Shown piece after piece: positions 1 to 61,711 of a DNA stretch of 61,711 nt. The DNA lies in contig DTTI01000076.1 of the NCBI GenBank assembly GCA_012964825.1, positions 1 to 61,711 of the forward strand, given 5' to 3'. Under the pieces are notes generated by a model. The model was not told where the DNA came from. It made no database searches and saw only the letters and a list, made by a program, of their open reading frames with translations. Numbering within the stretch: position 1 is the first letter of the stretch; each line of letters starts with the position of its first letter. Position numbers and translations under genes: made by a program. This DNA comes from Candidatus Neomarinimicrobiota bacterium (GTDB lineage Bacteria; Fidelibacterota; Marinisomatia; Marinisomatales; S15-B10).

Positions 1-2261
1 TTGGCTGGGTAGGAGATAAAACTTCTGAGTGCGAGGCAGGTTGCGAAAACGGGCAGGAAATCACTTTAGCACAAGATACACCCGTAGATCTCACCTATTC
101 CTGGACCTTACAGGACGCACCGACCGGCACGTCCTGGGACCCAAACAACATGGTTATTTTTGCCTTTATTCAGGATTTTACGGCTCTAGCAAAGGTTAAT
201 AATCAAATTGTAAATGAACCATCAATACTCCAGGGTGTAAAGATGGTAAGAAGAGGTGCAGGAATAGATAAGTCGGCACCGGCCTTAACGTTCAATCCTT
301 ATAATAATCAATTTGGCGTTGCTGTGAACAGTGAAATTACAATTACCTTTGACGAAAAGATCCGTAACGTGGATGACTCTGCCTTGGATGACACCAATGT
401 GGGCTCTCTTATCACCCTGAAGAAGAATGATGCTACCGGAGATGATATCTCCAAAACTGTGACCATTAACAGTGACAAAACCCTTATTACCATCAACCCC
501 ACTAATGATTTTAGTGCTGAGCAGAGGGTCTATGTAGCCATAGGCGCCACTGTGGAGGATGAAGCTGATAATGCCATCCAACCCGTAAATATTACCTTTA
601 CCACGGTGGATAACACGGCGCCTACAGCCACCATCGTTCCGGCGGATGCCGCAACAGGGATCGCGCCCAGTTCTAACATAACGATCTCTTTTAACGAGCC
701 GGTGCGGAAGACCGATGATTCAGCTCTTGATAATTCAGTAGTCACCTTGAAAAAAACCGATGCCAGTGGTGACGCCATCGCTTTCACAACTTCTGTCGAT
801 GCCGCCCAAAAGGTTATAACCGTAACACCCAGCAGCGGTCTTGGGAGCTCACAAACAGTTTATGTCTGTGTCAATGGTGTTGAAGACAATTCAAACAACG
901 CTCTTGCCGAAACCTGCGCCACATTTACCACTGCCGATGCTGACGCCCCCACCGTGAACATGAATCCACAGGATGGAGCCACAGATGTGGCAGTGGACAC
1001 AGAGGTAACACTCACCTTCAGTGAAACCGTCCGCAACGTGGATGACAGTGCCTTGGATGACGACAATGTGGACGCTAGTATCACATTTAAATATGAAGAT
1101 GCCAATGGTTCTGACATCCCCTTTGACGCCACCATAGACTCCGATAAGAAGATTGTGACTCTTGCCCCTGATAGCAACCTTGATAATGAAAAGAAGGTCT
1201 ATGTAGCCATAGGCGCCACGGTAGAAGACGCCTCAAATAATGCAGTCTCAGCAACCAGTGCCACATTCACAACTGTCGCAGTCGGGAATACACCTGTTAT
1301 CTCAGCCGTAAATGACACGGCATTTGCCGAAGACAGGTACGGTACTGTAAATGTCATCGTTACGGACGCTAATGGTGACAATATAACATTCTCAGTCTCT
1401 GCTGACACATCCGCTGTAGAAGCCACTGTGGAGGAGAGCAATTCCATTTCCAGTACCCAGTGGCTTGCAAAAATCAAGCTCAAACCTGAAAAAGACTGGA
1501 ACGGGGAATCTGTGATCACGGTTTTTGCAGATGATGGAACCCTAAAGGTTAGTCGCAATTTCAAGTTAACCGTATATCCTGTAGATGATGCACCATCACT
1601 ATTTGATCTCACAGAGCCGATGAATGGTGCTTTAATAAAGATTACAGATCAAACATTCAATGACACTCTGGTCTTCAAATGGACGGCTTCCACAGATGCC
1701 GAGGGTGACACCATCGAGTATAAGTTCAGTGGGACCTGGGGCCTAGCTGCATTGAAGGTTCCTTATGTAAAAAACGCAACAGAAACCAAAATAGCATATG
1801 CTGATATTTATGCTGCTATGGACCAGAGCGCGCTTAGCCACTGGACTGATGAATCGGAAATGACAGGGGAATGGGGTATAGGAGCCTGTGCAGGTATGTA
1901 CTGCGTACCACCAGGCAATGGCCCATACGAACTAACTATTTATGAAAATGTATTGTCCCTCACGGACAATGCGGAACTCCCTAATAGATTCGATCTTCAC
2001 CAAAACTACCCGAATCCATTCAACCCTGTTACTTCCATCAATTACCAGCTGGCTGGCGACGCTCAGGTAACATTGACCATCTATGACATTATGGGGCAAA
2101 AGATCCGTACTGTTGTAAATGAAAACCAGTCTTCGGGTTTTCATTCAGTTTTATGGGATGGAAAAGATAATTATAATAATCCTGTGAGTTCCGGAGTGTA
2201 TATTTATCGAATTCATGCGGGTGATTATATCCAAACCCGGAAAATGATCCTCATGAGATAA
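1..2261 (+). CDS. Secreted Omp28-like protein with Ig-like domains and C-terminal sorting domain (5' truncated)
   Basis: The reading frame is open from base 3, so the true start lies left of the window; about 752 residues are visible. The first ~85 residues (with WDPNNMVIFAFIQDF) look like the end of an Omp28/thioredoxin-fold module, because the same context precedes the repeats in the next gene. Three Big_5/SbsA-type Ig-like domains follow (each with an ITFDEKIRNVDDSALDD-like strand and ending ITFTTVD), then a cadherin/tandem-95-like segment (NDTAFAEDRYGTVNVIVTDA) and a fibronectin-like segment. The last ~85 residues are a sorting domain starting NYPNPFNPVTSINYQL and ending YIYRIHAGDYIQTRKMILMR, as used in FCB bacteria for type IX-like export and surface anchoring. 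It is probably a cell-surface or secreted structural or adhesive protein. It is a tandem paralogue of the next gene, 28 bp away, likely in one transcript. The substrate or partner is unknown. Confidence 0.85.
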   Translation, partial: GWVGDKTSECEAGCENGQEITLAQDTPVDLTYSWTLQDAPTGTSWDPNNMVIFAFIQDFTALAKVNNQIVNEPSILQGVKMVRRGAGIDKSAPALTFNPYNNQFGVAVNSEITITFDEKIRNVDDSALDDTNVGSLITLKKNDATGDDISKTVTINSDKTLITINPTNDFSAEQRVYVAIGATVEDEADNAIQPVNITFTTVDNTAPTATIVPADAATGIAPSSNITISFNEPVRKTDDSALDNSVVTLKKTDASGDAIAFTTSVDAAQKVITVTPSSGLGSSQTVYVCVNGVEDNSNNALAETCATFTTADADAPTVNMNPQDGATDVAVDTEVTLTFSETVRNVDDSALDDDNVDASITFKYEDANGSDIPFDATIDSDKKIVTLAPDSNLDNEKKVYVAIGATVEDASNNAVSATSATFTTVAVGNTPVISAVNDTAFAEDRYGTVNVIVTDANGDNITFSVSADTSAVEATVEESNSISSTQWLAKIKLKPEKDWNGESVITVFADDGTLKVSRNFKLTVYPVDDAPSLFDLTEPMNGALIKITDQTFNDTLVFKWTASTDAEGDTIEYKFSGTWGLAALKVPYVKNATETKIAYADIYAAMDQSALSHWTDESEMTGEWGIGACAGMYCVPPGNGPYELTIYENVLSLTDNAELPNRFDLHQNYPNPFNPVTSINYQLAGDAQVTLTIYDIMGQKIRTVVNENQSSGFHSVLWDGKDNYNNPVSSGVYIYRIHAGDYIQTRKMILMR

Positions 2262-2289
2262 CCCTCTTGCTTTTACCAAAAGGAGCCCA

Positions 2290-4104
2290 ATGATCCATAA
2301 AAGACATTTCTATTCATCTCTCCTGGTCCTGGCGATATTAGCCTCGAGCCTTGGGGGAGCAGTGAAGAAAAGTGCCCTTGGTGAGCTGCTCACGGCCAGC
2401 AACTGACCCGGCTGCCCTACGGCCAACCGGGCGTTGGACCATTATCTCGATCCTGCACACAGTGACTACGTTGGGGATGACCTGGCTGGAAACTGGGTAC
2501 TGATTCGTTTTCATTCCAATGCTATTGGATGGGGAGATCCTATGTACCATGCCATAGGCTCACCCGAGTTTGCTTCTAAGTGCGACGAAGATCCTGTATG
2601 TTATCGATTTGGCGGCTCTGAGAGCAGTGACGCCCCTTACAGCCCCGGATATCTACCCACCCTCTATATTAATGGAGTGTCATCCACAAGCACCGAAGCA
2701 TACAAGACAGACGCCACGGCCATGCGGGACGCGGAGACTGCTGTTACCATGTCTCTGGAAGGGACAACCTTTGACAGTCTAACTGCAAATATAAAACTTG
2801 CCATTTCCAGTGATGAGGATCTTTCTGGACAGGATTTGCGTCTTTTCGTTGCCGTAACAATGGATTCTATTGCTTATAACGGTTCTAACGGTGAAACGGA
2901 ACATCATGATGTATTTCTCGGCTGGGTAAATACCTACTTTGGTGGTGATACACTTATCCTGGCTAAAGATGATACAGTGAAAAAGACTTACCAGTGGGCT
3001 CTAAGGGGTGATTATCCTAAAAACAGCTATTTCCCCAAAGATGATTCTGAAATGACACAGGTCACCTGGGATAAAAAAAACATGACAGCTGTGGCTTTTG
3101 TACAAAAAAAATCAGACTATGAGATTCTTCAAGTCGTCCAGTTGGCTCGGAAAAATGCTTCGCCATCTACCAACACCGCCCCTACAATATCCACCATCAG
3201 TGATCTTACCATTAATGAGGATGAGACCGGCACGGTTGAGCTCTCAGCCACCGACGCGGAAAATAATGCTATAACTTTCTCTGCTACATCTTCCACATCA
3301 GAATCAGTTACAACCTCTATTTCAAGCAATACATTAAGTATTGTACCCGCGGCTAACTGGAATGGTGAGTCAACCATTACTGTCACTGCCAGCGATGGTA
3401 GTCTCACTTCATCGACCTCCTTCAAACTGACCGTAACGGCTGTAAATGATGCTCCAGCTGTATTCGATCTGGAGAAACCTATGAACAACGCCTCCGTAAA
3501 GATCACCAATCAATTAATCGGTGATTCTCTAGAATTCTCGTGGAGAGCTTCGTCAGATGTGGAAGGTGATGACATCACTTATCTATGGGTGGGTTCTAAC
3601 GGCCTGGATAGTGTAAAAGTGGCAAGCGTGAAAAACACCACTTCCCTAACCATTACCTACAGCGTACTTCATGACGCTATTGATTGGTCAGAAAATTCAG
3701 AAATATCAGGAAGCTGGACCATCTCCGCCACTGATGGTATCGTCCATACTCAAGCCTCAAACGGGCCCTACACGTTGACTTTAAGTGACAAAGTCCAGGA
3801 TGTTTCCGGTGAAAATCTTCAACCATTAGAATTTTCCCTTCTACAGAATTATCCCAATCCCTTCAATAGCGGTACAACAATCAACTATATACTGCCTGAG
3901 AACAGTGATGTTGAAATTGTGATTTATACTCTACTTGGGCATCCTGTGAAGACTCTTGTGAATAAGAGAGTTAACAGTGGATTTCACGCCGTCAGTTGGG
4001 ACGGGAAGGATGATAGCGGGAATACCATCAGCGGGGGCATTTATCTTTACCGAATTCGGGCGACGAACTTTACAGCCGTCCGAAAGATGCTCTTGTTAAA
4101 GTAA
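2290..4104 (+). CDS. Omp28/thioredoxin-like secreted selenoprotein (UGA at codon 39) with sorting domain
   Basis: ATG 2290 has AGGAG seven bases upstream (2281-2285) and is followed by a signal peptide (MIHKRHFYSSLLVLAILASS). The frame meets TGA at 2404-2406 (codon 39) and continues open for 566 codons to TAA at 4104. Around the TGA the protein reads LGELLTASN-U-PGC-PTANRALD: the TGA takes the first Cys of a CxxC motif in a thioredoxin-like Omp28 domain (roughly 30-280). Next come a cadherin-like domain (NEDETGTVELSATDAENNA), a fibronectin-like segment and a C-terminal sorting domain (NYPNPFNSGTTINYILPENS to the end). A hairpin with the geometry of a bacterial SECIS lies at 2421-2440. I infer selenocysteine insertion, giving a 604-aa secreted redox protein with a U-x-x-C centre. 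The alternative is a nonsense mutation, but the TGA falls exactly on a redox Cys position and a second case occurs at 13168-14319. Gene callers would start wrongly at 2434 and lose the signal peptide and active site. Confidence 0.8.
2421..2440 (+). promoter_or_regulatory. Putative bacterial SECIS hairpin for UGA 2404-2406
   Basis: GGCCAAC (2421-2427) pairs with GUUGG-CC (2433-2437, 2439-2440) with A2438 bulged. The apical loop is CGGGC (2428-2432), with G at its second position. The loop starts 21 nt after the UGA. Published bacterial SECIS models ask for a small apical loop with a G among its first two bases, about 16-37 nt downstream of UGA; this fits. A competing 5-bp stem (CCCGG 2407-2411 with CCGGG 2427-2431) also exists. 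The fold was done by eye. Confidence 0.6.
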
Positions 4105-4120
4105 CCTTCATTTCAGGGCT

Positions 4121-5143
4121 TTAACCTTTCATTTCGCGATCGAGCATATGGATCTGCCACAGATCCTGGCTGGACTGATGTAGAAACGGCGAGAGAGCAA
4201 GCATTCCTGAGGTCCCAATACTCTTTTCAAGATAGTGAAGCTCATTGAATTTGTCCTGGATGTCCGGGTCTGGTTCTGAATCCATTTCAGCTTCACGCAT
4301 CATCAATACTCCTTTTGCCCGCATGGAAAGTTCCAAATGAATCCTTAAAAGGCAAATCATGTCAAAGACAACTTCCCCTGGAAACCGCCCTTTTACAGAC
4401 TCAAGATACTGTCCAACGTTTGTATCGCTCACATGACCCTTGTTTACCATATCCAGCAAATCCTGATCAGTGTCAAAACCGACTCCCAGCCAGTTTTGCA
4501 GGAATGCTTCACTACGTTTAAAAATGACCATAAGCACCAGAGGTAAGGTCACCATGGTAATAACAGTAAGCAAAATGGGGTTAAAAAAGAAATGGTTGTA
4601 AAAAGAGTGAAAAACAGATGCAGTCAGAAATCCCGGAATGAAACCACCCCACTCACCCCAAATTTTCCTGTCTAGCATTGTTTTTGAAATAATACCGAAA
4701 AGGGTGGTAGTACCGCCATGCATAATGGCTGTGCCAAAACCGCGGATAACAAAAATTCCCAGATTTGTATCCTGGTCCAAAACGGTCACATAATAAAGGT
4801 TCTCCACAATTGCGAAGCCGGCCCCAAGGGCAAAACCATATATGGCCGCATCTATATTAAAGCCGATCTTGTTGGCCCGGATGAGATAAATGAGGATCGC
4901 TCCCTTAAAGAATTCTTCAACCAGGGGCGCGCCATAGCGGGAGTAGGTTTCCCAGTCGAAACCGCCGTTCTCCACAATGGGTGTATTGACGAAATAGGAA
5001 ACAATTGCTGAAAGTGCCCCGATAGCAATAGCAATTACAACCGCCTTAATTCCCAGCAATTTGTAACTGTCCATGAGAATAAATACCACAAGAAGTGCCA
5101 CTGAGGGCAAAAGAGATACGGCAATCTCTATGAACAGATTCAA
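4121..5143 (-). CDS. PrsW-family intramembrane metalloprotease
   Basis: This is a 340-residue multi-pass membrane protein; PrsW-family glutamic-type intramembrane proteases cleave membrane anchors, for example anti-sigma factors. The family motifs are visible: VEEFFKGAILIYLIRA (EExxK helix), GAGFAIVENLYYV, an H-containing helix (TAIMHGGTTTLFG) and HSFYNHFF. The last ~130 residues are a soluble cytoplasmic-looking tail that is not part of the minimal protease. The start is TTG at 5143, 5 bases after the stop of the upstream gene (5149-8112); no ATG lies near the first membrane helix and no good ribosome site is seen, so translational coupling is likely. It converges with the selenoprotein gene ending at 4104. 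Its substrate cannot be read from the context. Confidence 0.85.
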   Translation of the reverse strand: MNLFIEIAVSLLPSVALLVVFILMDSYKLLGIKAVVIAIAIGALSAIVSYFVNTPIVENGGFDWETYSRYGAPLVEEFFKGAILIYLIRANKIGFNIDAAIYGFALGAGFAIVENLYYVTVLDQDTNLGIFVIRGFGTAIMHGGTTTLFGIISKTMLDRKIWGEWGGFIPGFLTASVFHSFYNHFFFNPILLTVITMVTLPLVLMVIFKRSEAFLQNWLGVGFDTDQDLLDMVNKGHVSDTNVGQYLESVKGRFPGEVVFDMICLLRIHLELSMRAKGVLMMREAEMDSEPDPDIQDKFNELHYLEKSIGTSGMLALSPFLHQSSQDLWQIHMLDREMKG

Positions 5144-5148
5144 AAGAA

Positions 5149-8112
5149 TTAATCCAGTATCTGCAGAGAAATCATCAGTTCATCAAATGTTTTTCCTGTG
5201 AGTTCATCTCTTGCTTTGGCAAACCCAAGGGAAAGGGTCGATTTGAGGTGAGAGAAAAGTACCATCCGGAGATCGAATTGAACCCCAAGATTTGAAAAAC
5301 TCTGTTTGTGATCTTCACTGTCAAAATTCGTAACGATCCCTGATGTGAAAACTGAGGTCCTGGCCCAGTTAAAAAAGAACATGGGTGAACCCAAACGACG
5401 GAACCTCAACGGGGGAAGGATCCACTCTCCCATGATCCGTGCAAAGTTTGTCCCCCCAATGTAGTTCAGATCCATACCGGGAAAACTGTAGTAATCTCTA
5501 AAACGCTGTACCCCACGAAAATCGATCCAGTTGTTACCAAATCCGCCAAAATAGAAATTAGCAAAGTTTGCTTGGGGATCATCCCGGTCAGCGAATGAAT
5601 TACCAATTGAGGTTCTCAACCAAAAAGGAGCGTGTTTAATAAACATAATCCCCGTGTGCAGGTTGGCGTGTGCTCGTGGAAAAAGCTGCCCGTTCACCAG
5701 GTTTGCAGTGGCTCCGGCATCCCACCGATAACCTTGCTCCTCATCAACTGCCCCAAGAGACTTTCTCGTCTTACTGTCCGACAGACTGACACTTCCATTG
5801 AAGAACCTGTCAAATGTGGCATCTATATTTTGGTAATTGGGCAGTCTTTCCAGACCCCAGTACCCCGAAAGACTCAGATCGAGATTAATAGGCTTTTCGT
5901 GGCTAATCTGTTTGCCAAACGAAAGTTTCAGTGAGTTGCCTTTTCTGCTCCGCTTTGTCGGTCCAAAAAGATCATAAAAGTCCGACGAATTCATCCCAGC
6001 ACTCAACTTCCATTCGAAATAGTGAAAATTAAAATTGAGATGGTACCGTTCATCCGACGGTATTGAGTTATCCGGGGTAACAGTGGCGGTTAGATTGGCT
6101 CCCGCTAATCCAAGCTTCGAAAGAAAGTTAACTCGTATACCCGGAGTGGCTTGATCTTTATACGCTTGCACAACAGGATAAAATGACGATATGCCAAGAT
6201 TTGCTAAAGGACTGTAACTACCGTCATAAGATACCAGCCCTTCCTCACTTCGGTCGGGGGCACTGGTTTCCCAATCCAAAAGTTCTGGATATTTTTCAGC
6301 AATCTCAAAGCCAAGGTAGTTCACCGCACTCACATCATTGATTGTGGAATCGGCAATAAGCACCGGCTGAAAGCCATCCCCGGTATACATCATTACAGCT
6401 ACGGAATCATCCGAAACCGAAACAGGTCTGAAGAAACCCGTCTCGCTGTTACTTATCACCTCCATTGTATCTAGCTCAGTATCATAACGAAAAATGTTCG
6501 ATACACCGGTATAAAAGGTAGAACCGTAGAGATAGCGGCCATCGGGTGAAAAGACAAAATTAGCTGGAGACGAGATATCACTTGACCAAAGAGTGTCCGG
6601 CAGAACCTGACCCGCCATCAAAGAATCAATTTCATATCGTACTAAAAACTGTTGTCCCCATGCATCTACATACGCCCCCGACAAATGCTGACCATCGGGT
6701 GATATATCCAGATCATACAGATCATTTCCAAAATCGAAAACATGCACTGACTTGTAATCCTCATAAGGTGGCTCCAACCTGATAAGAGAAGAGTAGCCGT
6801 CGGAGTGACGCATACCCCAAAGAGATTCATCATCAGGATTGAAAGCTAAATCACCCGCCCGAATATCATCTACCAGTCGCCTGGACAGACCGCTGTTCAA
6901 ATCGAGCACATTCAGGTCACGCCAATGGTTGTTATCGGTGGTATAGAAAAGTCTTCGCGAACCCTTGTCGTAAGCTGAATGAAAAACAGTAAACAGTGTA
7001 GGTCCCTCTATATTGTGGATCTTACTGATTGATCCATCCTCTAAGTCTATGGCCGCCACATGGGCTACCTTTCCGGGATATCTTACCCCGGCGATGAGCT
7101 GGTTTGTCTCTTTATCATGGTAGACACGTGAGATAGAACCCAGAGCCATCTTAGAGATTGGACGATATGCGGTTAGTGGATATTGTCGAAGAAGTTGCAG
7201 GTTTTTCTTTTGAAACTCTCGTTCCGATTCAATCCAGCGTGACCATTCGTCATCGATATTTTCATCATAGACTAACTTGAACTGTGAAATAAAGTTGGGT
7301 TCACTACCGGGTTTACGTGTTACCCACTCCATAAGTTTGTCCGGTCCGTGAGTGTTAGCCATATAACTCATGAACCGCGTACCATAAAGATAAGAATTCA
7401 CTCCAACCTGAAAATCGATGGCTTTCCCCTCCGATTCCAAGCCTACCATATCATAGATATGGGAACCATCTCGGACCTTGGTTCTGAAGACCATTTCATC
7501 GTAACCCCCCATCACCCGGCCGTAGCCCCCGGACATCCAGGTTTCCACAAACACAGCTATCCCTTCATGATACCATCTAGGTGAATAGCGTCGTGGTGTG
7601 GTGAGATAACCATATAAAATGGACAAAGGATTATCAATAGACGGACTAACCTTGCCTCCAAACAGTCTCCTGAAAGTTCTGTCTCGGCCCGTTGACATAT
7701 CGGTGGTTACGATATGAACCAGCTCATGATGCATTAGCCAGTTAAAGCGGTCATATGCGGGCATTGTTTCGTACGCATAACTGAATGGCCCAATGCCGAG
7801 GCTGACGTTATTTGTCGGTAATGCATCAGCACCTCCGTGGCCGTAGTCACCGAAATCCTGAAGAAGAATTACTACATCCTCGAGGGGCTCATAACCAAAT
7901 CTTTTCTGGTGTACGGAGAAGGAATTCATAAAACAATTAGCCAAGTGAGGTATGGCGTATTCATGAAGAGGATGATAATAGATCACCTTTAGACCTGGAG
8001 CGTGAGCGTGTTTCAGTGGTGGCGGTTTAAAGAGAGAATTCCCTGACCCTAATACTGGTATAATAAAAATGGAAATAAATGAAAGCTTTCGAATGAGTGG
8101 TCTTACAACCAT
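5149..8112 (-). CDS. Large secreted protein: MA-like metalloprotease domain, TolB-like propeller, C-terminal outer-membrane barrel
   Basis: 987 residues with an N-terminal hydrophobic segment (LSFISIFIIPVLGSGNS). Residues ~30-320 look like a gluzincin metallopeptidase: MHHELVHIVTT carries HExxH-type zinc ligands and WYHEGIAVFVETW supplies the downstream Glu, an arrangement seen in peptidase MA-like proteins. Residues ~320-620 hold repeated TolB/WD40-type blades (LYDLDISPDGQHLSGAYVDA, NFVFSPDGRYLYGSTFYTG). The last ~350 residues alternate like beta-barrel strands (NLNFNFHYFEWKLSAGMN; IGNSFADRDDPQANFANFYF) and end in a hydrophobic strand (FDELMISLQILD). I infer an outer-membrane-anchored protein with an exposed protease and propeller. 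The ATG at 8112 is preceded by AAGGGGA. It lies downstream of the repeat-protein terminator, so it probably has its own promoter in 8113-8136. The substrate is unknown. Confidence 0.75.
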   Translation of the reverse strand: MVVRPLIRKLSFISIFIIPVLGSGNSLFKPPPLKHAHAPGLKVIYYHPLHEYAIPHLANCFMNSFSVHQKRFGYEPLEDVVILLQDFGDYGHGGADALPTNNVSLGIGPFSYAYETMPAYDRFNWLMHHELVHIVTTDMSTGRDRTFRRLFGGKVSPSIDNPLSILYGYLTTPRRYSPRWYHEGIAVFVETWMSGGYGRVMGGYDEMVFRTKVRDGSHIYDMVGLESEGKAIDFQVGVNSYLYGTRFMSYMANTHGPDKLMEWVTRKPGSEPNFISQFKLVYDENIDDEWSRWIESEREFQKKNLQLLRQYPLTAYRPISKMALGSISRVYHDKETNQLIAGVRYPGKVAHVAAIDLEDGSISKIHNIEGPTLFTVFHSAYDKGSRRLFYTTDNNHWRDLNVLDLNSGLSRRLVDDIRAGDLAFNPDDESLWGMRHSDGYSSLIRLEPPYEDYKSVHVFDFGNDLYDLDISPDGQHLSGAYVDAWGQQFLVRYEIDSLMAGQVLPDTLWSSDISSPANFVFSPDGRYLYGSTFYTGVSNIFRYDTELDTMEVISNSETGFFRPVSVSDDSVAVMMYTGDGFQPVLIADSTINDVSAVNYLGFEIAEKYPELLDWETSAPDRSEEGLVSYDGSYSPLANLGISSFYPVVQAYKDQATPGIRVNFLSKLGLAGANLTATVTPDNSIPSDERYHLNFNFHYFEWKLSAGMNSSDFYDLFGPTKRSRKGNSLKLSFGKQISHEKPINLDLSLSGYWGLERLPNYQNIDATFDRFFNGSVSLSDSKTRKSLGAVDEEQGYRWDAGATANLVNGQLFPRAHANLHTGIMFIKHAPFWLRTSIGNSFADRDDPQANFANFYFGGFGNNWIDFRGVQRFRDYYSFPGMDLNYIGGTNFARIMGEWILPPLRFRRLGSPMFFFNWARTSVFTSGIVTNFDSEDHKQSFSNLGVQFDLRMVLFSHLKSTLSLGFAKARDELTGKTFDELMISLQILD

Positions 8113-8136
8113 ATGGTTATCCCCTTAGGAAGGTAA

Positions 8137-8178
8137 GAAAATAAAATAAGGAGGAGACGACTACAAGTCATCTCCTCC
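8137..8178 (-). terminator. Rho-independent terminator after the nonapeptide-repeat gene
   Basis: A 13-bp stem with one mismatch (8150-8162 against 8166-8178, arms GGAGGAGACGACT and AGTCATCTCCTCC, loop ACA) is followed on the minus strand by a T-rich run (TTATTTTATTTTC, 8149-8137). It sits 25 bp past the stop of the repeat-protein gene at 8203 and before the start at 8112, so it should separate the two units. Confidence 0.8.
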
Positions 8179-8202
8179 CTATGCAATTAACTGGTTTTGA
8201 GC

Positions 8203-9423
8203 TTACCTGAACCTGTTCTGAAACTCGCTGCTCTGAAGCATGTTGGCGAATTCAGCATTCATTAGCATGCTGGCAAAATCGCGGTTCATAAGCATGTTTG
8301 CAAACTCCCTACTTGCGAGCATACTGGCAAATTCACGATTCATGAGCATATTTGCGAACTCACGATTGGCTAGCATACTGGCAAATTCCGCGCTGGCAAG
8401 TGCATTAGCGAACTCTCGGTTAGCCAGCATATTGGCGAACTCACGGTTCATGAGCATATTTGCGAACTCACGATTGGCTAGCATACTGGCAAACTCGCGG
8501 TTCATAAGCATATTTGCGAACTCACGATTGGCTAGCATACTGGCAAATTCCGCGCTGGCAAGTGCATTAGCAAACTCTCGATTAGCCATCATATTGGCGA
8601 ATTCCATACTAGCAAGCATATTTGCAAATGCCTTGTTCGCAAACATATTCCTGAACTCAGCATTGGCCAGCATATTGGCGAAAGCCTGATTGGAAAGCAT
8701 ATTGGCGAATTCAGAACTGGCCAACATATTCATGAATTCCTGATTGGCAAGAATGTTAGCAAATTCCTTGTTGGCCATCATATTCGCAAATTCCCTGTTA
8801 GCAAGCATACTGGCAAACTCTCTGCTGGCTAACATATTGGCAAACTCACGACTGGCGAGCATACTAGCGAATTCTCTATTGGCCAGCATATTGGCAAACT
8901 CACGATTGGCTAGCATACTGGCAAACTCCTTACTGGCTAACATATTGGCAAATTCACGGCTTGCCAGCATATTAGCAAACTCCCTGTTGGCGAGCATATT
9001 TGCAAACGAACGGTTAGCAAGTATATTGGCAAATTCACGGCTTGCCAGCATATTAGCAAACTCCCTGTTGGCGAGCATATTGGCAAATGCACGGTTGGCT
9101 AACATATTCTGAAACTCCGCACTGGCCAGGAGATTCATGAATTCCTGATTGGCCAGCATGTTCTGGAATGTTTCGCTCTCAACCATATCGACGAAATCGG
9201 TGTCTTGCATCATCTTGCTGAATTGCGCTTGATTATCTTTCAAAGCCACATCCCCTCGGGCACTGGAACGAACGACTTTTCTTTTGCCAATGGTACCCGA
9301 AAGATCATCACTACTGTATTGAGTATTGTAAAAAACAAGGCCAAGGATAACAGCCACCGCTATCACAAAACCAACGACGGTATTTTTTTGTTTTCCATTA
9401 TTATCTGAAAGTGAATTTGACAT
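8203..9423 (-). CDS. Membrane-anchored protein of 37 nonapeptide repeats (consensus FANMLANRE)
   Basis: The start is ATG 9423, preceded by AAGGAG at good spacing; an in-frame start 54 nt further up lacks such a site. Of 406 residues, ~1-14 are polar, ~15-34 form one hydrophobic membrane segment (VVGFVIAVAVILGLVFY) and ~35-67 are a linker. From residue 68 to 400 the protein is 37 uninterrupted units of nine residues, F-A-N/S-M-L-A/M-N/S-R-E, closing with FQNRFR. Positions 1, 4 and 5 are almost always F, M and L; 6-9 vary. Two units (18 residues) equal five turns of an alpha helix, so a long amphipathic helix or helical solenoid is plausible, but a beta structure is not excluded. I do not recognise a family. 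The topology suggests a single-pass protein with a long repeat arm outside the cytoplasmic membrane. It is divergent from the partner-switch regulators at 9615-11663 and is followed by a strong terminator. Confidence 0.85.
   Translation of the reverse strand: MSNSLSDNNGKQKNTVVGFVIAVAVILGLVFYNTQYSSDDLSGTIGKRKVVRSSARGDVALKDNQAQFSKMMQDTDFVDMVESETFQNMLANQEFMNLLASAEFQNMLANRAFANMLANREFANMLASREFANILANRSFANMLANREFANMLASREFANMLASKEFASMLANREFANMLANREFASMLASREFANMLASREFASMLANREFANMMANKEFANILANQEFMNMLASSEFANMLSNQAFANMLANAEFRNMFANKAFANMLASMEFANMMANREFANALASAEFASMLANREFANMLMNREFASMLANREFANMLMNREFANMLANREFANALASAEFASMLANREFANMLMNREFASMLASREFANMLMNRDFASMLMNAEFANMLQSSEFQNRFR
8206..9222 (-). repeat. 27-bp tandem coding repeats (about 37 copies) with higher-order duplications
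   Basis: The repeat arm is encoded by 27-bp units that differ mostly at third codon positions. Larger duplications are visible. A six-unit (162 bp) step relates units 25-28 to 31-34 (FANALASAE-FASMLANRE-FANMLMNRE), with near-identical DNA around 8360-8410 and 8520-8570. A three-unit (81 bp) step relates DNA near 8947-9000 to 9028-9081. Units at the N-terminal edge (1-5) and C-terminal edge (36-38) are most divergent, as expected when the array expands internally by unequal exchange. Confidence 0.85.
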
Positions 9424-9614
9424 GAGGTTTGCTCTCCTTAATGATAATTTATTTTTGTAATCATCAAAAATTATCATCTAAACTCTACTTTGGCAAGGTT
9501 TTGACTAAATAGCTAATAGAGTGTGTGATACAAATCACATCTTCAATTAATAAGATGTTGAGTTAAATACTCGCTCCATTTCCTTTTCACCCTACATTGT
9601 CTAAATTGTCCGTT

Positions 9615-10046
9615 ATGACAGCTGAACTCTCGCTTCAGATAATCAACAATCGACCCGAAATTCGTAACCTTAGGAATCGTTTTGACTCTTATGCCGAGGA
9701 CAACGAGATTCCGACCAAAGTCATCCACGATGTTCAACTGGCGCTGGATGAAGTTGTCACAAATATCGTTGAATACGGTTATGACGATGATGATACACAT
9801 ATGATTGATTTACGGTTCAGTCTTGAAAATCAATCACTAAAAATCATTATCATAGATGATGCCAACCCTTACAATATTCTTGATAAAGAGAATCCTCACA
9901 CTTCCCAATCCCTGGAAGACAAGCCCATTGGAGGACTTGGTATTTTTCTGGTAAAACACCTGATGACAAACATCGATTATGAATACAGAGATGGTAAGAA
10001 TCATCTCTCATTGACCAAATCATTGACTGAGGGAGATATAGACTGA
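9615..10046 (+). CDS. RsbW/SpoIIAB-like serine kinase, anti-sigma regulatory ATPase
   Basis: A GHKL ATP-binding protein of ~143 residues. The N-box is DEVVTNIVEYGYDD and the lid/G2 motif is GGLGIFLVKHL; the G1 motif is atypical (DDANPYN). Known members phosphorylate a STAS antagonist and sequester a sigma factor or another partner. The next gene is such a STAS protein (1-nt overlap, TGATG at 10044-10048), and a PP2C phosphatase follows, so the three genes form a classical partner-switching operon. ATG 9615 is chosen; an in-frame TTG at 9597 adds six residues, and neither has a clear ribosome site. No sigma factor gene is nearby, so the target is unknown. The divergent neighbour is the repeat protein. 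Confidence 0.85.
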   Translation: MTAELSLQIINNRPEIRNLRNRFDSYAEDNEIPTKVIHDVQLALDEVVTNIVEYGYDDDDTHMIDLRFSLENQSLKIIIIDDANPYNILDKENPHTSQSLEDKPIGGLGIFLVKHLMTNIDYEYRDGKNHLSLTKSLTEGDID

Positions 10047-10381
10047 TGGATATAAATGAATCTACAAGTGGCAATGCAGTCATTGTCCAGCCTGTCGGCA
10101 GGATTGACACCAACACCTCCACTGAATTCGAAGAAAAACTGGTGGAAGTTTTGGAGCGTTCGGACATAAACATTATCGTTGATCTCAGCAAGATCGATTA
10201 CGTCAGCAGTGCCGGACTCCGTATCTTCCTTATGGCCGCCAAAAAATTAAAGAGTTTAGGTGGCAATTTTATCCTTGCCGCCATGAATGATCACATTAAG
10301 GAAGTGTTCGACATCTCCGGTTTTACACCGATATTTACCATTACACCAGATACAGCATCCGCTGTCGACTCCATTAACTAA
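10046..10381 (+). CDS. STAS-domain anti-sigma factor antagonist
   Basis: 111 residues comprising one STAS domain. The phosphorylatable serine region is visible as KIDYVSSAGLRIFLMAAKKL; in SpoIIAA/RsbV proteins the first Ser of SSAGL is phosphorylated by the kinase and released by the PP2C phosphatase. It starts with ATG overlapping the stop of the kinase gene by one base and ends one base before the phosphatase ATG (10383), so the genes are translationally coupled. Function: when unphosphorylated it binds the kinase/anti-sigma partner and frees its target. The C-terminus (ITPDTASAVDSIN) is short and polar. The family call is secure; the regulated process is not known. Confidence 0.92.
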   Translation: MDINESTSGNAVIVQPVGRIDTNTSTEFEEKLVEVLERSDINIIVDLSKIDYVSSAGLRIFLMAAKKLKSLGGNFILAAMNDHIKEVFDISGFTPIFTITPDTASAVDSIN

Positions 10382-10382
10382 A

Positions 10383-11663
10383 ATGCCTGAAACCGCCTCG
10401 CGGGAAGTCCGCAACCTCAATGCCCTTCTTGACGTGTCCCGTGCCCTGGGTGCCGAGATGCATCTTGACAGCCTCCTGCCAGTCATTATCCACAAAACAA
10501 CTGAAGTGATGGACGCCGAAAGAAGTTCACTTTTCATCTATGATCCTGATAGTGATGAACTTTGGAGCAAAGTTGCTGAAGGAATGGATGAAAACACTAT
10601 TCGTTTCCCCTCAGGGGTAGGAATTGCCGGCGATGTGGCCAAAACACTTGAGACTGCAAACATCCCTGATGCCTACGACGATCCCCGTTTTAATCCTGAA
10701 TTCGACAAACAGACCGATTTCAAAACAAAGTCTGTTCTTTGCATGCCCATGACCACTCGCAAAGGTGAACTGATCGGTGTTATCCAGGTACTTAACAAAA
10801 TAGATGGCGGCACCTTTGAGGAAAGTGATGAAAAATTGCTGGAAGCCCTGTGCACTCAGGCGGGTGTTGCAATCGTTCGGGCACGTCTCACGGAAGCATT
10901 CCTTGAAAAACAGCGCATTGAGGAGTCACTAAAACTTGCAGCCGATATCCAGATGGGGATGCTGCCCAGCACATTCCCGGCTTTCCCCGACAGGAAAGAT
11001 TTTGATCTTTTTGCCGGCATTGTCCCTGCCAAAGAAGTGGGCGGTGATTTCTACGATTTTTTCCTGATAGATAAAAAACATCTCTGTTTCGTCATCGGAG
11101 ATGTATCGGGCAAAGGAATTCCGGCGGCTCTGTTCATGGCCCTAACAAAAACGCAAATTAAAGCAAGCTCGTCACGAAGGAGAACTCCCGGAGATGTCCT
11201 CTTTAGAGCAAACAATGATCTCTGCCACGAAAATGAATCGAGCATGTTCTGTACACTGTTTTATGGTATTATGAATACTGAAACAGGGGAAGTCACTTAC
11301 GCCAACGCAGGGCACAATCCCCCTTACCTTATATCAGAAAATGGAGAACCAAAGCAGATCGAAACTACAGGTGGGATCGCACTTGGTGTTATGGATGAAA
11401 TGCCTTTTGAGTCAGCCACCTTTATGGTACCCAAAAGTGGGTCCATTTTTCTCTATACAGACGGCGTCAACGAAGCCATGAATGAAGCGGATGAAGAATA
11501 CTCCTATGAAAAACTAGAGGATTATCTCAAAGAAAACTCAAACGGATCCATAACTGACATGGTTAACGGGAATTTAGATAGTGTTAAAGAGTTTGCCGGT
11601 TCAGCACCACAGTCCGACGACATTACAGTACTGGCGATACGTTATTTCGGGAAAAGTGATTGA
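10383..11663 (+). CDS. GAF-domain PP2C (SpoIIE/RsbU-type) serine phosphatase
   Basis: 426 residues starting at ATG 10383, one base after the STAS stop; longer in-frame starts would lie inside the STAS gene. Residues ~5-175 are a GAF sensor domain (ERSSLFIYDPDSDELWSKV, GIAGDVAKTLE, SVLCMPMTTRKGELIGVIQV). A short coiled linker (EKQRIEESLKLAADIQMGML) leads into the PP2C domain, ~215-425, with the metal-binding motifs GGDFYDFF, IGDVSGKGIPAALFMALTK, ANAGHNPPYL, FLYTDGVNEAMN and SDDITVLAIRYF. This is the phosphatase arm of the partner switch: it should dephosphorylate the STAS protein in response to a ligand or redox cue bound by the GAF domain. The signal is not identifiable from sequence. Confidence 0.93.
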   Translation: MPETASREVRNLNALLDVSRALGAEMHLDSLLPVIIHKTTEVMDAERSSLFIYDPDSDELWSKVAEGMDENTIRFPSGVGIAGDVAKTLETANIPDAYDDPRFNPEFDKQTDFKTKSVLCMPMTTRKGELIGVIQVLNKIDGGTFEESDEKLLEALCTQAGVAIVRARLTEAFLEKQRIEESLKLAADIQMGMLPSTFPAFPDRKDFDLFAGIVPAKEVGGDFYDFFLIDKKHLCFVIGDVSGKGIPAALFMALTKTQIKASSSRRRTPGDVLFRANNDLCHENESSMFCTLFYGIMNTETGEVTYANAGHNPPYLISENGEPKQIETTGGIALGVMDEMPFESATFMVPKSGSIFLYTDGVNEAMNEADEEYSYEKLEDYLKENSNGSITDMVNGNLDSVKEFAGSAPQSDDITVLAIRYFGKSD

Positions 11664-11681
11664 AGATAACAGAGAGATAGA

Positions 11682-11754
11682 GGCGACGATCGGATTCGAA
11701 CCGATGAATCGCGGTTTTGCAGACCGCTCCCTTAGACCGCTTGGGTACGTCGCC
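11682..11754 (-). tRNA. tRNA-Cys (GCA)
   Basis: A 73-nt cloverleaf on the minus strand. The acceptor stem is GGCGACG/CGTCGCC, the anticodon stem GCGGT/ACCGC with loop CTGCAAA (anticodon GCA), and the T arm ATCGG-TTCGAAT-CCGAT. No CCA is encoded. It lies 18 bp beyond the phosphatase stop, on the opposite strand. Confidence 0.95.
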
Positions 11755-11858
11755 ATGGGCCCGAATTTAAAGGGAAACTGACACCTATTCAATGCAATGC
11801 GCGGGTTGACACAGTTAACTAATTCTTCGTAATCTCACAGCAAATCAGAGGAGAGGAA

Positions 11859-12065
11859 ATGGCCAAAATTTATTTGAAAATCGTTGATATTGATCAGTTC
11901 CAGGAGACAGAGGTGACAGAAGACAGTAAGGCGACACACTCGGTGGAAGTAGAGGAAGAAGACTACACAGACGTCCTGGACATTTTCACTAAATACCTCA
12001 CGAAGATTCAACCTCACCTACCGATGGATCCCAACCTCACTGACGGTCTCGAAGACTGGGCTTAA
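11859..12065 (+). CDS. Small acidic protein of unknown function
   Basis: 68 residues, start ATG 11859 with a strong purine-rich ribosome site (GAGGAGAGGAA) just upstream. The composition is acidic (VEVEEEDYTDVLDIF; ends NLTDGLEDWA), with no Cys, no signal peptide and no membrane segment. It sits between tRNA-Cys and tRNA-Gly, both on the other strand, and has no operon partner. I do not recognise a family. The clear ribosome site and coding-like composition support a real gene, but this rests on the one sequence. Confidence 0.6.
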   Translation: MAKIYLKIVDIDQFQETEVTEDSKATHSVEVEEEDYTDVLDIFTKYLTKIQPHLPMDPNLTDGLEDWA

Positions 12066-12107
12066 CCCGCATATAAAGAAAAAGGCCTGCTAAACAGGGA
12101 CTTTCGA

Positions 12108-12179
12108 GCGAGAGACGGGATTCGAACCCGCGACAGCCACGTTGGCAACGTGGGGCTCTACCAGCTGAGCTACTCTCGC
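12108..12179 (-). tRNA. tRNA-Gly (GCC)
   Basis: A 72-nt cloverleaf on the minus strand. The acceptor stem is GCGAGAG/CTCTCGC, the D arm contains AGCTCAGCTGGTAGAGC, and the anticodon stem CCACG/CGTGG encloses loop TTGCCAA (anticodon GCC). The T arm is GCGGG-TTCGAAT-CCCGT. No CCA is encoded. Confidence 0.96.
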
Positions 12180-12232
12180 AAAAAGTGATTGTAAAAAAGC
12201 GACGAGAAGTTTAGTTCTTTACCAAAGCCGGA

Positions 12233-12679
12233 TCAAACAGATTTCGGAAAAAGCTCCATTGTTTTTTCTTCCCGGCGCCAGATGAGTACGGACATGGCAA
12301 GCCAGACGATATCCCTTGCCAGAGTATCTAAACCAACTGTTGATCCTTCGGGTTTGAAACAACCGCAATCGATGTCCAAACCCCTGGCCACTGCCTGACC
12401 CAACGCAATGATGAACATAACCATCATTCCCGTGGAAAGAAGAGCCGCACCATCAACAAAAACACCAAGTATTAGGCAGGAGCCTACATATAGCTCCACC
12501 CATGGCAAAACAATGGAAAAGAGATTCGTAATACCGTATGGCAGCATCTGGTAGTTTTGAATATTGCCGGCAAAACTCCCAGGATTACGAATTTTCTCAA
12601 AACTGGCGTAGAGGAAAACAATGCCGAGAATAATTCTTAAGGCAAAAATGACCCAGCTGTTTTTTAACAGTGAAACCAT
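12233..12679 (-). CDS. MauE/DoxX-family membrane protein with DCGC motif
   Basis: 148 residues with about four membrane helices (WVIFALRIILGIVFLYASFEKI; LFSIVLPWVELYVGSCLILGVF; STGMMVMFIIALGQAVA; DIVWLAMSVLIW). The DIDCGCFKPEGS loop carries the paired cysteines typical of MauE-like DoxX proteins, which are linked to disulfide or thiol chemistry in the envelope. Its ATG directly follows the TAG stop of the rhodanese gene. It is the third gene of the selenoprotein operon (13168-14319, 12680-13171, 12233-12679). I infer that it passes electrons or thiols across the membrane for the periplasmic partners; this is not shown by the sequence alone. The last gene end is 53 bp from tRNA-Gly. Confidence 0.82.
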   Translation of the reverse strand: MVSLLKNSWVIFALRIILGIVFLYASFEKIRNPGSFAGNIQNYQMLPYGITNLFSIVLPWVELYVGSCLILGVFVDGAALLSTGMMVMFIIALGQAVARGLDIDCGCFKPEGSTVGLDTLARDIVWLAMSVLIWRREEKTMELFPKSV

Positions 12680-13171
12680 CTATTCCACCGGGTAACCTGC
12701 TTCGATCCACTGGGGAAGCCCGCCGTCAAATACGAACACACGGGCAAATCCCCAATCCTCTCCCATGAGCTCCATGGCGAGGTCCATACTCAGATCGCAC
12801 TCCCCCCCGCCACAGTAGGCCACAACAGGATCATCTTCCGTAACCCACCGCAGAATCTCACCTGGATATGCTGGAGCAAGTTTTGACCCGGCAATATGCC
12901 CTTCCCTGAATTCCTTATCGTCCCGTGCATCGATAAAAAGTACTCCGCGATCATAGAACGCCTTAGCAATTGCGAGATCAATCATGACAGGCTGAAAAAG
13001 CAGAGTTGTCTGAGCCAAAAGTGAATCTACAGCGGACTGCCCGCCCTCTATAATATGTTTGGAAGCGATCAGAGGGAGCCCGTCATTACGGACCGCATTG
13101 AACCCGAAAGAAAATAAAAATGAAACTGCCAATATTATGGCAGACTGACCCATTGATGTATTGGTGTTCAA
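12680..13171 (-). CDS. Membrane-anchored or periplasmic rhodanese-like sulfurtransferase
   Basis: About 163 residues. An N-terminal hydrophobic segment (SAIILAVSFLFSFGFNAV) suggests export or anchoring; the rhodanese domain is ~60-160: VLFIDARDDKEFREGHIAGS (CH2A-like), active-site loop YCGGGECDLS with the nucleophilic Cys, and VFVFDGGLPQWIEAGYPVE at the end. Rhodanese proteins carry sulfur as a persulfide. The apparent start is TTG 13171, overlapping the stop of the selenoprotein gene (TTGA); ATG 13153 is an alternative that still precedes the signal sequence. It sits between the selenoprotein and the MauE protein without gaps, so the three should act together in envelope sulfur or selenol redox chemistry. 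Confidence 0.88.
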   Translation of the reverse strand: MNTNTSMGQSAIILAVSFLFSFGFNAVRNDGLPLIASKHIIEGGQSAVDSLLAQTTLLFQPVMIDLAIAKAFYDRGVLFIDARDDKEFREGHIAGSKLAPAYPGEILRWVTEDDPVVAYCGGGECDLSMDLAMELMGEDWGFARVFVFDGGLPQWIEAGYPVE

Positions 13172-14319
13172 GAACCGGTGGGTTTGCCATTTGACGCTTT
13201 GGCCAACTGATCACACGCTGTCAGGGTCTTGGTGATCATACCTAGCATCTGCGGTTCATCATCGAGAGATCTGCCCATGGCAGGAAAATCGAACCGGGTG
13301 GAGTTGACCACACCGGCCAGCTTCCCTTGTGTCTCTTTCAGTGCTTCCCTGATCTGTACGATACGGTCCAGCATTGGTGGCTGATCCGCGTAAATTTCAT
13401 CCAGAGATTTTGATGGCTCATCCTTATTCATTCTTTCAAGCTGACGTTGGATAAAATCTTCCTTCAGCTTCAGCTCAGTGATATCCGATAACGTCATATC
13501 AGGATTCTCAACGGCCAGTGTGAGCATTGCCAGCGCTTTACCCTGTTTCCCGAGCCGGTACATCCTCGGCCCGGTTGCGGGGTTTTTCATCTTGCCGACG
13601 GGGTTGTGCGTATCACCGCTGATGAACATATAATCAGCTGTTGCAAATTTGGGACGGTAAAACACTGCCTCTTCATAGGTGCCGTTGAACAGGACGATTT
13701 GGAAATCACTCTTTTCTTCCAGTTCCGCCAAAATATTGTTGACGCTAGTTTCCACATCCGCCAAGCCCACAGTTTTCAGTTCAACAGGAAGAGACACTGT
13801 AGCACCGGTAACACCAAAGCTGAAGGACGACCGGTCAAGCACCACGTAGGGCTCAAAAAGAAGATTCCCTGACTCATCAGTGATGTTGGAGGATATAAAC
13901 GGGAAGTTGGCCAATTGCTCCATCTGAAGAACAAATTCTAGTCCCGCCGCAAAATCCTTGGAACCCATGTTGAGGGCGTCACAACCGATAATGTTGAATC
14001 CTGAGATCAGCGTTTCTGAACGCAGTTTGGACTGTTCTGCGTTAAGTTCTGTTGGATACTGCTTGTCAAAAAAGACATCTCCAGCATCTATGATGACCGG
14101 ATCAGCACCTTCTTCCCTGAGATTGCTTATAAATGTTGCTTTACGGGGCAGACCGCCCGTGGGATTGCGTTTTCACCCACAGGGGTCAAGCTGACTGTGA
14201 ACGTTACCGGTCACAATCAGCATGGCCGATCCTGTCTTTGCAGAGGAGGTACTACAAGAATAGGTAATTAGGCCAATTGATAGAAAAGTCAAACATGTTG
14301 TGAATAGGTTTTTCTTCAT
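13168..14319 (-). CDS. UshA-like metallophosphatase lipoprotein, probable selenoprotein (UGA at codon 49)
   Basis: ATG 14319 opens a frame with a lipoprotein-type signal (ITYSC, Cys22), runs through TGA 14175-14173 (codon 49) and stays open to TGA 13168, 383 residues. Before and after the TGA it reads TGNVHSQLDPCG-U-KRNPTGGLPRKATFI. Metallophosphatase relatives that I recall carry PCGC followed by a GGLARRA-like stretch here, so the TGA replaces the second Cys of the motif. Further 5'-nucleotidase-type motifs are IIDAGDVFFD (~76), NMGSKDFAAG (~117) and ISGDTHNP (~235). Some metal ligands are substituted (N for D in the first motif; no NHE/FD), so phosphatase activity is doubtful. A strong SECIS-like hairpin follows at once. 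It is first in an operon with a rhodanese and a MauE protein. A gene caller would keep only 13168-13968 and lose the signal, lipobox and CGU centre. Confidence 0.85.
14143..14160 (-). promoter_or_regulatory. Putative bacterial SECIS hairpin for UGA 14175-14173
   Basis: On the minus strand ACGGGC (14160-14155) pairs with G-CCCGU (14149, 14147-14143) with C14148 bulged, closing a GGUCU loop (14154-14150). The loop begins exactly 18 nt after the UGA. The E. coli fdhF SECIS, as I recall it, also presents GGUCU 18 nt after its UGA, bound by SelB. This is the strongest single item for selenocysteine insertion here. The fold was done by eye. Confidence 0.75.
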
Positions 14320-14415
14320 AAATCAAATTTACCCTGCCAATAACAGCATGTCAACATCCTCTATTCTATATCGTTTGGCGGAGAAATAAGACCGCTTTAA
14401 GTTAAACAAGATGAT

Positions 14416-14488
14416 GGGGCTGTAGCTCAGTTGGGAGAGCGCGTGAATGGCATTCACGAGGTCGTCGGTTCGATCCCGATCAGCTCCA
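14416..14488 (+). tRNA. tRNA-Ala (GGC)
   Basis: A 73-nt cloverleaf. The acceptor stem is GGGGCTG/CAGCTCC with one G-U pair, the D arm contains AGCTCAGTTGGGAGAGC, and the anticodon stem CGTGA/TCACG encloses loop ATGGCAT (anticodon GGC). The T arm is GTCGG-TTCGATC-CCGAT and the discriminator base is A. No CCA is encoded. Confidence 0.95.
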
Positions 14489-14698
14489 CTTTTAAAAAAA
14501 CACTGAATTCTAACAAATATATTCAGTAACATTGGTTGTTATAGTTAAAGCAAATATGAATCTTTCCGAAATATCTCGACGGTAACTACCCTCTCTTCTC
14601 CCCGAACTTAATTTTCCTACTCACAGCACTTTCCTCAAAATAAAGATTAAATTTTTCATTGTAAGATTTCACGTATCACTAATCCTAAGGAGACTAAA

Positions 14699-14944
14699 AT
14701 GAACCTGTATGTTGGAAACCTGAGCTATGAGATGTCTGAAGAAGATCTTCGGAATGAATTTGCCGAGTATGGCGAGGTACAAAGTGCCAAAATCATTACC
14801 GACAAGTTTACCGGTCGTTCACGTGGTTTCGGCTTCGTTGAAATGGCTTCCGATGAAAGTGGCAAAAAAGCCATGGAAGAGCTGAACGAAAAAGATGTCA
14901 GTGGGCGGCAACTGGTCGTCAATGAAGCGCGTCCGCGCCGCTGA
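14699..14944 (+). CDS. RRM-domain RNA-binding protein
   Basis: 81 residues, a single RNA recognition motif. RNP2 is NLYVGNLSY and RNP1 is RSRGFGFVEM; the fold ends SGRQLVVNEARPRR with a short basic tail. Small single-RRM proteins of this type are common in cyanobacteria and FCB bacteria and bind single-stranded RNA, often in cold or stress responses. ATG 14699 has AAGGAG (14686-14691) upstream. The gene stands alone after tRNA-Ala, with a ~210-bp leader and a strong terminator at 14971-15002, so it is probably monocistronic and well expressed. The RNA targets are unknown. Confidence 0.95.
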   Translation: MNLYVGNLSYEMSEEDLRNEFAEYGEVQSAKIITDKFTGRSRGFGFVEMASDESGKKAMEELNEKDVSGRQLVVNEARPRR

Positions 14945-14970
14945 ACTTTAGTTAGACTGCTATAGTTGAA

Positions 14971-15002
14971 GAAAACCCCGCTTTCGGGGTTTTCTTTTTT
15001 TT
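14971..15002 (+). terminator. Rho-independent terminator after the RRM gene
   Basis: GAAAACCCCG-CTTT-CGGGGTTTTC forms a 10-bp stem with a 4-nt loop (14971-14994), followed by a run of T (14995-15002). It lies 27 bp past the RRM stop codon. Confidence 0.95.
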
Positions 15003-15047
15003 CCTGAGATATGTATTCTTTTCAAATGACATGATATAATTTCAGTT

Positions 15048-17309
15048 ATGGACGGTGGTCAAATACGCCTTAAGACCTCCCTATATTCCTGTACTTTGTT
15101 TCTCTCAATTCTGGCGGCCCAGAATATTACTGTTGATGGAACCGTAATCAATGGAATTACAGGAGAAGCCATTAGTGGTGTGAATATATTTGTGGCCGAC
15201 AGTGATTTGGGCGTTGTATCAAATACAAACGGCAGTTTTACACTTATAATTCCCGATTCTCTCAGGATGAGGGAAGTTGTCTTTACATATATGGGTTACA
15301 GACGTCAGACCATTCCCTCCACCGAGATAAAGAGACAAACTGTGATCCGACTGGAGCCCACGGTCATACCAATGCAGCAAGTTGGGGTAATCGGAACGGA
15401 GAGAAGTTTGGAGATTCAGAAAGACATTCCCCAGCCCATTTCTGTCATTGAATCTAAAGCCTTTGAACTCAGGGGTTATACAGATGCAGGTGACCTTCTG
15501 CGGACTGACCATACCATTCAGCTGAATGAGAACATCAGTGGAAAAAAGACAGTTAACATACGTGGTGGCAACGCAGATGAGGTAGCCATTCTTTATAACG
15601 GTGTTAGAATGAACAGTGAATTCGATAATATTTTCGATATTGCCCTTGTAGACCTTCAAAATATTGATCACCTGGAAGTGATCCGGGGGAGCAACTCAGT
15701 TCTGTATGGAACGGAAGCATTCTCTGGAATCATTAACATCGTTCCGAAACTGGTTCCTGAAAAGACACTTTCGTTCAGCCAGCACCTCGGCACCTATCAG
15801 TCAGGCAGATGGTCTGCCCACATGGGAAAGAAATTTGACAAATTCAGCTCCGCCTATAACCTAAACCGCGGTGCATTTTTTCGTCAATTTGAAGGAGGAG
15901 ACAGCGGCGAGTCCCTTGAGAATAATTCCGAGCAGCACAATCTAACGTTCACATATCTTTTGGATGAAAACAATCCGAGCAAGCTCGGGAATTTGTTATC
16001 ATCCACACTTTTATTTTCACGCCGGTCGTATAAGGACCACCGTTTAAACGATAGCGTGGAGAACGAGAACATGGTAACGACCATGCGCTATTCAGGCGCC
16101 GTGGGCCCCTTTCCGGCAGTTTCAGCAACAGTAAGTCAGCATCAGATCAGCGAAGACCAAAATCTTACTGCCGAAACCGGGAATTTGGACAGATTTCTTA
16201 AGAGCAGTTCCAACCGGTTTTCATTCAGATCAACGAACACACTTAAACCATTGGAGACCACTTCTGTTTTTCAATTGGAGCAGTCGGACTTGGACTACCG
16301 TGATAACCGTTCTTTTTCTGACATCCAGCAAGTTGGGTTGGAAAGTGCGCTGTTCTCCCGCATGAAAATCGGAGCTGCCGTTGTCACAAAATTTTATTTG
16401 TCGGATAGGGATGAAGGTACCCGATTTTCCGATGTCAGCGTCAGTGTGCGGCGCGATAGAATTATTGACAAACAGGGAGAGGCAGTTCTCAGGGGAGGAG
16501 TTGATAATCCTGAACTGGCTGATTTAGGCCTCTTTGATACAAGGTCATGGGATAACACCATCGTGAAATTTTCCACATCGTTGGCCGGCGGCAGTGAAAA
16601 GTTCGCTTTGCGTTCTTACTTCAATTTTGGTACCAGTTACAAATATCCCACCCTGCTTCAGCAGATCAGCGGCACAATATTAGACGGGACTCCTTCTGCC
16701 TTTTCCGCACTAAACCCTGAGAAGAATCAAAGTTTTGAATTGGGACTTCATTCCTCGAGACTGATCACAGGTTCGGAAACTCTGGATGCTTTCGATATGA
16801 CGGTAAACCTTTTTCGAAACGATTATGAGAACAAAATGCGTATCAGCTATCCCATCGGAATTCCAGTAGCTTTCTATGACAATGTTGATTTTGCCAAGAT
16901 TAGCGGTTATGAAATAAAGGGCACCATTCACCTGCTCAACAGATCAACTTCTGCAGATTTGGCCCTGGCCAGTTACAATATACCGGAAAAGGCCGCCTTC
17001 CCCTTCAAATCAGAAGTTAAGATGACAGCTAATCTGAATGTCGACTATAAGGGCTGGTCACTCCAGGTCCACGCTTTTGGCGAAAGTGAACAGATTGGCT
17101 GGATGCGGCAAGATCTAGGTCACCTCTTTGAAGTGACACTTCCTTCCCACACAAATGTGGATGTCCATTTGACTAAATCAATTCAGCTGAGAAATCTGGA
17201 AGGGTTCGCCAATTTCAGCGGATACAATCTCCGCAATCAAAGTACCATTTTAGAAGGACTTATCCTTCGTGACAGGCGCATCTATTTCTCATTTGGATTC
17301 AAACTGTGA
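15048..17309 (+). CDS. TonB-dependent outer-membrane receptor with CarboxypepD-reg domain
   Basis: 753 residues. A signal-like segment (SLYSCTLFLSILAAQ) is followed by a CarboxypepD-reg-like domain (~28-108: DGTVINGITGEAISGVNIFV, VVFTYMGYRRQTI), a plug (~118-235: KDIPQPISVIESKAFELRG, KTVNIRGGNADEVAILYNGV, VIRGSNSVLYGTEAFSGIINIV) and a 22-strand-type barrel to the end (RRIYFSFGFKL). Such receptors import iron chelates, cobalamin or glycans across the outer membrane with TonB energy. The next gene is a lipoprotein starting one base after its stop, so the pair may form a receptor-plus-surface-lipoprotein system. No SusD-like domain is evident there. The substrate is not identifiable. Confidence 0.92.
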   Translation: MDGGQIRLKTSLYSCTLFLSILAAQNITVDGTVINGITGEAISGVNIFVADSDLGVVSNTNGSFTLIIPDSLRMREVVFTYMGYRRQTIPSTEIKRQTVIRLEPTVIPMQQVGVIGTERSLEIQKDIPQPISVIESKAFELRGYTDAGDLLRTDHTIQLNENISGKKTVNIRGGNADEVAILYNGVRMNSEFDNIFDIALVDLQNIDHLEVIRGSNSVLYGTEAFSGIINIVPKLVPEKTLSFSQHLGTYQSGRWSAHMGKKFDKFSSAYNLNRGAFFRQFEGGDSGESLENNSEQHNLTFTYLLDENNPSKLGNLLSSTLLFSRRSYKDHRLNDSVENENMVTTMRYSGAVGPFPAVSATVSQHQISEDQNLTAETGNLDRFLKSSSNRFSFRSTNTLKPLETTSVFQLEQSDLDYRDNRSFSDIQQVGLESALFSRMKIGAAVVTKFYLSDRDEGTRFSDVSVSVRRDRIIDKQGEAVLRGGVDNPELADLGLFDTRSWDNTIVKFSTSLAGGSEKFALRSYFNFGTSYKYPTLLQQISGTILDGTPSAFSALNPEKNQSFELGLHSSRLITGSETLDAFDMTVNLFRNDYENKMRISYPIGIPVAFYDNVDFAKISGYEIKGTIHLLNRSTSADLALASYNIPEKAAFPFKSEVKMTANLNVDYKGWSLQVHAFGESEQIGWMRQDLGHLFEVTLPSHTNVDVHLTKSIQLRNLEGFANFSGYNLRNQSTILEGLILRDRRIYFSFGFKL

Positions 17310-17310
17310 T

Positions 17311-18147
17311 ATGAAAATCAATTTGACTCCACTTGTGATCACGGTGCTCACTTTGTGTACATGCACCAAGAATCCGTTCAATAATAACGGCTCCGTTTCC
17401 GACCATTACAGTATCAAAGGAAGTGTAGAGCTTGAGGATGGTGAAAATCCTGAAGGGATCTATGTCTGGTTGGAGGAAATAAACATTGGCACCTGGACTG
17501 ACACCACCGGTGAATTCAGCCTCTCCCTCACCCCTGAAGGAAGTTCTGAAGGACAGAATGGCCAGTTCTTTCTTTACGCATACGCGGCGAACTATCAGCA
17601 CGAAAGAACTATTGTCAAGGTCATTGATGGGCAGTTTGTCCCCGGGGAAGGCGGGCTAGATGATAAGGGTGAACTGAGAACACCTCTGACCCTGGGAAAA
17701 CGTCTCCATATCTCCACAGCTGTCATGCCATCTATTCTGGAGCCACCTATCAATCAAACGGTTGAAGTTACTGTTACACTGAACCCTTTGGACCAACTAG
17801 TGACAGTACAATCGAGACGCGCTGTTATAAACAGAATGACGGTCTATACTGGACTACTTATCGTGAACAAGAGCGGGGAAGTGATTCATAAAGAAGATAT
17901 CGAATCTGCTCGCATGGCTGAGGAGCCCATTGGAATCAATGTTAAGACCTGGGTCATATCCCTGGATGCGAGCTCCTCAAGTCTGTCCTCTGGCGAATAC
18001 AGTGTAGTGCCCTATCTGCTTATAGAATCAGATGTGCCGTCTGGTCTGCTGGAATCCATGGGAAAGGAACTACTTGAACTTTCAGCCGACTATCTCCGCT
18101 TCCCAATGAAACGGCAGGACGGCACTATAACAATTACCGGCAGTTAG
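17311..18147 (+). CDS. Lipoprotein with carboxypeptidase-regulatory-like domain
   Basis: 278 residues starting at ATG 17311 right after the receptor stop (17309); a longer in-frame start would overlap the receptor. The signal sequence (KINLTPLVITVLTLCTC) ends in a likely lipobox. Residues ~35-125 resemble a beta-sandwich carboxypeptidase-regulatory-like domain (HYSIKGSVELEDGENPEGIYV, GTWTDTTGEFSLSL). The remaining ~150 residues are beta-rich and not recognised. Coupling to the TonB-dependent receptor suggests it works at the outer membrane with that receptor, perhaps in substrate capture. The function is inferred from position only. It converges with the DHH gene 5 bp away. Confidence 0.75.
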   Translation: MKINLTPLVITVLTLCTCTKNPFNNNGSVSDHYSIKGSVELEDGENPEGIYVWLEEINIGTWTDTTGEFSLSLTPEGSSEGQNGQFFLYAYAANYQHERTIVKVIDGQFVPGEGGLDDKGELRTPLTLGKRLHISTAVMPSILEPPINQTVEVTVTLNPLDQLVTVQSRRAVINRMTVYTGLLIVNKSGEVIHKEDIESARMAEEPIGINVKTWVISLDASSSSLSSGEYSVVPYLLIESDVPSGLLESMGKELLELSADYLRFPMKRQDGTITITGS

Positions 18148-18152
18148 CCACC

Positions 18153-19067
18153 CTACTCTTTACACGCCTCTATAATCCCCTGTAAAACACCTTCACTGTC
18201 TTCCAGGTTAGGCTGGCAGGTAGCAGCGCCTTTGTGGCCTCCTCCTCCGTAAGACTTGCACAACTCACCGGAGTCAACATTGGAAGTCCTGTTAAAGATA
18301 GAGTGCGCCACAGAAATAGTGTCAAACTCACCCTTTTTCCCATCCGCTATGCGGACTGAGATGTTGCCATCTGACAACTCCGGGAGAGTGTAGATGAGGA
18401 ACCGGTTTGCCGGAGGAACATCCATTCCACGCACATCCGTCATAATGACATTTCCCTCCATGCGCGAATTGGCGCTGTAGAATTCACTGGCAATATTATG
18501 CATATCGTTGTAGCGATCAATCCTCTCAGCAGTATCCTGCATAGCGAGAATCTCCTCCACCGAATGCTTGGTCAGGAGTTCAGGCACGCTTGACACCCAT
18601 TGGAAGTTGCTGATGTTCATGTCCCGCTGAAGACCAAGCCCCGTTCTAGGATCCAGAAGTAATCCGAGCAGAATGGTCCCTTGGGGATTGGCCACCTGCT
18701 CCAGTGTCAGGTCGGCGCTATCCACCAGATCCGTTTCGTGGACCAAACCTTCATACTTCTTCAGTTCGGGATAATCCTCAATAAAGTACTTGTAGACCAG
18801 ATTCGCTGCACTAGGCGCCACATCCACTAGCCCTGTGAAATCCGTAGGCATATCTGGACGGCTTATTTCACTTGAGTGATGATCAAACCACATGTGGCAG
18901 CTAGGATGGTACGGCAGGTTACAAATAATATCCTCACTAGTGATGTCTACTTTCCCCTCCTGCATATCTTTGGGATGGGCCTGTTCCAAAGTATCGCAAA
19001 GGCCCACATCCATCAAAATGGCGGCGCAGACAGAGCCGTCCAGATCACCTCTGTAGATTACTCTCAT
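18153..19067 (-). CDS. DHH/DHHA1-family phosphoesterase
   Basis: 304 residues. The N-terminal DHH domain shows GDLDGSVCAAILMD (metal-binding Asp residues) and the signature WFDHHSSE; the C-terminal DHHA1 domain has SYGGGGHKGAATC, which binds substrate. Family members hydrolyse short RNA oligonucleotides, pAp, cyclic dinucleotide products or polyphosphate; sequence alone does not decide which. No CBS or RRY domain is present and the length fits a stand-alone cytosolic enzyme. ATG 19067 is divergent from the GcvT-like gene, so the ~47-bp spacer holds both promoters. Confidence 0.85.
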   Translation of the reverse strand: MRVIYRGDLDGSVCAAILMDVGLCDTLEQAHPKDMQEGKVDITSEDIICNLPYHPSCHMWFDHHSSEISRPDMPTDFTGLVDVAPSAANLVYKYFIEDYPELKKYEGLVHETDLVDSADLTLEQVANPQGTILLGLLLDPRTGLGLQRDMNISNFQWVSSVPELLTKHSVEEILAMQDTAERIDRYNDMHNIASEFYSANSRMEGNVIMTDVRGMDVPPANRFLIYTLPELSDGNISVRIADGKKGEFDTISVAHSIFNRTSNVDSGELCKSYGGGGHKGAATCQPNLEDSEGVLQGIIEACKE

Positions 19068-19114
19068 TGTTTCGACTCCTTAAAACTTAAATGAATGTAC
19101 AAAGAGGAGAAATT

Positions 19115-20431
19115 ATGTTCCATATTAATTCAACTACCACGAAGTCCTCTTTGCTAATCGGTATTCCAACTGGTAGATTTTCAGGCCAATTATTGCCTAT
19201 GAGCATCTCCGTCCAGACTCAATTCAGTGGCGCAACCTCACTGAAACTGACGCCCCTTCACGAACGTACTTCCGTTCTCAATCAGTCCCAGGAGTGGCGT
19301 CGATGGTCGGGGTATCTCTCCGCTACTTCCTATGACCTCACCCACGATGTGGAATATTTCGCAGTGCGGACAAAAGCGGCTCTTTTGGATGTTACACCCC
19401 TACATAAATATATAATTGTAGGTCCCGATGCGGAGCGGTTACTTGACCGTCTGGTGACCAGGAACATTCACTTATGCAAAGTTCATCAGGTGATGTACAC
19501 ACCATGGTGCGATGATGACGGCAAGCAGATTGATGACGGCACGGTCCAGAGGCTTGAAGAGAACCATTTTCGCCTTACCAGTGCTGAACCAAACATTGAA
19601 TGGCTCACACACAACGCCGCTGGCATGGATGTTGACATCTCGGAAGATTCCGAATCCACCATCGCTTTGGCCCTTCAGGGACCCAATTCCCGGGTTATAC
19701 TGAATAATATTGTAAATGAAAATATTGATGCACTCAAGTTCTTCTGGCTCTCGAACTGCAAAGTCGGCGACATGTCCGTAATGATCTCCAGAACAGGTTA
19801 TACAGGCGATCTAGGCTATGAACTGTGGACGCCAAATGAGAATGCTCTAAAGCTTTGGGATCGCCTTATGCAAGCTGGCGCACCCTATGGTATTACACCT
19901 ACGGGACTTCACGCTTTAGATATGGTACGCATCGAAGCTTCCCTGATCCTGCTGGACATTGACTATATCTCGGCTCAGCACGCTATTATCGATTTGAGAA
20001 AATCGTCACCATTTGAGCTTGGCTTGGGTTGGACAGTAAAGCTGAAAAAGAAAGATTTCATCGGCAGAAAGGCGCTCCTGAAGGAGCATGAACGGAGTCC
20101 GGAGTGGCAATTAAAGGGAATCGAGATCGAATGGGAACCACTGGAGAAACTTTACCGGAAAGTGGGGCTCCCTCCTCAGCTCCCGGGCATGGCGTGGCGG
20201 ACCTCCACCCCCATCTACAGCGGCAATAAACAGGTGGGCTACGCCACCAGCGGATGCTGGTCGCCCATCCTGAAAAAGTATATCGCTCTTTGTCATTTGA
20301 TGTCAGATTACGCTCGGGAAGGGACACTCCTTCAGTTTGAAGTGAAAGTTGAGCACTTCCGAAAAACAACACCAGCCAGGGTGGTGAAAACACCCTTCTT
20401 CGACCCAGAAAGGAAACGGTCATGTCCGTGA
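19115..20431 (+). CDS. GcvT/aminomethyltransferase-family tetrahydrofolate-dependent protein
   Basis: About 438 residues from ATG 19115, which has AGAGGAG just upstream; starts at 19091 or 19199 are possible but less well supported. It contains the GcvT fold: TPLHERTSVLNQSQEW, AVRTKAALLDVTPLHKYIIV, ISRTGYTGDLGYELW and GLHALDMVRIEASLILLDID, then a C-terminal barrel domain. Relatives move one-carbon units from glycine, dimethylglycine, sarcosine or DMSP to tetrahydrofolate. It overlaps by 10 nt the first of two FAD oxidoreductases, so a demethylase-type pathway (flavoenzyme plus folate acceptor) is a reasonable inference. No GcvH or GcvP is nearby, which argues against the normal glycine cleavage role. 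The methyl donor is unknown. Confidence 0.85.
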   Translation: MFHINSTTTKSSLLIGIPTGRFSGQLLPMSISVQTQFSGATSLKLTPLHERTSVLNQSQEWRRWSGYLSATSYDLTHDVEYFAVRTKAALLDVTPLHKYIIVGPDAERLLDRLVTRNIHLCKVHQVMYTPWCDDDGKQIDDGTVQRLEENHFRLTSAEPNIEWLTHNAAGMDVDISEDSESTIALALQGPNSRVILNNIVNENIDALKFFWLSNCKVGDMSVMISRTGYTGDLGYELWTPNENALKLWDRLMQAGAPYGITPTGLHALDMVRIEASLILLDIDYISAQHAIIDLRKSSPFELGLGWTVKLKKKDFIGRKALLKEHERSPEWQLKGIEIEWEPLEKLYRKVGLPPQLPGMAWRTSTPIYSGNKQVGYATSGCWSPILKKYIALCHLMSDYAREGTLLQFEVKVEHFRKTTPARVVKTPFFDPERKRSCP

Positions 20432-22005
20432 ACCGGAAGTATGACGCCATTGTCGTTGGCGGAGGCCACAACGGTCTCACCGCCGCGGCTTATCTTGCCC
20501 GGGGCGGTAAGAAAGTCCTTGTGCTGGAACGGCGTCATGTCTTGGGCGGTGCTGCCGTTACCGAGGAAATCTTCCCAGGTTTCAAGTTTTCCGTCTGCTC
20601 TTATGTGGTCAGCCTTCTCAAACCTGACATCATTCGGGAACTTCAACTTCCCAAGTTCGGACTTGAAATGGTACCATTGGAGAGCACATTTACACCCCTT
20701 GAGGATGACTACCTTATTCGGTGGGCCGACCACGATCTCACCCGTCGGGAGCTCTATCGCCACTCTCCCAACGATGCCGAGGCCTATGACAGGTTCGGAC
20801 AGACCATGAGCCAGATAGGTCTCTCAGTCCGCCCCATCCTCCAGACCATAGCCCCTGACCCTACCAAACTGGGCTGGTCAGGCGCATCCACCCTTCTGGA
20901 CCTTGGTAAGCATTTCCGCTCCCTGGGCCAGGAAAAATTTGAGCAGCTGGCAAAACTGATGACCATGAGTTCCGCCGATTTTCTGGATGAATGGTTTGAG
21001 TTTGAACCGTTGAAGGCCACCATGTCTGCCAGCGGAATCATCGGCACCTTTATGGGACCAAAGTCTCCGGGCTCCGCTTACGTTATGCTTCACCACTACA
21101 TGGGTGACATTGATGGCGTCTTCCGTGCGTGGGGATTCCAGCGGGGAGGTACCGGTGCCGTCAGTATGGCCATTGCCCAGTCAGCCGAACACTTCGGTGC
21201 AGATATCATGACGGAAGCACCTGTAAGTCAAATCGTGGTTAAGAACGGCCGTGCTGTGGGCGTAGCCCTCGAAAACGGCCATGAGTTTGAGGCAAATGTG
21301 GTTGTGTCGGGTCTCGATCCGAAACTGACATTCCTTAACCTTGTGGCGTCAAATGACCTCCCTGACGATTTCGTCCGGTCTATTCAAAATTTCAGAATTC
21401 AAGGCTCCTCCGGTAAAGTAAACCTGGCGCTAGATGGGCTACCCGATTTCACCTGTCTCCCCGGAAACGGGCCTCACCTGAATGGTGCCATCTCCATTTC
21501 ACCTGATTACGATTATATCGAAAAAGCCTTTGATGATGCCAAACAAGGGAACTTTTCGCGCCGGCCTTACATCGATATTGTTTTGCCTTCCGTCCTCGAT
21601 CCTGATATGGCTCCACCGGGCAAACATGTCATGTCTTGTTTTGTACAATACGCCCCTTACAACATTAATGGCGGCTGGGATGACCAGAAGCGGGAAGCCT
21701 TCGGGGATGCTGTGGTAGATGCATTAGCCAGATTTGCCCCCAACATCAAGGACATTATCCTTCATCGACAGGTACTGACACCGTGGGATCTGGAAAAGAC
21801 AATTGGCCTGACAGAAGGAAACATATTCCACGGCGAACTGGCTCTGCATCAGCTGTTCTTTTTCCGTCCCGTGGTGAAATGGGCTGACTACAGAACACCA
21901 GTGCAAAACCTTTACCAGTGCGGTTCTGGCACTCATCCCGGTGGCGGCATCACAGGCGCCCCCGGCGAGATGGCGGCTAAAAAAATCCTGAAGGAGTGGC
22001 GTTGA
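20422..22005 (+). CDS. FAD-dependent oxidoreductase, phytoene desaturase/PYROXD2-like (copy 1)
   Basis: 527 residues with an N-terminal Rossmann FAD motif (AIVVGGGHNGLTAAAYL ... VLVLERR) and the C-terminal FAD-binding motif YQCGSGTHPGGGITGAPGEM. Overall layout and length match the phytoene dehydrogenase/PYROXD2 superfamily of amine- or hydrocarbon-oxidising flavoproteins. It is the middle gene of a coupled triplet: 10-nt overlap with the GcvT-like gene and 4-nt overlap with a second copy. The two copies share the architecture along their full lengths (both have LLDEWFE/FLDEWFEFEPL and HQKVLTP/HRQVLTP motifs), so they arose by tandem duplication and may form a heterodimer. A carotenoid role is unlikely because no other carotenoid gene is present. 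Confidence 0.85.
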   Translation: MSVNRKYDAIVVGGGHNGLTAAAYLARGGKKVLVLERRHVLGGAAVTEEIFPGFKFSVCSYVVSLLKPDIIRELQLPKFGLEMVPLESTFTPLEDDYLIRWADHDLTRRELYRHSPNDAEAYDRFGQTMSQIGLSVRPILQTIAPDPTKLGWSGASTLLDLGKHFRSLGQEKFEQLAKLMTMSSADFLDEWFEFEPLKATMSASGIIGTFMGPKSPGSAYVMLHHYMGDIDGVFRAWGFQRGGTGAVSMAIAQSAEHFGADIMTEAPVSQIVVKNGRAVGVALENGHEFEANVVVSGLDPKLTFLNLVASNDLPDDFVRSIQNFRIQGSSGKVNLALDGLPDFTCLPGNGPHLNGAISISPDYDYIEKAFDDAKQGNFSRRPYIDIVLPSVLDPDMAPPGKHVMSCFVQYAPYNINGGWDDQKREAFGDAVVDALARFAPNIKDIILHRQVLTPWDLEKTIGLTEGNIFHGELALHQLFFFRPVVKWADYRTPVQNLYQCGSGTHPGGGITGAPGEMAAKKILKEWR

Positions 22006-23579
22006 AACGGTACGACGCAATAGTTGTGGGTGGAGGTGTGAACGGCCTCACTACCGCTGCCTATCTGGGCAAGAGCAATCGAAAAGTCCTTCTGCTGGAA
22101 AAAAATGAAACTGTGGCAGGGCTGGCATCAACGGAAGAATTCGTACCCGGATTTAAATGCAATACAGTTATGGATTCTGTGCCATGGATTAATGACCAAG
22201 TTGTCTTCGAGCTCGATCTTGAAAACCACGGCTTCAGGTTTGCTTCACCGAATACCGGTGTTATCACTCCTGATGGTAACGGAAAAAACCTGACAATTAC
22301 ATCAGACCCATATGAGACATCCAGATCCATTGCTCAATTCTCTCAATCCGATGCAGAAAAATGGCCCGCATTCTGCAACAAGATCGCCATGCTTACCGAT
22401 TTCCTGGAACCCCTCTACGGTATGATGCCCCTGCCTATTCCTGAGCTGGATCTCTCCAATCTACTATCCATGAAGCCCATGTTGGCACCGTACCGCAAGC
22501 ATGGCCGGAAGGCGCTGGTGGAGCTTCTCAGGACCTTGCCTATGAGTATGCTGGAACTACTGGATGAATGGTTTGAGTCAGAACCTCTCAGGGGTACTAT
22601 GGCAGCAGTTGGCATCCGGCACCTGAATCAGGGGCCCATGGCCGCGGGGACAGCTTTCGTCTTTCTCCACAACCACATAGGGACCGGAGGATCCGTCCGG
22701 TCAGTAAATTTCATTGATGGAGGTACGAAACAACTGGCTGCGGCACTTGAGTCATCCGCTACAAGTGTTGGCGTTGAGATGCTCATTGGATCTGAAGCAA
22801 AAAGCATCTCCGTGAACGACGGCGCCGCTCTCGGTGTCACCTTGGTAAACGGTGAGGAAGTTGAATCAGATTGTGTCGTCTCTGCCCTCGATCCAAAGAC
22901 AACCTTTCAAGGACTTGTAGGCAACGACCGGCTGTCACCTCAGTTCTCCCGGCGGATCAAAAATATTAAAATGCGCGGTGCCACGGCGCGGGTTCATTTT
23001 GCCCTGAAAGAATTGCCGAATTTTGTTGGCCTCCATAAGGAATCACTGAAAGGCATAGTATCGGTCAGTCCGTCACTCAGTTATATCGAAAAAGCATCGG
23101 ACGCTTCCAAATACGGCCGTATCTCTGAGGAGCCGTGGATGGAGTTCACCGTCCCTTCCCTCAGGGAAAAGTCGTTCGCTCCGGCCGGAAAGCATGTTCT
23201 CTCCGCCACTGTACAGTACGCGCCGTACCACCTTCGCGGCACGGACTGGCAATCGGCCCGCCATGAACTGGGTAGCCGAGTTACTGACGTCCTGGAGAAA
23301 TACGCTCCCGGCTTCCGTAGCCTCATTGAGCACCAGAAAGTACTGACTCCCGCAGATCTGGAGAGCAAATATGGACTGACGGAGGGAAACCTAAACCAGG
23401 GCGAAATGATGCTGGACCAGTTCTTCTTTATGCGGCCAACTATCGACAGCGCACAATATTCCACCCCCATTGGAAACCTGTTTCTATGCGGAGCAGCAAC
23501 TCATCCCGGCGGAGGTCTCCACTGTACTAACGGTCATAATGCTGCAAATGAGATTATTAAACATTTGCAATCCGTCTGA
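22002..23579 (+). CDS. FAD-dependent oxidoreductase, phytoene desaturase/PYROXD2-like (copy 2)
   Basis: 525 residues. It has the FAD motif AIVVGGGVNGLTTAAYL near the start and FLCGAATHPGGGLHCTNGHN near the end. Start choice: AAGGAG at 21990-21995 fits TTG 22002 (TTGA overlap with the stop of copy 1) better than GTG 21996, which would touch the ribosome site. It is a diverged tandem paralogue of the previous gene with the same length and motif order; differences are spread evenly, so the duplication is not recent. It is the last gene of the GcvT/flavoenzyme operon and converges with the DPP-IV gene at 23612. The substrate is unknown. Confidence 0.85.
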   Translation: MKRYDAIVVGGGVNGLTTAAYLGKSNRKVLLLEKNETVAGLASTEEFVPGFKCNTVMDSVPWINDQVVFELDLENHGFRFASPNTGVITPDGNGKNLTITSDPYETSRSIAQFSQSDAEKWPAFCNKIAMLTDFLEPLYGMMPLPIPELDLSNLLSMKPMLAPYRKHGRKALVELLRTLPMSMLELLDEWFESEPLRGTMAAVGIRHLNQGPMAAGTAFVFLHNHIGTGGSVRSVNFIDGGTKQLAAALESSATSVGVEMLIGSEAKSISVNDGAALGVTLVNGEEVESDCVVSALDPKTTFQGLVGNDRLSPQFSRRIKNIKMRGATARVHFALKELPNFVGLHKESLKGIVSVSPSLSYIEKASDASKYGRISEEPWMEFTVPSLREKSFAPAGKHVLSATVQYAPYHLRGTDWQSARHELGSRVTDVLEKYAPGFRSLIEHQKVLTPADLESKYGLTEGNLNQGEMMLDQFFFMRPTIDSAQYSTPIGNLFLCGAATHPGGGLHCTNGHNAANEIIKHLQSV

Positions 23580-23611
23580 TCACCCCCATCTGAAAAAAAT
23601 AAAAAGCTCGA

Positions 23612-25777
23612 TTACTCTTCCAGGAGATGTTCTCGGAGGTGGTTGAACATCTTTGTATAGAGGTGTATCCTGGAGTTCCCGCCACTAATGCCGTGAGCAC
23701 GGTTAGGATAATAGAACACCTCCAGTGGCTGTTTGGCGTTAACAAACTTCTCCACAAGCTGTGTGGTGTTCTGCGAATGAACATTGTCATCGCCCGTGGC
23801 GTGGATGACCAGAAGATGTCCCTGCAGATTATCCACGTAGGAAAAAACAGAAGTGGAATCGTAACCTGCCTCATTATCCTGAGGCAACCCCATGGATCGC
23901 TCGGTATAGATAGTGTCGTAAAGTCTGAAGTCCATGACCGGTGCCACCGAAACGCCGGCCTTGAATTGTGCGCCGTTCTTGGTGAGCATGAGTCCGGTGA
24001 AATAGCCGCCACCACTCCAGCCCCACGCACCGACTCTGTCTGGATCGGCACCCCACTCCCGAACCATGTAATCGATACCAGCAACATGATCTTTCGCAAG
24101 ATAACGGCTCATGTCACCGTAGCTGAGATTCTTGAACGTCTCTCCGCGGCCGCTCATACCGCGGGCATCCATGGAAAAAACAATAAACCCTTCTTGTGCA
24201 AGGAACTGATTCCATAGCCCGCCCCACCTATCTCGGACGATCTGTGTCCCTGGCATCCCGTAACCGTACACGATCATTGGATACTTTTTCCTTTTATTGT
24301 ATCCCACAGGCAGTGTGACAATACCGTCCAGTGTTGCGGCTCCATCGTGAGTTTTGAATGTGACGAACTGGGGAACCGACCAGTCATAATCGTCAAATTG
24401 GCTTTTATCTGTTTCCTCTATGATACGGACCACAGTGCCGTCACGTCTTTTTAAAAGAATTTTTCTGGGCTGAGAGACAGAGGAAAAACTATCCACAAAG
24501 TACTGCCCCGATGGGGAAAATTGGACGCTGTGATTCCCTTTCTCTGTTGTCAACTGTTTCAATCCAGTTCCATCGAACGAGACGCTGTACAGGTGACTTT
24601 CAGCCACGGATGCCTTATTGGCCATGAAAAGGACGACACCCCCCTCCTCGTCTACGTGAACAATTCGAGTCGCTTCCCACTGCCCGCTTGATATCTGGGC
24701 CAGCTCTTCACCCTTCAGCGTGTGGCGGTGCAAATGTTGGTAGCCCGATCTCTCAGATATCCAGACCAACTCATCTTTTTCCAGAAACCTGTAATTGTCG
24801 TGAACATTCACCCAGCCATCCTGGTCCATCTCCATAAGTCCCTGTTTTTTCTTGCCAGATTTGGGGTTGCAGATGAGGAGGTCCCACCGATTCTGAAGCC
24901 GCCTCATGCGCATCACAAGAAGGCGCTCCGGTGAGTGCCAGTAGATTCTGGGATAGTACATGTCACGGTTGTCACCGATGTCCATCCAGCGGGTTGCTCC
25001 GCCGGTGGCCTTCACCACACCGATTCTCATGGTGGGATTAGTCTGCCCAGCTTTAGGATAACGGATCTCCGTGGTCACGGGATATAGTTCGAGCTCATTA
25101 ATTAGTGTAAAAACGGCCACACGTGACTGGTTTTCTTCCCAGTAGGCAATGCTCTTGCTATCTGGCGACCACCGGTAAGCATCATATTTGGAGAATTCTT
25201 CCTCGTAGACCCATCCAAAATGACCGTTGAGCACCACATCTGTGCCCGTCCTGGTCAATCTCCTCTCCCGACGTCTGTCAATTTCGAAAGTGTAGAGATT
25301 GTTATCCTCCCGGACATAAGCCACCATCTCACTATCAGGAGAAAATTTGACGTTGCGAAGGCGTTTGTTATTTCTAGAAACGGGAGTCATTTTTGCTGTT
25401 TCTGTATCGTAAATCCAGTAGGTACCCCAGTGAGATCGCCGCCAGATCTTTTCATGGTCAGTCTGTATCAGTATTCGCTGCCCGTTACCGCTGAAACTGT
25501 AGTTGGTCACCACAACAGGTGAACCGCTGAATTTTAACCGCTCCCCATCCAGAAATAATGTGGTATCACCAGCAAAAAGATCGACCTTGTAGAGGGACCG
25601 GACACCATTGGATTGCTTCAGAAATGTGTATGCATCTTCACCAGGCTGCCAGACGATTGTCCCTAGAGAAGCCACCTCAAAGGGTGATTTTCCCGTTACG
25701 TCTTCCAGTGTGAGACGATTCCCGCCATGGAGAAAAGAACATGCTGCAAAGGCAAGCACAATGACCGTTTTTTTCAC
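23612..25777 (-). CDS. Dipeptidyl peptidase IV (S9 family), exported
   Basis: 721 residues with a signal peptide (KKTVIVLAFAACSFLHGG). Residues ~90-470 are the DPPIV N-terminal beta-propeller, with EYEEFSKYDAYRWSPDSKSI-like sequence (the EE dipeptide is visible in WVYEEEFSKYDAYRW). The alpha/beta-hydrolase domain ~500-721 has the triad: Ser in GAWGWSGGGYFT, Asp in IHATGDDNVHSQNT and His in YPNRAHGISGG. It removes X-Pro/X-Ala dipeptides from peptides in the periplasm and suits protein-degrading life styles. The start is GTG 25777, overlapping the stop of the uracil-DNA glycosylase gene (GTGA), with AAGGTGAT upstream. Confidence 0.95.
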   Translation of the reverse strand: MKKTVIVLAFAACSFLHGGNRLTLEDVTGKSPFEVASLGTIVWQPGEDAYTFLKQSNGVRSLYKVDLFAGDTTLFLDGERLKFSGSPVVVTNYSFSGNGQRILIQTDHEKIWRRSHWGTYWIYDTETAKMTPVSRNNKRLRNVKFSPDSEMVAYVREDNNLYTFEIDRRRERRLTRTGTDVVLNGHFGWVYEEEFSKYDAYRWSPDSKSIAYWEENQSRVAVFTLINELELYPVTTEIRYPKAGQTNPTMRIGVVKATGGATRWMDIGDNRDMYYPRIYWHSPERLLVMRMRRLQNRWDLLICNPKSGKKKQGLMEMDQDGWVNVHDNYRFLEKDELVWISERSGYQHLHRHTLKGEELAQISSGQWEATRIVHVDEEGGVVLFMANKASVAESHLYSVSFDGTGLKQLTTEKGNHSVQFSPSGQYFVDSFSSVSQPRKILLKRRDGTVVRIIEETDKSQFDDYDWSVPQFVTFKTHDGAATLDGIVTLPVGYNKRKKYPMIVYGYGMPGTQIVRDRWGGLWNQFLAQEGFIVFSMDARGMSGRGETFKNLSYGDMSRYLAKDHVAGIDYMVREWGADPDRVGAWGWSGGGYFTGLMLTKNGAQFKAGVSVAPVMDFRLYDTIYTERSMGLPQDNEAGYDSTSVFSYVDNLQGHLLVIHATGDDNVHSQNTTQLVEKFVNAKQPLEVFYYPNRAHGISGGNSRIHLYTKMFNHLREHLLEE

Positions 25778-26466
25778 CTGATGATCACCTTCACCCGCTC
25801 AAGCAATTCAATCATCATAGAATGGGTAAGTCTGCCTGTGTTCACATTTCTGGGACTAGGATGATAAGAGCCAACAAGAATAATACCATTCTGAAGAGTA
25901 TACTCATTCCCATGTCCAAATGGGTAATCTTTCATTAAAAAATCATACTGGGTGCGGAAAAACCTCAGGCAGGCGTCGAAAGCAATCTTCCCCAAGGCCA
26001 GAATGCAATTTACATTCTTCAACAGGATCAGTTCGTTGGAAAGAAAATGAGCACAGTTTTTCAGTTCATCTGGCTTCGGTTTGTCCTGAGGCGGAACACA
26101 TTTCAGCACAGGCGTCATGTAAGCATTCATCAGCTCCAGCCCGTCATCCAGAGAATCCGAATTGGGCTGATTTGCAATACCCACTTCATGAAGGCAGCGG
26201 ACAAGAAAATCGGCTGACTTGTCACCTGTGAAAACTCGACCCGTTCTGTTGCCACCGTGGGCCGCCGGCGCCAGGCCTGTGAGCAACAGTGATGCGCCGG
26301 GTTCCCCGTAACCGGGGACAGGCTTGCCCCAGTAGTCCCACGCTTCAAACTGTTTCCTCTTTTTCTGGGCAACAGCCTGGCGAAATTCCACCAGACGGGG
26401 ACAGGCACAACACTGAACAATGTCCTTATTGAGTGACGATATGCTCCTAAAAAATCTCAAACTCAC
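25774..26466 (-). CDS. Family 5 uracil-DNA glycosylase (UDGb), Fe-S type
   Basis: The active-site motifs are GLAPAAHGGNRTGRVFTGD (motif A of UDG family 5, lacking the acidic residue of families 1-2) and VGSYHPSPRNVNTGRLT (motif B). Cysteines in QCCACPRL, KCVPP and KNCAHF fit a 4Fe-4S cluster. It excises uracil and other deaminated bases from DNA in base-excision repair. The N-terminus is uncertain: the frame is open from GTG 26517, but the first ~17 residues look non-native (FGLCLARFFFNKL), so GTG 26466 is chosen; no good ribosome site marks either. It overlaps the DPP-IV gene by 4 nt, an odd functional pairing that probably reflects only shared transcription. Confidence 0.88.
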   Translation of the reverse strand: MSLRFFRSISSLNKDIVQCCACPRLVEFRQAVAQKKRKQFEAWDYWGKPVPGYGEPGASLLLTGLAPAAHGGNRTGRVFTGDKSADFLVRCLHEVGIANQPNSDSLDDGLELMNAYMTPVLKCVPPQDKPKPDELKNCAHFLSNELILLKNVNCILALGKIAFDACLRFFRTQYDFLMKDYPFGHGNEYTLQNGIILVGSYHPSPRNVNTGRLTHSMMIELLERVKVIIR

Positions 26467-26590
26467 TTGAATAGTTAACTTATTGAAGAAGAAACGGGCT
26501 AAGCATAACCCGAACACAAGTTGGAGAAAGTAGGCAATCTCAGTATATTTCGCGGCATTTTTCTAGTTAATTTAAAAGGATTCTGATTTT

Positions 26591-28429
26591 ATGGGTATGA
26601 TGAACACCATGAGGACGCGAATGCACGTGATCCTTTGGATTCTGCTGATTTTGTTCATCGGTAGCATGACCGTCGGTGGACTCGTAGGCGGTGCCGATAT
26701 CGTGAACCAGCTTTTTGGGAGAGTTGATGTATCCAGAGCTATAGCCGTTGTAAACGGAGAGGCAATACCTCCAGACCTTTTCTTCCATCAGATTGAACAC
26801 AGCCTTGAACAGGCCCGTATTCAGGGAATAGAGCTCGATGAACGCGGCCTCAATTTTGAGCGGGACCGAATCTTTAATCAACTCATGGAAACATCACTCA
26901 TCAATCAGGAAATTGAAAAACGTAATATCAGGGTGACAGACCAGGAGATTTATTATGAACTGGTGAACAATCCTCCCCAGGATCTCCGGACCATTCCAGA
27001 CTTTTTGACGGACGGCATTTTTGACGAAACCAAATACAAACTGGCTCTTCAGAACCCCCAGGGTGACGAATGGCGCCCTATCGAGAACTTTGTGAGACAA
27101 AATCTGCCGCGGCAAAAACTGTTCAACGAGATCCGGGCAAGCGTACACGTCGCCGAGAGCGATGTCCGTAATGAATACATACTGCAGAATGTAGAGTACA
27201 CCATAAGCGCCCTCATTGTCCGGACAAGCCGCTTCAACCAGCCTGAATTCAACCCCACAGACGATGAGATGGAAAATTACTATTTCCTCAATCCTGATAA
27301 GTTCCATCAGAACGAGCAGCGTGTTCTCAGCTATGTGGAATGGAATAAGGTTCCATCATCAGAAGATACTCTGCTGGCAAAAGAGACCGCTCAGGATATT
27401 CTCTCTCGCCTGAAGGCTGGCGATGACTTTGCCGAACTGGCCAATGAATTCTCTGAAGATCCCGGCAACCGCACATCAGAGGGAACAAGCCGCGACGGTG
27501 ACCTGGGGTGGTTCGGCAAAGGCCAGATGGTGGCACCATTCGAAGAAGCGACGTTTGCCGCCCAAGCTGGCGATATCGTTGGACCCGTGGAAACCGATTT
27601 CGGTATACACGTCATTCAGGTGAGAGACCGCCGGGTCGAAAATGAAGAAGAGCAAGTACTGGCAAGTCATATCCTTCTCAAGATTGATATGGGACCCACA
27701 ACTCGGGAAAAAATCAGGAATTCGGCCATACAGTTTTTGTTTGATGTAGAGGATTATGGTTTTGAACTGGCGGTGGAAAGAAACAATTATGAACTCCGAA
27801 AAATGCAGCCTCTCACAGAAGAGGGGATTTTCATACCGCCCATCGGCTATTTCCCGGAACCGGCAAAATTCGCATTCGCAAATGAATTAGGCACCGTAAG
27901 CGACTTCATTGAATCAGATCAACTTTTCACCGTCTTGCGACTCGACTCCGTCATCGCCGAAGGGACCAAAGAGTATGGGACTGTCCAAAGCCAGATACGT
28001 ACTACACTCAGAACGGATAAACAGATGGCCGCTGCTAAATCACTGGCGGAGGAACTGAACAGTCAGTTATCGGAAAACACATTGGTTTTCGAAAAAGCCG
28101 CCGACTCAAATGAAAAAATTGAACTTGTTGGCCCTGTCTCTGCTAATCTGGGTAGTTCATTTCAGAAAATTGGCCGCCACGAGTCAGTTATCGGCGCCCT
28201 GCTTGTGGCAGATGTGGGACAGATTCTCCCTCCTGTGGAAACAACCAGGGCGTTCGTCATCCTGAAACTAGAATACCGGAATGATGTGGACGAGGTAGAC
28301 TGGGAAGTGAAAAAAGATGTATTACGGAAATCTCTCCTAAGTCAGAGAGAGAATGAAGCTCTCGGAGCCTGGGTCACGGAATTGAGAGAAAAGGCCGACA
28401 TTGTCGATAACAGGAAGTACTACTTCTAA
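26591..28429 (+). CDS. Membrane-anchored parvulin-type peptidyl-prolyl isomerase (PpiD/SurA-like)
   Basis: 612 residues. One N-terminal membrane helix (VILWILLILFIGSMTVGGLV) anchors a periplasmic body. Residues ~40-205 form a SurA-N-like chaperone region (AVVNGEAIPPDLFFHQIEHS). Residues ~225-345 are a parvulin rotamase domain (FAELANEFSEDPGN, GDLGWFGKGQMVAPFEEATF, GPVETDFGIHVIQV); a second partial rotamase-like start follows (VLASHILLKIDMG). PpiD-type proteins assist folding of envelope proteins leaving the Sec translocon. AAAAGGA precedes ATG 26591; a second ATG lies 6 nt downstream. It is divergent from the UDG gene. Confidence 0.9.
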   Translation: MGMMNTMRTRMHVILWILLILFIGSMTVGGLVGGADIVNQLFGRVDVSRAIAVVNGEAIPPDLFFHQIEHSLEQARIQGIELDERGLNFERDRIFNQLMETSLINQEIEKRNIRVTDQEIYYELVNNPPQDLRTIPDFLTDGIFDETKYKLALQNPQGDEWRPIENFVRQNLPRQKLFNEIRASVHVAESDVRNEYILQNVEYTISALIVRTSRFNQPEFNPTDDEMENYYFLNPDKFHQNEQRVLSYVEWNKVPSSEDTLLAKETAQDILSRLKAGDDFAELANEFSEDPGNRTSEGTSRDGDLGWFGKGQMVAPFEEATFAAQAGDIVGPVETDFGIHVIQVRDRRVENEEEQVLASHILLKIDMGPTTREKIRNSAIQFLFDVEDYGFELAVERNNYELRKMQPLTEEGIFIPPIGYFPEPAKFAFANELGTVSDFIESDQLFTVLRLDSVIAEGTKEYGTVQSQIRTTLRTDKQMAAAKSLAEELNSQLSENTLVFEKAADSNEKIELVGPVSANLGSSFQKIGRHESVIGALLVADVGQILPPVETTRAFVILKLEYRNDVDEVDWEVKKDVLRKSLLSQRENEALGAWVTELREKADIVDNRKYYF

Positions 28430-28432
28430 TCC

Positions 28433-29203
28433 CTATTTCCCTTTCCATTTGGGGCGTCGCTTTTCACTGAAAGCCTTCAGAGCCTCTCGCCTGTCCTCAC
28501 TATCGATAATGGATTTGTAAGCTTTTTGTTCTACTTTAAGTGCCAGTTTAACTGACTGATCTAACCCTTCATTAATTGACTTTTTAGCCGCATAAATGGC
28601 GAGAGGTGCATTAGCAGTAATCTGACCGAAAATCTCCTGAACCACATCTTCCAGCTCGTCTATTTCAACCAGCCAGTCTACAACACCGTCTGCCAGTGCC
28701 TCTTCCGGCGTAAATGATTGGGCTGTGAAAATCCACCGTTTCGCCTTGCTTTCTCCTATGAGTCTAGGAAGTCGCACGGTTCCCCCGGCGCCGGGCATGA
28801 CGCCTACGGATGTCTCCTTCATTCCAATGAAGCTATTTTCTGCTATGATCCGCAAATCGCACGCCAGCGCTAGCTCCATGCCCCCACCTAGACAGTTTCC
28901 GTTAATGGCTGCCAGTGTAGGTACCCGAATCTCGGCAATTCTCTGGAAGGTGTCAGACAGATATTCAACGAATGTTTCCACTTCCTGCTCATCCATCTTT
29001 TCTCTCTCTTTAAGATCGGCTCCGGCACAAAAGTTTTCTCCGACAGCTGTAATTACAACCATTCTCACTTTCTCATCCTGAATATCGTCGCTCAGCTTGT
29101 TGAGTTCATCAACCAGAGCATGGGAAAGAGCATTAACGGGGGGATTGTCCAGAGAGATAGTGAGGAGGCCCCTCTGATCCAGCTTTGATTTAATCATAGA
29201 CAT
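28433..29203 (-). CDS. Enoyl-CoA hydratase/isomerase family protein
   Basis: 256 residues, the usual crotonase length. Visible motifs are FCAGADLKEREKM (oxyanion hole), NGNCLGGGMELALACDLRI (second oxyanion Gly region) and VGVMPGAGGTVRLPRLIG with the catalytic-Glu region. It hydrates enoyl-CoA or methylglutaconyl-CoA in fatty-acid or branched amino-acid breakdown. The MCC-type carboxyltransferase at 31078 and the SDR at 29978 on the same strand fit a leucine or related acyl-CoA pathway, though two decayed genes lie between. The C-terminus SEKRRPKWKGK is typical. Confidence 0.9.
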   Translation of the reverse strand: MSMIKSKLDQRGLLTISLDNPPVNALSHALVDELNKLSDDIQDEKVRMVVITAVGENFCAGADLKEREKMDEQEVETFVEYLSDTFQRIAEIRVPTLAAINGNCLGGGMELALACDLRIIAENSFIGMKETSVGVMPGAGGTVRLPRLIGESKAKRWIFTAQSFTPEEALADGVVDWLVEIDELEDVVQEIFGQITANAPLAIYAAKKSINEGLDQSVKLALKVEQKAYKSIIDSEDRREALKAFSEKRRPKWKGK

Positions 29204-29247
29204 GATTGGGAAGTTAACCAGATTCTGCTAGGAGACGCACTGAAGGG

Positions 29248-29439
29248 TCATGATTTTGCTAGCTGGAAGCCCCTGAACGCGAGAAAACCTAGCACAATAA
29301 AAGCCCCAAGGCTTGCGGTTAGCGGCAACGAATAGCTGGCCATGATCAGTTCTGTACCGGTCACAAACCGATAGAGATGTATGAGCGCTACCAATGTGAA
29401 AATAAGAGCGACAGTAAGATTATATACTTTCTGGTCCAT
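29248..29439 (-). CDS. Small two-helix membrane protein
   Basis: 63 residues with two predicted membrane helices (YNLTVALIFTLVALIHLYRF and TASLGAFIVLGFLAFRGFQLA) joined by a short loop (VTGTELIMASYSLP). ATG 29439 has AGAAGG upstream. No family is recognised, and the neighbours (enoyl-CoA hydratase downstream, decayed cupin upstream) give no clear role. Confidence 0.65.
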   Translation of the reverse strand: MDQKVYNLTVALIFTLVALIHLYRFVTGTELIMASYSLPLTASLGAFIVLGFLAFRGFQLAKS

Positions 29440-29704
29440 GACCTACGTCCTTCTCACTTTTCCACAATGTACCTTCATTGGAGGCAACCATCAATTCAAA
29501 TACACATTTCACCAGGAAATCAATTTCGTAAAGCCTTAACATGAAAAGAAATCTAGTAATTTAAAGAATTGATACGAACTGTATGGCGCTATCAGAACAA
29601 AGCCACATCGTGTCGGGAAATCAGCTAATATTGATTTTCTATTTCAACAGCTCTTTCAGCACATCCACCTCCATCCGCAGAAGGTTCTGACCCACGTTTT
29701 CAAA

Positions 29705-29968
29705 TCAATCTTTGAAGGTATAGTGTTTCTTTACCGCCTTGGCCACAGTCCAAGTACAGGAGAGCCCTGCCGGGAAAGTAACCAGATCGCCAGGGCCGAA
29801 AGTTATTTCTCACTCTTCAGTAACAACAGTCACTTCCCCCTCAATGACTAGGCACTGCTCCGTGGAACTGTAGGACCACGGAAATTCTGACGGTTCACAC
29901 TCCCAGACCGGGTAATCGCCAAAGGTTTGGATCTCTTCTGATGTCGGCTTTCTCACTTTAATTTTCAT
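29705..29968 (-). pseudogene. Cupin-domain gene with in-frame TGA (codon 53)
   Basis: From ATG 29968 the frame encodes a small single-domain cupin: KIKVRKPTSEEIQTFGDYPV, FPWSYSSTEQCLVIEGEVTV before the stop and EITFGPGDLVTFPAGLSC after it, ending HYTFKD-TGA at 29705. The full length is 87 codons, normal for this family. TGA 29812-29810 interrupts a turn between strands where relatives as I recall them have Gly (GGA to TGA is one change); it is not a redox site and no SECIS-like hairpin follows. I therefore call it a recent nonsense mutation or read error rather than a selenoprotein. The same frame stays open past the stop to TAG 29641-29639 (ENVGQNLLRMEVDVLKELLK), possibly another gene remnant. 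The rest of 29440-29704 holds nothing recognisable. Confidence 0.65.
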
Positions 29969-29977
29969 CTTTCCTCT

Positions 29978-30709
29978 TCAGAACGGTTGGACTTGACGTT
30001 TCACGATGTACTTGCCGTGTGGGCCTCCGCTTGGCAGGGTAGCGGCGTAGATAATACTATCCGCTCCCTTCTTAGGACTTAACGGAGCGATCATGGTGCC
30101 CATTCTTGTGCGGACCCACCCGGGATGCACACAGTTAACGAGGATATTTGAGTTCTCCACTTCAGCGGCGAGATTGGCCGTCAGTGCATTCAAGGCGGAT
30201 TTTGAGACACGGTACGCTGTATAACCGCCTGTCATGGGATCGGACAGATTTCCCATCCCACTCGTCACATTCACAATTCGACCCCAAACTGCTTGCTGTA
30301 AGAGCGGCAGGAATGCCTGGCACACCCTGAACGGCCCAAAGAGATTTACATCCATGGTTTTTTTAAGTACCTTTTCAGGCAGGAAGCCAAACCTAGACTT
30401 CCTGTCTTCCCTCGCAAGGATTCCAGCATTGTTCACAAGAATGTTCAGTGTGCTATGGGACTCAGAAATTTTATGTGCCGCGGCATTAACGCTCTCTACC
30501 GATTGTATGTCGATCTCTACAACTTTTGCTGAACCTCCCTTATTTCGTATAGCATTGACCGTCTTCTCTCCAGCCGATGTGCTACGTGATCCGACCATAA
30601 CATGGATTCCCTTTTCGGCAAGACCTTCGCAAACCGCCTTCCCAATTCCACGGTTGCCCCCTGTCACAAATGCAACAGATAAAGAAAGATCGAGTGCTGC
30701 CGTAATCAA
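29978..30709 (-). CDS. Short-chain dehydrogenase/reductase
   Basis: 243 residues, classical SDR. The NAD(P)-binding motif is VTGGNRGIGKAVCEG (~15-29), followed by NNAGILA, and the catalytic centre is TSGMG ... YTAYRVSKSAL (YxxxK). It reduces or oxidises a hydroxyl/carbonyl group; the substrate is unknown. The start is TTG 30709 preceded by GTGGAG; no ATG is near the N-terminal strand. It is intact although decayed reading frames flank it on both sides (29705-29968 and 30712-31062), so it may have been retained for its own role. Confidence 0.9.
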   Translation of the reverse strand: MITAALDLSLSVAFVTGGNRGIGKAVCEGLAEKGIHVMVGSRSTSAGEKTVNAIRNKGGSAKVVEIDIQSVESVNAAAHKISESHSTLNILVNNAGILAREDRKSRFGFLPEKVLKKTMDVNLFGPFRVCQAFLPLLQQAVWGRIVNVTSGMGNLSDPMTGGYTAYRVSKSALNALTANLAAEVENSNILVNCVHPGWVRTRMGTMIAPLSPKKGADSIIYAATLPSGGPHGKYIVKRQVQPF

Positions 30710-30711
30710 AC

Positions 30712-31062
30712 CTACTCCACCCTAACAGTAACTTCCTCAGCTTCCTTTGGAATCAGTTTAAGCCAATTGGCCATAATTTTCTGCGGTTTGGGGTAACCAG
30801 CGGTGTAACCGGTTATTCCCGGTGGGCCGTTGGTGACCACCTGTTCTATCTCTTTAGATAACCGGGCCACTTTTTATTGGTTTGTGGCCCTGCTACTTAA
30901 ACACAAATTAACCACAGGAAGGTCCGGGGGGACGTGATTCTCCAGTTCAAAGATAGCACCACAAAGCTGATTGATAGGGGCGTTTACAGAGTCACCCCAA
31001 AACCTTGACCGATAAGAATGAGGATCAGGTCAGACATTTATGTTTTGAAAATTAAGTGGTAG
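30712..31062 (-). pseudogene. Remnant of an unidentified protein-coding gene (in-frame TGA and TAA)
   Basis: Reading the minus strand to TAG 30714-30712 gives protein-like sequence: HSYRSRFWGDSVNAPINQLC, then ELENHVPPDLPVVNLCLSSR, then ITGYTAGYPKPQKIMANWLK and a close at EEVTVRVE. It is broken by TGA 31032-31030 and TAA 30876-30874. Both stops are in one frame without indels, so decay looks recent. I do not recognise the family. TAA cannot be recoded as selenocysteine, so this is a real pseudogene. It lies between the carboxyltransferase and SDR genes on the same strand, so it was probably part of that acyl-CoA or terpenoid-type catabolic operon. No other gene is seen between 30712 and 31077. 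Confidence 0.6.
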
Positions 31063-31077
31063 GCTGATGGTCACGCA

Positions 31078-32718
31078 TCACACCTGAAGCACACCGAACA
31101 TAGGCGCCGGCATTTTTGACTGATGTTCACATAATTCCAGAGAATGGATTAGGACGCGCCTGGTATCAGCCGGCTTGATGATGGCGTCAGTCCACATCCG
31201 GGCGGCAGCGTAGCGTGGATCGCTCTGGCGCCGGTACCGTTCCTTGATTTCATTGATGAGTTTGTTCCGCTCCTCATCACCCACTTCCTTCCGCTTGGAG
31301 AACTGAATTTCCACCAGCGTTTCCGCCGCCTGGTTGCCGCCCATGACGGCCAGACTGGCAGAAGGCCATAGGTACATGAACCTTGGAGAGTAGGCCCGGC
31401 CGCTCATGGCGTAATAACCTGCACCGTAACTCCCGCCTATGATCAAGGTGATCTTCGGCACCACTGAGTTAGAGACCGCCTGAACCATCTTCGCCCCATC
31501 CTTCAAAATGCCGCCCCACTCAGCTTTCTTCCCCACCATGAAACCGTTAACATCTTGAAGAAAGATGAGGGGAATCTTGTCCTGGTTGCAGTTCATGATA
31601 AACCTCGCCGCTTTGTCAGAAGAATCGCTGTACAGAACACCCCCCATCTGCATCTCGCCGGTACCGGAAGTAACTATGGTTTTCTGATTGGCCACAATAC
31701 CCACGGAATAACCGCCGATCCTCGCATTGCCACAAAGAACTGTTTTCCCGTACTCACTCTTGTAAGGTTCGAACTCACTGCCGTCCACCACCCGGGCTAC
31801 AATCTCTTCCATGTCATAAGGGCCGCCGATCTCGGGGACGATGGCGTTCAGATCCTCAGCCTGCAGAAGAGGCTCTGCCGGTTCCGCCCGATTAAACTTC
31901 CCCATTTCCAAGTACGGAAGATTCTTCACAAGGCGCCGTGTGATCTCAATGGCATCTTCATCATTCTTAGCATGATAGTCGGCTGATCCACTGATGGCAT
32001 TGTGGGTGGTTGCGCCGCCAAGTGTTTCCTTGTCAATTTCCTGACCGATAGCTGCCTTCACCAGTGCCGGTCCGGCCACAAACATGTTGGAACCCTCCGT
32101 CATAACAAACTTATCACACATGACCGGCAGATATGCGCCACCAGCCACACAGGGGCCCATGACGACGGCGATCTGGGGGACACCCAAAGCTGAAAGGCGG
32201 GCGTTGTTATAAAATATCCGTCCAAAGTGCTCTTCATCGGGAAAAACTTTTTCCTGCAATGGCAGGAAGACACCAGCTGAGTCCACGAGATAAATGACAG
32301 GTAGGTTGTTTTCCAGAGCAATCTTCTGGCCTCGAAGGTGCTTCTTCAAGGTCACTTCAAAATAAGCCCCTGCTTTCACCGTAGCATCGTTGGCAATGAT
32401 AACGCACTCCCGGCCTGAAACTTTTCCGATGGCCAGTACCAACCCTGCAGAAGCGGGTGAACCAACCTCCCCATACATCTCCCAACCGGCGTAGATACCC
32501 AACTCCAAAACAGGACTACCCTTGTCAACAAGAAGCTCTAACCGCTCCCGGACAGTCTTACGCCCCTTCTTGTGCTGGCTTCCGATATTTTTTTTGCCAC
32601 CGCCCAGTTTCAGGACTGTCTCCTCCTCATGATACCGCGCCAAGAGTTTCGTCATATAAGCTTCGTTCTTTTCAGCCCCTTTGGGCCACTTCGATTTTTT
32701 GGTTCCCACTATAGGCAT
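31078..32718 (-). CDS. Acyl-CoA carboxylase carboxyltransferase subunit (methylcrotonyl-CoA type)
   Basis: 546 residues, the size of MCC beta subunits. Carboxyltransferase motifs: TVKAGAYFEVTLKKHLRGQ, LVDSAGVFLPLQEKVFPDEE, GPCVAGGAYLPVMCD (oxyanion holes), GATTHNAISGSADYHAKNDE and GGSYGAGYYAMSGRAYSPRF. These favour the methylcrotonyl/geranyl-CoA branch over propionyl-CoA carboxylase, which lacks the FLPLQEKVFPDE pattern. It moves a carboxyl group from biotin to an acyl-CoA, for instance in leucine breakdown. The biotin carboxylase/carrier subunit is not adjacent and must lie elsewhere. ATG 32718 is 5 bp after the stop of the YhhQ gene, in one operon running from accA downward. Confidence 0.92.
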   Translation of the reverse strand: MPIVGTKKSKWPKGAEKNEAYMTKLLARYHEEETVLKLGGGKKNIGSQHKKGRKTVRERLELLVDKGSPVLELGIYAGWEMYGEVGSPASAGLVLAIGKVSGRECVIIANDATVKAGAYFEVTLKKHLRGQKIALENNLPVIYLVDSAGVFLPLQEKVFPDEEHFGRIFYNNARLSALGVPQIAVVMGPCVAGGAYLPVMCDKFVMTEGSNMFVAGPALVKAAIGQEIDKETLGGATTHNAISGSADYHAKNDEDAIEITRRLVKNLPYLEMGKFNRAEPAEPLLQAEDLNAIVPEIGGPYDMEEIVARVVDGSEFEPYKSEYGKTVLCGNARIGGYSVGIVANQKTIVTSGTGEMQMGGVLYSDSSDKAARFIMNCNQDKIPLIFLQDVNGFMVGKKAEWGGILKDGAKMVQAVSNSVVPKITLIIGGSYGAGYYAMSGRAYSPRFMYLWPSASLAVMGGNQAAETLVEIQFSKRKEVGDEERNKLINEIKERYRRQSDPRYAAARMWTDAIIKPADTRRVLIHSLELCEHQSKMPAPMFGVLQV

Positions 32719-32723
32719 CAGTT

Positions 32724-33440
32724 TCAGGCTGAGGCGGCCATTTCCATCGGTTTTACGGAATAACTGAAATAGATGAAAGGTGTATCAATTGCCGCCACAA
32801 GAATTTTCAACATATAGGTGGAGATCACAATCTCCATTACCACGTTAACAGGTAAGGCATTTTCAGAGCCCATCAGTACTGGAAACACCAAAAACGCCAA
32901 CAGAGAGAAGACTATAGAATCGATAAGCTGACTGATCCAGGTACTGCCGTTGTTCCGCAGCCAAAGGAATTTCCCTGCCGTTTTTTCCCTGATGGCGTGA
33001 AAGGCCCAGATGTCGTGCAACTGAGAAATAAGATAGGCCACCATGCTTGCCAGAATAATGGCTGGCGCCGAGGTGAAAATATCAGCCATGCCGGCGGCGG
33101 CACCCCAGTCGTCGGCACTTGCTTCCAGATACAAAATCATTTGTGACATGATGGTATAAAAAACAGCAGAAAAGAATCCGATAAATACCGCCTGTCTTGC
33201 TTCTTTCTTCCCGTAATGTTCCGCAAGTAGGTCGGTGGCCAGAAAAACTGCGCCGTAGACCACATTCCCACCCGTGGCTGCGATGCCGAAAAGAGTGATC
33301 TGTTTAGTCACAAAAATATTGGCCAGCACAATACAAACGGCGATGTATCCGTAAAGCCAAGATAGACCCATTCGAAACGCAACCAGCGTGAAGGTGAGCC
33401 CCACTCCTGTCTGCAGGATAAAGATCAGCTCGTTACTCAT
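32724..33440 (-). CDS. Queuosine precursor transporter, YhhQ/VUT family
   Basis: 238 residues, about six membrane helices. Family motifs: FLATDLLAEHYGKKEARQAV, ISQLHDIWAFHAIR and LRNNGSTWISQLIDS. YhhQ proteins import preQ0/preQ1, precursors of the tRNA base queuosine. The ATG overlaps the stop of the thioesterase gene by 8 nt (ATGAGTAA), so it is translated with acyl-CoA genes although the functions are unrelated. No queuosine riboswitch is possible inside this overlap. Confidence 0.92.
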   Translation of the reverse strand: MSNELIFILQTGVGLTFTLVAFRMGLSWLYGYIAVCIVLANIFVTKQITLFGIAATGGNVVYGAVFLATDLLAEHYGKKEARQAVFIGFFSAVFYTIMSQMILYLEASADDWGAAAGMADIFTSAPAIILASMVAYLISQLHDIWAFHAIREKTAGKFLWLRNNGSTWISQLIDSIVFSLLAFLVFPVLMGSENALPVNVVMEIVISTYMLKILVAAIDTPFIYFSYSVKPMEMAASA

Positions 33441-33849
33441 TTTTTCTTAGTTTTTTCTCCACAACGGAAAGTAACGCCTTTGGGGGCCGAACAGGTTTTC
33501 CTTTCCCGTTCATGAAAGAGTGGACCGTGTGACCAATGGCTATGAGTTCATCATTTTTGTCCAGTAATACTTCATATTGAATTTTCATTGTCGCTCGGGG
33601 TGCTTCTTTCAGGATTGTCCTCACCGTCAGAACGTCATCATAGGTGGCGGGGTATCTGTACTCGCAATGACTTTCAATGACGGGTATGAAGACACCTGAT
33701 TGTTCGATCTCCATGTAGGGCAAGCCCAGCTCCCTGAGAAAATGTGACCGGGCAGATTCAAAATATTCAAAGAATCGACCATAGTAAACACGCCCCATCA
33801 TGTCGGTGTGGCCGTAAATGACTCTCACTTTATGATCGATGGAAATCAT
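33433..33849 (-). CDS. Hotdog-fold acyl-CoA thioesterase (4HBT/YbgC-like)
   Basis: 138 residues. The 4HBT signature is YGHTDMMGRVYYGRFFEYFE with the catalytic Asp; HTVHSFMNGKGKPVRPP is near the end. It hydrolyses short- or medium-chain acyl-CoA thioesters. ATG 33849 overlaps the accA stop as ATGA; an ATG three codons upstream is possible but would extend into accA. It is coupled on both sides (accA before, YhhQ after). The exact chain length preference cannot be told. Confidence 0.9.
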   Translation of the reverse strand: MISIDHKVRVIYGHTDMMGRVYYGRFFEYFESARSHFLRELGLPYMEIEQSGVFIPVIESHCEYRYPATYDDVLTVRTILKEAPRATMKIQYEVLLDKNDELIAIGHTVHSFMNGKGKPVRPPKALLSVVEKKLRKNE

Positions 33850-34802
33850 TCTTCCCATATCCCGATGCGGTCATACTTTGTGATTCGCCTGTCGATCAGT
33901 TCTGAGGTTTCCAGTTGCGTCAGTTCATCCAGCTCTTTCTTGAGTACATCTTTCACCCGTTGTGCCATGAGATCATAATCTTTGTGTGCGCCTCCCATTG
34001 GTTCGGGGATGATCTCATCACATATGCCCATTTCGTGAAGGTCCTGGGCGGTCACTTTCATGGCGTCGGCTGCCATTTCCGCCTTGCTGGCATCACGCCA
34101 CAGGATAGAGGCGCAACCTTCAGGACTAATAACAGAAAACCAGGTGTTTTCCAGCATAATAAGCCTGTCTCCCACACCCATCCCCAGTGCACCACCGCTA
34201 GCACCTTCACCGATGACAATGACAAGGATGGGAACTGGAAGGACTGCCATCTCCATTAGATTTTTCGCAATAGCTTCCGCCTGGCCCCGTTCCTCAGCAC
34301 CTATACCGGGGTAGGCTCCAGGTGTATCAATGAGGCATATGACTGGTCTATTGAACTTTGCTGCCAATTTCATGATCCGGAGAGCTTTCCGGTAACCCTC
34401 CGGCCGGGACATCCCAAAATTTCTCTCGAGGTTCTCTTTCGTGTTCTTTCCCTTCTGCTGACCCACATAAACCACGTGATAATCATCAATCTTACCAATT
34501 CCTGTCACTACGGCGTGATCATCGGCAAAGTACCTGTCGCCATGAAGCTCCACAAAACCGGGAGAAAGGCGCTCTATATAATCGAGGGTGTAGGGCCTTT
34601 TGGGGTATCTCGCCAGCTGAACCCTCTGCCACCGACTCAGGTTGGAATAAACCTTTTTCATAAGCTTTTTCCGCTTTTCTTTCAAGCGAACAATTTCTGA
34701 TGAAAGGTCAGTTCCGTCTTTGGAATTCATTTCAATCATCTCATCAATCTTCTGATCGAGATCAACGATCGGTTTTTCAAAATCGAGATAGAAACCAGCC
34801 AT
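33846..34802 (-). CDS. accA: Acetyl-CoA carboxylase carboxyltransferase subunit alpha
   Basis: 318 residues, matching AccA length. Motifs: FVELHGDRYFADDHAVVTGI, CLIDTPGAYPGIGAEERGQA, VIGEGASGGALGMGVGDRLI and SVISPEGCASILWRDASKA. With AccD it transfers carboxyl to acetyl-CoA, giving malonyl-CoA for fatty-acid synthesis. ATG 34802 is chosen because it lies just after the stop of the glycosyltransferase fusion (34807); an in-frame TTG at 34817 would add five residues. accD is not in the window. The thioesterase gene follows with ATGA overlap. Confidence 0.97.
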   Translation of the reverse strand: MAGFYLDFEKPIVDLDQKIDEMIEMNSKDGTDLSSEIVRLKEKRKKLMKKVYSNLSRWQRVQLARYPKRPYTLDYIERLSPGFVELHGDRYFADDHAVVTGIGKIDDYHVVYVGQQKGKNTKENLERNFGMSRPEGYRKALRIMKLAAKFNRPVICLIDTPGAYPGIGAEERGQAEAIAKNLMEMAVLPVPILVIVIGEGASGGALGMGVGDRLIMLENTWFSVISPEGCASILWRDASKAEMAADAMKVTAQDLHEMGICDEIIPEPMGGAHKDYDLMAQRVKDVLKKELDELTQLETSELIDRRITKYDRIGIWEE

Positions 34803-34806
34803 CGAT

Positions 34807-36882
34807 TCAGAGTGCAAAGACGCTTCTTATGAGAATCTCCACGTCAAAAGCCATGGATTGGTTTTGTACATAGTAGTGATCATAAATAGCTCGCTCGTCA
34901 CTGTCTAAGTGAAGCTTCCGGATGCGATCTAGCCCCGTGAGTCCCGGCTTGCAGATCAGGTGTATGACGTCTCCCACTGTTGGAATCACAGCACTGCCCA
35001 CAAAGCTCATTTCACCAGAGAGAATTTTAAGAAGCAGCGGTAGCTCTCTGAAAAACCTGTTTTTTGCGGGTGTCATCCAAGCAGTGAATCGGGACCCTTC
35101 CCGACCCCAGAATTCTTTTTTCTCCCACCGGAAATATCTCAGGAGAAGTGCCAGGAAAAATGGTGAGAAAAGAACCAGCATTATTCCGGAAAAGACGACA
35201 TCGAAGATTCGTTTGGAGATTACATTCAGCCGGTGATAAAGGGTGTACTCGATACTGACGAAAGGAAAATCACTCACATCCTCCACAGATGCCTTGCCCA
35301 GCAAAATATCCTGTTCCCGCGGAACCACCTTGTAAGTGAGCCGCAAGTGCTTCGTGCTGTCCATCATGGCAACGATACTCTCATTATCGAGGCGGTCTGA
35401 GGTAAAGATGAGCTCCCTGACGCCCTGAGCTTGCACAATTGACTCCAGATCATCCGTGGAACCCACCATGGAGGCCGTTGTACTTTCCCAGCTACTTAAT
35501 GTGCTGACCTCCTTCGGTCTAGGATCGGCAAATCCCACAATATAGATACCGGTATCCGGACGGCGGCTTATGCGTCGAGCAATTCTTATCCCCTCATCTC
35601 CGGCACCAACGATCACCGCCGGCCGAGAAAAAATGGGTGAATTCCCTACCATAACATTTCTGAGGAAGCCGCGGGATTTCAGAACATGAGCCACCAGCCG
35701 CCAACCGGGAATAAAAAGTGTGATCAAAACAGAAGCCCCCAGCAGTACGGCCCTGGAATAGGCGATCTGTTTGAAAAAATAAGTGAAAGCAACACTGAGT
35801 AAGAAACCTAGAATCGATGAGAGCATAGCTCTATTGTAGGCAAGAACAAACCGGGAGTAGGTCTGAAAAAGTCCACCCACTACTACCCAGAAAATTGCGT
35901 ATGTAGCCACCACTGGAAGATAGGCGTCAATAGCTGGCGCCAATGAGCCAAAGCGCACCGGAATCGCGATCACAAACGCCAGCCCCACCATACAGACATC
36001 CAGGATCACCGGTAGAATCTGTGCCAATGACGAGGATAACAGCGTGGAGACTTTCCTGGAGGTGATGCCTATCTTTAGGACAATTCTAGTAAGAAGTGAC
36101 GCCGTCTTGGAAAAATGTTTGTTCACAAAAAGATCCATGGCTTCGTAGAACCACCCTACACTGTCGTAGGGGGCGCTTTTCACACTTTCTCCCTTATAGT
36201 GTATAATCTGTGTGTCCGGCACATAATGGATTTCATATCCGGCCTGAATAGTTCTGTAACAATAATCAAGATCTTCACCGAACATGAAAAATCGTTCATC
36301 CAGTTCACCCACCGTTTCCAAGACATCTCTTGTCATAATCATGAAAGAACCGCTCACAGCTTCAACAGAATGATATTGGCCAGGATCGAGATAAGTAAGG
36401 TTGTAGCGCCCTGTCCATTTTCCTTTAGGAAATAATCGGCTCAAACCAAGGAGTTTGGGAAGAGCTACCCAAGGCATCGGAAAGCTCCGCTTGCATGCCA
36501 ACTGAAGAGAACCGTCCGCATTCAGGATTTTAGGGCCGCAAATACCTACCTCTGGATGGGAGTTCATATAATCGGTGAGTACCGAAAGGGTTTTTTCTTC
36601 AATAACCGTGTCCGGATTGAGCAGGAGAATGAAATCTCCCGTAGCTTCCTTTAGACCGCTGTTGACCCCGTTGGCAAAGCCCATGTTCGAATTATGCTCA
36701 ATGAGCCTGACCGCAGGAAATCTTTCTCTTACCATAGCGACCGAGCCGTCGTAGGAACTGTTATCTATGACGATAATTTCAACATGACCGCCATAATTCG
36801 AGTTTTGGATTGAATTGAGGCAGTTCGCCAGGTAATCCTTCACGTTGTAATTGACAATTATGACTGAGACGGTGAGATTCAT
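34807..36882 (-). CDS. Fusion of GT2 glycosyltransferase with a polyprenyl-phosphate sugar transferase-like half
   Basis: 691 residues. The N-terminal ~290 are a GT2 enzyme of the rhamnosyltransferase type (VSVIIVNYNVKDYLANCLNS, LLLNPDTVIE, RFFMFGEDLDYCYR). About four membrane helices follow (~295-400), then a CoA-binding-like Rossmann domain (RPAVIVGAGDEGIRIARRIS) and a region like bacterial sugar transferases (KRIFDVVFSGIMLVLFSPFF ... RELPLLLKILSGEMSFVG). The last part is shortened: the KFRSM stretch is missing, the Asp-Glu dyad of DELPQ reads RE, and GPRP reads GSAV, so phosphoglycosyl transferase activity is doubtful. Expected role: envelope glycan or O-antigen-like assembly together with the downstream polyprenol mannosyltransferase and RmlD-like genes. 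It starts 10 nt after the stop of the next gene in the operon. Confidence 0.85.
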   Translation of the reverse strand: MNLTVSVIIVNYNVKDYLANCLNSIQNSNYGGHVEIIVIDNSSYDGSVAMVRERFPAVRLIEHNSNMGFANGVNSGLKEATGDFILLLNPDTVIEEKTLSVLTDYMNSHPEVGICGPKILNADGSLQLACKRSFPMPWVALPKLLGLSRLFPKGKWTGRYNLTYLDPGQYHSVEAVSGSFMIMTRDVLETVGELDERFFMFGEDLDYCYRTIQAGYEIHYVPDTQIIHYKGESVKSAPYDSVGWFYEAMDLFVNKHFSKTASLLTRIVLKIGITSRKVSTLLSSSLAQILPVILDVCMVGLAFVIAIPVRFGSLAPAIDAYLPVVATYAIFWVVVGGLFQTYSRFVLAYNRAMLSSILGFLLSVAFTYFFKQIAYSRAVLLGASVLITLFIPGWRLVAHVLKSRGFLRNVMVGNSPIFSRPAVIVGAGDEGIRIARRISRRPDTGIYIVGFADPRPKEVSTLSSWESTTASMVGSTDDLESIVQAQGVRELIFTSDRLDNESIVAMMDSTKHLRLTYKVVPREQDILLGKASVEDVSDFPFVSIEYTLYHRLNVISKRIFDVVFSGIMLVLFSPFFLALLLRYFRWEKKEFWGREGSRFTAWMTPAKNRFFRELPLLLKILSGEMSFVGSAVIPTVGDVIHLICKPGLTGLDRIRKLHLDSDERAIYDHYYVQNQSMAFDVEILIRSVFAL

Positions 36883-36892
36883 TGGGATATGC

Positions 36893-37609
36893 CTATTTGT
36901 GCCATCCGAACAGTTTCCAGATCCGCAACCGTGGAATCATGACGGCAGCTTCCAACATGATGGAACGTGTCATTTTCGATTCTCCAATGGTGCGGTCTAC
37001 AAAAATAATAGGGATTTCCGTAATCCGAAAACCTTTGAGCCAAGCTCGGTAGGTCATCTCAATCTGAAAGGAGTAACCCTGAGAGCGAATGCCGTTGAGA
37101 TCAATGCCTTCCAGCGCTTCCCGTCGCCAGCATTTGAACCCGCCGGTGGCATCCCTCACTGGAAGTCTTGTAACGAGTCGTGTGTAAATGTTTGCCCCGT
37201 AGCTGATAATGAGCCTATGTAGGGGCCAATTGACCACATTGATACCTGATATGTACCTGCTACCGATTGCGAGGTCCGCATTCTCAATGGCCTCAATAAG
37301 CAACGGCACATCTTTAGGATCGTGAGACATATCTGCATCCATCTGTACAACAGCTTCGTAATCACGCTCCAAGGCATAGTTGAATCCGGCAATATAAGCC
37401 GATCCAAGACCACCTTTCTCATCTCTCGATAATAGGTGTAGAGTGTCATAGTCGGCCTGCAATTTCTCCACAATCTCAGCTGTACCATCTGGAGAACTGT
37501 CATCAACAACGAGAATGTGATAATCGGGATTCAGCACAAACAATGTAGACACAAGTTCGCGAATGTTTTTCCGCTCGTTATATGTCGGTGTCACAATAAG
37601 TGTTTTCAC
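36893..37609 (-). CDS. Polyprenol monophosphomannose synthase-like GT2 glycosyltransferase
   Basis: 238 residues. Motifs: LIVTPTYNERKNIRELVS, ILVVDDSSPDGTAEIVE (first DD), VVQMDADMSHDPKDV (DXD) and FKCWRREALEGID; this is the DPM1/Ppm1 type that makes polyprenyl-phosphate-mannose from GDP-mannose. No membrane helices. The start is GTG 37609, overlapping the stop of the upstream RmlD-like gene as GTGA; an ATG 11 codons further up would lie inside that gene and give an atypical N-terminus. Together with the fusion protein it points to mannosylated envelope glycans or glycoproteins. Confidence 0.92.
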   Translation of the reverse strand: MKTLIVTPTYNERKNIRELVSTLFVLNPDYHILVVDDSSPDGTAEIVEKLQADYDTLHLLSRDEKGGLGSAYIAGFNYALERDYEAVVQMDADMSHDPKDVPLLIEAIENADLAIGSRYISGINVVNWPLHRLIISYGANIYTRLVTRLPVRDATGGFKCWRREALEGIDLNGIRSQGYSFQIEMTYRAWLKGFRITEIPIIFVDRTIGESKMTRSIMLEAAVMIPRLRIWKLFGWHK

Positions 37610-38499
37610 ACCACAATACCTTCCTTCACCTTCCGAAGACAATAGTCTACCCCATAGGTGCGAAGCCCCAGCACTTCCTCGATCTTGACCGTGGAGAGTC
37701 CTGAGTTAAGTGGCCGCGAAGCCGGCTGATTCAGTTCAGACGTTGAAATGGGAGAAATGAGCAGCGGATCAAGATTAAAGACCTCGGCAATCCTCAGTGC
37801 GAACTCAAATCTCGTCATGAATTCCGCCCCGCCATAGTTGAGAATCTCCTGAATATTCATAATAATGGAAAGCTTGATGGCCTCCGCCAAGCCAGCCGTC
37901 CAGGTGGGATTTCCCCGCTGATCGTTCACAACTTTAATCTCTTTTTCTTCCTTAAGTGAATTAACGACCCAATTGACAAAGCTGGCCGATGTCCGGGAAG
38001 AGTTTCCATAAAGAACGTTGGTCCTGAGAATAACCCACGGCTGTGCTCCGCCCCGGAGACTGTTTTCCGCTGCCAGCTTCGACTTGCCGTAATAATTGAC
38101 AGGCTTAGGTATATCTTCTTCTGAATACGGTCCGTCAGTACCTTCGAAAACATAGTCTGTGGAAATAAACACCATTTTGGTATCGGAGCCACGCATACTA
38201 TTAAGAATATTTTCAGTACCGCCAACATTCACATTCCACGCTTTTTCCTTGTTCAATTCACAGCCATCAACATCTGTTATGGAAGCAAGATGGACGACCA
38301 CATCAGGGTTAAAATTTTGAAGAAATTCCCTGACCTGACCCTTATTCGTTACATTCATGACACCATATTGACAGAACTGAAAACCGTCATCAGGCAGAAC
38401 GCGGCCCGTGGCACAAAGTTCAAAATGAGGTTGAAGCTCGAGGATGACAGCTTCACCCAGTTGACCAAAAGCACCTGTTATGAGAACACGTTTCGACAT
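37606..38499 (-). CDS. dTDP-4-dehydrorhamnose reductase-like SDR (RmlD/RfbD family)
   Basis: 297 residues. The nucleotide-binding motif is LITGAFGQLGEAVIL; FISTDYVFEGTDGPYSEEDI, NYYGKSKLAAEN (YxxxK) and LRTNVLYGN are RmlD family marks. It makes dTDP-rhamnose, or a related deoxy sugar, for surface polysaccharide. No rmlA, rmlB or rmlC is in the window. ATG 38499 is the first gene of the sugar operon 38499-36893-34807-accA; the ~110-bp spacer to 38608 should hold its promoter. Confidence 0.88.
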   Translation of the reverse strand: MSKRVLITGAFGQLGEAVILELQPHFELCATGRVLPDDGFQFCQYGVMNVTNKGQVREFLQNFNPDVVVHLASITDVDGCELNKEKAWNVNVGGTENILNSMRGSDTKMVFISTDYVFEGTDGPYSEEDIPKPVNYYGKSKLAAENSLRGGAQPWVILRTNVLYGNSSRTSASFVNWVVNSLKEEKEIKVVNDQRGNPTWTAGLAEAIKLSIIMNIQEILNYGGAEFMTRFEFALRIAEVFNLDPLLISPISTSELNQPASRPLNSGLSTVKIEEVLGLRTYGVDYCLRKVKEGIVV

Positions 38500-38599
38500 A
38501 ATTGTGTTTTTATTTCGTCCAGGACCTCAGTGATCCATGCAAATTGAAATTTAGGGCGGTGCTGTACCCTCTCCAATGAACATGACGTACAACGGGATC

Positions 38600-38618
38600 A
38601 GGCCGGATCAGCCGGCCT
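38600..38618 (-). other. Stem-loop overlapping the stop of the DUF4837 gene
   Basis: AGGCCGG (38600-38606) pairs with CCGGCCT (38612-38618), with a 5-nt loop that holds part of the stop codon 38610-38608. No T run follows, so it is at best a weak transcription end or an mRNA-stabilising hairpin. Confidence 0.35.
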
Positions 38619-39627
38619 CAGTGGAGAATGTGTGCACCATGATCTCCATCTGGCGCAGCGATATAATTTTTTTCTGGCCAGGACTGTGAACAAGAAGATT
38701 GATGTGAAACAGCCGATCGGACTTTCCGTCATAAAAGACATATGAGATAAATGGTCCACCTTTTACCTCTTCATTATGCTCCCAGAGACCCTCTACCCTC
38801 CACGCTTTCCACTCGCCTAAATCAATAGGCTCAGCTCGTTGATAGACATCGGTAAATCGAATCTTATCATAATAAGCCATGGGGAAATCGTTTACCAGTT
38901 CAGTTACCATCAGCTGATCAAGTTCCTTAGACCTTGGTTTATCTATCCAGTTTACAGAGAACCACCTGTATGGGAATGATCTCCCGATCCAAACGAAATT
39001 CCGTTCAGGTTCCTCCCTGATCACGACATAATCATGTTGAATACGAAGACGCCAGTGGTATTTTTCCCAAAGTTCAGCGGAAAGTTGTTTCTCCTCTCGC
39101 CGTTTGAAAACGTGTTCTTTCTGTCTCTCTAAGAAAGCCTTGTCATACTGTTGAAAAAGCCACGTTCCTCTGTCGCGTAATCCGCGAATCAGATCATTTG
39201 GATCTTTGCCAACAACCAGTGAAAAAACCTGGCCGCGGGCAAAATAATCCCGAGTGGAGAAGACCTGATTATTCCCGCCGGCGGCGAGGTCTAGCTGAGC
39301 TGAGGGAAGCATTGACCTGGCGATCCTATCGGCGGTGGTATCAGGGATTCCCAGTACCGAGATCACCAGCAGATTGTGACTTCGCTTCACAGAACTGAAC
39401 TCGAAAGGGTCGATGTAAGTGATATCAAAATAGGTTTCCGGAGCAGGGGTATAAAAAGCCCTGCCAAAAACGGAGTCGATAACGGCCTTCACGTGAGGCC
39501 GATCCTCGAAAGAAACCACAACATGAAGCTGATTCTCAACACCGCCCGCCCGTGGTTTGTAATCGCAACCAGAGAGAACAAACGCCAACGCCAATGCTGT
39601 CCTTATTAAAATAATCTTCTCCTTCAT
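38608..39627 (-). CDS. DUF4837 family lipoprotein
   Basis: 339 residues with a lipoprotein signal (LIRTALALAFVLSGCDYKPR, lipobox LSGC). The body matches the DUF4837 pattern known in Bacteroidota and relatives: an N-terminal lobe (HVVVSFEDRPHVKAVIDSVF), NLLVISVLG, and a C-terminal lobe with NFVWIGRSFPYRWFSVNWID and GPFISYVFYDG. Function unknown; expected in the envelope. ATG 39627 overlaps the rnr stop by one base (TGATG); an in-frame TTG just upstream is less likely. Confidence 0.85.
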   Translation of the reverse strand: MKEKIILIRTALALAFVLSGCDYKPRAGGVENQLHVVVSFEDRPHVKAVIDSVFGRAFYTPAPETYFDITYIDPFEFSSVKRSHNLLVISVLGIPDTTADRIARSMLPSAQLDLAAGGNNQVFSTRDYFARGQVFSLVVGKDPNDLIRGLRDRGTWLFQQYDKAFLERQKEHVFKRREEKQLSAELWEKYHWRLRIQHDYVVIREEPERNFVWIGRSFPYRWFSVNWIDKPRSKELDQLMVTELVNDFPMAYYDKIRFTDVYQRAEPIDLGEWKAWRVEGLWEHNEEVKGGPFISYVFYDGKSDRLFHINLLVHSPGQKKIISLRQMEIMVHTFSTEAG

Positions 39628-41714
39628 CAATTTACGAGGTCAAAATCGGCACGGCGCTTTTCTAGGCTGACGCTTCGAACGCGAATCCTCACATTGCGCC
39701 CAAGCTGATACTTCTCTTCGTAACGCTTACCAATAATGGCAAATTCCAGTTCATCATAAAAGTAGGTGTCATCCTGCAACGAGTCGATGCTCACAAAACC
39801 TTCCACCATAGTGTTTTCCAGTTCAACAAAGAATCCAACTGAAATTACTCCAGAAATAATGGAGTCGAATTTCTCCCCAATGTGCTGTGAAAGCCAACGG
39901 ATTTGCTTCAGTTTAATATATTCCCTCTCTGCTTCTACTGATTTGATTTCCGCTTCGGTAACCTCTTTGGCTATGGCGCTGGCAGTTTCTCTGGAAATTC
40001 CTTTAATGCTATTGTCTCTTAGAATATTTTTTTTAAGATAACGGTGGACCAAAATATCCGAGTATCTTCTTATAGGAGATGTGAAGTGAGTATAAGTTTG
40101 AAAAGCCAAACCGAAATGACCCCGGTTGTGGATACTGTAGATCGCTTTGGACATGGTGCGGAGGGCAAGTTTCTCTATCAAATCTCGGTAAGGTGATACC
40201 TCTACCATTTCCAAGATGTCCCTGAAATCGGCAGGCTTTAGGCGCTGAGGTATGTTTTTCCCCAAACTGAGACGACGTAATACGCCAACGAACCGTTCCA
40301 TATCATCCTCCGGAGGCTCATCGTGGATCCGAAATATGAATTCATCTTTTCTCTTGCGACGTTTGATGACCTTTTTTGAAACCTCCCGGTTCGCAAGCAG
40401 CATGAATTCTTCCACAAGGCGGTGACTTTCCAGACGTTCACTGGGTGTGATCTCGTGGGGTTTCCCGCCGCCGACAAACTTGAAAATGGGCTCCGGTATG
40501 TCAAAATCGATACTACCAGCCTGGTGGCGTTTTTGGGATAATCTCCTAGCAATTTTATTTAACTCTCTCAGCTCTTCAGCAAAAGGAGCATTTTCACCGT
40601 CCAGCACTTTTTGCACTTCCCGGTAAGTAAAACGGTGTTTGCTTTGGATGACTGACTTCTCCACTCTGATTGACACTACGTTGAAAGAACCGTCCAGCTC
40701 CATAAGAACAGACATGGCAAGTCTATCTACATCCGGTAGCAGTGAGCACAGTTCTGCGGAAAGGTTGTCCGGGAGCATCCTTACCGTCCCCTCAGCAAAA
40801 TAGACGGTGTTTCCCCGCTTTCGCGCTTCCCGGTCCAGTTCAGAACCTTCGTATACAAAAAAACTGACATCGGCAATGTGCACACCGGCGACAAAATTTC
40901 CGTTCTCGTTCCGCTGTACTGAAACGGCGTCATCCACATCCCTGGCGTCCCAGGGATCAATGGTTAGGGTTACCAGATCCCTCAGATCAGTCCGGTTCGG
41001 AATCTCATTCTTTATATCCTGGTCTGTCCATTTGCTGCTCTCTTTCACAACCCGGTTGGGAAATTCAGATGTTAAATCATACTTGTAACAAACTACGGCC
41101 ATATCGTCTTCAGCATTTTCAACAGAGCCGACCCGTTCAACAAGTTTGGTGACAACGGGGGAATGTGGGCTACCCCAGTCAGTCACCTTAGCAAGAACAA
41201 TATCACCATCAGAGATTGAGTCACTTTTCTTAGTCTCCAGCACGATTCCCCTTCGTGGGGAGACAGGTTCAATCAAAAGCTTAAAATGTCCTCTGTTACC
41301 CACCACCGTCCCGACAAACTGGTCCGCCTTTCTGGCAACGACCCGATGTATAATTCCTCCACTCCGGTGGTGTCGTGTGGCGGGGAGGACAATCACCTCA
41401 ACGGTGTCACCGTTCAGAGCTCCTTTAAGGTTTTTCCGGCCCACAAAAATGTCCTCTGATCTTTCATCGGTTGAGACAAAGCCGTAGCCGTGGCTGGTAA
41501 GTGCCAAAGTACCACGAAGCCTTTCCCCGGTAGATGCCAGTACAAGAGCACCTCCTCTTACTCTGATGAGAGACCCATCGTTCAGAAGCTCATTCACGGC
41601 ACGACTAAAAGTTCGGTAGTTATTATTACTGACGCCCATGCTCCGGGCCAGTTCCCGCTTGCGAAAAGTTTTCCCCAAATGCTTCCGGAGAGTGTCAAGA
41701 ATCTTTTTTTTCAT
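39627..41714 (-). CDS. rnr: Ribonuclease R
   Basis: 695 residues. Order: winged-helix start (TLRKHLGKTFRKRELARSMG), cold-shock OB domains (GTLALTSHGYGFVSTDERSE), the RNB catalytic domain with TIDPWDARDVDDAVSV (the four metal-binding Asp residues), NRGHFGLAFQTYTHFTSPIR, and a C-terminal S1 domain (FDSIISGVISVGFFVELENT). It degrades structured RNA 3' to 5'. The C-terminus is short after S1, without the long basic tail of E. coli RNase R. ATG 41714 overlaps the stop of the upstream barrel gene as ATGA; the DUF4837 gene follows with a 1-nt overlap. Confidence 0.96.
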   Translation of the reverse strand: MKKKILDTLRKHLGKTFRKRELARSMGVSNNNYRTFSRAVNELLNDGSLIRVRGGALVLASTGERLRGTLALTSHGYGFVSTDERSEDIFVGRKNLKGALNGDTVEVIVLPATRHHRSGGIIHRVVARKADQFVGTVVGNRGHFKLLIEPVSPRRGIVLETKKSDSISDGDIVLAKVTDWGSPHSPVVTKLVERVGSVENAEDDMAVVCYKYDLTSEFPNRVVKESSKWTDQDIKNEIPNRTDLRDLVTLTIDPWDARDVDDAVSVQRNENGNFVAGVHIADVSFFVYEGSELDREARKRGNTVYFAEGTVRMLPDNLSAELCSLLPDVDRLAMSVLMELDGSFNVVSIRVEKSVIQSKHRFTYREVQKVLDGENAPFAEELRELNKIARRLSQKRHQAGSIDFDIPEPIFKFVGGGKPHEITPSERLESHRLVEEFMLLANREVSKKVIKRRKRKDEFIFRIHDEPPEDDMERFVGVLRRLSLGKNIPQRLKPADFRDILEMVEVSPYRDLIEKLALRTMSKAIYSIHNRGHFGLAFQTYTHFTSPIRRYSDILVHRYLKKNILRDNSIKGISRETASAIAKEVTEAEIKSVEAEREYIKLKQIRWLSQHIGEKFDSIISGVISVGFFVELENTMVEGFVSIDSLQDDTYFYDELEFAIIGKRYEEKYQLGRNVRIRVRSVSLEKRRADFDLVN

Positions 41715-43108
41715 TTGATCTCGCCCGAAATCCTGATGTGAATCTTTCCTTCAGAAGGTCTACTCTCCTTATTTACGGCATACTCTACGGTAAGAAGCCC
41801 CAAGACTGTGGTCTGCCTGAGACCAATGCCGACCGCCAGTGGCCGCCCCGGGAATGAATGTTGCGCTCCGTCTAAAAAGCTGTACAGCCAAACTGTGTTA
41901 CCCTGTTGATATCTCAATTCAAACTGCTGAATCACCATCCAGTCCGATCTGAACATTTTCTCCCGGTAGCCACGTAAAGTGGCTGCACCACCGTAACGGA
42001 ACTGCTCCCCCTCCGGAGTCAACCCACCGCCAACAATAGCTGACCGTCCAACAGAGGTTGTCAAAGAGCCGCTCCATGAACCAATTAGAGGCTTTATCCA
42101 CTCACCTTTGGCTGAGACCACGGCCAGTAGTTTACTCTTGTTGTCTTCACTGCGTAAATCACCTATATCCAGTCTGGAGTCTAGTAAAAAACCACTGGTT
42201 GATAAATAGGAATGATTTCTTCTGTCCAGTTTCTGTCGAAGAGTAATTGCACGGATGCTGTATCCCTCAATTCCGCTCTCAACGCCAAGATCCGTTGCTG
42301 TGGTAACGGCTTTAGATATTCCCGCTGATAGGTTACCAAAACGTGATCGGACCGAGGTAACGGCCACATCCGCCTGCCGTCTTAGAAAAAGACCGTCCTG
42401 CAGTGACTGAGAAAAACCGAACTGAGCACCAAAATCGATGGATCCTAAAAAGGGGATTACCTCTTTAAGCGCCAGATCCTGAGAACGCTCGTCTTTCCTG
42501 TTCCAATTCAGTTCAGTAGTTGTTGCCGAGCCGAAAAGATTGCCTAATCTGATGGAAAGATCCCCAGTTAATCTTCCTTTCCCGTCACCATCGGGTCGGT
42601 ATCCAACAATACCGGAAAAACTATTGTTGAAGCGTGAACGGACCGGTACAACAAGGGCTATCTTTTTATCCCCATACCGCCAGTAGCTTGGAGTATCAGT
42701 CAGTTCAAGAAAAGAGTAATTCGTCAGCCTTGAGTGGACCTCAGCCAAAGTGGTGGCAGATGCCGGACGCTCAACAAACGGTGAACCGATCTTCCCAAGG
42801 ATTCCATTCGAAAGCTGATCGGTGCCGGCAAAAACTACAGAATCGATGGAAACTGTTTCACTATAGCTGTTACTCCAGACAAGATGTATTGATCCTGAAA
42901 TATCGTTTCGTCTGATGGATTGCAAATGGAGGCTAGCCTGAAGCCGGCCTTCTGTGACTGCACTCTCTTCCCACCATTTAACACTTTCTTGTATCCGTTG
43001 TGCAACGTCATATTTATTGCTGTCTATTTCCACTATTAGACTGTCTCCGGCATGAAGCAACTTCATTAACGACAACAGACCTGCAATGATGTGTTTAAAA
43101 CGAAGCAC
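41711..43108 (-). CDS. Omp85/BamA-superfamily outer-membrane barrel protein with a short N-terminal (POTRA-like) part
   Basis: 465 residues from GTG 43108, which has GGGAGAG upstream; an ATG at 43153 would overlap the upstream gene by 59 nt. A signal peptide (HIIAGLLSLMKLLHAGDS) is followed by a region that could hold one or two POTRA-like folds (~30-150: SIDSVVFAGTDQLSNGIL, GSPFVERPASATTLAEVHSR) and then a barrel. RYGGAATLRGYREKMF is the (V/I)RG(F/Y) loop-6 motif of the Omp85 superfamily and the C-terminus GKIHIRISGEIK is a final-strand pattern. It is much shorter than BamA, closer to TamA-, TpsB- or patatin-barrel-like members. It is coupled to the 1116-aa outer-membrane protein directly before it, so a role in exporting or inserting that partner is a fair guess. 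Confidence 0.8.
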   Translation of the reverse strand: MLRFKHIIAGLLSLMKLLHAGDSLIVEIDSNKYDVAQRIQESVKWWEESAVTEGRLQASLHLQSIRRNDISGSIHLVWSNSYSETVSIDSVVFAGTDQLSNGILGKIGSPFVERPASATTLAEVHSRLTNYSFLELTDTPSYWRYGDKKIALVVPVRSRFNNSFSGIVGYRPDGDGKGRLTGDLSIRLGNLFGSATTTELNWNRKDERSQDLALKEVIPFLGSIDFGAQFGFSQSLQDGLFLRRQADVAVTSVRSRFGNLSAGISKAVTTATDLGVESGIEGYSIRAITLRQKLDRRNHSYLSTSGFLLDSRLDIGDLRSEDNKSKLLAVVSAKGEWIKPLIGSWSGSLTTSVGRSAIVGGGLTPEGEQFRYGGAATLRGYREKMFRSDWMVIQQFELRYQQGNTVWLYSFLDGAQHSFPGRPLAVGIGLRQTTVLGLLTVEYAVNKESRPSEGKIHIRISGEIK

Positions 43109-46100
43109 GGACCTCTCCCGTAAACATGAGGAAGTTTTGGTGGACGGCATCATGGAGATAGGTAGTATTGAGATTTAGGGTCAGTTCCTCTGTCAGATTC
43201 AAAACGGCAGTGACGGTCGATCTTAGGTTCAGTCCCAGCTGCATCCCTCGGGCTGCTTCCGGCGGAAGGGAAGAGAGTGTCTCACCGTTCTGAAAAACAT
43301 TAAACATGCCCAGAGAGCCGTCAATGCGGCCACGACGTCCTGGAAACATGAGTGTCTCTAGCTGAACACCTGTAATGGTAAGATCGTGCGATTTGGACGC
43401 ACTCTCTCCTATATTCTTCCCAATAATCAAGTCACCCCCCAACTGCAACGCCTGGTCACGTCGCCACCTAACACCTGTCTCAGAGATCCATCCCTCCGTC
43501 ATTCGCTTTCTGCTTAAAATAGATGAGTTGTGATCTATGAAGTGTCCCGATATATCCAAAACCAAAGTGAACAGCTCCCCAAGCGGCTCTTCCCAATTTA
43601 AAGTCAGCTCCTGCTTTTGCCTGTCCCGCAATTCCTGGATGGACTGTGCCACCACCTCTCTCTGACCCGCCGCTTTTAAACTTACTCTCCTGCGCGTTTT
43701 TCTCGGCACATAGCGGAGATCAGTCTGCGCTGTGAGCCGGGAACGGTTAATTCCCGCACCACTGAGTGAGGGTGTTAACACAGCAGTAGCTGTGGCTTCC
43801 TGTCCAGTGAAATCGGTGGATCCCAGAAATCGCCAAGTAACATCTTTCAATAGGGCATTAGGAGAGTTTCGGAATTTCTTGCTTAGTCGAATCCCCGTTA
43901 CCAGGTGCGTGGCAGGTGTCCTGATCCCCGATGGCAAGTGAAACACCACATAGTGGCCTGCCGGATCTTCAATATAGAGCCCGGTAGCGCTGTCGTAACG
44001 GAACTGACCCATGCCGTACGCCACCGAATCGTAAACCATAATCTTTTCTTCATAAAGGTTCCTTTCCAGCCGGAAATCAAAACTTCCCTGGGTGTCTCCT
44101 CTTTTCGGACTGTATTTCACAGAACCTCTTGCCAGTCTGTAGTTCAGGTCATCCCGCCCATCATTGAAGCTCTTTAGCCTCTGCTTCAAGACAAGGGTAG
44201 TGTTTAAACCTTTTCCAGATCGTCCTTTTAAATCTATCTCTCCGAGCCAGCTTTCTCCTTCATCTAGCCAAGTTGGAGAGGTGAGTTCACCGCGAAAATC
44301 GTTCCGCTGGACAATGCCAAGATTTCCGTGGAACCGCCCCTTTTCCACCTGGATACCAGCCGACGATTCGTCAAACTTCATGTCAGCAGTTCGCATTTCC
44401 TCTTCCCGCCGAAAGTAAGGATGTATGTCGCCCGGTAACAGACTGGTATAAATGCGACCGCGCCACCATTGGGAAATTGGCAGTCCCACCGTTTCTCGCT
44501 GAACATCAGTGAAATCGACAGACAATTTGTTCAAGTACCGGGCACTGTAACTGGACCGAACCTGCCATCTGTTTGACCTTTGAGTCACATCTCCATATCT
44601 TCCCAAACTGAAACTGGTGGTGGCCCTTTCCGGAAGATCGTGAGACAACGTGATTTGGGTCGTTTGCCGTTTCAACCCGCCCGCCACTGCCGAATCCCAG
44701 CTTTTTTTCTGGAGGTTCCATTCTCGCCAGAACTCCACCGGCGACTCCCGCTGAAGCGACATAAAGCCGCTCCCAGCGCCCCGTGTTTCAGCATTAATGG
44801 CAATGGCGCCGAGTTGTGCCGGAAGTTCGGATTTGTGTGAAATAGATATCTCTCCCGCTACTCCGCCTGAGGAAGTGACACCCTGAGCCAGTCTGTTAGG
44901 GTTCAGCCCCGAACCGGCCATTTCAATTGATAAATCTGTTTGATCCGCCAATTTGAAGGCTGCTGTAATGTTTGCCACCTGTTGCATTTGCGGCGCTGAC
45001 AGCATTTTCCACGGCACGTAGAGATCGGTATGTTGCTTTCGTTCTGATTCCGGGATATACTCAAAATAGAGTCGTCCTTCCGCTGTTACTCGCCGGGCGT
45101 AAAGACCGTCAGCACCCGCATTGTGAAACCCAACACTATACGTCTGTTCATCAAATCCTGTAATACTGTAAATAAAAATAGAATCATCCGGATTATCTGG
45201 ATTTACAGTACGAACATATTCTCCCGATGAATCAGGGACAGCCAGCGACCGGACGATTAACGAACCTCCGGAAGTAGCAAGCAATGTTCGATCCTCAGAT
45301 GTGAGAGGAAAAAAAGTGTTTCCAGAAATGTTGTCAGCTTCTCTGACCCAGCTTATTGCCACCGCAACCTTTTCACCACCCCATTTCTTGCTGGCTCCAG
45401 CGGAGGCCACTTGCCGTTGGAAGCCGAAATCGGCGTACTCAAACTCCACGTTGACGCGGCTGTTACTATCGATTAGGTGCCTTGGTGTGAAGGTTAGTTC
45501 AGACTGACCATAATCGATGGTATAATCAGCAGATTCTCCGCGATTCAACCTGTCACCATTCAACCAGACTTTCTCCGAACCGGCAGTGATCATGATTCGT
45601 CTACCGCCTTCCTTTCCGGTGAGGCGATACGGTCCTTGGTTCTGATCCTCGCCTCTGAACGCCATTGTGCGAAATTTTCCTCGGACCGAACCGACGACTA
45701 CGGACGTATTTCTCTCCTTACCCCCTGATGAGAAATTCACCCCTTCAAGGCGGCGATCGTGTCGCTGATACCGGCCATTCCGGAGTTTTAGATCTATATC
45801 ACCAGCTTTAATTATTACAGTTGGGTGTTTTACTTCAATAAATACTTTATCAATCTCACTAAGGGTTCTGGTGTCACCTTCCGGCTGAATCGGCGTGTTT
45901 TGATCGGAAAGGACTCCGTTGATGGTCATCTCTTCGCTCAGTTTTCCTTGAAGGTTCAACTGAAGCCCGCCGTTCATAATAGTTCCCGAATTCGAGGAAA
46001 TGCCGACGGATCGGAAAATGGTGCCGTCCACAACTAGAGGTAAACGGGGAAATTTTGCGGTGTTGTTCATTGTAGCGGTTTTGGCTGATCTAATAGGAGT

Positions 46101-46445
46101 CATACCCAGTAAAGGCAACCGACTGACTGCAGGTTCTACCGCTACGGGAATATTGCCCCTGAGATAGTCGTAGGAAACCTTTACAACACCACCTTGCCGA
46201 AGAGTTCCTTCTAGAATCAACATTCCGTTTACACTGTCTAGTCGGAAGTCGGGAAGAGAAATGGAATCGCCCACGACTGATACAGATCCCTCAATGACAA
46301 ACCGTTGGTAAAAAGTAATCGTTGAGTCACCTTCAGCAATAGTAATCGTTTCGATGAAATGCTCAACAGCGACTAATCGGTTGTCATCGGCTCTCCCCAA
46401 GGATAGTGAAGTGAGCAGCAGTAACGAAAGTACTCTATTCAGCAT
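43095..46445 (-). CDS. Large outer-membrane beta-rich protein of unknown function (1116 aa)
   Basis: Signal peptide MLNRVLSLLLLTSLSLGRA; no membrane helix afterwards. The N-terminal ~280 residues are beta-rich and hold VIIKAGDIDLKLRNGRYQRH. A middle motif reads GPYRLTGKEGGRRIMI ... GSEKVWLNGDRLNRGESADY ... IDYGQSELTFTPRHLI; I have seen this layout in large outer-membrane proteins of FCB bacteria, distantly like parts of SprA. From ~350 to the end, alternating strands with many aromatic residues suggest a large barrel (SFDFRLERNLYEEKIMVYDS; TGVQLETLMFPGRRGRIDGS), ending FTGEVRASF with a terminal Phe typical of BAM substrates. It overlaps both neighbours (11 nt with the propeller gene, 14 nt with the Omp85-type gene). 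I cannot name a family. Confidence 0.7.
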   Translation of the reverse strand: MLNRVLSLLLLTSLSLGRADDNRLVAVEHFIETITIAEGDSTITFYQRFVIEGSVSVVGDSISLPDFRLDSVNGMLILEGTLRQGGVVKVSYDYLRGNIPVAVEPAVSRLPLLGMTPIRSAKTATMNNTAKFPRLPLVVDGTIFRSVGISSNSGTIMNGGLQLNLQGKLSEEMTINGVLSDQNTPIQPEGDTRTLSEIDKVFIEVKHPTVIIKAGDIDLKLRNGRYQRHDRRLEGVNFSSGGKERNTSVVVGSVRGKFRTMAFRGEDQNQGPYRLTGKEGGRRIMITAGSEKVWLNGDRLNRGESADYTIDYGQSELTFTPRHLIDSNSRVNVEFEYADFGFQRQVASAGASKKWGGEKVAVAISWVREADNISGNTFFPLTSEDRTLLATSGGSLIVRSLAVPDSSGEYVRTVNPDNPDDSIFIYSITGFDEQTYSVGFHNAGADGLYARRVTAEGRLYFEYIPESERKQHTDLYVPWKMLSAPQMQQVANITAAFKLADQTDLSIEMAGSGLNPNRLAQGVTSSGGVAGEISISHKSELPAQLGAIAINAETRGAGSGFMSLQRESPVEFWREWNLQKKSWDSAVAGGLKRQTTQITLSHDLPERATTSFSLGRYGDVTQRSNRWQVRSSYSARYLNKLSVDFTDVQRETVGLPISQWWRGRIYTSLLPGDIHPYFRREEEMRTADMKFDESSAGIQVEKGRFHGNLGIVQRNDFRGELTSPTWLDEGESWLGEIDLKGRSGKGLNTTLVLKQRLKSFNDGRDDLNYRLARGSVKYSPKRGDTQGSFDFRLERNLYEEKIMVYDSVAYGMGQFRYDSATGLYIEDPAGHYVVFHLPSGIRTPATHLVTGIRLSKKFRNSPNALLKDVTWRFLGSTDFTGQEATATAVLTPSLSGAGINRSRLTAQTDLRYVPRKTRRRVSLKAAGQREVVAQSIQELRDRQKQELTLNWEEPLGELFTLVLDISGHFIDHNSSILSRKRMTEGWISETGVRWRRDQALQLGGDLIIGKNIGESASKSHDLTITGVQLETLMFPGRRGRIDGSLGMFNVFQNGETLSSLPPEAARGMQLGLNLRSTVTAVLNLTEELTLNLNTTYLHDAVHQNFLMFTGEVRASF

Positions 46446-47355
46446 ATATCAATTGGGCTTGAAAGATGTGGCCTGAACCCTCTTCAAGAATATAGACAGT
46501 TCCATTTGCCAAAGCCATGTCGGAGACGGCCCACTGTGTTAAACTTTCCTGCATTACTTCAGCTTGACTATCCTGACCTACAATAAAGAATTCACCCTTG
46601 ACAGTTCCCACAAGCCATTCGTTTCCGGTGGTTTCGATAAATTTTAACTCCATATTCAGTGACCTGCGCCAGAGCATCCGGCCATTCCTACTCAGTACCA
46701 GGAACCGGTTGTCACTATCTATGAGGCCGATCTCATTGGTGGAGTTGATTGCCACTGAATTAATATCAACAAATCTGTCTGTGCCATAGTTCTCTCCACC
46801 CATAACCGAAATGACAGTTCCACCTATATTCATAAGTGTAAGGTCGGCTTCGGAGTCACTTGCTACCAATACTTCACCGGCGTGATTGCGGGCAACCGCT
46901 GAAGGAAACTCCACCGGTTTGTCTGTTGAAAGAAGATCCAGCTCTTCCAAAAAGTTCAGTTGCCTGTCAAACTTGAGAAGCCGGTGAGTATCGCTGTCCA
47001 CAATAAGAACATCAAGTCCCGGTGCGGCGGTGAGATCGCTGCCGCTGGTGAATAGTTCATCTGTCTCACCCCAACCTCCTGCTATTCGGGCATTGTCACC
47101 ATCAGCCGGCAACCGAGCAATAAGCGACCTTTCTTCATCCAGTAGATAGAGATCACCGAAAGAGTTCACCGCCATCCGCGTAGGCGAAAACTGATTGCCG
47201 GTGAGCTCTGGCGGAATCTGAATTTGCGTCCAATTGCTAAGCGTCACCTGACCTTGCATTGAAGCCGTAGCAAGCAGCATCAGAAAGAGTTGTCTGATGG
47301 GGAGACCTGTTATTCTTTTTTGTCTAAGTTTCCGCTCCCGCGGCGGAATCATCAT
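46435..47355 (-). CDS. Exported NHL/beta-propeller-like protein
   Basis: 306 residues if ATG 47355 is the start; this overlaps the lgt 3' end by 32 nt, and the frame is open further upstream, so the start is uncertain. A basic stretch followed by RQLFLMLLATASMQGQ acts as the signal peptide. The rest shows repeated NHL-type blades: PTRMAVNSFGDLYLLDEERS, GLDVLIVDSDTHRLLKFDRQ, AVARNHAGEVLVASDSEADL and VAINSTNEIGLIDSDNRFLV. Such propellers bind ligands or proteins in the periplasm. It is coupled to the 1116-aa outer-membrane protein and the Omp85-type gene, so the three may form one envelope complex. Confidence 0.75.
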   Translation of the reverse strand: MMIPPRERKLRQKRITGLPIRQLFLMLLATASMQGQVTLSNWTQIQIPPELTGNQFSPTRMAVNSFGDLYLLDEERSLIARLPADGDNARIAGGWGETDELFTSGSDLTAAPGLDVLIVDSDTHRLLKFDRQLNFLEELDLLSTDKPVEFPSAVARNHAGEVLVASDSEADLTLMNIGGTVISVMGGENYGTDRFVDINSVAINSTNEIGLIDSDNRFLVLSRNGRMLWRRSLNMELKFIETTGNEWLVGTVKGEFFIVGQDSQAEVMQESLTQWAVSDMALANGTVYILEEGSGHIFQAQLIYAE

Positions 47356-48094
47356 GCGAGGCTTTTCCCAGTTTATTGATGAGAGTGATTCCGATAATGA
47401 ACATACATATGGAAATAATTTGTGCACCGGATAGGCCTAAAAGATATTCGTTGTTAGTACGTATAAACTCAATCAAAAACCGTTCCGTTCCCGCCAACAT
47501 GAGGTACAGTGCAAACCGTCTCCCATGGGGCCACGACACTGTTCTCAATTTCCAGAGGATGGCAAAGATGCCAAATCCCATGAGGGTTTCATAAACTTGA
47601 GTAGGATGAACAGGCACCAGTGTGGGCGGTGCACCTTTCGGGAAAGTCATTCCCCACGGCAAATCAGTGGCAACACCGTAATCGTCTCCCACAAGTAGGC
47701 AACCGATTCTACCTGTAGCATATCCCAGTATCAAAAGTGGAGCAACCATGTCTGCCCATGCTAACCATGGTTCATTCTTTTTCTTTATATAAAGAGTCAC
47801 CGCCAGCATCCCCCCGGCAAGTCCTCCAAAAAATACAAGGCCAGATCCGCTGAAGATCATTCCCAAGGGATCGGCGGAAAAAGCACGAAAATTCTCAGCC
47901 ATATAATAAATCTTGGAACCGACAATCCCACCAATGGCAGCCCAGAAAACAGCGTCCCCGGCCATTTCGGGATCTTTTCCGAGGCGCTTCAATTCCTTTG
48001 TGAGAAGGTAATAATCAACCATGAAAGCCACCATGAGCATAAATCCATAGGACGGGATTTTGACAGGGCCGATTTCAATGATATAAGGTATCAT
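47324..48094 (-). CDS. lgt: Prolipoprotein diacylglyceryl transferase
   Basis: 256 residues, about seven membrane helices. Signatures: GSGLVFFGGLAGGMLAV, YATGRIGCLLVGDDYG (the Lgt GR-x-G loop, here with Cys) and HPTQVYETLMGFGIFAIL. It adds diacylglycerol to the Cys of prolipoproteins in the inner membrane; several lipoproteins in this window (17311, 13168, 38608) would be substrates. ATG 48094 overlaps the upstream stop as ATGA; the longer frame from 48112 lies in the previous gene. Confidence 0.93.
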   Translation of the reverse strand: MIPYIIEIGPVKIPSYGFMLMVAFMVDYYLLTKELKRLGKDPEMAGDAVFWAAIGGIVGSKIYYMAENFRAFSADPLGMIFSGSGLVFFGGLAGGMLAVTLYIKKKNEPWLAWADMVAPLLILGYATGRIGCLLVGDDYGVATDLPWGMTFPKGAPPTLVPVHPTQVYETLMGFGIFAILWKLRTVSWPHGRRFALYLMLAGTERFLIEFIRTNNEYLLGLSGAQIISICMFIIGITLINKLGKASHDDSAAGAET

Positions 48095-48954
48095 GCCAGT
48101 TTGTTTCCACAATTTGAACAGAAATTTGTAGTGCCGTCAATCTTCACTCCACAGTTGGGGCAGAAATTTTCCCCCATGTCAATCGTAGACATTTTTTGCT
48201 TTTTTTCTGATTGCCAAAAGACTACACCAATAAGAACTACAACAATGCAGAGAATTGCATACGGTTCGTAGGTGGGAAGACTGTACCGATTCACAACTCC
48301 GGACTGGGGGGTGTCTGACTGTAAATTCTGAGGCGGCATCCTTTCCAGCATGTCCTGTAAGATGTCAACAGTCAGTCTTCCTGTCCTGTTGATGTAAGAG
48401 AATGAGAACGTTTTCGGCGTGCCTGCTGGGAGGAGCTGTGATATGTGCTTCCTCATATAAGAAAGACCATGGTCATCACTGATGCTGTCAAGTCCCGTTT
48501 CCGAGAATCTAAAATTTTCGCCACCCAGCGGTTGCTGAATTGCGACGTGGTATTCCTCCAGCGGATAATTCAGTTGGAGAATGTATTCTCCCTCTCTTCG
48601 ATCTCCTTCACTGAATGGATTGTAATAGAACTCAATCTGAAATTCCTGTTTAACAATTCTGGTATCGATCCACCGCCTTCCCGATTCTCGAATCTCTGGT
48701 AACGGTGAAAGATTGGAAGATGTATCGCTTTGACCAATAGCCATAGCCACTTCCGCCCCCTCCGGCAAAGGAAATTTTAAATTCAGGGGTAATCTCTCAT
48801 TCGCGATCTCACCCGTCAGGATCACCAGCACGCCGGGTCGATCGTACTCCGGCCAAATGGCGGCGATGAAACTTTTAAAGGGACTGTCTTGGGCTTGTGA
48901 TGCCGAAAGAAGTCCCGCAAGGAGAAGGAAAACCGTTCTAGAGCGCGTTTTCAC
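48091..48954 (-). CDS. Exported membrane protein with C-terminal double zinc ribbon
   Basis: 287 residues. Signal peptide (RTVFLLLAGLLSASQAQ), then a beta-sandwich-like exported domain (~20-190) with LPLNLKFPLPEGAEVAMAIG and REGEYILQLNYPL, a single membrane helix (YAILCIVVVLIGVVFW) and a C-terminal zinc ribbon FCPNCGVKIDGTTNFCSNCG (two CxxC pairs) on the cytoplasmic side. Function unknown; it may bring an envelope signal to a cytoplasmic partner. The start is GTG 48954. lgt follows with ATGA overlap. Confidence 0.75.
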   Translation of the reverse strand: MKTRSRTVFLLLAGLLSASQAQDSPFKSFIAAIWPEYDRPGVLVILTGEIANERLPLNLKFPLPEGAEVAMAIGQSDTSSNLSPLPEIRESGRRWIDTRIVKQEFQIEFYYNPFSEGDRREGEYILQLNYPLEEYHVAIQQPLGGENFRFSETGLDSISDDHGLSYMRKHISQLLPAGTPKTFSFSYINRTGRLTVDILQDMLERMPPQNLQSDTPQSGVVNRYSLPTYEPYAILCIVVVLIGVVFWQSEKKQKMSTIDMGENFCPNCGVKIDGTTNFCSNCGNKLA

Positions 48955-49046
48955 ATCCGTTGGAGTTTAGGTTCACTGTCACGGATTATCAACGGAAAAG
49001 GCAAAGGAGAGTTCCTCCACTTGGGGCACAGTCCAACTGGGAGCAA

Positions 49047-49772
49047 TTATGGCACTGTGACCGTCAAACCGAATATGACGACGAAGTCATAAATCATATG
49101 GGTGTATGCAACAATTCCGAAACCTCTCACAACATATAGTGAGCCGAGCAAGGTTCCGGCGAAAAGACGGTATAGAAAGACCGAAACATCGAACATATCA
49201 CCGTAGGGACCGACAAAATGAAACCCTGAAAAGAGGGCGGCGCAGGTGATAACAGACATGACTAGCCGCCAATTCTTCTTCCACATGAATATGAGTTTAA
49301 AAAGCTGCGATACGGCTGTGATGGCTACGACGCGGAAAACGAATTCTTCATAGAGCCCGGCACCGATGGCTAGTACCACCTGCCGTATAAGGTCTTTCCC
49401 TGATGGGAACATTAAGAGTGCCGGTACATACCGCATGAGCAGGTAGAGCATAAATCCCCAGAATATTCCCTCAGCCAGCATGCAGAGGAGATAGTCGCTT
49501 TTCACCACTGTGATATGCCAATTTTTTTTCTGGAGGAGGAATACAACAAGAAAAATGACAATGAAAGAAATGCTCAATATATAGAATCCCCAGTCGCCGA
49601 ACATGGCCAGAAACTGCCTCAGAAGTACATCGGCACCGTTACGTAGGGTCACCATTTCATCCCGACTCAAGAACAGTACCATTACCTCATAAATGGCGAA
49701 GAAAGGCAGAACAAAAATGAAACTATAGTATGGAGAGCTCGATAGCGACCAGTAAGAGAGGCTATTTTTCAT
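49047..49772 (-). CDS. CPBP family intramembrane metalloprotease
   Basis: 241 residues with about seven membrane helices. CPBP/Abi motifs: GAGLYEEFVFRVVAIT (EExxxR), LFSGFHFVGPYGD (the His motif) and YTHMIYDFVVIFG (third motif). Relatives are CAAX-type prenyl or peptide proteases. ATG 49772 is used; an in-frame TTG lies one codon upstream. It is the second intramembrane protease in the window after PrsW at 4121. Its 3' end is 93 bp from the next gene; it follows lepA with a 42-bp gap. Confidence 0.88.
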   Translation of the reverse strand: MKNSLSYWSLSSSPYYSFIFVLPFFAIYEVMVLFLSRDEMVTLRNGADVLLRQFLAMFGDWGFYILSISFIVIFLVVFLLQKKNWHITVVKSDYLLCMLAEGIFWGFMLYLLMRYVPALLMFPSGKDLIRQVVLAIGAGLYEEFVFRVVAITAVSQLFKLIFMWKKNWRLVMSVITCAALFSGFHFVGPYGDMFDVSVFLYRLFAGTLLGSLYVVRGFGIVAYTHMIYDFVVIFGLTVTVP

Positions 49773-49814
49773 CAATGAGTGAGATGGAAGCCCGGAATTA
49801 TAGATAAATGGCGC

Positions 49815-51620
49815 TCACTTTCCCTGGTCAACCTTGAACAGAGCAAGAAACGCCTCCTGAGGAACCTCCACCTTACCGATCTGCTTCATCCGCTTCTTAC
49901 CCTCCTTCTGTTTGGCCCACAGCTTCCTCTTTCGGGTAATATCACCTCCATAACACTTGGCTGTCACATTTTTCTTGAAAGGCCGTACAGTCTCTCGGGC
50001 AATGATCTTTGAACCGATGGCCGCCTGAATTACCACTTCGAACATCTGTCTGGGTATAACCTCTTTCAAACTCTTACACAACTCTCTTCCCTTGCTGTAA
50101 GCTGAATCACGATCAGTAATTATGGAGAGCGCATCCACCGTATCGCCGCTGATGAGAATATCCAGTTTCTTCAGAGGTCCCGGCCGGAAGCCAATATGTT
50201 CATAGTCGAACGAAGCATATCCCCGGGAAACCGATTTTAGTTTATCGTAGAAATCGAAGACGATTTCCGACAGGGGAAGTTCATACTTCAGTTGCACACG
50301 CTGCTCGGAGAAATAATGAGTGTTCACAAATGTTCCCCGCTTATTCTGGCAAAGCTTCATAAGGCCACCCATGTATTCGGACGGAGAAATGATCTCCGCC
50401 GCCACATACGGTTCATGGATCTCCTCTACTTCACCTGGTGTCGGAAGTTTTGTGGGATTGTCAATTTCGATAATATCACCATTGTTTTTAAGAATTTCAT
50501 ACTTCACATTGGGCACGGTAGTAATGAGACTGAGATCGAACTCCCGTTCCAACCGCTCCCGAACAATGTCCATGTGGAGCATCCCCAGGAAACCGCACCG
50601 GAAGCCGTACCCCAGTGCCGTGGATGTTTCGGGCTCATAGGCCAGTGAAGCGTCATTGAGTTGAAGTTTTTCAATGGAGTCACGAAGCCGTTCATAATCG
50701 TCACTGACTATTGGGAAGAGCCCGGAAAATATCATCGACTTCATTTTCTGGTAACCAGGCAACGCCTTATCAGCAGGATTCTCTTTGGTAGTGATGGTAT
50801 CCCCGACTTGCAATTCCTTAATTTCTTTCAAACCAGCCACGATGTAACCAACGTCTCCTGCCTTTAGCTTCTTGGCTGGGACCCGTTTCAGCACAAAGTG
50901 ACCCACCTCAGTGATCTCCCTCAGTTTTCCTGTGGACATGAACTGGGCAGTCATCCCCGGTTCAATAACACCACTAAACATGCGTATATAGGGAATTGCG
51001 CCACGGTAGGAATCAAAATTTGAATCAAAAATGAGGGCCCGCGGTGCGTTTCCTTCGGCTTCAGCAGGCGGTGGAATTCTATCAACAATAGCTGTAAAGA
51101 GATCACCCACATTTTCGCCGGTCTTGGCACTAACATTGAGAATCTCATCTTCAGAACAACCGATGAGATCCATTAGTTGCTGTTTCACCTCGTCAGGCCT
51201 AGATGTTGGGAGATCTATTTTATTCAAAACAGGGATAAGCTCCAGATTATTTTCCATGGCACTGTTAGCGTGACTCACTGTTTGCGCCTCCACACCCTGG
51301 GCCGCGTCCACTAGCAGAATTGCTCCTTCGCAGGCCGCCAATGAGCGGGAAACTTCGTAGGAGAAATCGACATGCCCCGGTGTGTCAATGAGATTAAATA
51401 TATATTCCTGGCTGTCCGAATTATGGTAATGTATTTGAATGGGATGGCTTTTGATGGTAATGCCCCGCTCCCTCTCCAACTCCATGTCATCTAAGACCTG
51501 ATCTTTCATGTCCCGCCTCGAGAGCGTGTTTGTCATTTCCAGAAAGCGGTCTGCCAGTGTTGACTTGCCATGGTCAATATGGGCTATGATACAGAAATTT
51601 CGAATATAGTTTGATTTCAC
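49815..51620 (-). CDS. lepA: Elongation factor 4 (LepA)
   Basis: 601 residues, the standard LepA length. GTPase motifs: AHIDHGKSTLADRF (G1), DTPGHVDFSYEVSR (G3) and PVLNKIDLPTSRPDEVKQQL (G4). The C-terminal LepA domain is present with KCYGGDITRKRKLWAKQKEG and KVEVPQEAFLALFKV at the end. It acts on stalled or initiating ribosomes. The ~190-bp spacer 51621-51811 to the divergent AGCS symporter holds no further gene. Confidence 0.97.
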   Translation of the reverse strand: MKSNYIRNFCIIAHIDHGKSTLADRFLEMTNTLSRRDMKDQVLDDMELERERGITIKSHPIQIHYHNSDSQEYIFNLIDTPGHVDFSYEVSRSLAACEGAILLVDAAQGVEAQTVSHANSAMENNLELIPVLNKIDLPTSRPDEVKQQLMDLIGCSEDEILNVSAKTGENVGDLFTAIVDRIPPPAEAEGNAPRALIFDSNFDSYRGAIPYIRMFSGVIEPGMTAQFMSTGKLREITEVGHFVLKRVPAKKLKAGDVGYIVAGLKEIKELQVGDTITTKENPADKALPGYQKMKSMIFSGLFPIVSDDYERLRDSIEKLQLNDASLAYEPETSTALGYGFRCGFLGMLHMDIVRERLEREFDLSLITTVPNVKYEILKNNGDIIEIDNPTKLPTPGEVEEIHEPYVAAEIISPSEYMGGLMKLCQNKRGTFVNTHYFSEQRVQLKYELPLSEIVFDFYDKLKSVSRGYASFDYEHIGFRPGPLKKLDILISGDTVDALSIITDRDSAYSKGRELCKSLKEVIPRQMFEVVIQAAIGSKIIARETVRPFKKNVTAKCYGGDITRKRKLWAKQKEGKKRMKQIGKVEVPQEAFLALFKVDQGK

Positions 51621-51811
51621 GACGGCGAATTTACCTGTATGTTACTAAGACACCAAAAGACGAGACTAAGAGAAAATTAAAATCTGTAAGCTACACGCGT
51701 TGTTCGCGTCCTCAGCTCTCTACCCCTTTCCCCTTTGCCATAATCCACACGGTATCGTAAACTCATCGCCATCTATTTAACTGTTGTTTCGGACCGAACG
51801 GGGGATCATCT

Positions 51812-53416
51812 ATGACAAAAGCGAGAGCGGGATTAATATCATTTTCAATCATTATTTTTCTCCTGGCTTTTTTTGGTGTTCAGCTGTTCGACGCGGTCTG
51901 GTCTTTTCCCTCTTTTTCACCCATCCCCCTAATGGTACTTATGTTAGTAGGCACCGGAATATTTATTACTGTTTGGCTCGGATTTCCCCAAATCAAACAT
52001 TTGTGGCATGGCGTAAAAGTTACAGGTGGTGTTTATGACAACCCCAATGATGAGGGTGATCTGAATCATTTCCGAGCCCTCACAACAGCCCTATCAGCCA
52101 CAGTTGGGATCGGAAATATTGCAGGGGTTGCAACTGCTCTCTACTACGGAGGTCCTGGCGCCCTTTTCTGGATGTGGGTCACGGCGTTCTTTGGAACTAC
52201 ACTGAAATTCGCGGAATGCTCCCTGGCACTGAAATACAGGCAGATTGGAGATGACGGCCTTACGGCCGGAGGTCCCATGTATACCATTGAGAACGGAATG
52301 GGGCGTCAATGGCGGTGGTTAGCGGTAGCTTTCGCCAGTTTTGCTGTAATTTGTTCCTTCGCTACCGGAAACGCCATTCAATCTTTTACTGTTTCTGACC
52401 AAATCTACTCCGAAGTGGCAACAGTACTTGGTGAAACCCACTTCTTGACATTGAAACACACAGTATGGACAGGATTTGAATTGTCTATAATGCAAGTAAT
52501 CAACGGTCTGGTTCTTTCATCCATCATAGGTCTGGTTATCGTTGGTGGAATTCGCCGTATCGGAAATGTAACCGGTTACCTCGCACCTATCATGGCTGCT
52601 ATTTATGTCACGGCTGCCATAGCTATCCTTATTACGAACTTCTCAGAGATAGGTAAGGGATTTGGAATGGTGGTCTCCATGGCGTTTAATCCACCTGCTG
52701 GAATCGCGGGTGTAGGTGGAGGTGTTCTGATGACAATGTTGTGGGGTATTAAGCGAGGTCTTTATTCAAACGAAGCCGGACAAGGCAGCGCCGCAATCGC
52801 ACACTCTACCGCAAAGACGAAATACCCGATCAGGGAAGGAGCGGTAGCAATGCTTGGACCATTCATCGACACCCTGATAATCTGCACTTTGACTGGAATG
52901 GTCATCATAACAACAGGAGCATGGAAGTATACAGCCTATTTCGTAAGAATGACTGAATCCGATCCTGAAACGATCAGGCTGATTCTTGAAAGTGGAATAT
53001 ATAACGGACACAAACTTCTCAACAGTAGTCTTCTTACATCTTTCGCCTTCAAGGAAGGTTTAAGCTGGCTTTTCCCATACGGGGACAAAATCGTCACCTT
53101 GGCGGTGTTACTTTTTGCCATATCTACGGCTATCAGTTGGTCGTATTACGGGGATCGGAGTGCCAATTATCTGTTCGGAAGTCGCTCTCTGAAAATATAT
53201 AAATGGTTTTTTATACTATTTTTCTTTATCGGCGCAATCGCTGAATTGGAGGCAATCTGGGCATTCGGTGATGCAGCACTTGGGATTATGACATTCCCGA
53301 ATTTGATATCTATCATCATTCTTTCTACCTCACTGAGGAAGATGACCAAGGAATACTTTTCGAAAAAACATCTCACCTACAAGGAACACCTAGCACTTCA
53401 GGACAAAGAAGGGTGA
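51812..53416 (+). CDS. Sodium:alanine/glycine symporter (AGCS family)
   Basis: 534 residues, about eleven membrane helices. Family motifs: GIGNIAGVATALYYGGPGAL, GLTAGGPMYTIENGMG, SNEAGQGSAAIAHSTAKTKY and TAISWSYYGDRSANYLFG. It takes up alanine or glycine with Na+ at the inner membrane, in line with a marine peptide-using organism that also has DPP-IV. ATG 51812 begins the frame. The inositol monophosphatase-like gene follows with a GTGA overlap. Confidence 0.95.
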   Translation: MTKARAGLISFSIIIFLLAFFGVQLFDAVWSFPSFSPIPLMVLMLVGTGIFITVWLGFPQIKHLWHGVKVTGGVYDNPNDEGDLNHFRALTTALSATVGIGNIAGVATALYYGGPGALFWMWVTAFFGTTLKFAECSLALKYRQIGDDGLTAGGPMYTIENGMGRQWRWLAVAFASFAVICSFATGNAIQSFTVSDQIYSEVATVLGETHFLTLKHTVWTGFELSIMQVINGLVLSSIIGLVIVGGIRRIGNVTGYLAPIMAAIYVTAAIAILITNFSEIGKGFGMVVSMAFNPPAGIAGVGGGVLMTMLWGIKRGLYSNEAGQGSAAIAHSTAKTKYPIREGAVAMLGPFIDTLIICTLTGMVIITTGAWKYTAYFVRMTESDPETIRLILESGIYNGHKLLNSSLLTSFAFKEGLSWLFPYGDKIVTLAVLLFAISTAISWSYYGDRSANYLFGSRSLKIYKWFFILFFFIGAIAELEAIWAFGDAALGIMTFPNLISIIILSTSLRKMTKEYFSKKHLTYKEHLALQDKEG

Positions 53417-54192
53417 GTGATAAAGATAAGTTTCTGGAAGTAGCACTAGAGGCCGCTGATAAAGCGGCCTCTTTTATTTCTGAACAAGCCAACAAGACGC
53501 TTAAGATCGACTATAAAGGAACCACTGATCTGGTAACAAATGCAGATGTCGCTTCAGAAAAGATTATTATTGAAACCATCAGAGCGGAGTTTCCTGACCA
53601 TCAGATTCTCACAGAAGAAGCCGGCGGCACCCCAACCGGATCAGGTTTTCTCTGGGTAATCGATCCCATTGATGGCACTACCAACTTTGTTCATGGCTAC
53701 CCCTTTTACGCCGTCTCCGTTGCAGTCTGTGAAGAAGAAAAACCGATTGCCGGGGTGATTAACCATGTTCACTTCGGCGACGTCTACAGTGCCACAGCCG
53801 GCGGAGGTGCTTTCTGTAATGGTGATCCCATTACTGTCTCCACCACTGATTCCCTGAAAAGGGGCCTTTTAGCCACGGGTTTCGCCTATGAGCATGACAA
53901 AATCTGGTCCCGAAATATGGACCTGTTCAGAAACTTCACTGACCTTACACAAGGTGTCCGCCGAGCGGGAGCCGCCTCTCTGGACTTCTGTCACGTTGCC
54001 CGGGGTTGGCTGGACGGTTTTTGGGAATATGAGCTGAACCCGTGGGATATGGCGGCGGGGGCACTCATCGTTCAAGAAGCAGGTGGTTCTGTGACTAAAA
54101 CGGACGGAAGTGACTTTGCGCTGTTCAATCGCGAAGTGCTGGCTTCAAACGGCCACATCCACAGCGCCATGCAGGATCAACTGAAACGCTAG
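53413..54192 (+). CDS. Inositol monophosphatase family protein
   Basis: 259 residues. Metal-binding motifs: ILTEEAGGTP, WVIDPIDGTTNFVHGYPFYA (the DPIDGTTNF signature) and ELNPWDMAAGALIVQEAGG. It dephosphorylates inositol-1-phosphate or similar sugar phosphates; bacterial SuhB-like and histidinol-phosphatase members look alike. The start is GTG 53413, overlapping the symporter stop (GTGA). It ends in a GCTAGC palindrome shared with the stop of the opposing PurL-like gene. Confidence 0.93.
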   Translation: MSDKDKFLEVALEAADKAASFISEQANKTLKIDYKGTTDLVTNADVASEKIIIETIRAEFPDHQILTEEAGGTPTGSGFLWVIDPIDGTTNFVHGYPFYAVSVAVCEEEKPIAGVINHVHFGDVYSATAGGGAFCNGDPITVSTTDSLKRGLLATGFAYEHDKIWSRNMDLFRNFTDLTQGVRRAGAASLDFCHVARGWLDGFWEYELNPWDMAAGALIVQEAGGSVTKTDGSDFALFNREVLASNGHIHSAMQDQLKR

Positions 54193-56042
54193 CCAAAAAT
54201 CTTTTTTCTACCCTCCTTCTGACTCTCAAACAACTTTTCAACTTTCACTTTCAGGAGGTCATTAAACGTAAATATTCCGTTATCGGTAACCCGCCCGATG
54301 GCGGTGCATGGCACACCGGAATTCATACATAGCCGTTCAATCTCGATGATGGACTCTTCAGCCACTGAAATGATTGTCAGGCCCTCTGTTTCACCGAAAA
54401 GGAGTTCATCATTCCTGATCTTGGAACTCATATGAATCCTTGCGCCGAGGCCCGCCCCACCACAGATCAATCCGTGAGCAACCGTAGCAGCAAGACCACC
54501 CGCCGACAGGTGGATTATTGACTTTATAAGCCCAACTTTATTACCCACCAGAACAATTTCCCTCATTTGTCTCTCCGTGGCAAGATCCACCATAGGCACC
54601 GGCCCATTAGCTGAACCCAATTTGAGTCTAGCGTAAACAGAACACCCCAGTTCCCCTCGGTGACTTCCGAGCATCAAAATAAAATCACCGGCGTCCTTGA
54701 AACCTGCTGTCAGTTCCGACGCTGCCGAATCAGACCAACCGGACACAGCCACCGTCAACAGAGGTAAGGCAACATTCTCCGAAAACCACACCCTGGCTGA
54801 ATTGACATTCAGCTGAAAAGCGGCTGCAGCTGTACTAACCCCTTCAGCTATCTCCCGGAAACGGTATTGTTCATTCTCAGTCAATCTTCCCGGGAGATGT
54901 ACGGAAACGGCAGCATGCATGGGAGCTACACCCCCACTCACAATTCTCCGGACCGCTGCAGCAACGGCTGCCTGAGCGCCTCTTTTTGGATCGAGCCAAA
55001 CCAAGTGATCATTGGCTGATATGCTTATAAAACTGCCCGGAACTTCGGCAGCAAGTCGTGAAGCTACCACGCATTCCTCAGTAGCTAAGATAACCAATAG
55101 GGCCGAGTTGAAAGATTTCGACTGTTTAATCTTATTCAAGGTAATACCGGATTGATGCATCAACTCATCCGGTGTTCGGATGTCGGACGGGACTGCTTCC
55201 TCACTGTCAAACAGACTGAAACAGGATACAGGTAAAGAAATGTCAGCTCCGGCAACTCTGAAGACGTTACCCTCGGATATTCTTCCCACAAGTGATGCCG
55301 AAACATTGTGCTTTCGTGCCATTTTCCTGATCTTGTTTTCAGAACCATTTCGGAAGACCACCATGAAAGCTATTTGTCCAACCACTTTTGAAGATTTTCT
55401 GTTGAGGTGCACCCCCATCAGGAAAAGCTTTGCCAGCCTGATAGCTTGCGTTGGCAGATCAGCCTCTTCAACCCGAACCGTGACAATACATTCTTCAACA
55501 TCTCCTAACTCCTGAAGCAAGGGAGTCAACAGACGCTCGCCAGAGGGAGAGTCTAATAGAATCACAGCGTCACCATCGGTAGCTCCTTTGGAGGGCTCTT
55601 CCGGAACTTGATCACCGCTGGAAGCAGCCACGATGACTGAACCAGAAGCATTATCGGTAAACTCAAAGGATACCGGTTCATTTCCCACTGCCTTCGCAGT
55701 ACGACTTACGGTTGTCCTAACGCCACGCTTCTCTGGCCTTGGGGTACGGCAGAGAAGTGATGTCATATGTGGAGTTACTCCCGATGCAATCAGATCATTG
55801 ACAGCTCGGCCCATGACCTCTTCTAAGGCATTAAGAGTGACTGAACCTTTCGACCTGAATAAGTTGGAAAAAGAGATTGGCGCACCGATCTCTTCGCTTG
55901 TGGTCAGAATCTGAGCAAATCTTCGCTGCCTATCAAATTCGGCCCACCTTAGAAGCAGTGACTGCTCCTCATCAGAAGGCTCTCTGCCTAGGGTCGTCCT
56001 CAGATGTTGGTACAGATATCTGGGGAATTTTCTTTGCGTCAT
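54189..56042 (-). CDS. Degenerate PurL-like protein (FGAM synthase paralogue, probably non-catalytic)
   Basis: 617 residues against ~730-760 for small-type PurL. The PurL layout is traceable: N-terminal helix region (LGREPSDEEQSLLLRWAEFD), first AIRS-like half (KGATDGDAVILLDSPSGERL, VSASLVGRISEGNVFRVAGA), second half (DPKRGAQAAVAAAVRRIVSG, LGSHRGELGCSVYARLKLGS, LSAGGLAATVAHGLICGGAG, LLFGETEGLTIISV). Key catalytic stretches are lost: no NHPS...GAATGVGG segment, NFGNP reads HLPGRL, SGNVSLYNE reads SARVWFSEN, and the SDGGL Asp is Ala. It probably does not make FGAM; a structural or regulatory role, or a decaying paralogue, is possible. The reading frame is intact, so it is kept. It lies 3 bp from uvrC on the same strand. 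Confidence 0.75.
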   Translation of the reverse strand: MTQRKFPRYLYQHLRTTLGREPSDEEQSLLLRWAEFDRQRRFAQILTTSEEIGAPISFSNLFRSKGSVTLNALEEVMGRAVNDLIASGVTPHMTSLLCRTPRPEKRGVRTTVSRTAKAVGNEPVSFEFTDNASGSVIVAASSGDQVPEEPSKGATDGDAVILLDSPSGERLLTPLLQELGDVEECIVTVRVEEADLPTQAIRLAKLFLMGVHLNRKSSKVVGQIAFMVVFRNGSENKIRKMARKHNVSASLVGRISEGNVFRVAGADISLPVSCFSLFDSEEAVPSDIRTPDELMHQSGITLNKIKQSKSFNSALLVILATEECVVASRLAAEVPGSFISISANDHLVWLDPKRGAQAAVAAAVRRIVSGGVAPMHAAVSVHLPGRLTENEQYRFREIAEGVSTAAAAFQLNVNSARVWFSENVALPLLTVAVSGWSDSAASELTAGFKDAGDFILMLGSHRGELGCSVYARLKLGSANGPVPMVDLATERQMREIVLVGNKVGLIKSIIHLSAGGLAATVAHGLICGGAGLGARIHMSSKIRNDELLFGETEGLTIISVAEESIIEIERLCMNSGVPCTAIGRVTDNGIFTFNDLLKVKVEKLFESQKEGRKKIFG

Positions 56043-56045
56043 GAT

Positions 56046-57893
56046 CTATAATTCAATCGCCATTTCTCGTCGAGCTGTCTTGATGATCTTTGTTGCCAAT
56101 GGCAGTGCCACGCCTATTTTGTTCTTGATTTCTGAGGGTGAAGCCTGAGCTATTGTTTCCAGATCCTGAAACTTGTCGTAAAGCTTTTTTCGGGTGATCG
56201 GACCCACCCCTTTTACATCGTCAAATAGTGATTTGGTAGCCGATTTTGAACGCCGCTGTCGATGAAAAGAGACAGCGAACCGGTGTGCCTCATCACGAAT
56301 TCGCCTTAGTAGAATAAGTCCCGGTGAGGCCTTCGAAACGGACTGAGGGTCAGAATAGTCCGGCAGGAACACCTCTTCCAGCCGTTTCGCCAAAGCAGCC
56401 ACCGGTATGTAGCTTAGACCCAGTTCCTTTAGTGCACTCACAGCCATACTAAGTTGCCCCTTCCCACCGTCGATTAGAATAAGATCCGGAAAAGCAGTTT
56501 GCTCACTCTTTAGCCGTGAGTAGCGCCGGTGGACCACTTCCCGCATCATGGCGAAGTCGTCAACACCTTCAATAGTTTTGATCTTGAACTTTCGGTAATC
56601 ACTCTTTTTTGGGTTCCCATCCACAAAACTGACCATACTCCCCACCGGATGCTTCCCCTGAATGTTTGAAATGTCAAATGCCTCAATTTTCCGCGGAGGC
56701 ACAGCAAGATGGAGGTCTTCCTGCAACTGGCTCACCATTTTCGGAATTAACTCCCTTCGACGTTTTCGTTTTCTAAGTTGTTCGCTAAGTAGTAGGTCAG
56801 CGTTCTGACGAGTAATTCTTAGTAGCCTCGCTTTTTCACCCCTTTGAGGCACAACAAATTTTAATCGCTTTTCCCGTTTCGATTCGAGCCAGCTAGTGAG
56901 AGTCTCCTCGTCTTCCGGCCTGGCCGGCACCACGATCTCACCGGGGACGAAATGGGTGATGAGGTAGAATTGTCGGATAAAATCGGAAACCATCCGCTCC
57001 ATGGTCTCATCATCCACACCCATGAGAAATACTTTTTCCCGTCCCACAATCCTGCCGCCGCGAATGCGGACAACCACACCGCAGGCGTCATTACCTTCAT
57101 CGGCAATAGCTATTACATCCCGGTCCTCAAAGGAAGCGGTCGCCTTGTTCTGCCGTTTTGTATAAGCCTCTATCGATTGCAACTGATCCCTGTAAACGGC
57201 CGCCTCTTCGTAACGCCTATTGCTGGCCGCCAAATCCATCCGCTCTTTCAGGCTTTTTCGTATGCCAGACGTCTGACCGTGCAGGAACCGGATAACGTTG
57301 CAGATCATCTCCTGATAGGCTTCTTCAGTTACCAGCCCTTCACATGGACCTTGGCATTTCTTGATATGGTAGTCGAGGCAGATCGAATACCGTTTCGCTA
57401 AGATTGTTGCGCTGTTTAGTTTATAGTCGCAACTCCGAATGGGAAATATCTTGTGAAGAACTTTTAAGGTCCGACGGAGGTCTCTAACATCGGTAAAGGG
57501 GCCAAAGTATTTCGAACTGTCATGAATAAGTTTTCTGGTAATGAAAACCTGTGGATATGGCTCATTAGTAATTCTGATATATGGAAATGACTTGTCATCT
57601 CTCAAGAGAACATTGTAATGAGGCATCTGCTCCTTTATAAGATTTGCCTCTGTCAAAAGCGCTTCCACTTCACTGCCTGTAACGATCCACTCAAGGTTTT
57701 TTGCCTTGCGTAACAGGGAGTTGATTTTTAGTGAATGATTCGCACTTTTGTGAAAATAACTTCGAACACGATTGGTCAGCACTTTTGCTTTCCCGATGTA
57801 GAGCGTCTTCCCTTTACCATCTTTAAACAGATAAACTCCGGGCTTCCGAGGTAGCTGCGATAATTTTTCCTGGATTGTGTCGGTTACAGACAT
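56046..57893 (-). CDS. uvrC: UvrABC excinuclease subunit C
   Basis: 615 residues from ATG 57893; the frame is open to TTG 57932 but family members start just before the PGVYLF motif. Order: GIY-YIG nuclease domain (GVYLFKDGKGKTLYIGKAKV), Cys-containing loop (CLDYHIKKCQGPCEG), UVR motif (NRRYEEAAVYRDQLQSIEAY), RNase H-like nuclease domain (EAFDISNIQGKHPVGSMVSF, DLILIDGGKGQLSMAVSALK) and the helix-hairpin-helix end (VKGVGPITRKKLYDKFQDLE). It makes both incisions in nucleotide excision repair. Confidence 0.96.
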   Translation of the reverse strand: MSVTDTIQEKLSQLPRKPGVYLFKDGKGKTLYIGKAKVLTNRVRSYFHKSANHSLKINSLLRKAKNLEWIVTGSEVEALLTEANLIKEQMPHYNVLLRDDKSFPYIRITNEPYPQVFITRKLIHDSSKYFGPFTDVRDLRRTLKVLHKIFPIRSCDYKLNSATILAKRYSICLDYHIKKCQGPCEGLVTEEAYQEMICNVIRFLHGQTSGIRKSLKERMDLAASNRRYEEAAVYRDQLQSIEAYTKRQNKATASFEDRDVIAIADEGNDACGVVVRIRGGRIVGREKVFLMGVDDETMERMVSDFIRQFYLITHFVPGEIVVPARPEDEETLTSWLESKREKRLKFVVPQRGEKARLLRITRQNADLLLSEQLRKRKRRRELIPKMVSQLQEDLHLAVPPRKIEAFDISNIQGKHPVGSMVSFVDGNPKKSDYRKFKIKTIEGVDDFAMMREVVHRRYSRLKSEQTAFPDLILIDGGKGQLSMAVSALKELGLSYIPVAALAKRLEEVFLPDYSDPQSVSKASPGLILLRRIRDEAHRFAVSFHRQRRSKSATKSLFDDVKGVGPITRKKLYDKFQDLETIAQASPSEIKNKIGVALPLATKIIKTARREMAIEL

Positions 57894-58022
57894 TAGAGCA
57901 AATTCAGAGTTCAGTGCCCCAAATTTACCCAATCAGAACCTGAAGCCCATAAAGGTCAACGGCAAGCAGATTGGACCTTGTCATCTTGAGCCCATCGAAG
58001 GATGACGGGTTTTGGACGGTGT

Positions 58023-58430
58023 TCACTCGGGCCTTTCGGCCAACTCTACCAATACGCCACCGGCACTTTCGGGATGGATAAAGATTATCCTGTAACCCTC
58101 CGCACCCACTTTAGGTTCGTCATTGATGAGGCGAATCCCATTCACCTTCAGTTCAGCCGTCGCCGCAACAATATCATCTACCTGGAGGCAGATGTGGTGG
58201 ATCCCCTTACCCTGTTTTTCGAGGAATCCTTTAATGGATGAAACTTCTCCAAGTTCCGCCAAAAGCTCAATCTTTCCCCTCCCAGTATCGTATATGTCCG
58301 TAGTCACACCTTCGTGCGGAACGTCTTCCATGACACTCCGGTTGATACCAAGGATGTACCTCCAGAAAGGAGCATCCTTGTCGATCTCATCGGTGGCGAT
58401 GGCCACGTGTTCTATACCAAGAATCCTCAC
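58023..58430 (-). CDS. Methylmalonyl-CoA epimerase-like VOC protein
   Basis: 135 residues, a vicinal-oxygen-chelate fold. Metal ligands: His in GIEHVAIATDEI, His in GIHHICLQVDDI and Glu in AGGVLVELAERPE at the C-terminus. This arrangement and length match methylmalonyl-CoA epimerase, which interconverts the R and S forms in propionate breakdown. GTG 58430 overlaps the stop of the DgcA-like gene (GTGA). No mutase is adjacent, so the annotation is by family only; another VOC activity in the D-amino-acid cluster is possible. Confidence 0.82.
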   Translation of the reverse strand: MRILGIEHVAIATDEIDKDAPFWRYILGINRSVMEDVPHEGVTTDIYDTGRGKIELLAELGEVSSIKGFLEKQGKGIHHICLQVDDIVAATAELKVNGIRLINDEPKVGAEGYRIIFIHPESAGGVLVELAERPE

Positions 58431-59440
58431 TCTTTCAGATTAACACCGAGTCCAGAACCTTCCGGGAGGACTAGCATACCGTCTACAACTTTCACACCAT
58501 CGAAAGGGTCATTTGATGTAAGAATATTTCCATCGAGATCGGCGTAATCCACCAGAGGAGACAGGATGGCGGCAGCGGTGATGGCAATAGATGTTTCTAC
58601 CATGCATCCGAGCATGATCTTCATATTGCGCTCTCTAGCCATCTGAATCATTTTGTGTGCTTCCCGTAGACCACCGCATTTCATCAGTTTAATGTTGATG
58701 CCATCGAAGGCGTCAGAGATTGGAGGAATGTCTCCGGAATCGATACAATTCTCATCAGCAACCAATTCCAATGGTGAATACTCCCGGAGTTTTACTGTGT
58801 CGTCCAGATTATCCGCCGGGAGCGGTTGCTCTACAAATTCTACGTTCCGTTCAGCAAGCCAGTCACACATTTTCTTTCCCTCTTCCAGATCCCATCCTTC
58901 GTTGGCGTCCACACGAATCAACTTGTCGGTGACATCACGCAAAGCGTTAATGATCTCCTTGTCGTTATCGCTTCCGAGCTTCACTTTAAGTAGAGGATAC
59001 TCTTCAGCTTCCATCACCTTTTCCCTGATCTTCTCCCGGTCATCAATACCGATAGTGAAGGATGTCATACACGCCTTACTAGGGTCAGCACCAAAGTGAT
59101 CTGTGGCCGCGGTGTTATTCAGCTTGCCGTAAAGGTCGTGCAAAGCGAGATCAAAGGCAGCTTCCAGTGACCGCATACCATTAGCCTTAGGAAGTGCGGC
59201 ATCCAGCCAGTCATCGAGAGAATCGTTCACCGACAACTCATCAAACGAAAGTGAATTGAGATGCTTAACAATTATTAGTGCATCTTCATCATAGCGGTCT
59301 GACGGGGCCGCCTCACCAACGCCCGTAAAACCATCTTTTGTGAAGTAAACCAGTACTACATCCACCATATCCTCAGAGCCCCGGGCTATTGTAAAGCGGT
59401 GCTTTAACTCAAGTCTGTATGTGGAGTAATGGAAATTCAT
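58427..59440 (-). CDS. Enolase-superfamily epimerase, DgcA-like (N-acetyl-D-Glu racemase / dipeptide epimerase family)
   Basis: 337 residues. MLE/dipeptide-epimerase motifs: LLKVKLGSDNDKE (KxK catalytic Lys), IRVDANEGWDLE, FVEQPLPADN and VADENCID (three metal ligands), and GINIKLMKCGGLREA (second catalytic Lys). Members epimerise L-Ala-D/L-Glu and similar dipeptides; DgcA members racemise N-acetyl-D-glutamate. The gene directly upstream (59437-60465, ATGA overlap) is a DUF1611/DgcN-like protein, the known partner of DgcA, so the D-glutamate route is favoured over dipeptides. N-terminus: FHYSTYRLELKHRFTIARGS. Confidence 0.85.
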   Translation of the reverse strand: MNFHYSTYRLELKHRFTIARGSEDMVDVVLVYFTKDGFTGVGEAAPSDRYDEDALIIVKHLNSLSFDELSVNDSLDDWLDAALPKANGMRSLEAAFDLALHDLYGKLNNTAATDHFGADPSKACMTSFTIGIDDREKIREKVMEAEEYPLLKVKLGSDNDKEIINALRDVTDKLIRVDANEGWDLEEGKKMCDWLAERNVEFVEQPLPADNLDDTVKLREYSPLELVADENCIDSGDIPPISDAFDGINIKLMKCGGLREAHKMIQMARERNMKIMLGCMVETSIAITAAAILSPLVDYADLDGNILTSNDPFDGVKVVDGMLVLPEGSGLGVNLKE

Positions 59441-60465
59441 CCAAGCTTTGATAAAAGGCCATCAATAACTTGATCCCCACCGAATCGAACCAGGTCCACA
59501 GCAGGAATTCCATATTTGTCACTGTAGTTTTGAATTGTGGTTTTGGCCTGATCTTCGCTCTCAGTATGTGTGATAAGGCTAAGTCCCATGACCTCGCACG
59601 GTTTGAATATTTGGACGAGACGGACATAAATATCCATCACCTCTTTGAAGTCTGCCATAGGATGTTCAAATGTATCAATATCCCTAGCCGGCTCATGACA
59701 CATCAAAAGCATATCCGGCATGGTGCCGTGCAAAAGTCCCAGCGTAACGCCGGAATAGGCCATGTGAGAAATGCTACCCTGCCCTTCCACAACAATGAGA
59801 TCCACATCATCCCCTACACGGTCAATTTCAGCCTCAATTGAACCAGCCTCAAAATCACTCACGATGGCATCCACCGCAACACCGAATCCGCCTAGAAGTA
59901 TCCCCGTCTGTCCGGTTCCTACAAAGGCAACTTTCTTTCCCTTCTCTTCTAATTGCCGCTTCAACTCCCATGCCGCCGTCATTTTACCGGTGTCACAATC
60001 GTCCCCGACTGTCAAAAGGGTGGGTGTTTTTCGAGTGCGCCAAGTTCCTTCTGAGAACGGCAGTGGCGACGGCGGTTTCCTTAAATCGGTGATGCTGACA
60101 CCATGTTTATCAGCCAGCGGAGCAAACTCTTCATCCTCAGAAAGGAAAGCATGTAAACCGCAAATCACATTAATCCCGCTTTCAATGGACTCACGCACGC
60201 ATTGTCGCATGTTGTCTGGCAAAAAACCACCTTGAGTAGCGACCCCCACTACAAGCGTGTCGGGATTGAAATCCATCGCCTCTTCGAATGAACCCACAAC
60301 AGGCGTATCGCCGCCCAGTTTTATGACCTCATTCGTCGTTTTCCCGGCGTTCTCTGAATCTATACAGCAGACCACTTCCTCAGGCCTGTATCGCAACAGA
60401 GCATTGGCAGTTTTGGCATAGAGAAAATCAAACCTGCCTTCTACAAGTGCAGCATACCGTTTCAC
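59437..60465 (-). CDS. DUF1611 protein, DgcN-like (D-glutamate N-acetyltransferase family)
   Basis: 342 residues. N-terminal Rossmann-like domain (KTANALLRYRPEEVVCCIDS, DTLVVGVATQGGFLPDNMRQ); C-terminal DUF1611 domain with a P-loop-like motif (LLTVGDDCDTGKMTAAWEL), GQTGILLGGFGVAVDAIVSD, VEGQGSISHMAYSGVTLGLL and GVMGLSLITHTE-like ends. DgcN of marine Pseudoalteromonas acetylates D-glutamate, which DgcA then converts to the L form. The adjacent overlapping DgcA-like gene supports the same pathway here. DUF1611 was earlier annotated as an NAD-dependent epimerase, so transferred names vary. ATG 60465. Confidence 0.85.
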   Translation of the reverse strand: MKRYAALVEGRFDFLYAKTANALLRYRPEEVVCCIDSENAGKTTNEVIKLGGDTPVVGSFEEAMDFNPDTLVVGVATQGGFLPDNMRQCVRESIESGINVICGLHAFLSEDEEFAPLADKHGVSITDLRKPPSPLPFSEGTWRTRKTPTLLTVGDDCDTGKMTAAWELKRQLEEKGKKVAFVGTGQTGILLGGFGVAVDAIVSDFEAGSIEAEIDRVGDDVDLIVVEGQGSISHMAYSGVTLGLLHGTMPDMLLMCHEPARDIDTFEHPMADFKEVMDIYVRLVQIFKPCEVMGLSLITHTESEDQAKTTIQNYSDKYGIPAVDLVRFGGDQVIDGLLSKLG

Positions 60466-60558
60466 GGTAATCTCCCGGTTAAAAACATATTAATCTATCT
60501 TCCCACTGTCTCACACGGACATGATGGTAATAAGGCAGGGAGAGATGAGCAACAGAAA

Positions 60559-61710
60559 TCATGCCTGCACCCAAAATTCCTTTTTCCATTCAGGTTTCAA
60601 GATGCGATAGATACCGACTGTCAAAAGTGGAATAATGTAAACTACGATCATTCCGTAGGACATGGCTGCGTACCCTTTTGCAATGAGATCAACGATACCG
60701 ATCCTCGCCAGCCCCACAGAAATCAGAAGCATGGCGGTGGCAAACAAAGCATCTTGCGAATGAGTCATCGGTTTCCGACCCAGTTCCTTCGCATGGGCGT
60801 GAAGCCTCTCAATAATTGCGTGGACAATACCTGTGGCGGTTTCGATGAGTGTCCACCCCACCACAACACCAAAAAGAGTAATGATAGCCGACCCTCCCAC
60901 TGTCTCCAGCATCACTAGCCAGGGTACAGTGGCCTTAAAAACTTGTGGATCGGGATAAAAACCCATAAGACAGAAGTAGGTGAGAAACCAAGGAAACGTC
61001 ATGAGAAAACCGGCAATCATCCCGGACCAAAAAGTTTCTCTTCGGGTAGACTGTCGTCTGAGGGTGAAAAGGGCGGGAGCAAAAACAAGATTATAACCCA
61101 CATAGACAATACCAACAGTAATGGCCATTCCTACAGTAACTGGCTCCGAGGAAAAAGAGGTGTCACCCTTGGTAAGTGTGGCTACGACCTTTCCCCACCG
61201 ATCTGAAAGAACAATCAGCGAAAAGAATATGTAACCTAAATAAAGAACAGCTGTACCGAACGTCTTGAACCGTTCTATGAGATGGCCTCCGTAGAAATTC
61301 AAAATGCCCACCACAACGGTAATGCTGAAAACTCCGGCCCAGTAGTTCAAACCCAGGGTCTGCTGGACAATCTCACCGGTGGCAGAAGCCATCACAGCGA
61401 TAACAATAACCCCCAGCAACACGTAAACGATCTCGTAAAAAAACCACAGTTTCCACGCTACCTGTTTTACCAATGACCGGTAGTCGTAAGCTTTGTAAAT
61501 CCGGGCCAGTTCAAAAGTGAGAAAACTGAGAAAGGCAAATCCCAAGAAAATAGTCAATCCGGCAATCCACCCTATAGCCCCGAGCCTTGCTCCGTATTCA
61601 ACAATCTCCCGACCAGTCGCATACCCACCGCCTATGAGTACAGACTGCATGATGATACCGGGTAGGACATAACGTCCGAACCAACCCTCGAAGAAACTGT
61701 TAAGCTTCAA
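60559..61710 (-). CDS. YkvI-like inner-membrane transporter (may continue past the window edge)
   Basis: 383 residues visible with about ten membrane helices. Start-like sequence FEGWFGRYVLPGIIMQSVLI with GGGYATGREIVEY, then VGYNLVFAPALFTL and GWTLIETATGIVHAIIER, fits the YkvI/APC-like family of poorly studied transporters. TTG 61710 is the first possible start, one base from the window end, so the true start may lie outside. It is 93 bp upstream of the DgcN-DgcA pair on the same strand; a role in importing D-glutamate or a related amino acid is inferred from position. Confidence 0.8.
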   Translation of the reverse strand: MKLNSFFEGWFGRYVLPGIIMQSVLIGGGYATGREIVEYGARLGAIGWIAGLTIFLGFAFLSFLTFELARIYKAYDYRSLVKQVAWKLWFFYEIVYVLLGVIVIAVMASATGEIVQQTLGLNYWAGVFSITVVVGILNFYGGHLIERFKTFGTAVLYLGYIFFSLIVLSDRWGKVVATLTKGDTSFSSEPVTVGMAITVGIVYVGYNLVFAPALFTLRRQSTRRETFWSGMIAGFLMTFPWFLTYFCLMGFYPDPQVFKATVPWLVMLETVGGSAIITLFGVVVGWTLIETATGIVHAIIERLHAHAKELGRKPMTHSQDALFATAMLLISVGLARIGIVDLIAKGYAAMSYGMIVVYIIPLLTVGIYRILKPEWKKEFWVQA

Positions 61711-61711
61711 T

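Follow-up and report, generated by a model that had tools for sequence, protein, structure and literature searches.

The window, that is, the whole analysed stretch of 61,711 nucleotides, carries on its minus strand a gene for an UshA-like selenoprotein, followed by genes for a membrane-anchored rhodanese and a MauE/DoxX-like membrane protein (Table 1). Translated with TGA as selenocysteine (Sec, U), the first of these frames contains a single internal TGA and itself terminates with TGA, in agreement with an earlier note on this DNA, which had described one frame free of other breaks; the context of the Sec codon, LDPCG-U-KRNPTGGLPRKA, is likewise the one read there. The lipobox of the encoded protein, TYSC, is weak, if plausible. 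The TTG start of the rhodanese gene overlaps the stop codon of the selenoprotein gene, and an alternative ATG start is located at 13153. A gene for a TonB-dependent receptor (15048-17309, plus strand) is divergent from the selenoprotein gene, with a tRNA-Ala gene in between; this linkage is kept in a genus mate (locus L059) and is absent from the other contexts searched.

Table 1. Features of the selenoprotein locus in the window, and the SelD gene found elsewhere in the same genome
Feature	Position	Strand	Remarks
UshA-like selenoprotein gene	13168..14319	-	383 residues, Sec49; stop codon 13170-13168
UGA selenocysteine codon 49, motif PCGU	14173..14175	-	TGA kept in orthologues; TGT/TGC in Cys forms
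SECIS hairpin	14143..14160	-	Loop GGUCU at 14154-14150, one bulged C
Membrane-anchored rhodanese	12680..13171	-	PF00581; conserved neighbour; active-site loop YCGGGEC
MauE/DoxX-like membrane protein, DCGC motif	12233..12679	-	PF07291, PF07681; invariant CGC; conserved neighbour
SelD (L045, G000:C28, own genome)	1396-2448	-	TGA in motif GUACK

The conserved SECIS of the fdhF type at UGA codon 49, together with a complete set of SelA, SelB, SelD and tRNA-Sec, makes it virtually certain that this is a genuine selenoprotein gene and that the TGA is its selenocysteine codon. The source genome, 2.2 Mb on 84 contigs with a completeness of 97.6%, comes from a Marinimicrobia-type bacterium and encodes all four components, with the UCA anticodon in tRNA-Sec, and its SelD is itself a Sec-containing protein. 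Codon 49 is TGA in 38 orthologues from the same order and in others across the phylum; 14 families of this order, as well as further classes, have orthologues with the TGA. In a first search of 41 genomes, nearly all full-length orthologues had exactly one in-frame TGA, which in the sequences read lies at the codon equivalent to Sec49. A phylum-wide search, the phylum being the scope of our homologue sampling, recovered a homologue in 189 of 245 genomes, with one TGA in most homologues among the matches listed; a scan of genome contigs found one relative, a Candidatus Marinimicrobia metagenome-assembled genome. The earlier note had held that absence of the sel genes, relatives with neither Cys nor TGA at this codon, or a read error would speak against selenocysteine; the sel genes are present, relatives carry TGA or TGT/TGC, the latter supporting Cys homologues of the PCGC type, and a read error is excluded because independent genomes carry the TGA.

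The hairpin directly 3' of the UGA, ACGGGC-GGUCU-GCC(C)CGU, pairs ACGGGC with GCC(C)CGU and presents its GGUCU loop 18 nt after the UGA, with the position, loop and spacing reported previously. The likeness to the SECIS of Escherichia coli fdhF, which the earlier note had pointed out, proved accurate when checked on that gene: both have TGA, 18 nt and then the GGTCT loop, whereas the stem sequences differ and the proteins are unrelated. The codons GGC GGT CTG (Gly-Gly-Leu) are identical in all 38 Sec genes of the order, whereas in the rest of these genes GGC and GGT account for 15% and 35% of Gly codons and CTG for 14% of Leu codons, so that the conservation of the hairpin exceeds chance. In addition, hairpin columns 18 and 30, which both fall on third positions of codons, are paired in 39 of 39 sequences through five pair types. 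Thus, the hairpin is conserved as RNA, even at silent sites, with covariation. For an origin of the TGA by pseudogene formation, sequencing error or a change of code, the bare in-frame TGA is the sole point in favor; the identical TGA in dozens of independent genomes led us to reject all three, as did the conserved SECIS, the Sec machinery and the use of TGA as the terminator of the same gene. This reading is already refuted by conservation and has a negligible probability, in line with the earlier judgment that a random nonsense mutation is a poor explanation.

Selenocysteine has been exchanged with cysteine in some lineages, and three Sec/Cys changes are needed on the tree. Members of genus g19, which have reduced genomes, carry TGT (Cys) at codon 49 along with varied Gly and Leu codons, and have lost the SECIS sequence; SelB exceeded the cut-off in none of the eight tested g19 genomes holding the gene. 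Outside g19, a full-length SelB is also missing from genomes G002, G004 and G026, the last two of which have pieces of it at contig ends. The idea that Sec gives way to Cys only where the machinery is lost was considered and rejected, because SelB is retained in G191 and G197, both of which have the Cys form. The G197 gene (L143, G197:C40) has TGC, with a hairpin GGC-GGTCTT-GCC still downstream, and looks like a recent Sec-to-Cys change. Such switches provide a natural comparison set. In family f7, two loci (L086, G057:C37 and L087, G034:C45) encode second Sec-containing copies without the lipobox Cys.

Although the earlier note was aware of no described selenoprotein of this kind, the family has in fact been listed: UshA-like selenoproteins (COG0737, motif CxU), with 76 sequences from the Global Ocean Sampling dataset, were reported in 2008 (PMC2398784), are repeated in two reviews (PMC9312934 and PMC13188914), and have an NCBIfam model, NF041198, "UshA-like (seleno)protein". 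In the literature searched, we found no function for the family. The window protein shows UshA-type similarity and has Sec in a CxU motif, and NF041198 is its nearest NCBIfam model, matched over positions 6-384 of 519 with 165.2 bits, below the curated cut-off of 275 bits for this equivalog; no score above 275 bits was obtained in any of 61 related genomes. It shares with the described proteins the UshA-type fold, the Sec of the C-x-U motif in the same N-terminal loop (PCGU) and a bacterial SECIS, but is devoid of the C-terminal part of the model, which in a paralogue from the same genome is a multihaem segment. This paralogue (L055, G000:C24, minus strand; 534 aa) has the Cys motif NCLC, a multihaem (CxxCH) segment on the C-terminal side and an end resembling LysM, and matches NF041198 in two pieces, the UshA-like domain and the haem part (model positions 345-518). 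The window protein thus belongs to this known family, as a short, lineage-specific form that lacks what the curated model has in its C-terminal region. Because members of the order score under the NCBIfam cut-off, automatic annotation probably truncates them.

The AlphaFold2 model of the protein (42 homologues) has a mean pLDDT of 90, and Foldseek matched it to the UshA and CD73 5'-nucleotidases with E about 1e-19. The term metallophosphatase used in the earlier note thus stands as far as the fold is concerned, but not for the metal ligands, which are unconserved, nor for profile matches, as no Pfam model, Metallophos included, matches the protein. The alignment with solved nucleotidases sets their TDLHS against TGNVHS and their GNHEF against GSKDF. 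All 42 homologues have N or S in place of the DxH Asp, the His of the same motif varies between H, R, F, N and Y, the GNH positions vary, and the distal His region is unconserved; of the ligand motifs of active enzymes (DxH, GD, GNH, H and GHxH), only GD is mostly kept. As a ligand control, four presumed canonical nucleotidases were scanned for motifs; this was only partly informative, an appropriate DxH motif appearing in three of them. By contrast with these ligands, C47, G48, U/C49, G55, G56, L57, R59, D78, G80, F84, G112, N117, G119, G126, F141, S143, N145 and G172 are invariant, including the motif CG[U/C]..GGL.R around Sec/Cys. From this pattern, we infer that the canonical di-metal site has been lost, which we regard as highly likely, and that the CGU loop is under selection. 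Partial retention of D81 (34 of 42 homologues) and H41 (21 of 42) counts against a complete loss. Given the loss of metal ligands and the invariance of C47-G-U49 and GGL.R, the protein is probably not an active metallophosphatase. It has the fold of UshA and CD73 but differs from them in its unconserved metal ligands, in the Sec/Cys loop and in lacking such a substrate-binding C-terminal domain.

The gene neighborhood is constant. Wherever the sequence of a locus of this taxonomic order extends far enough, in 26 of 26 cases, the genes run UshA-like gene, rhodanese, MauE; two further loci stop at contig edges and fall outside this count. No other neighbor is conserved across families in the loci of the order. 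Family f16, which belongs to the same class, has the arrangement rhodanese, MauE, UshA in 4/4 loci. That the association occurs in two different gene arrangements speaks for a functional link among the three genes rather than for inertia. Cysteine motifs are kept in all three proteins, namely CG[U/C], YC-x4-C in the rhodanese and CGC in MauE. The constant operon of the UshA-like gene with rhodanese and MauE is new here, the literature searched containing no description of it, and this conserved, reshuffled operon combined with the lost metal site offers a first testable role for a family listed since 2008 and suggests that the name "UshA / 5'-nucleotidase" is misleading. In distant lineages, the rhodanese and MauE genes are together but apart from the UshA-like gene in five of the six loci examined; in L145-L149, from distant lineages of the phylum, this pair forms an operon of its own.

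Considered jointly, these observations are best explained by an UshA-like selenoprotein with a decayed metal site and a sulfur/thiol redox role together with rhodanese and MauE (probability about 0.6). The 5'-nucleotidase fold without its di-metal site would act as an inert support, in the cell envelope, for the redox pair Cys47-Gly-Sec49, and this pair may react with sulfane sulfur or a disulfide. Judging from the sequences, the chances are nearly even that this envelope selenol protein takes part in a sulfane-sulfur or disulfide/thiol relay. In such a relay, the Cys47-Sec49 pair would exchange electrons or sulfane sulfur with the rhodanese, as a persulfide on the Cys of the YCx4C loop, and likewise with the MauE/DoxX-type protein, whose CGC pair could relay electrons to the membrane or from it, linking the CGU pair to the quinone pool or a thiol pool. 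More tentatively, the three proteins might constitute an undescribed selenium-dependent envelope module, in which the decayed 5'-nucleotidase fold acts as the selenol redox protein and sulfane sulfur or electrons are handed on by way of the persulfide of the rhodanese and the CGC pair in the membrane. Against a relay, the UshA-like gene of other classes is unlinked to the rhodanese-MauE pair. The protein can also work without MauE, given that g19 keeps the Cys form while MauE is found in 0/8 of the g19 genomes with that form. An argument from the loss of MauE along with Sec and SelB is weakened, because the reduced g19 genomes have lost many genes.

Two other roles have to be weighed against a redox function. 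An active SoxB- or UshA-like metallo-hydrolase, with Sec/Cys as ligand or nucleophile acting, for instance, on groups such as thiosulfonate or persulfide that the rhodanese handles, would accord with the predicted fold, the invariant D78 and G80, the largely retained D81, and profile matches of the 42 homologues, all of which match UshA models and 40 of which weakly match the SoxB model. It is nevertheless improbable in view of the substitution of the DxH Asp in every homologue, the variable His and GNH positions and the missing Metallophos match. The SoxB thiosulfohydrolase (TIGR04486) belongs to the same superfamily, and the rhodanese suggests a sulfur context, but the match is weak only, the metal site is not intact, and no SoxYZ or SoxXA genes were seen adjoining.

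MauE has a membrane maturation role for methylamine dehydrogenase, and the CGU motif might accordingly bind a soft metal, such as copper, or assist maturation of an envelope protein with MauE as the membrane partner. A CxU pair could indeed bind soft metals, MauE is a maturation protein by name, and the DoxX-like HvfX is a copper-RiPP maturation protein, although its match here is weak. We consider this unlikely, as the rhodanese constant in the operon points to sulfur and no conserved client gene adjoins the loci examined. Elsewhere in the window, a TGA at 2404 on the plus strand has a GC-rich hairpin downstream, and the reading frame through this TGA is open for 49 codons on its 5' side and for 565 codons beyond it; the TGA probably lies shortly before the 2434-4104 frame begins.
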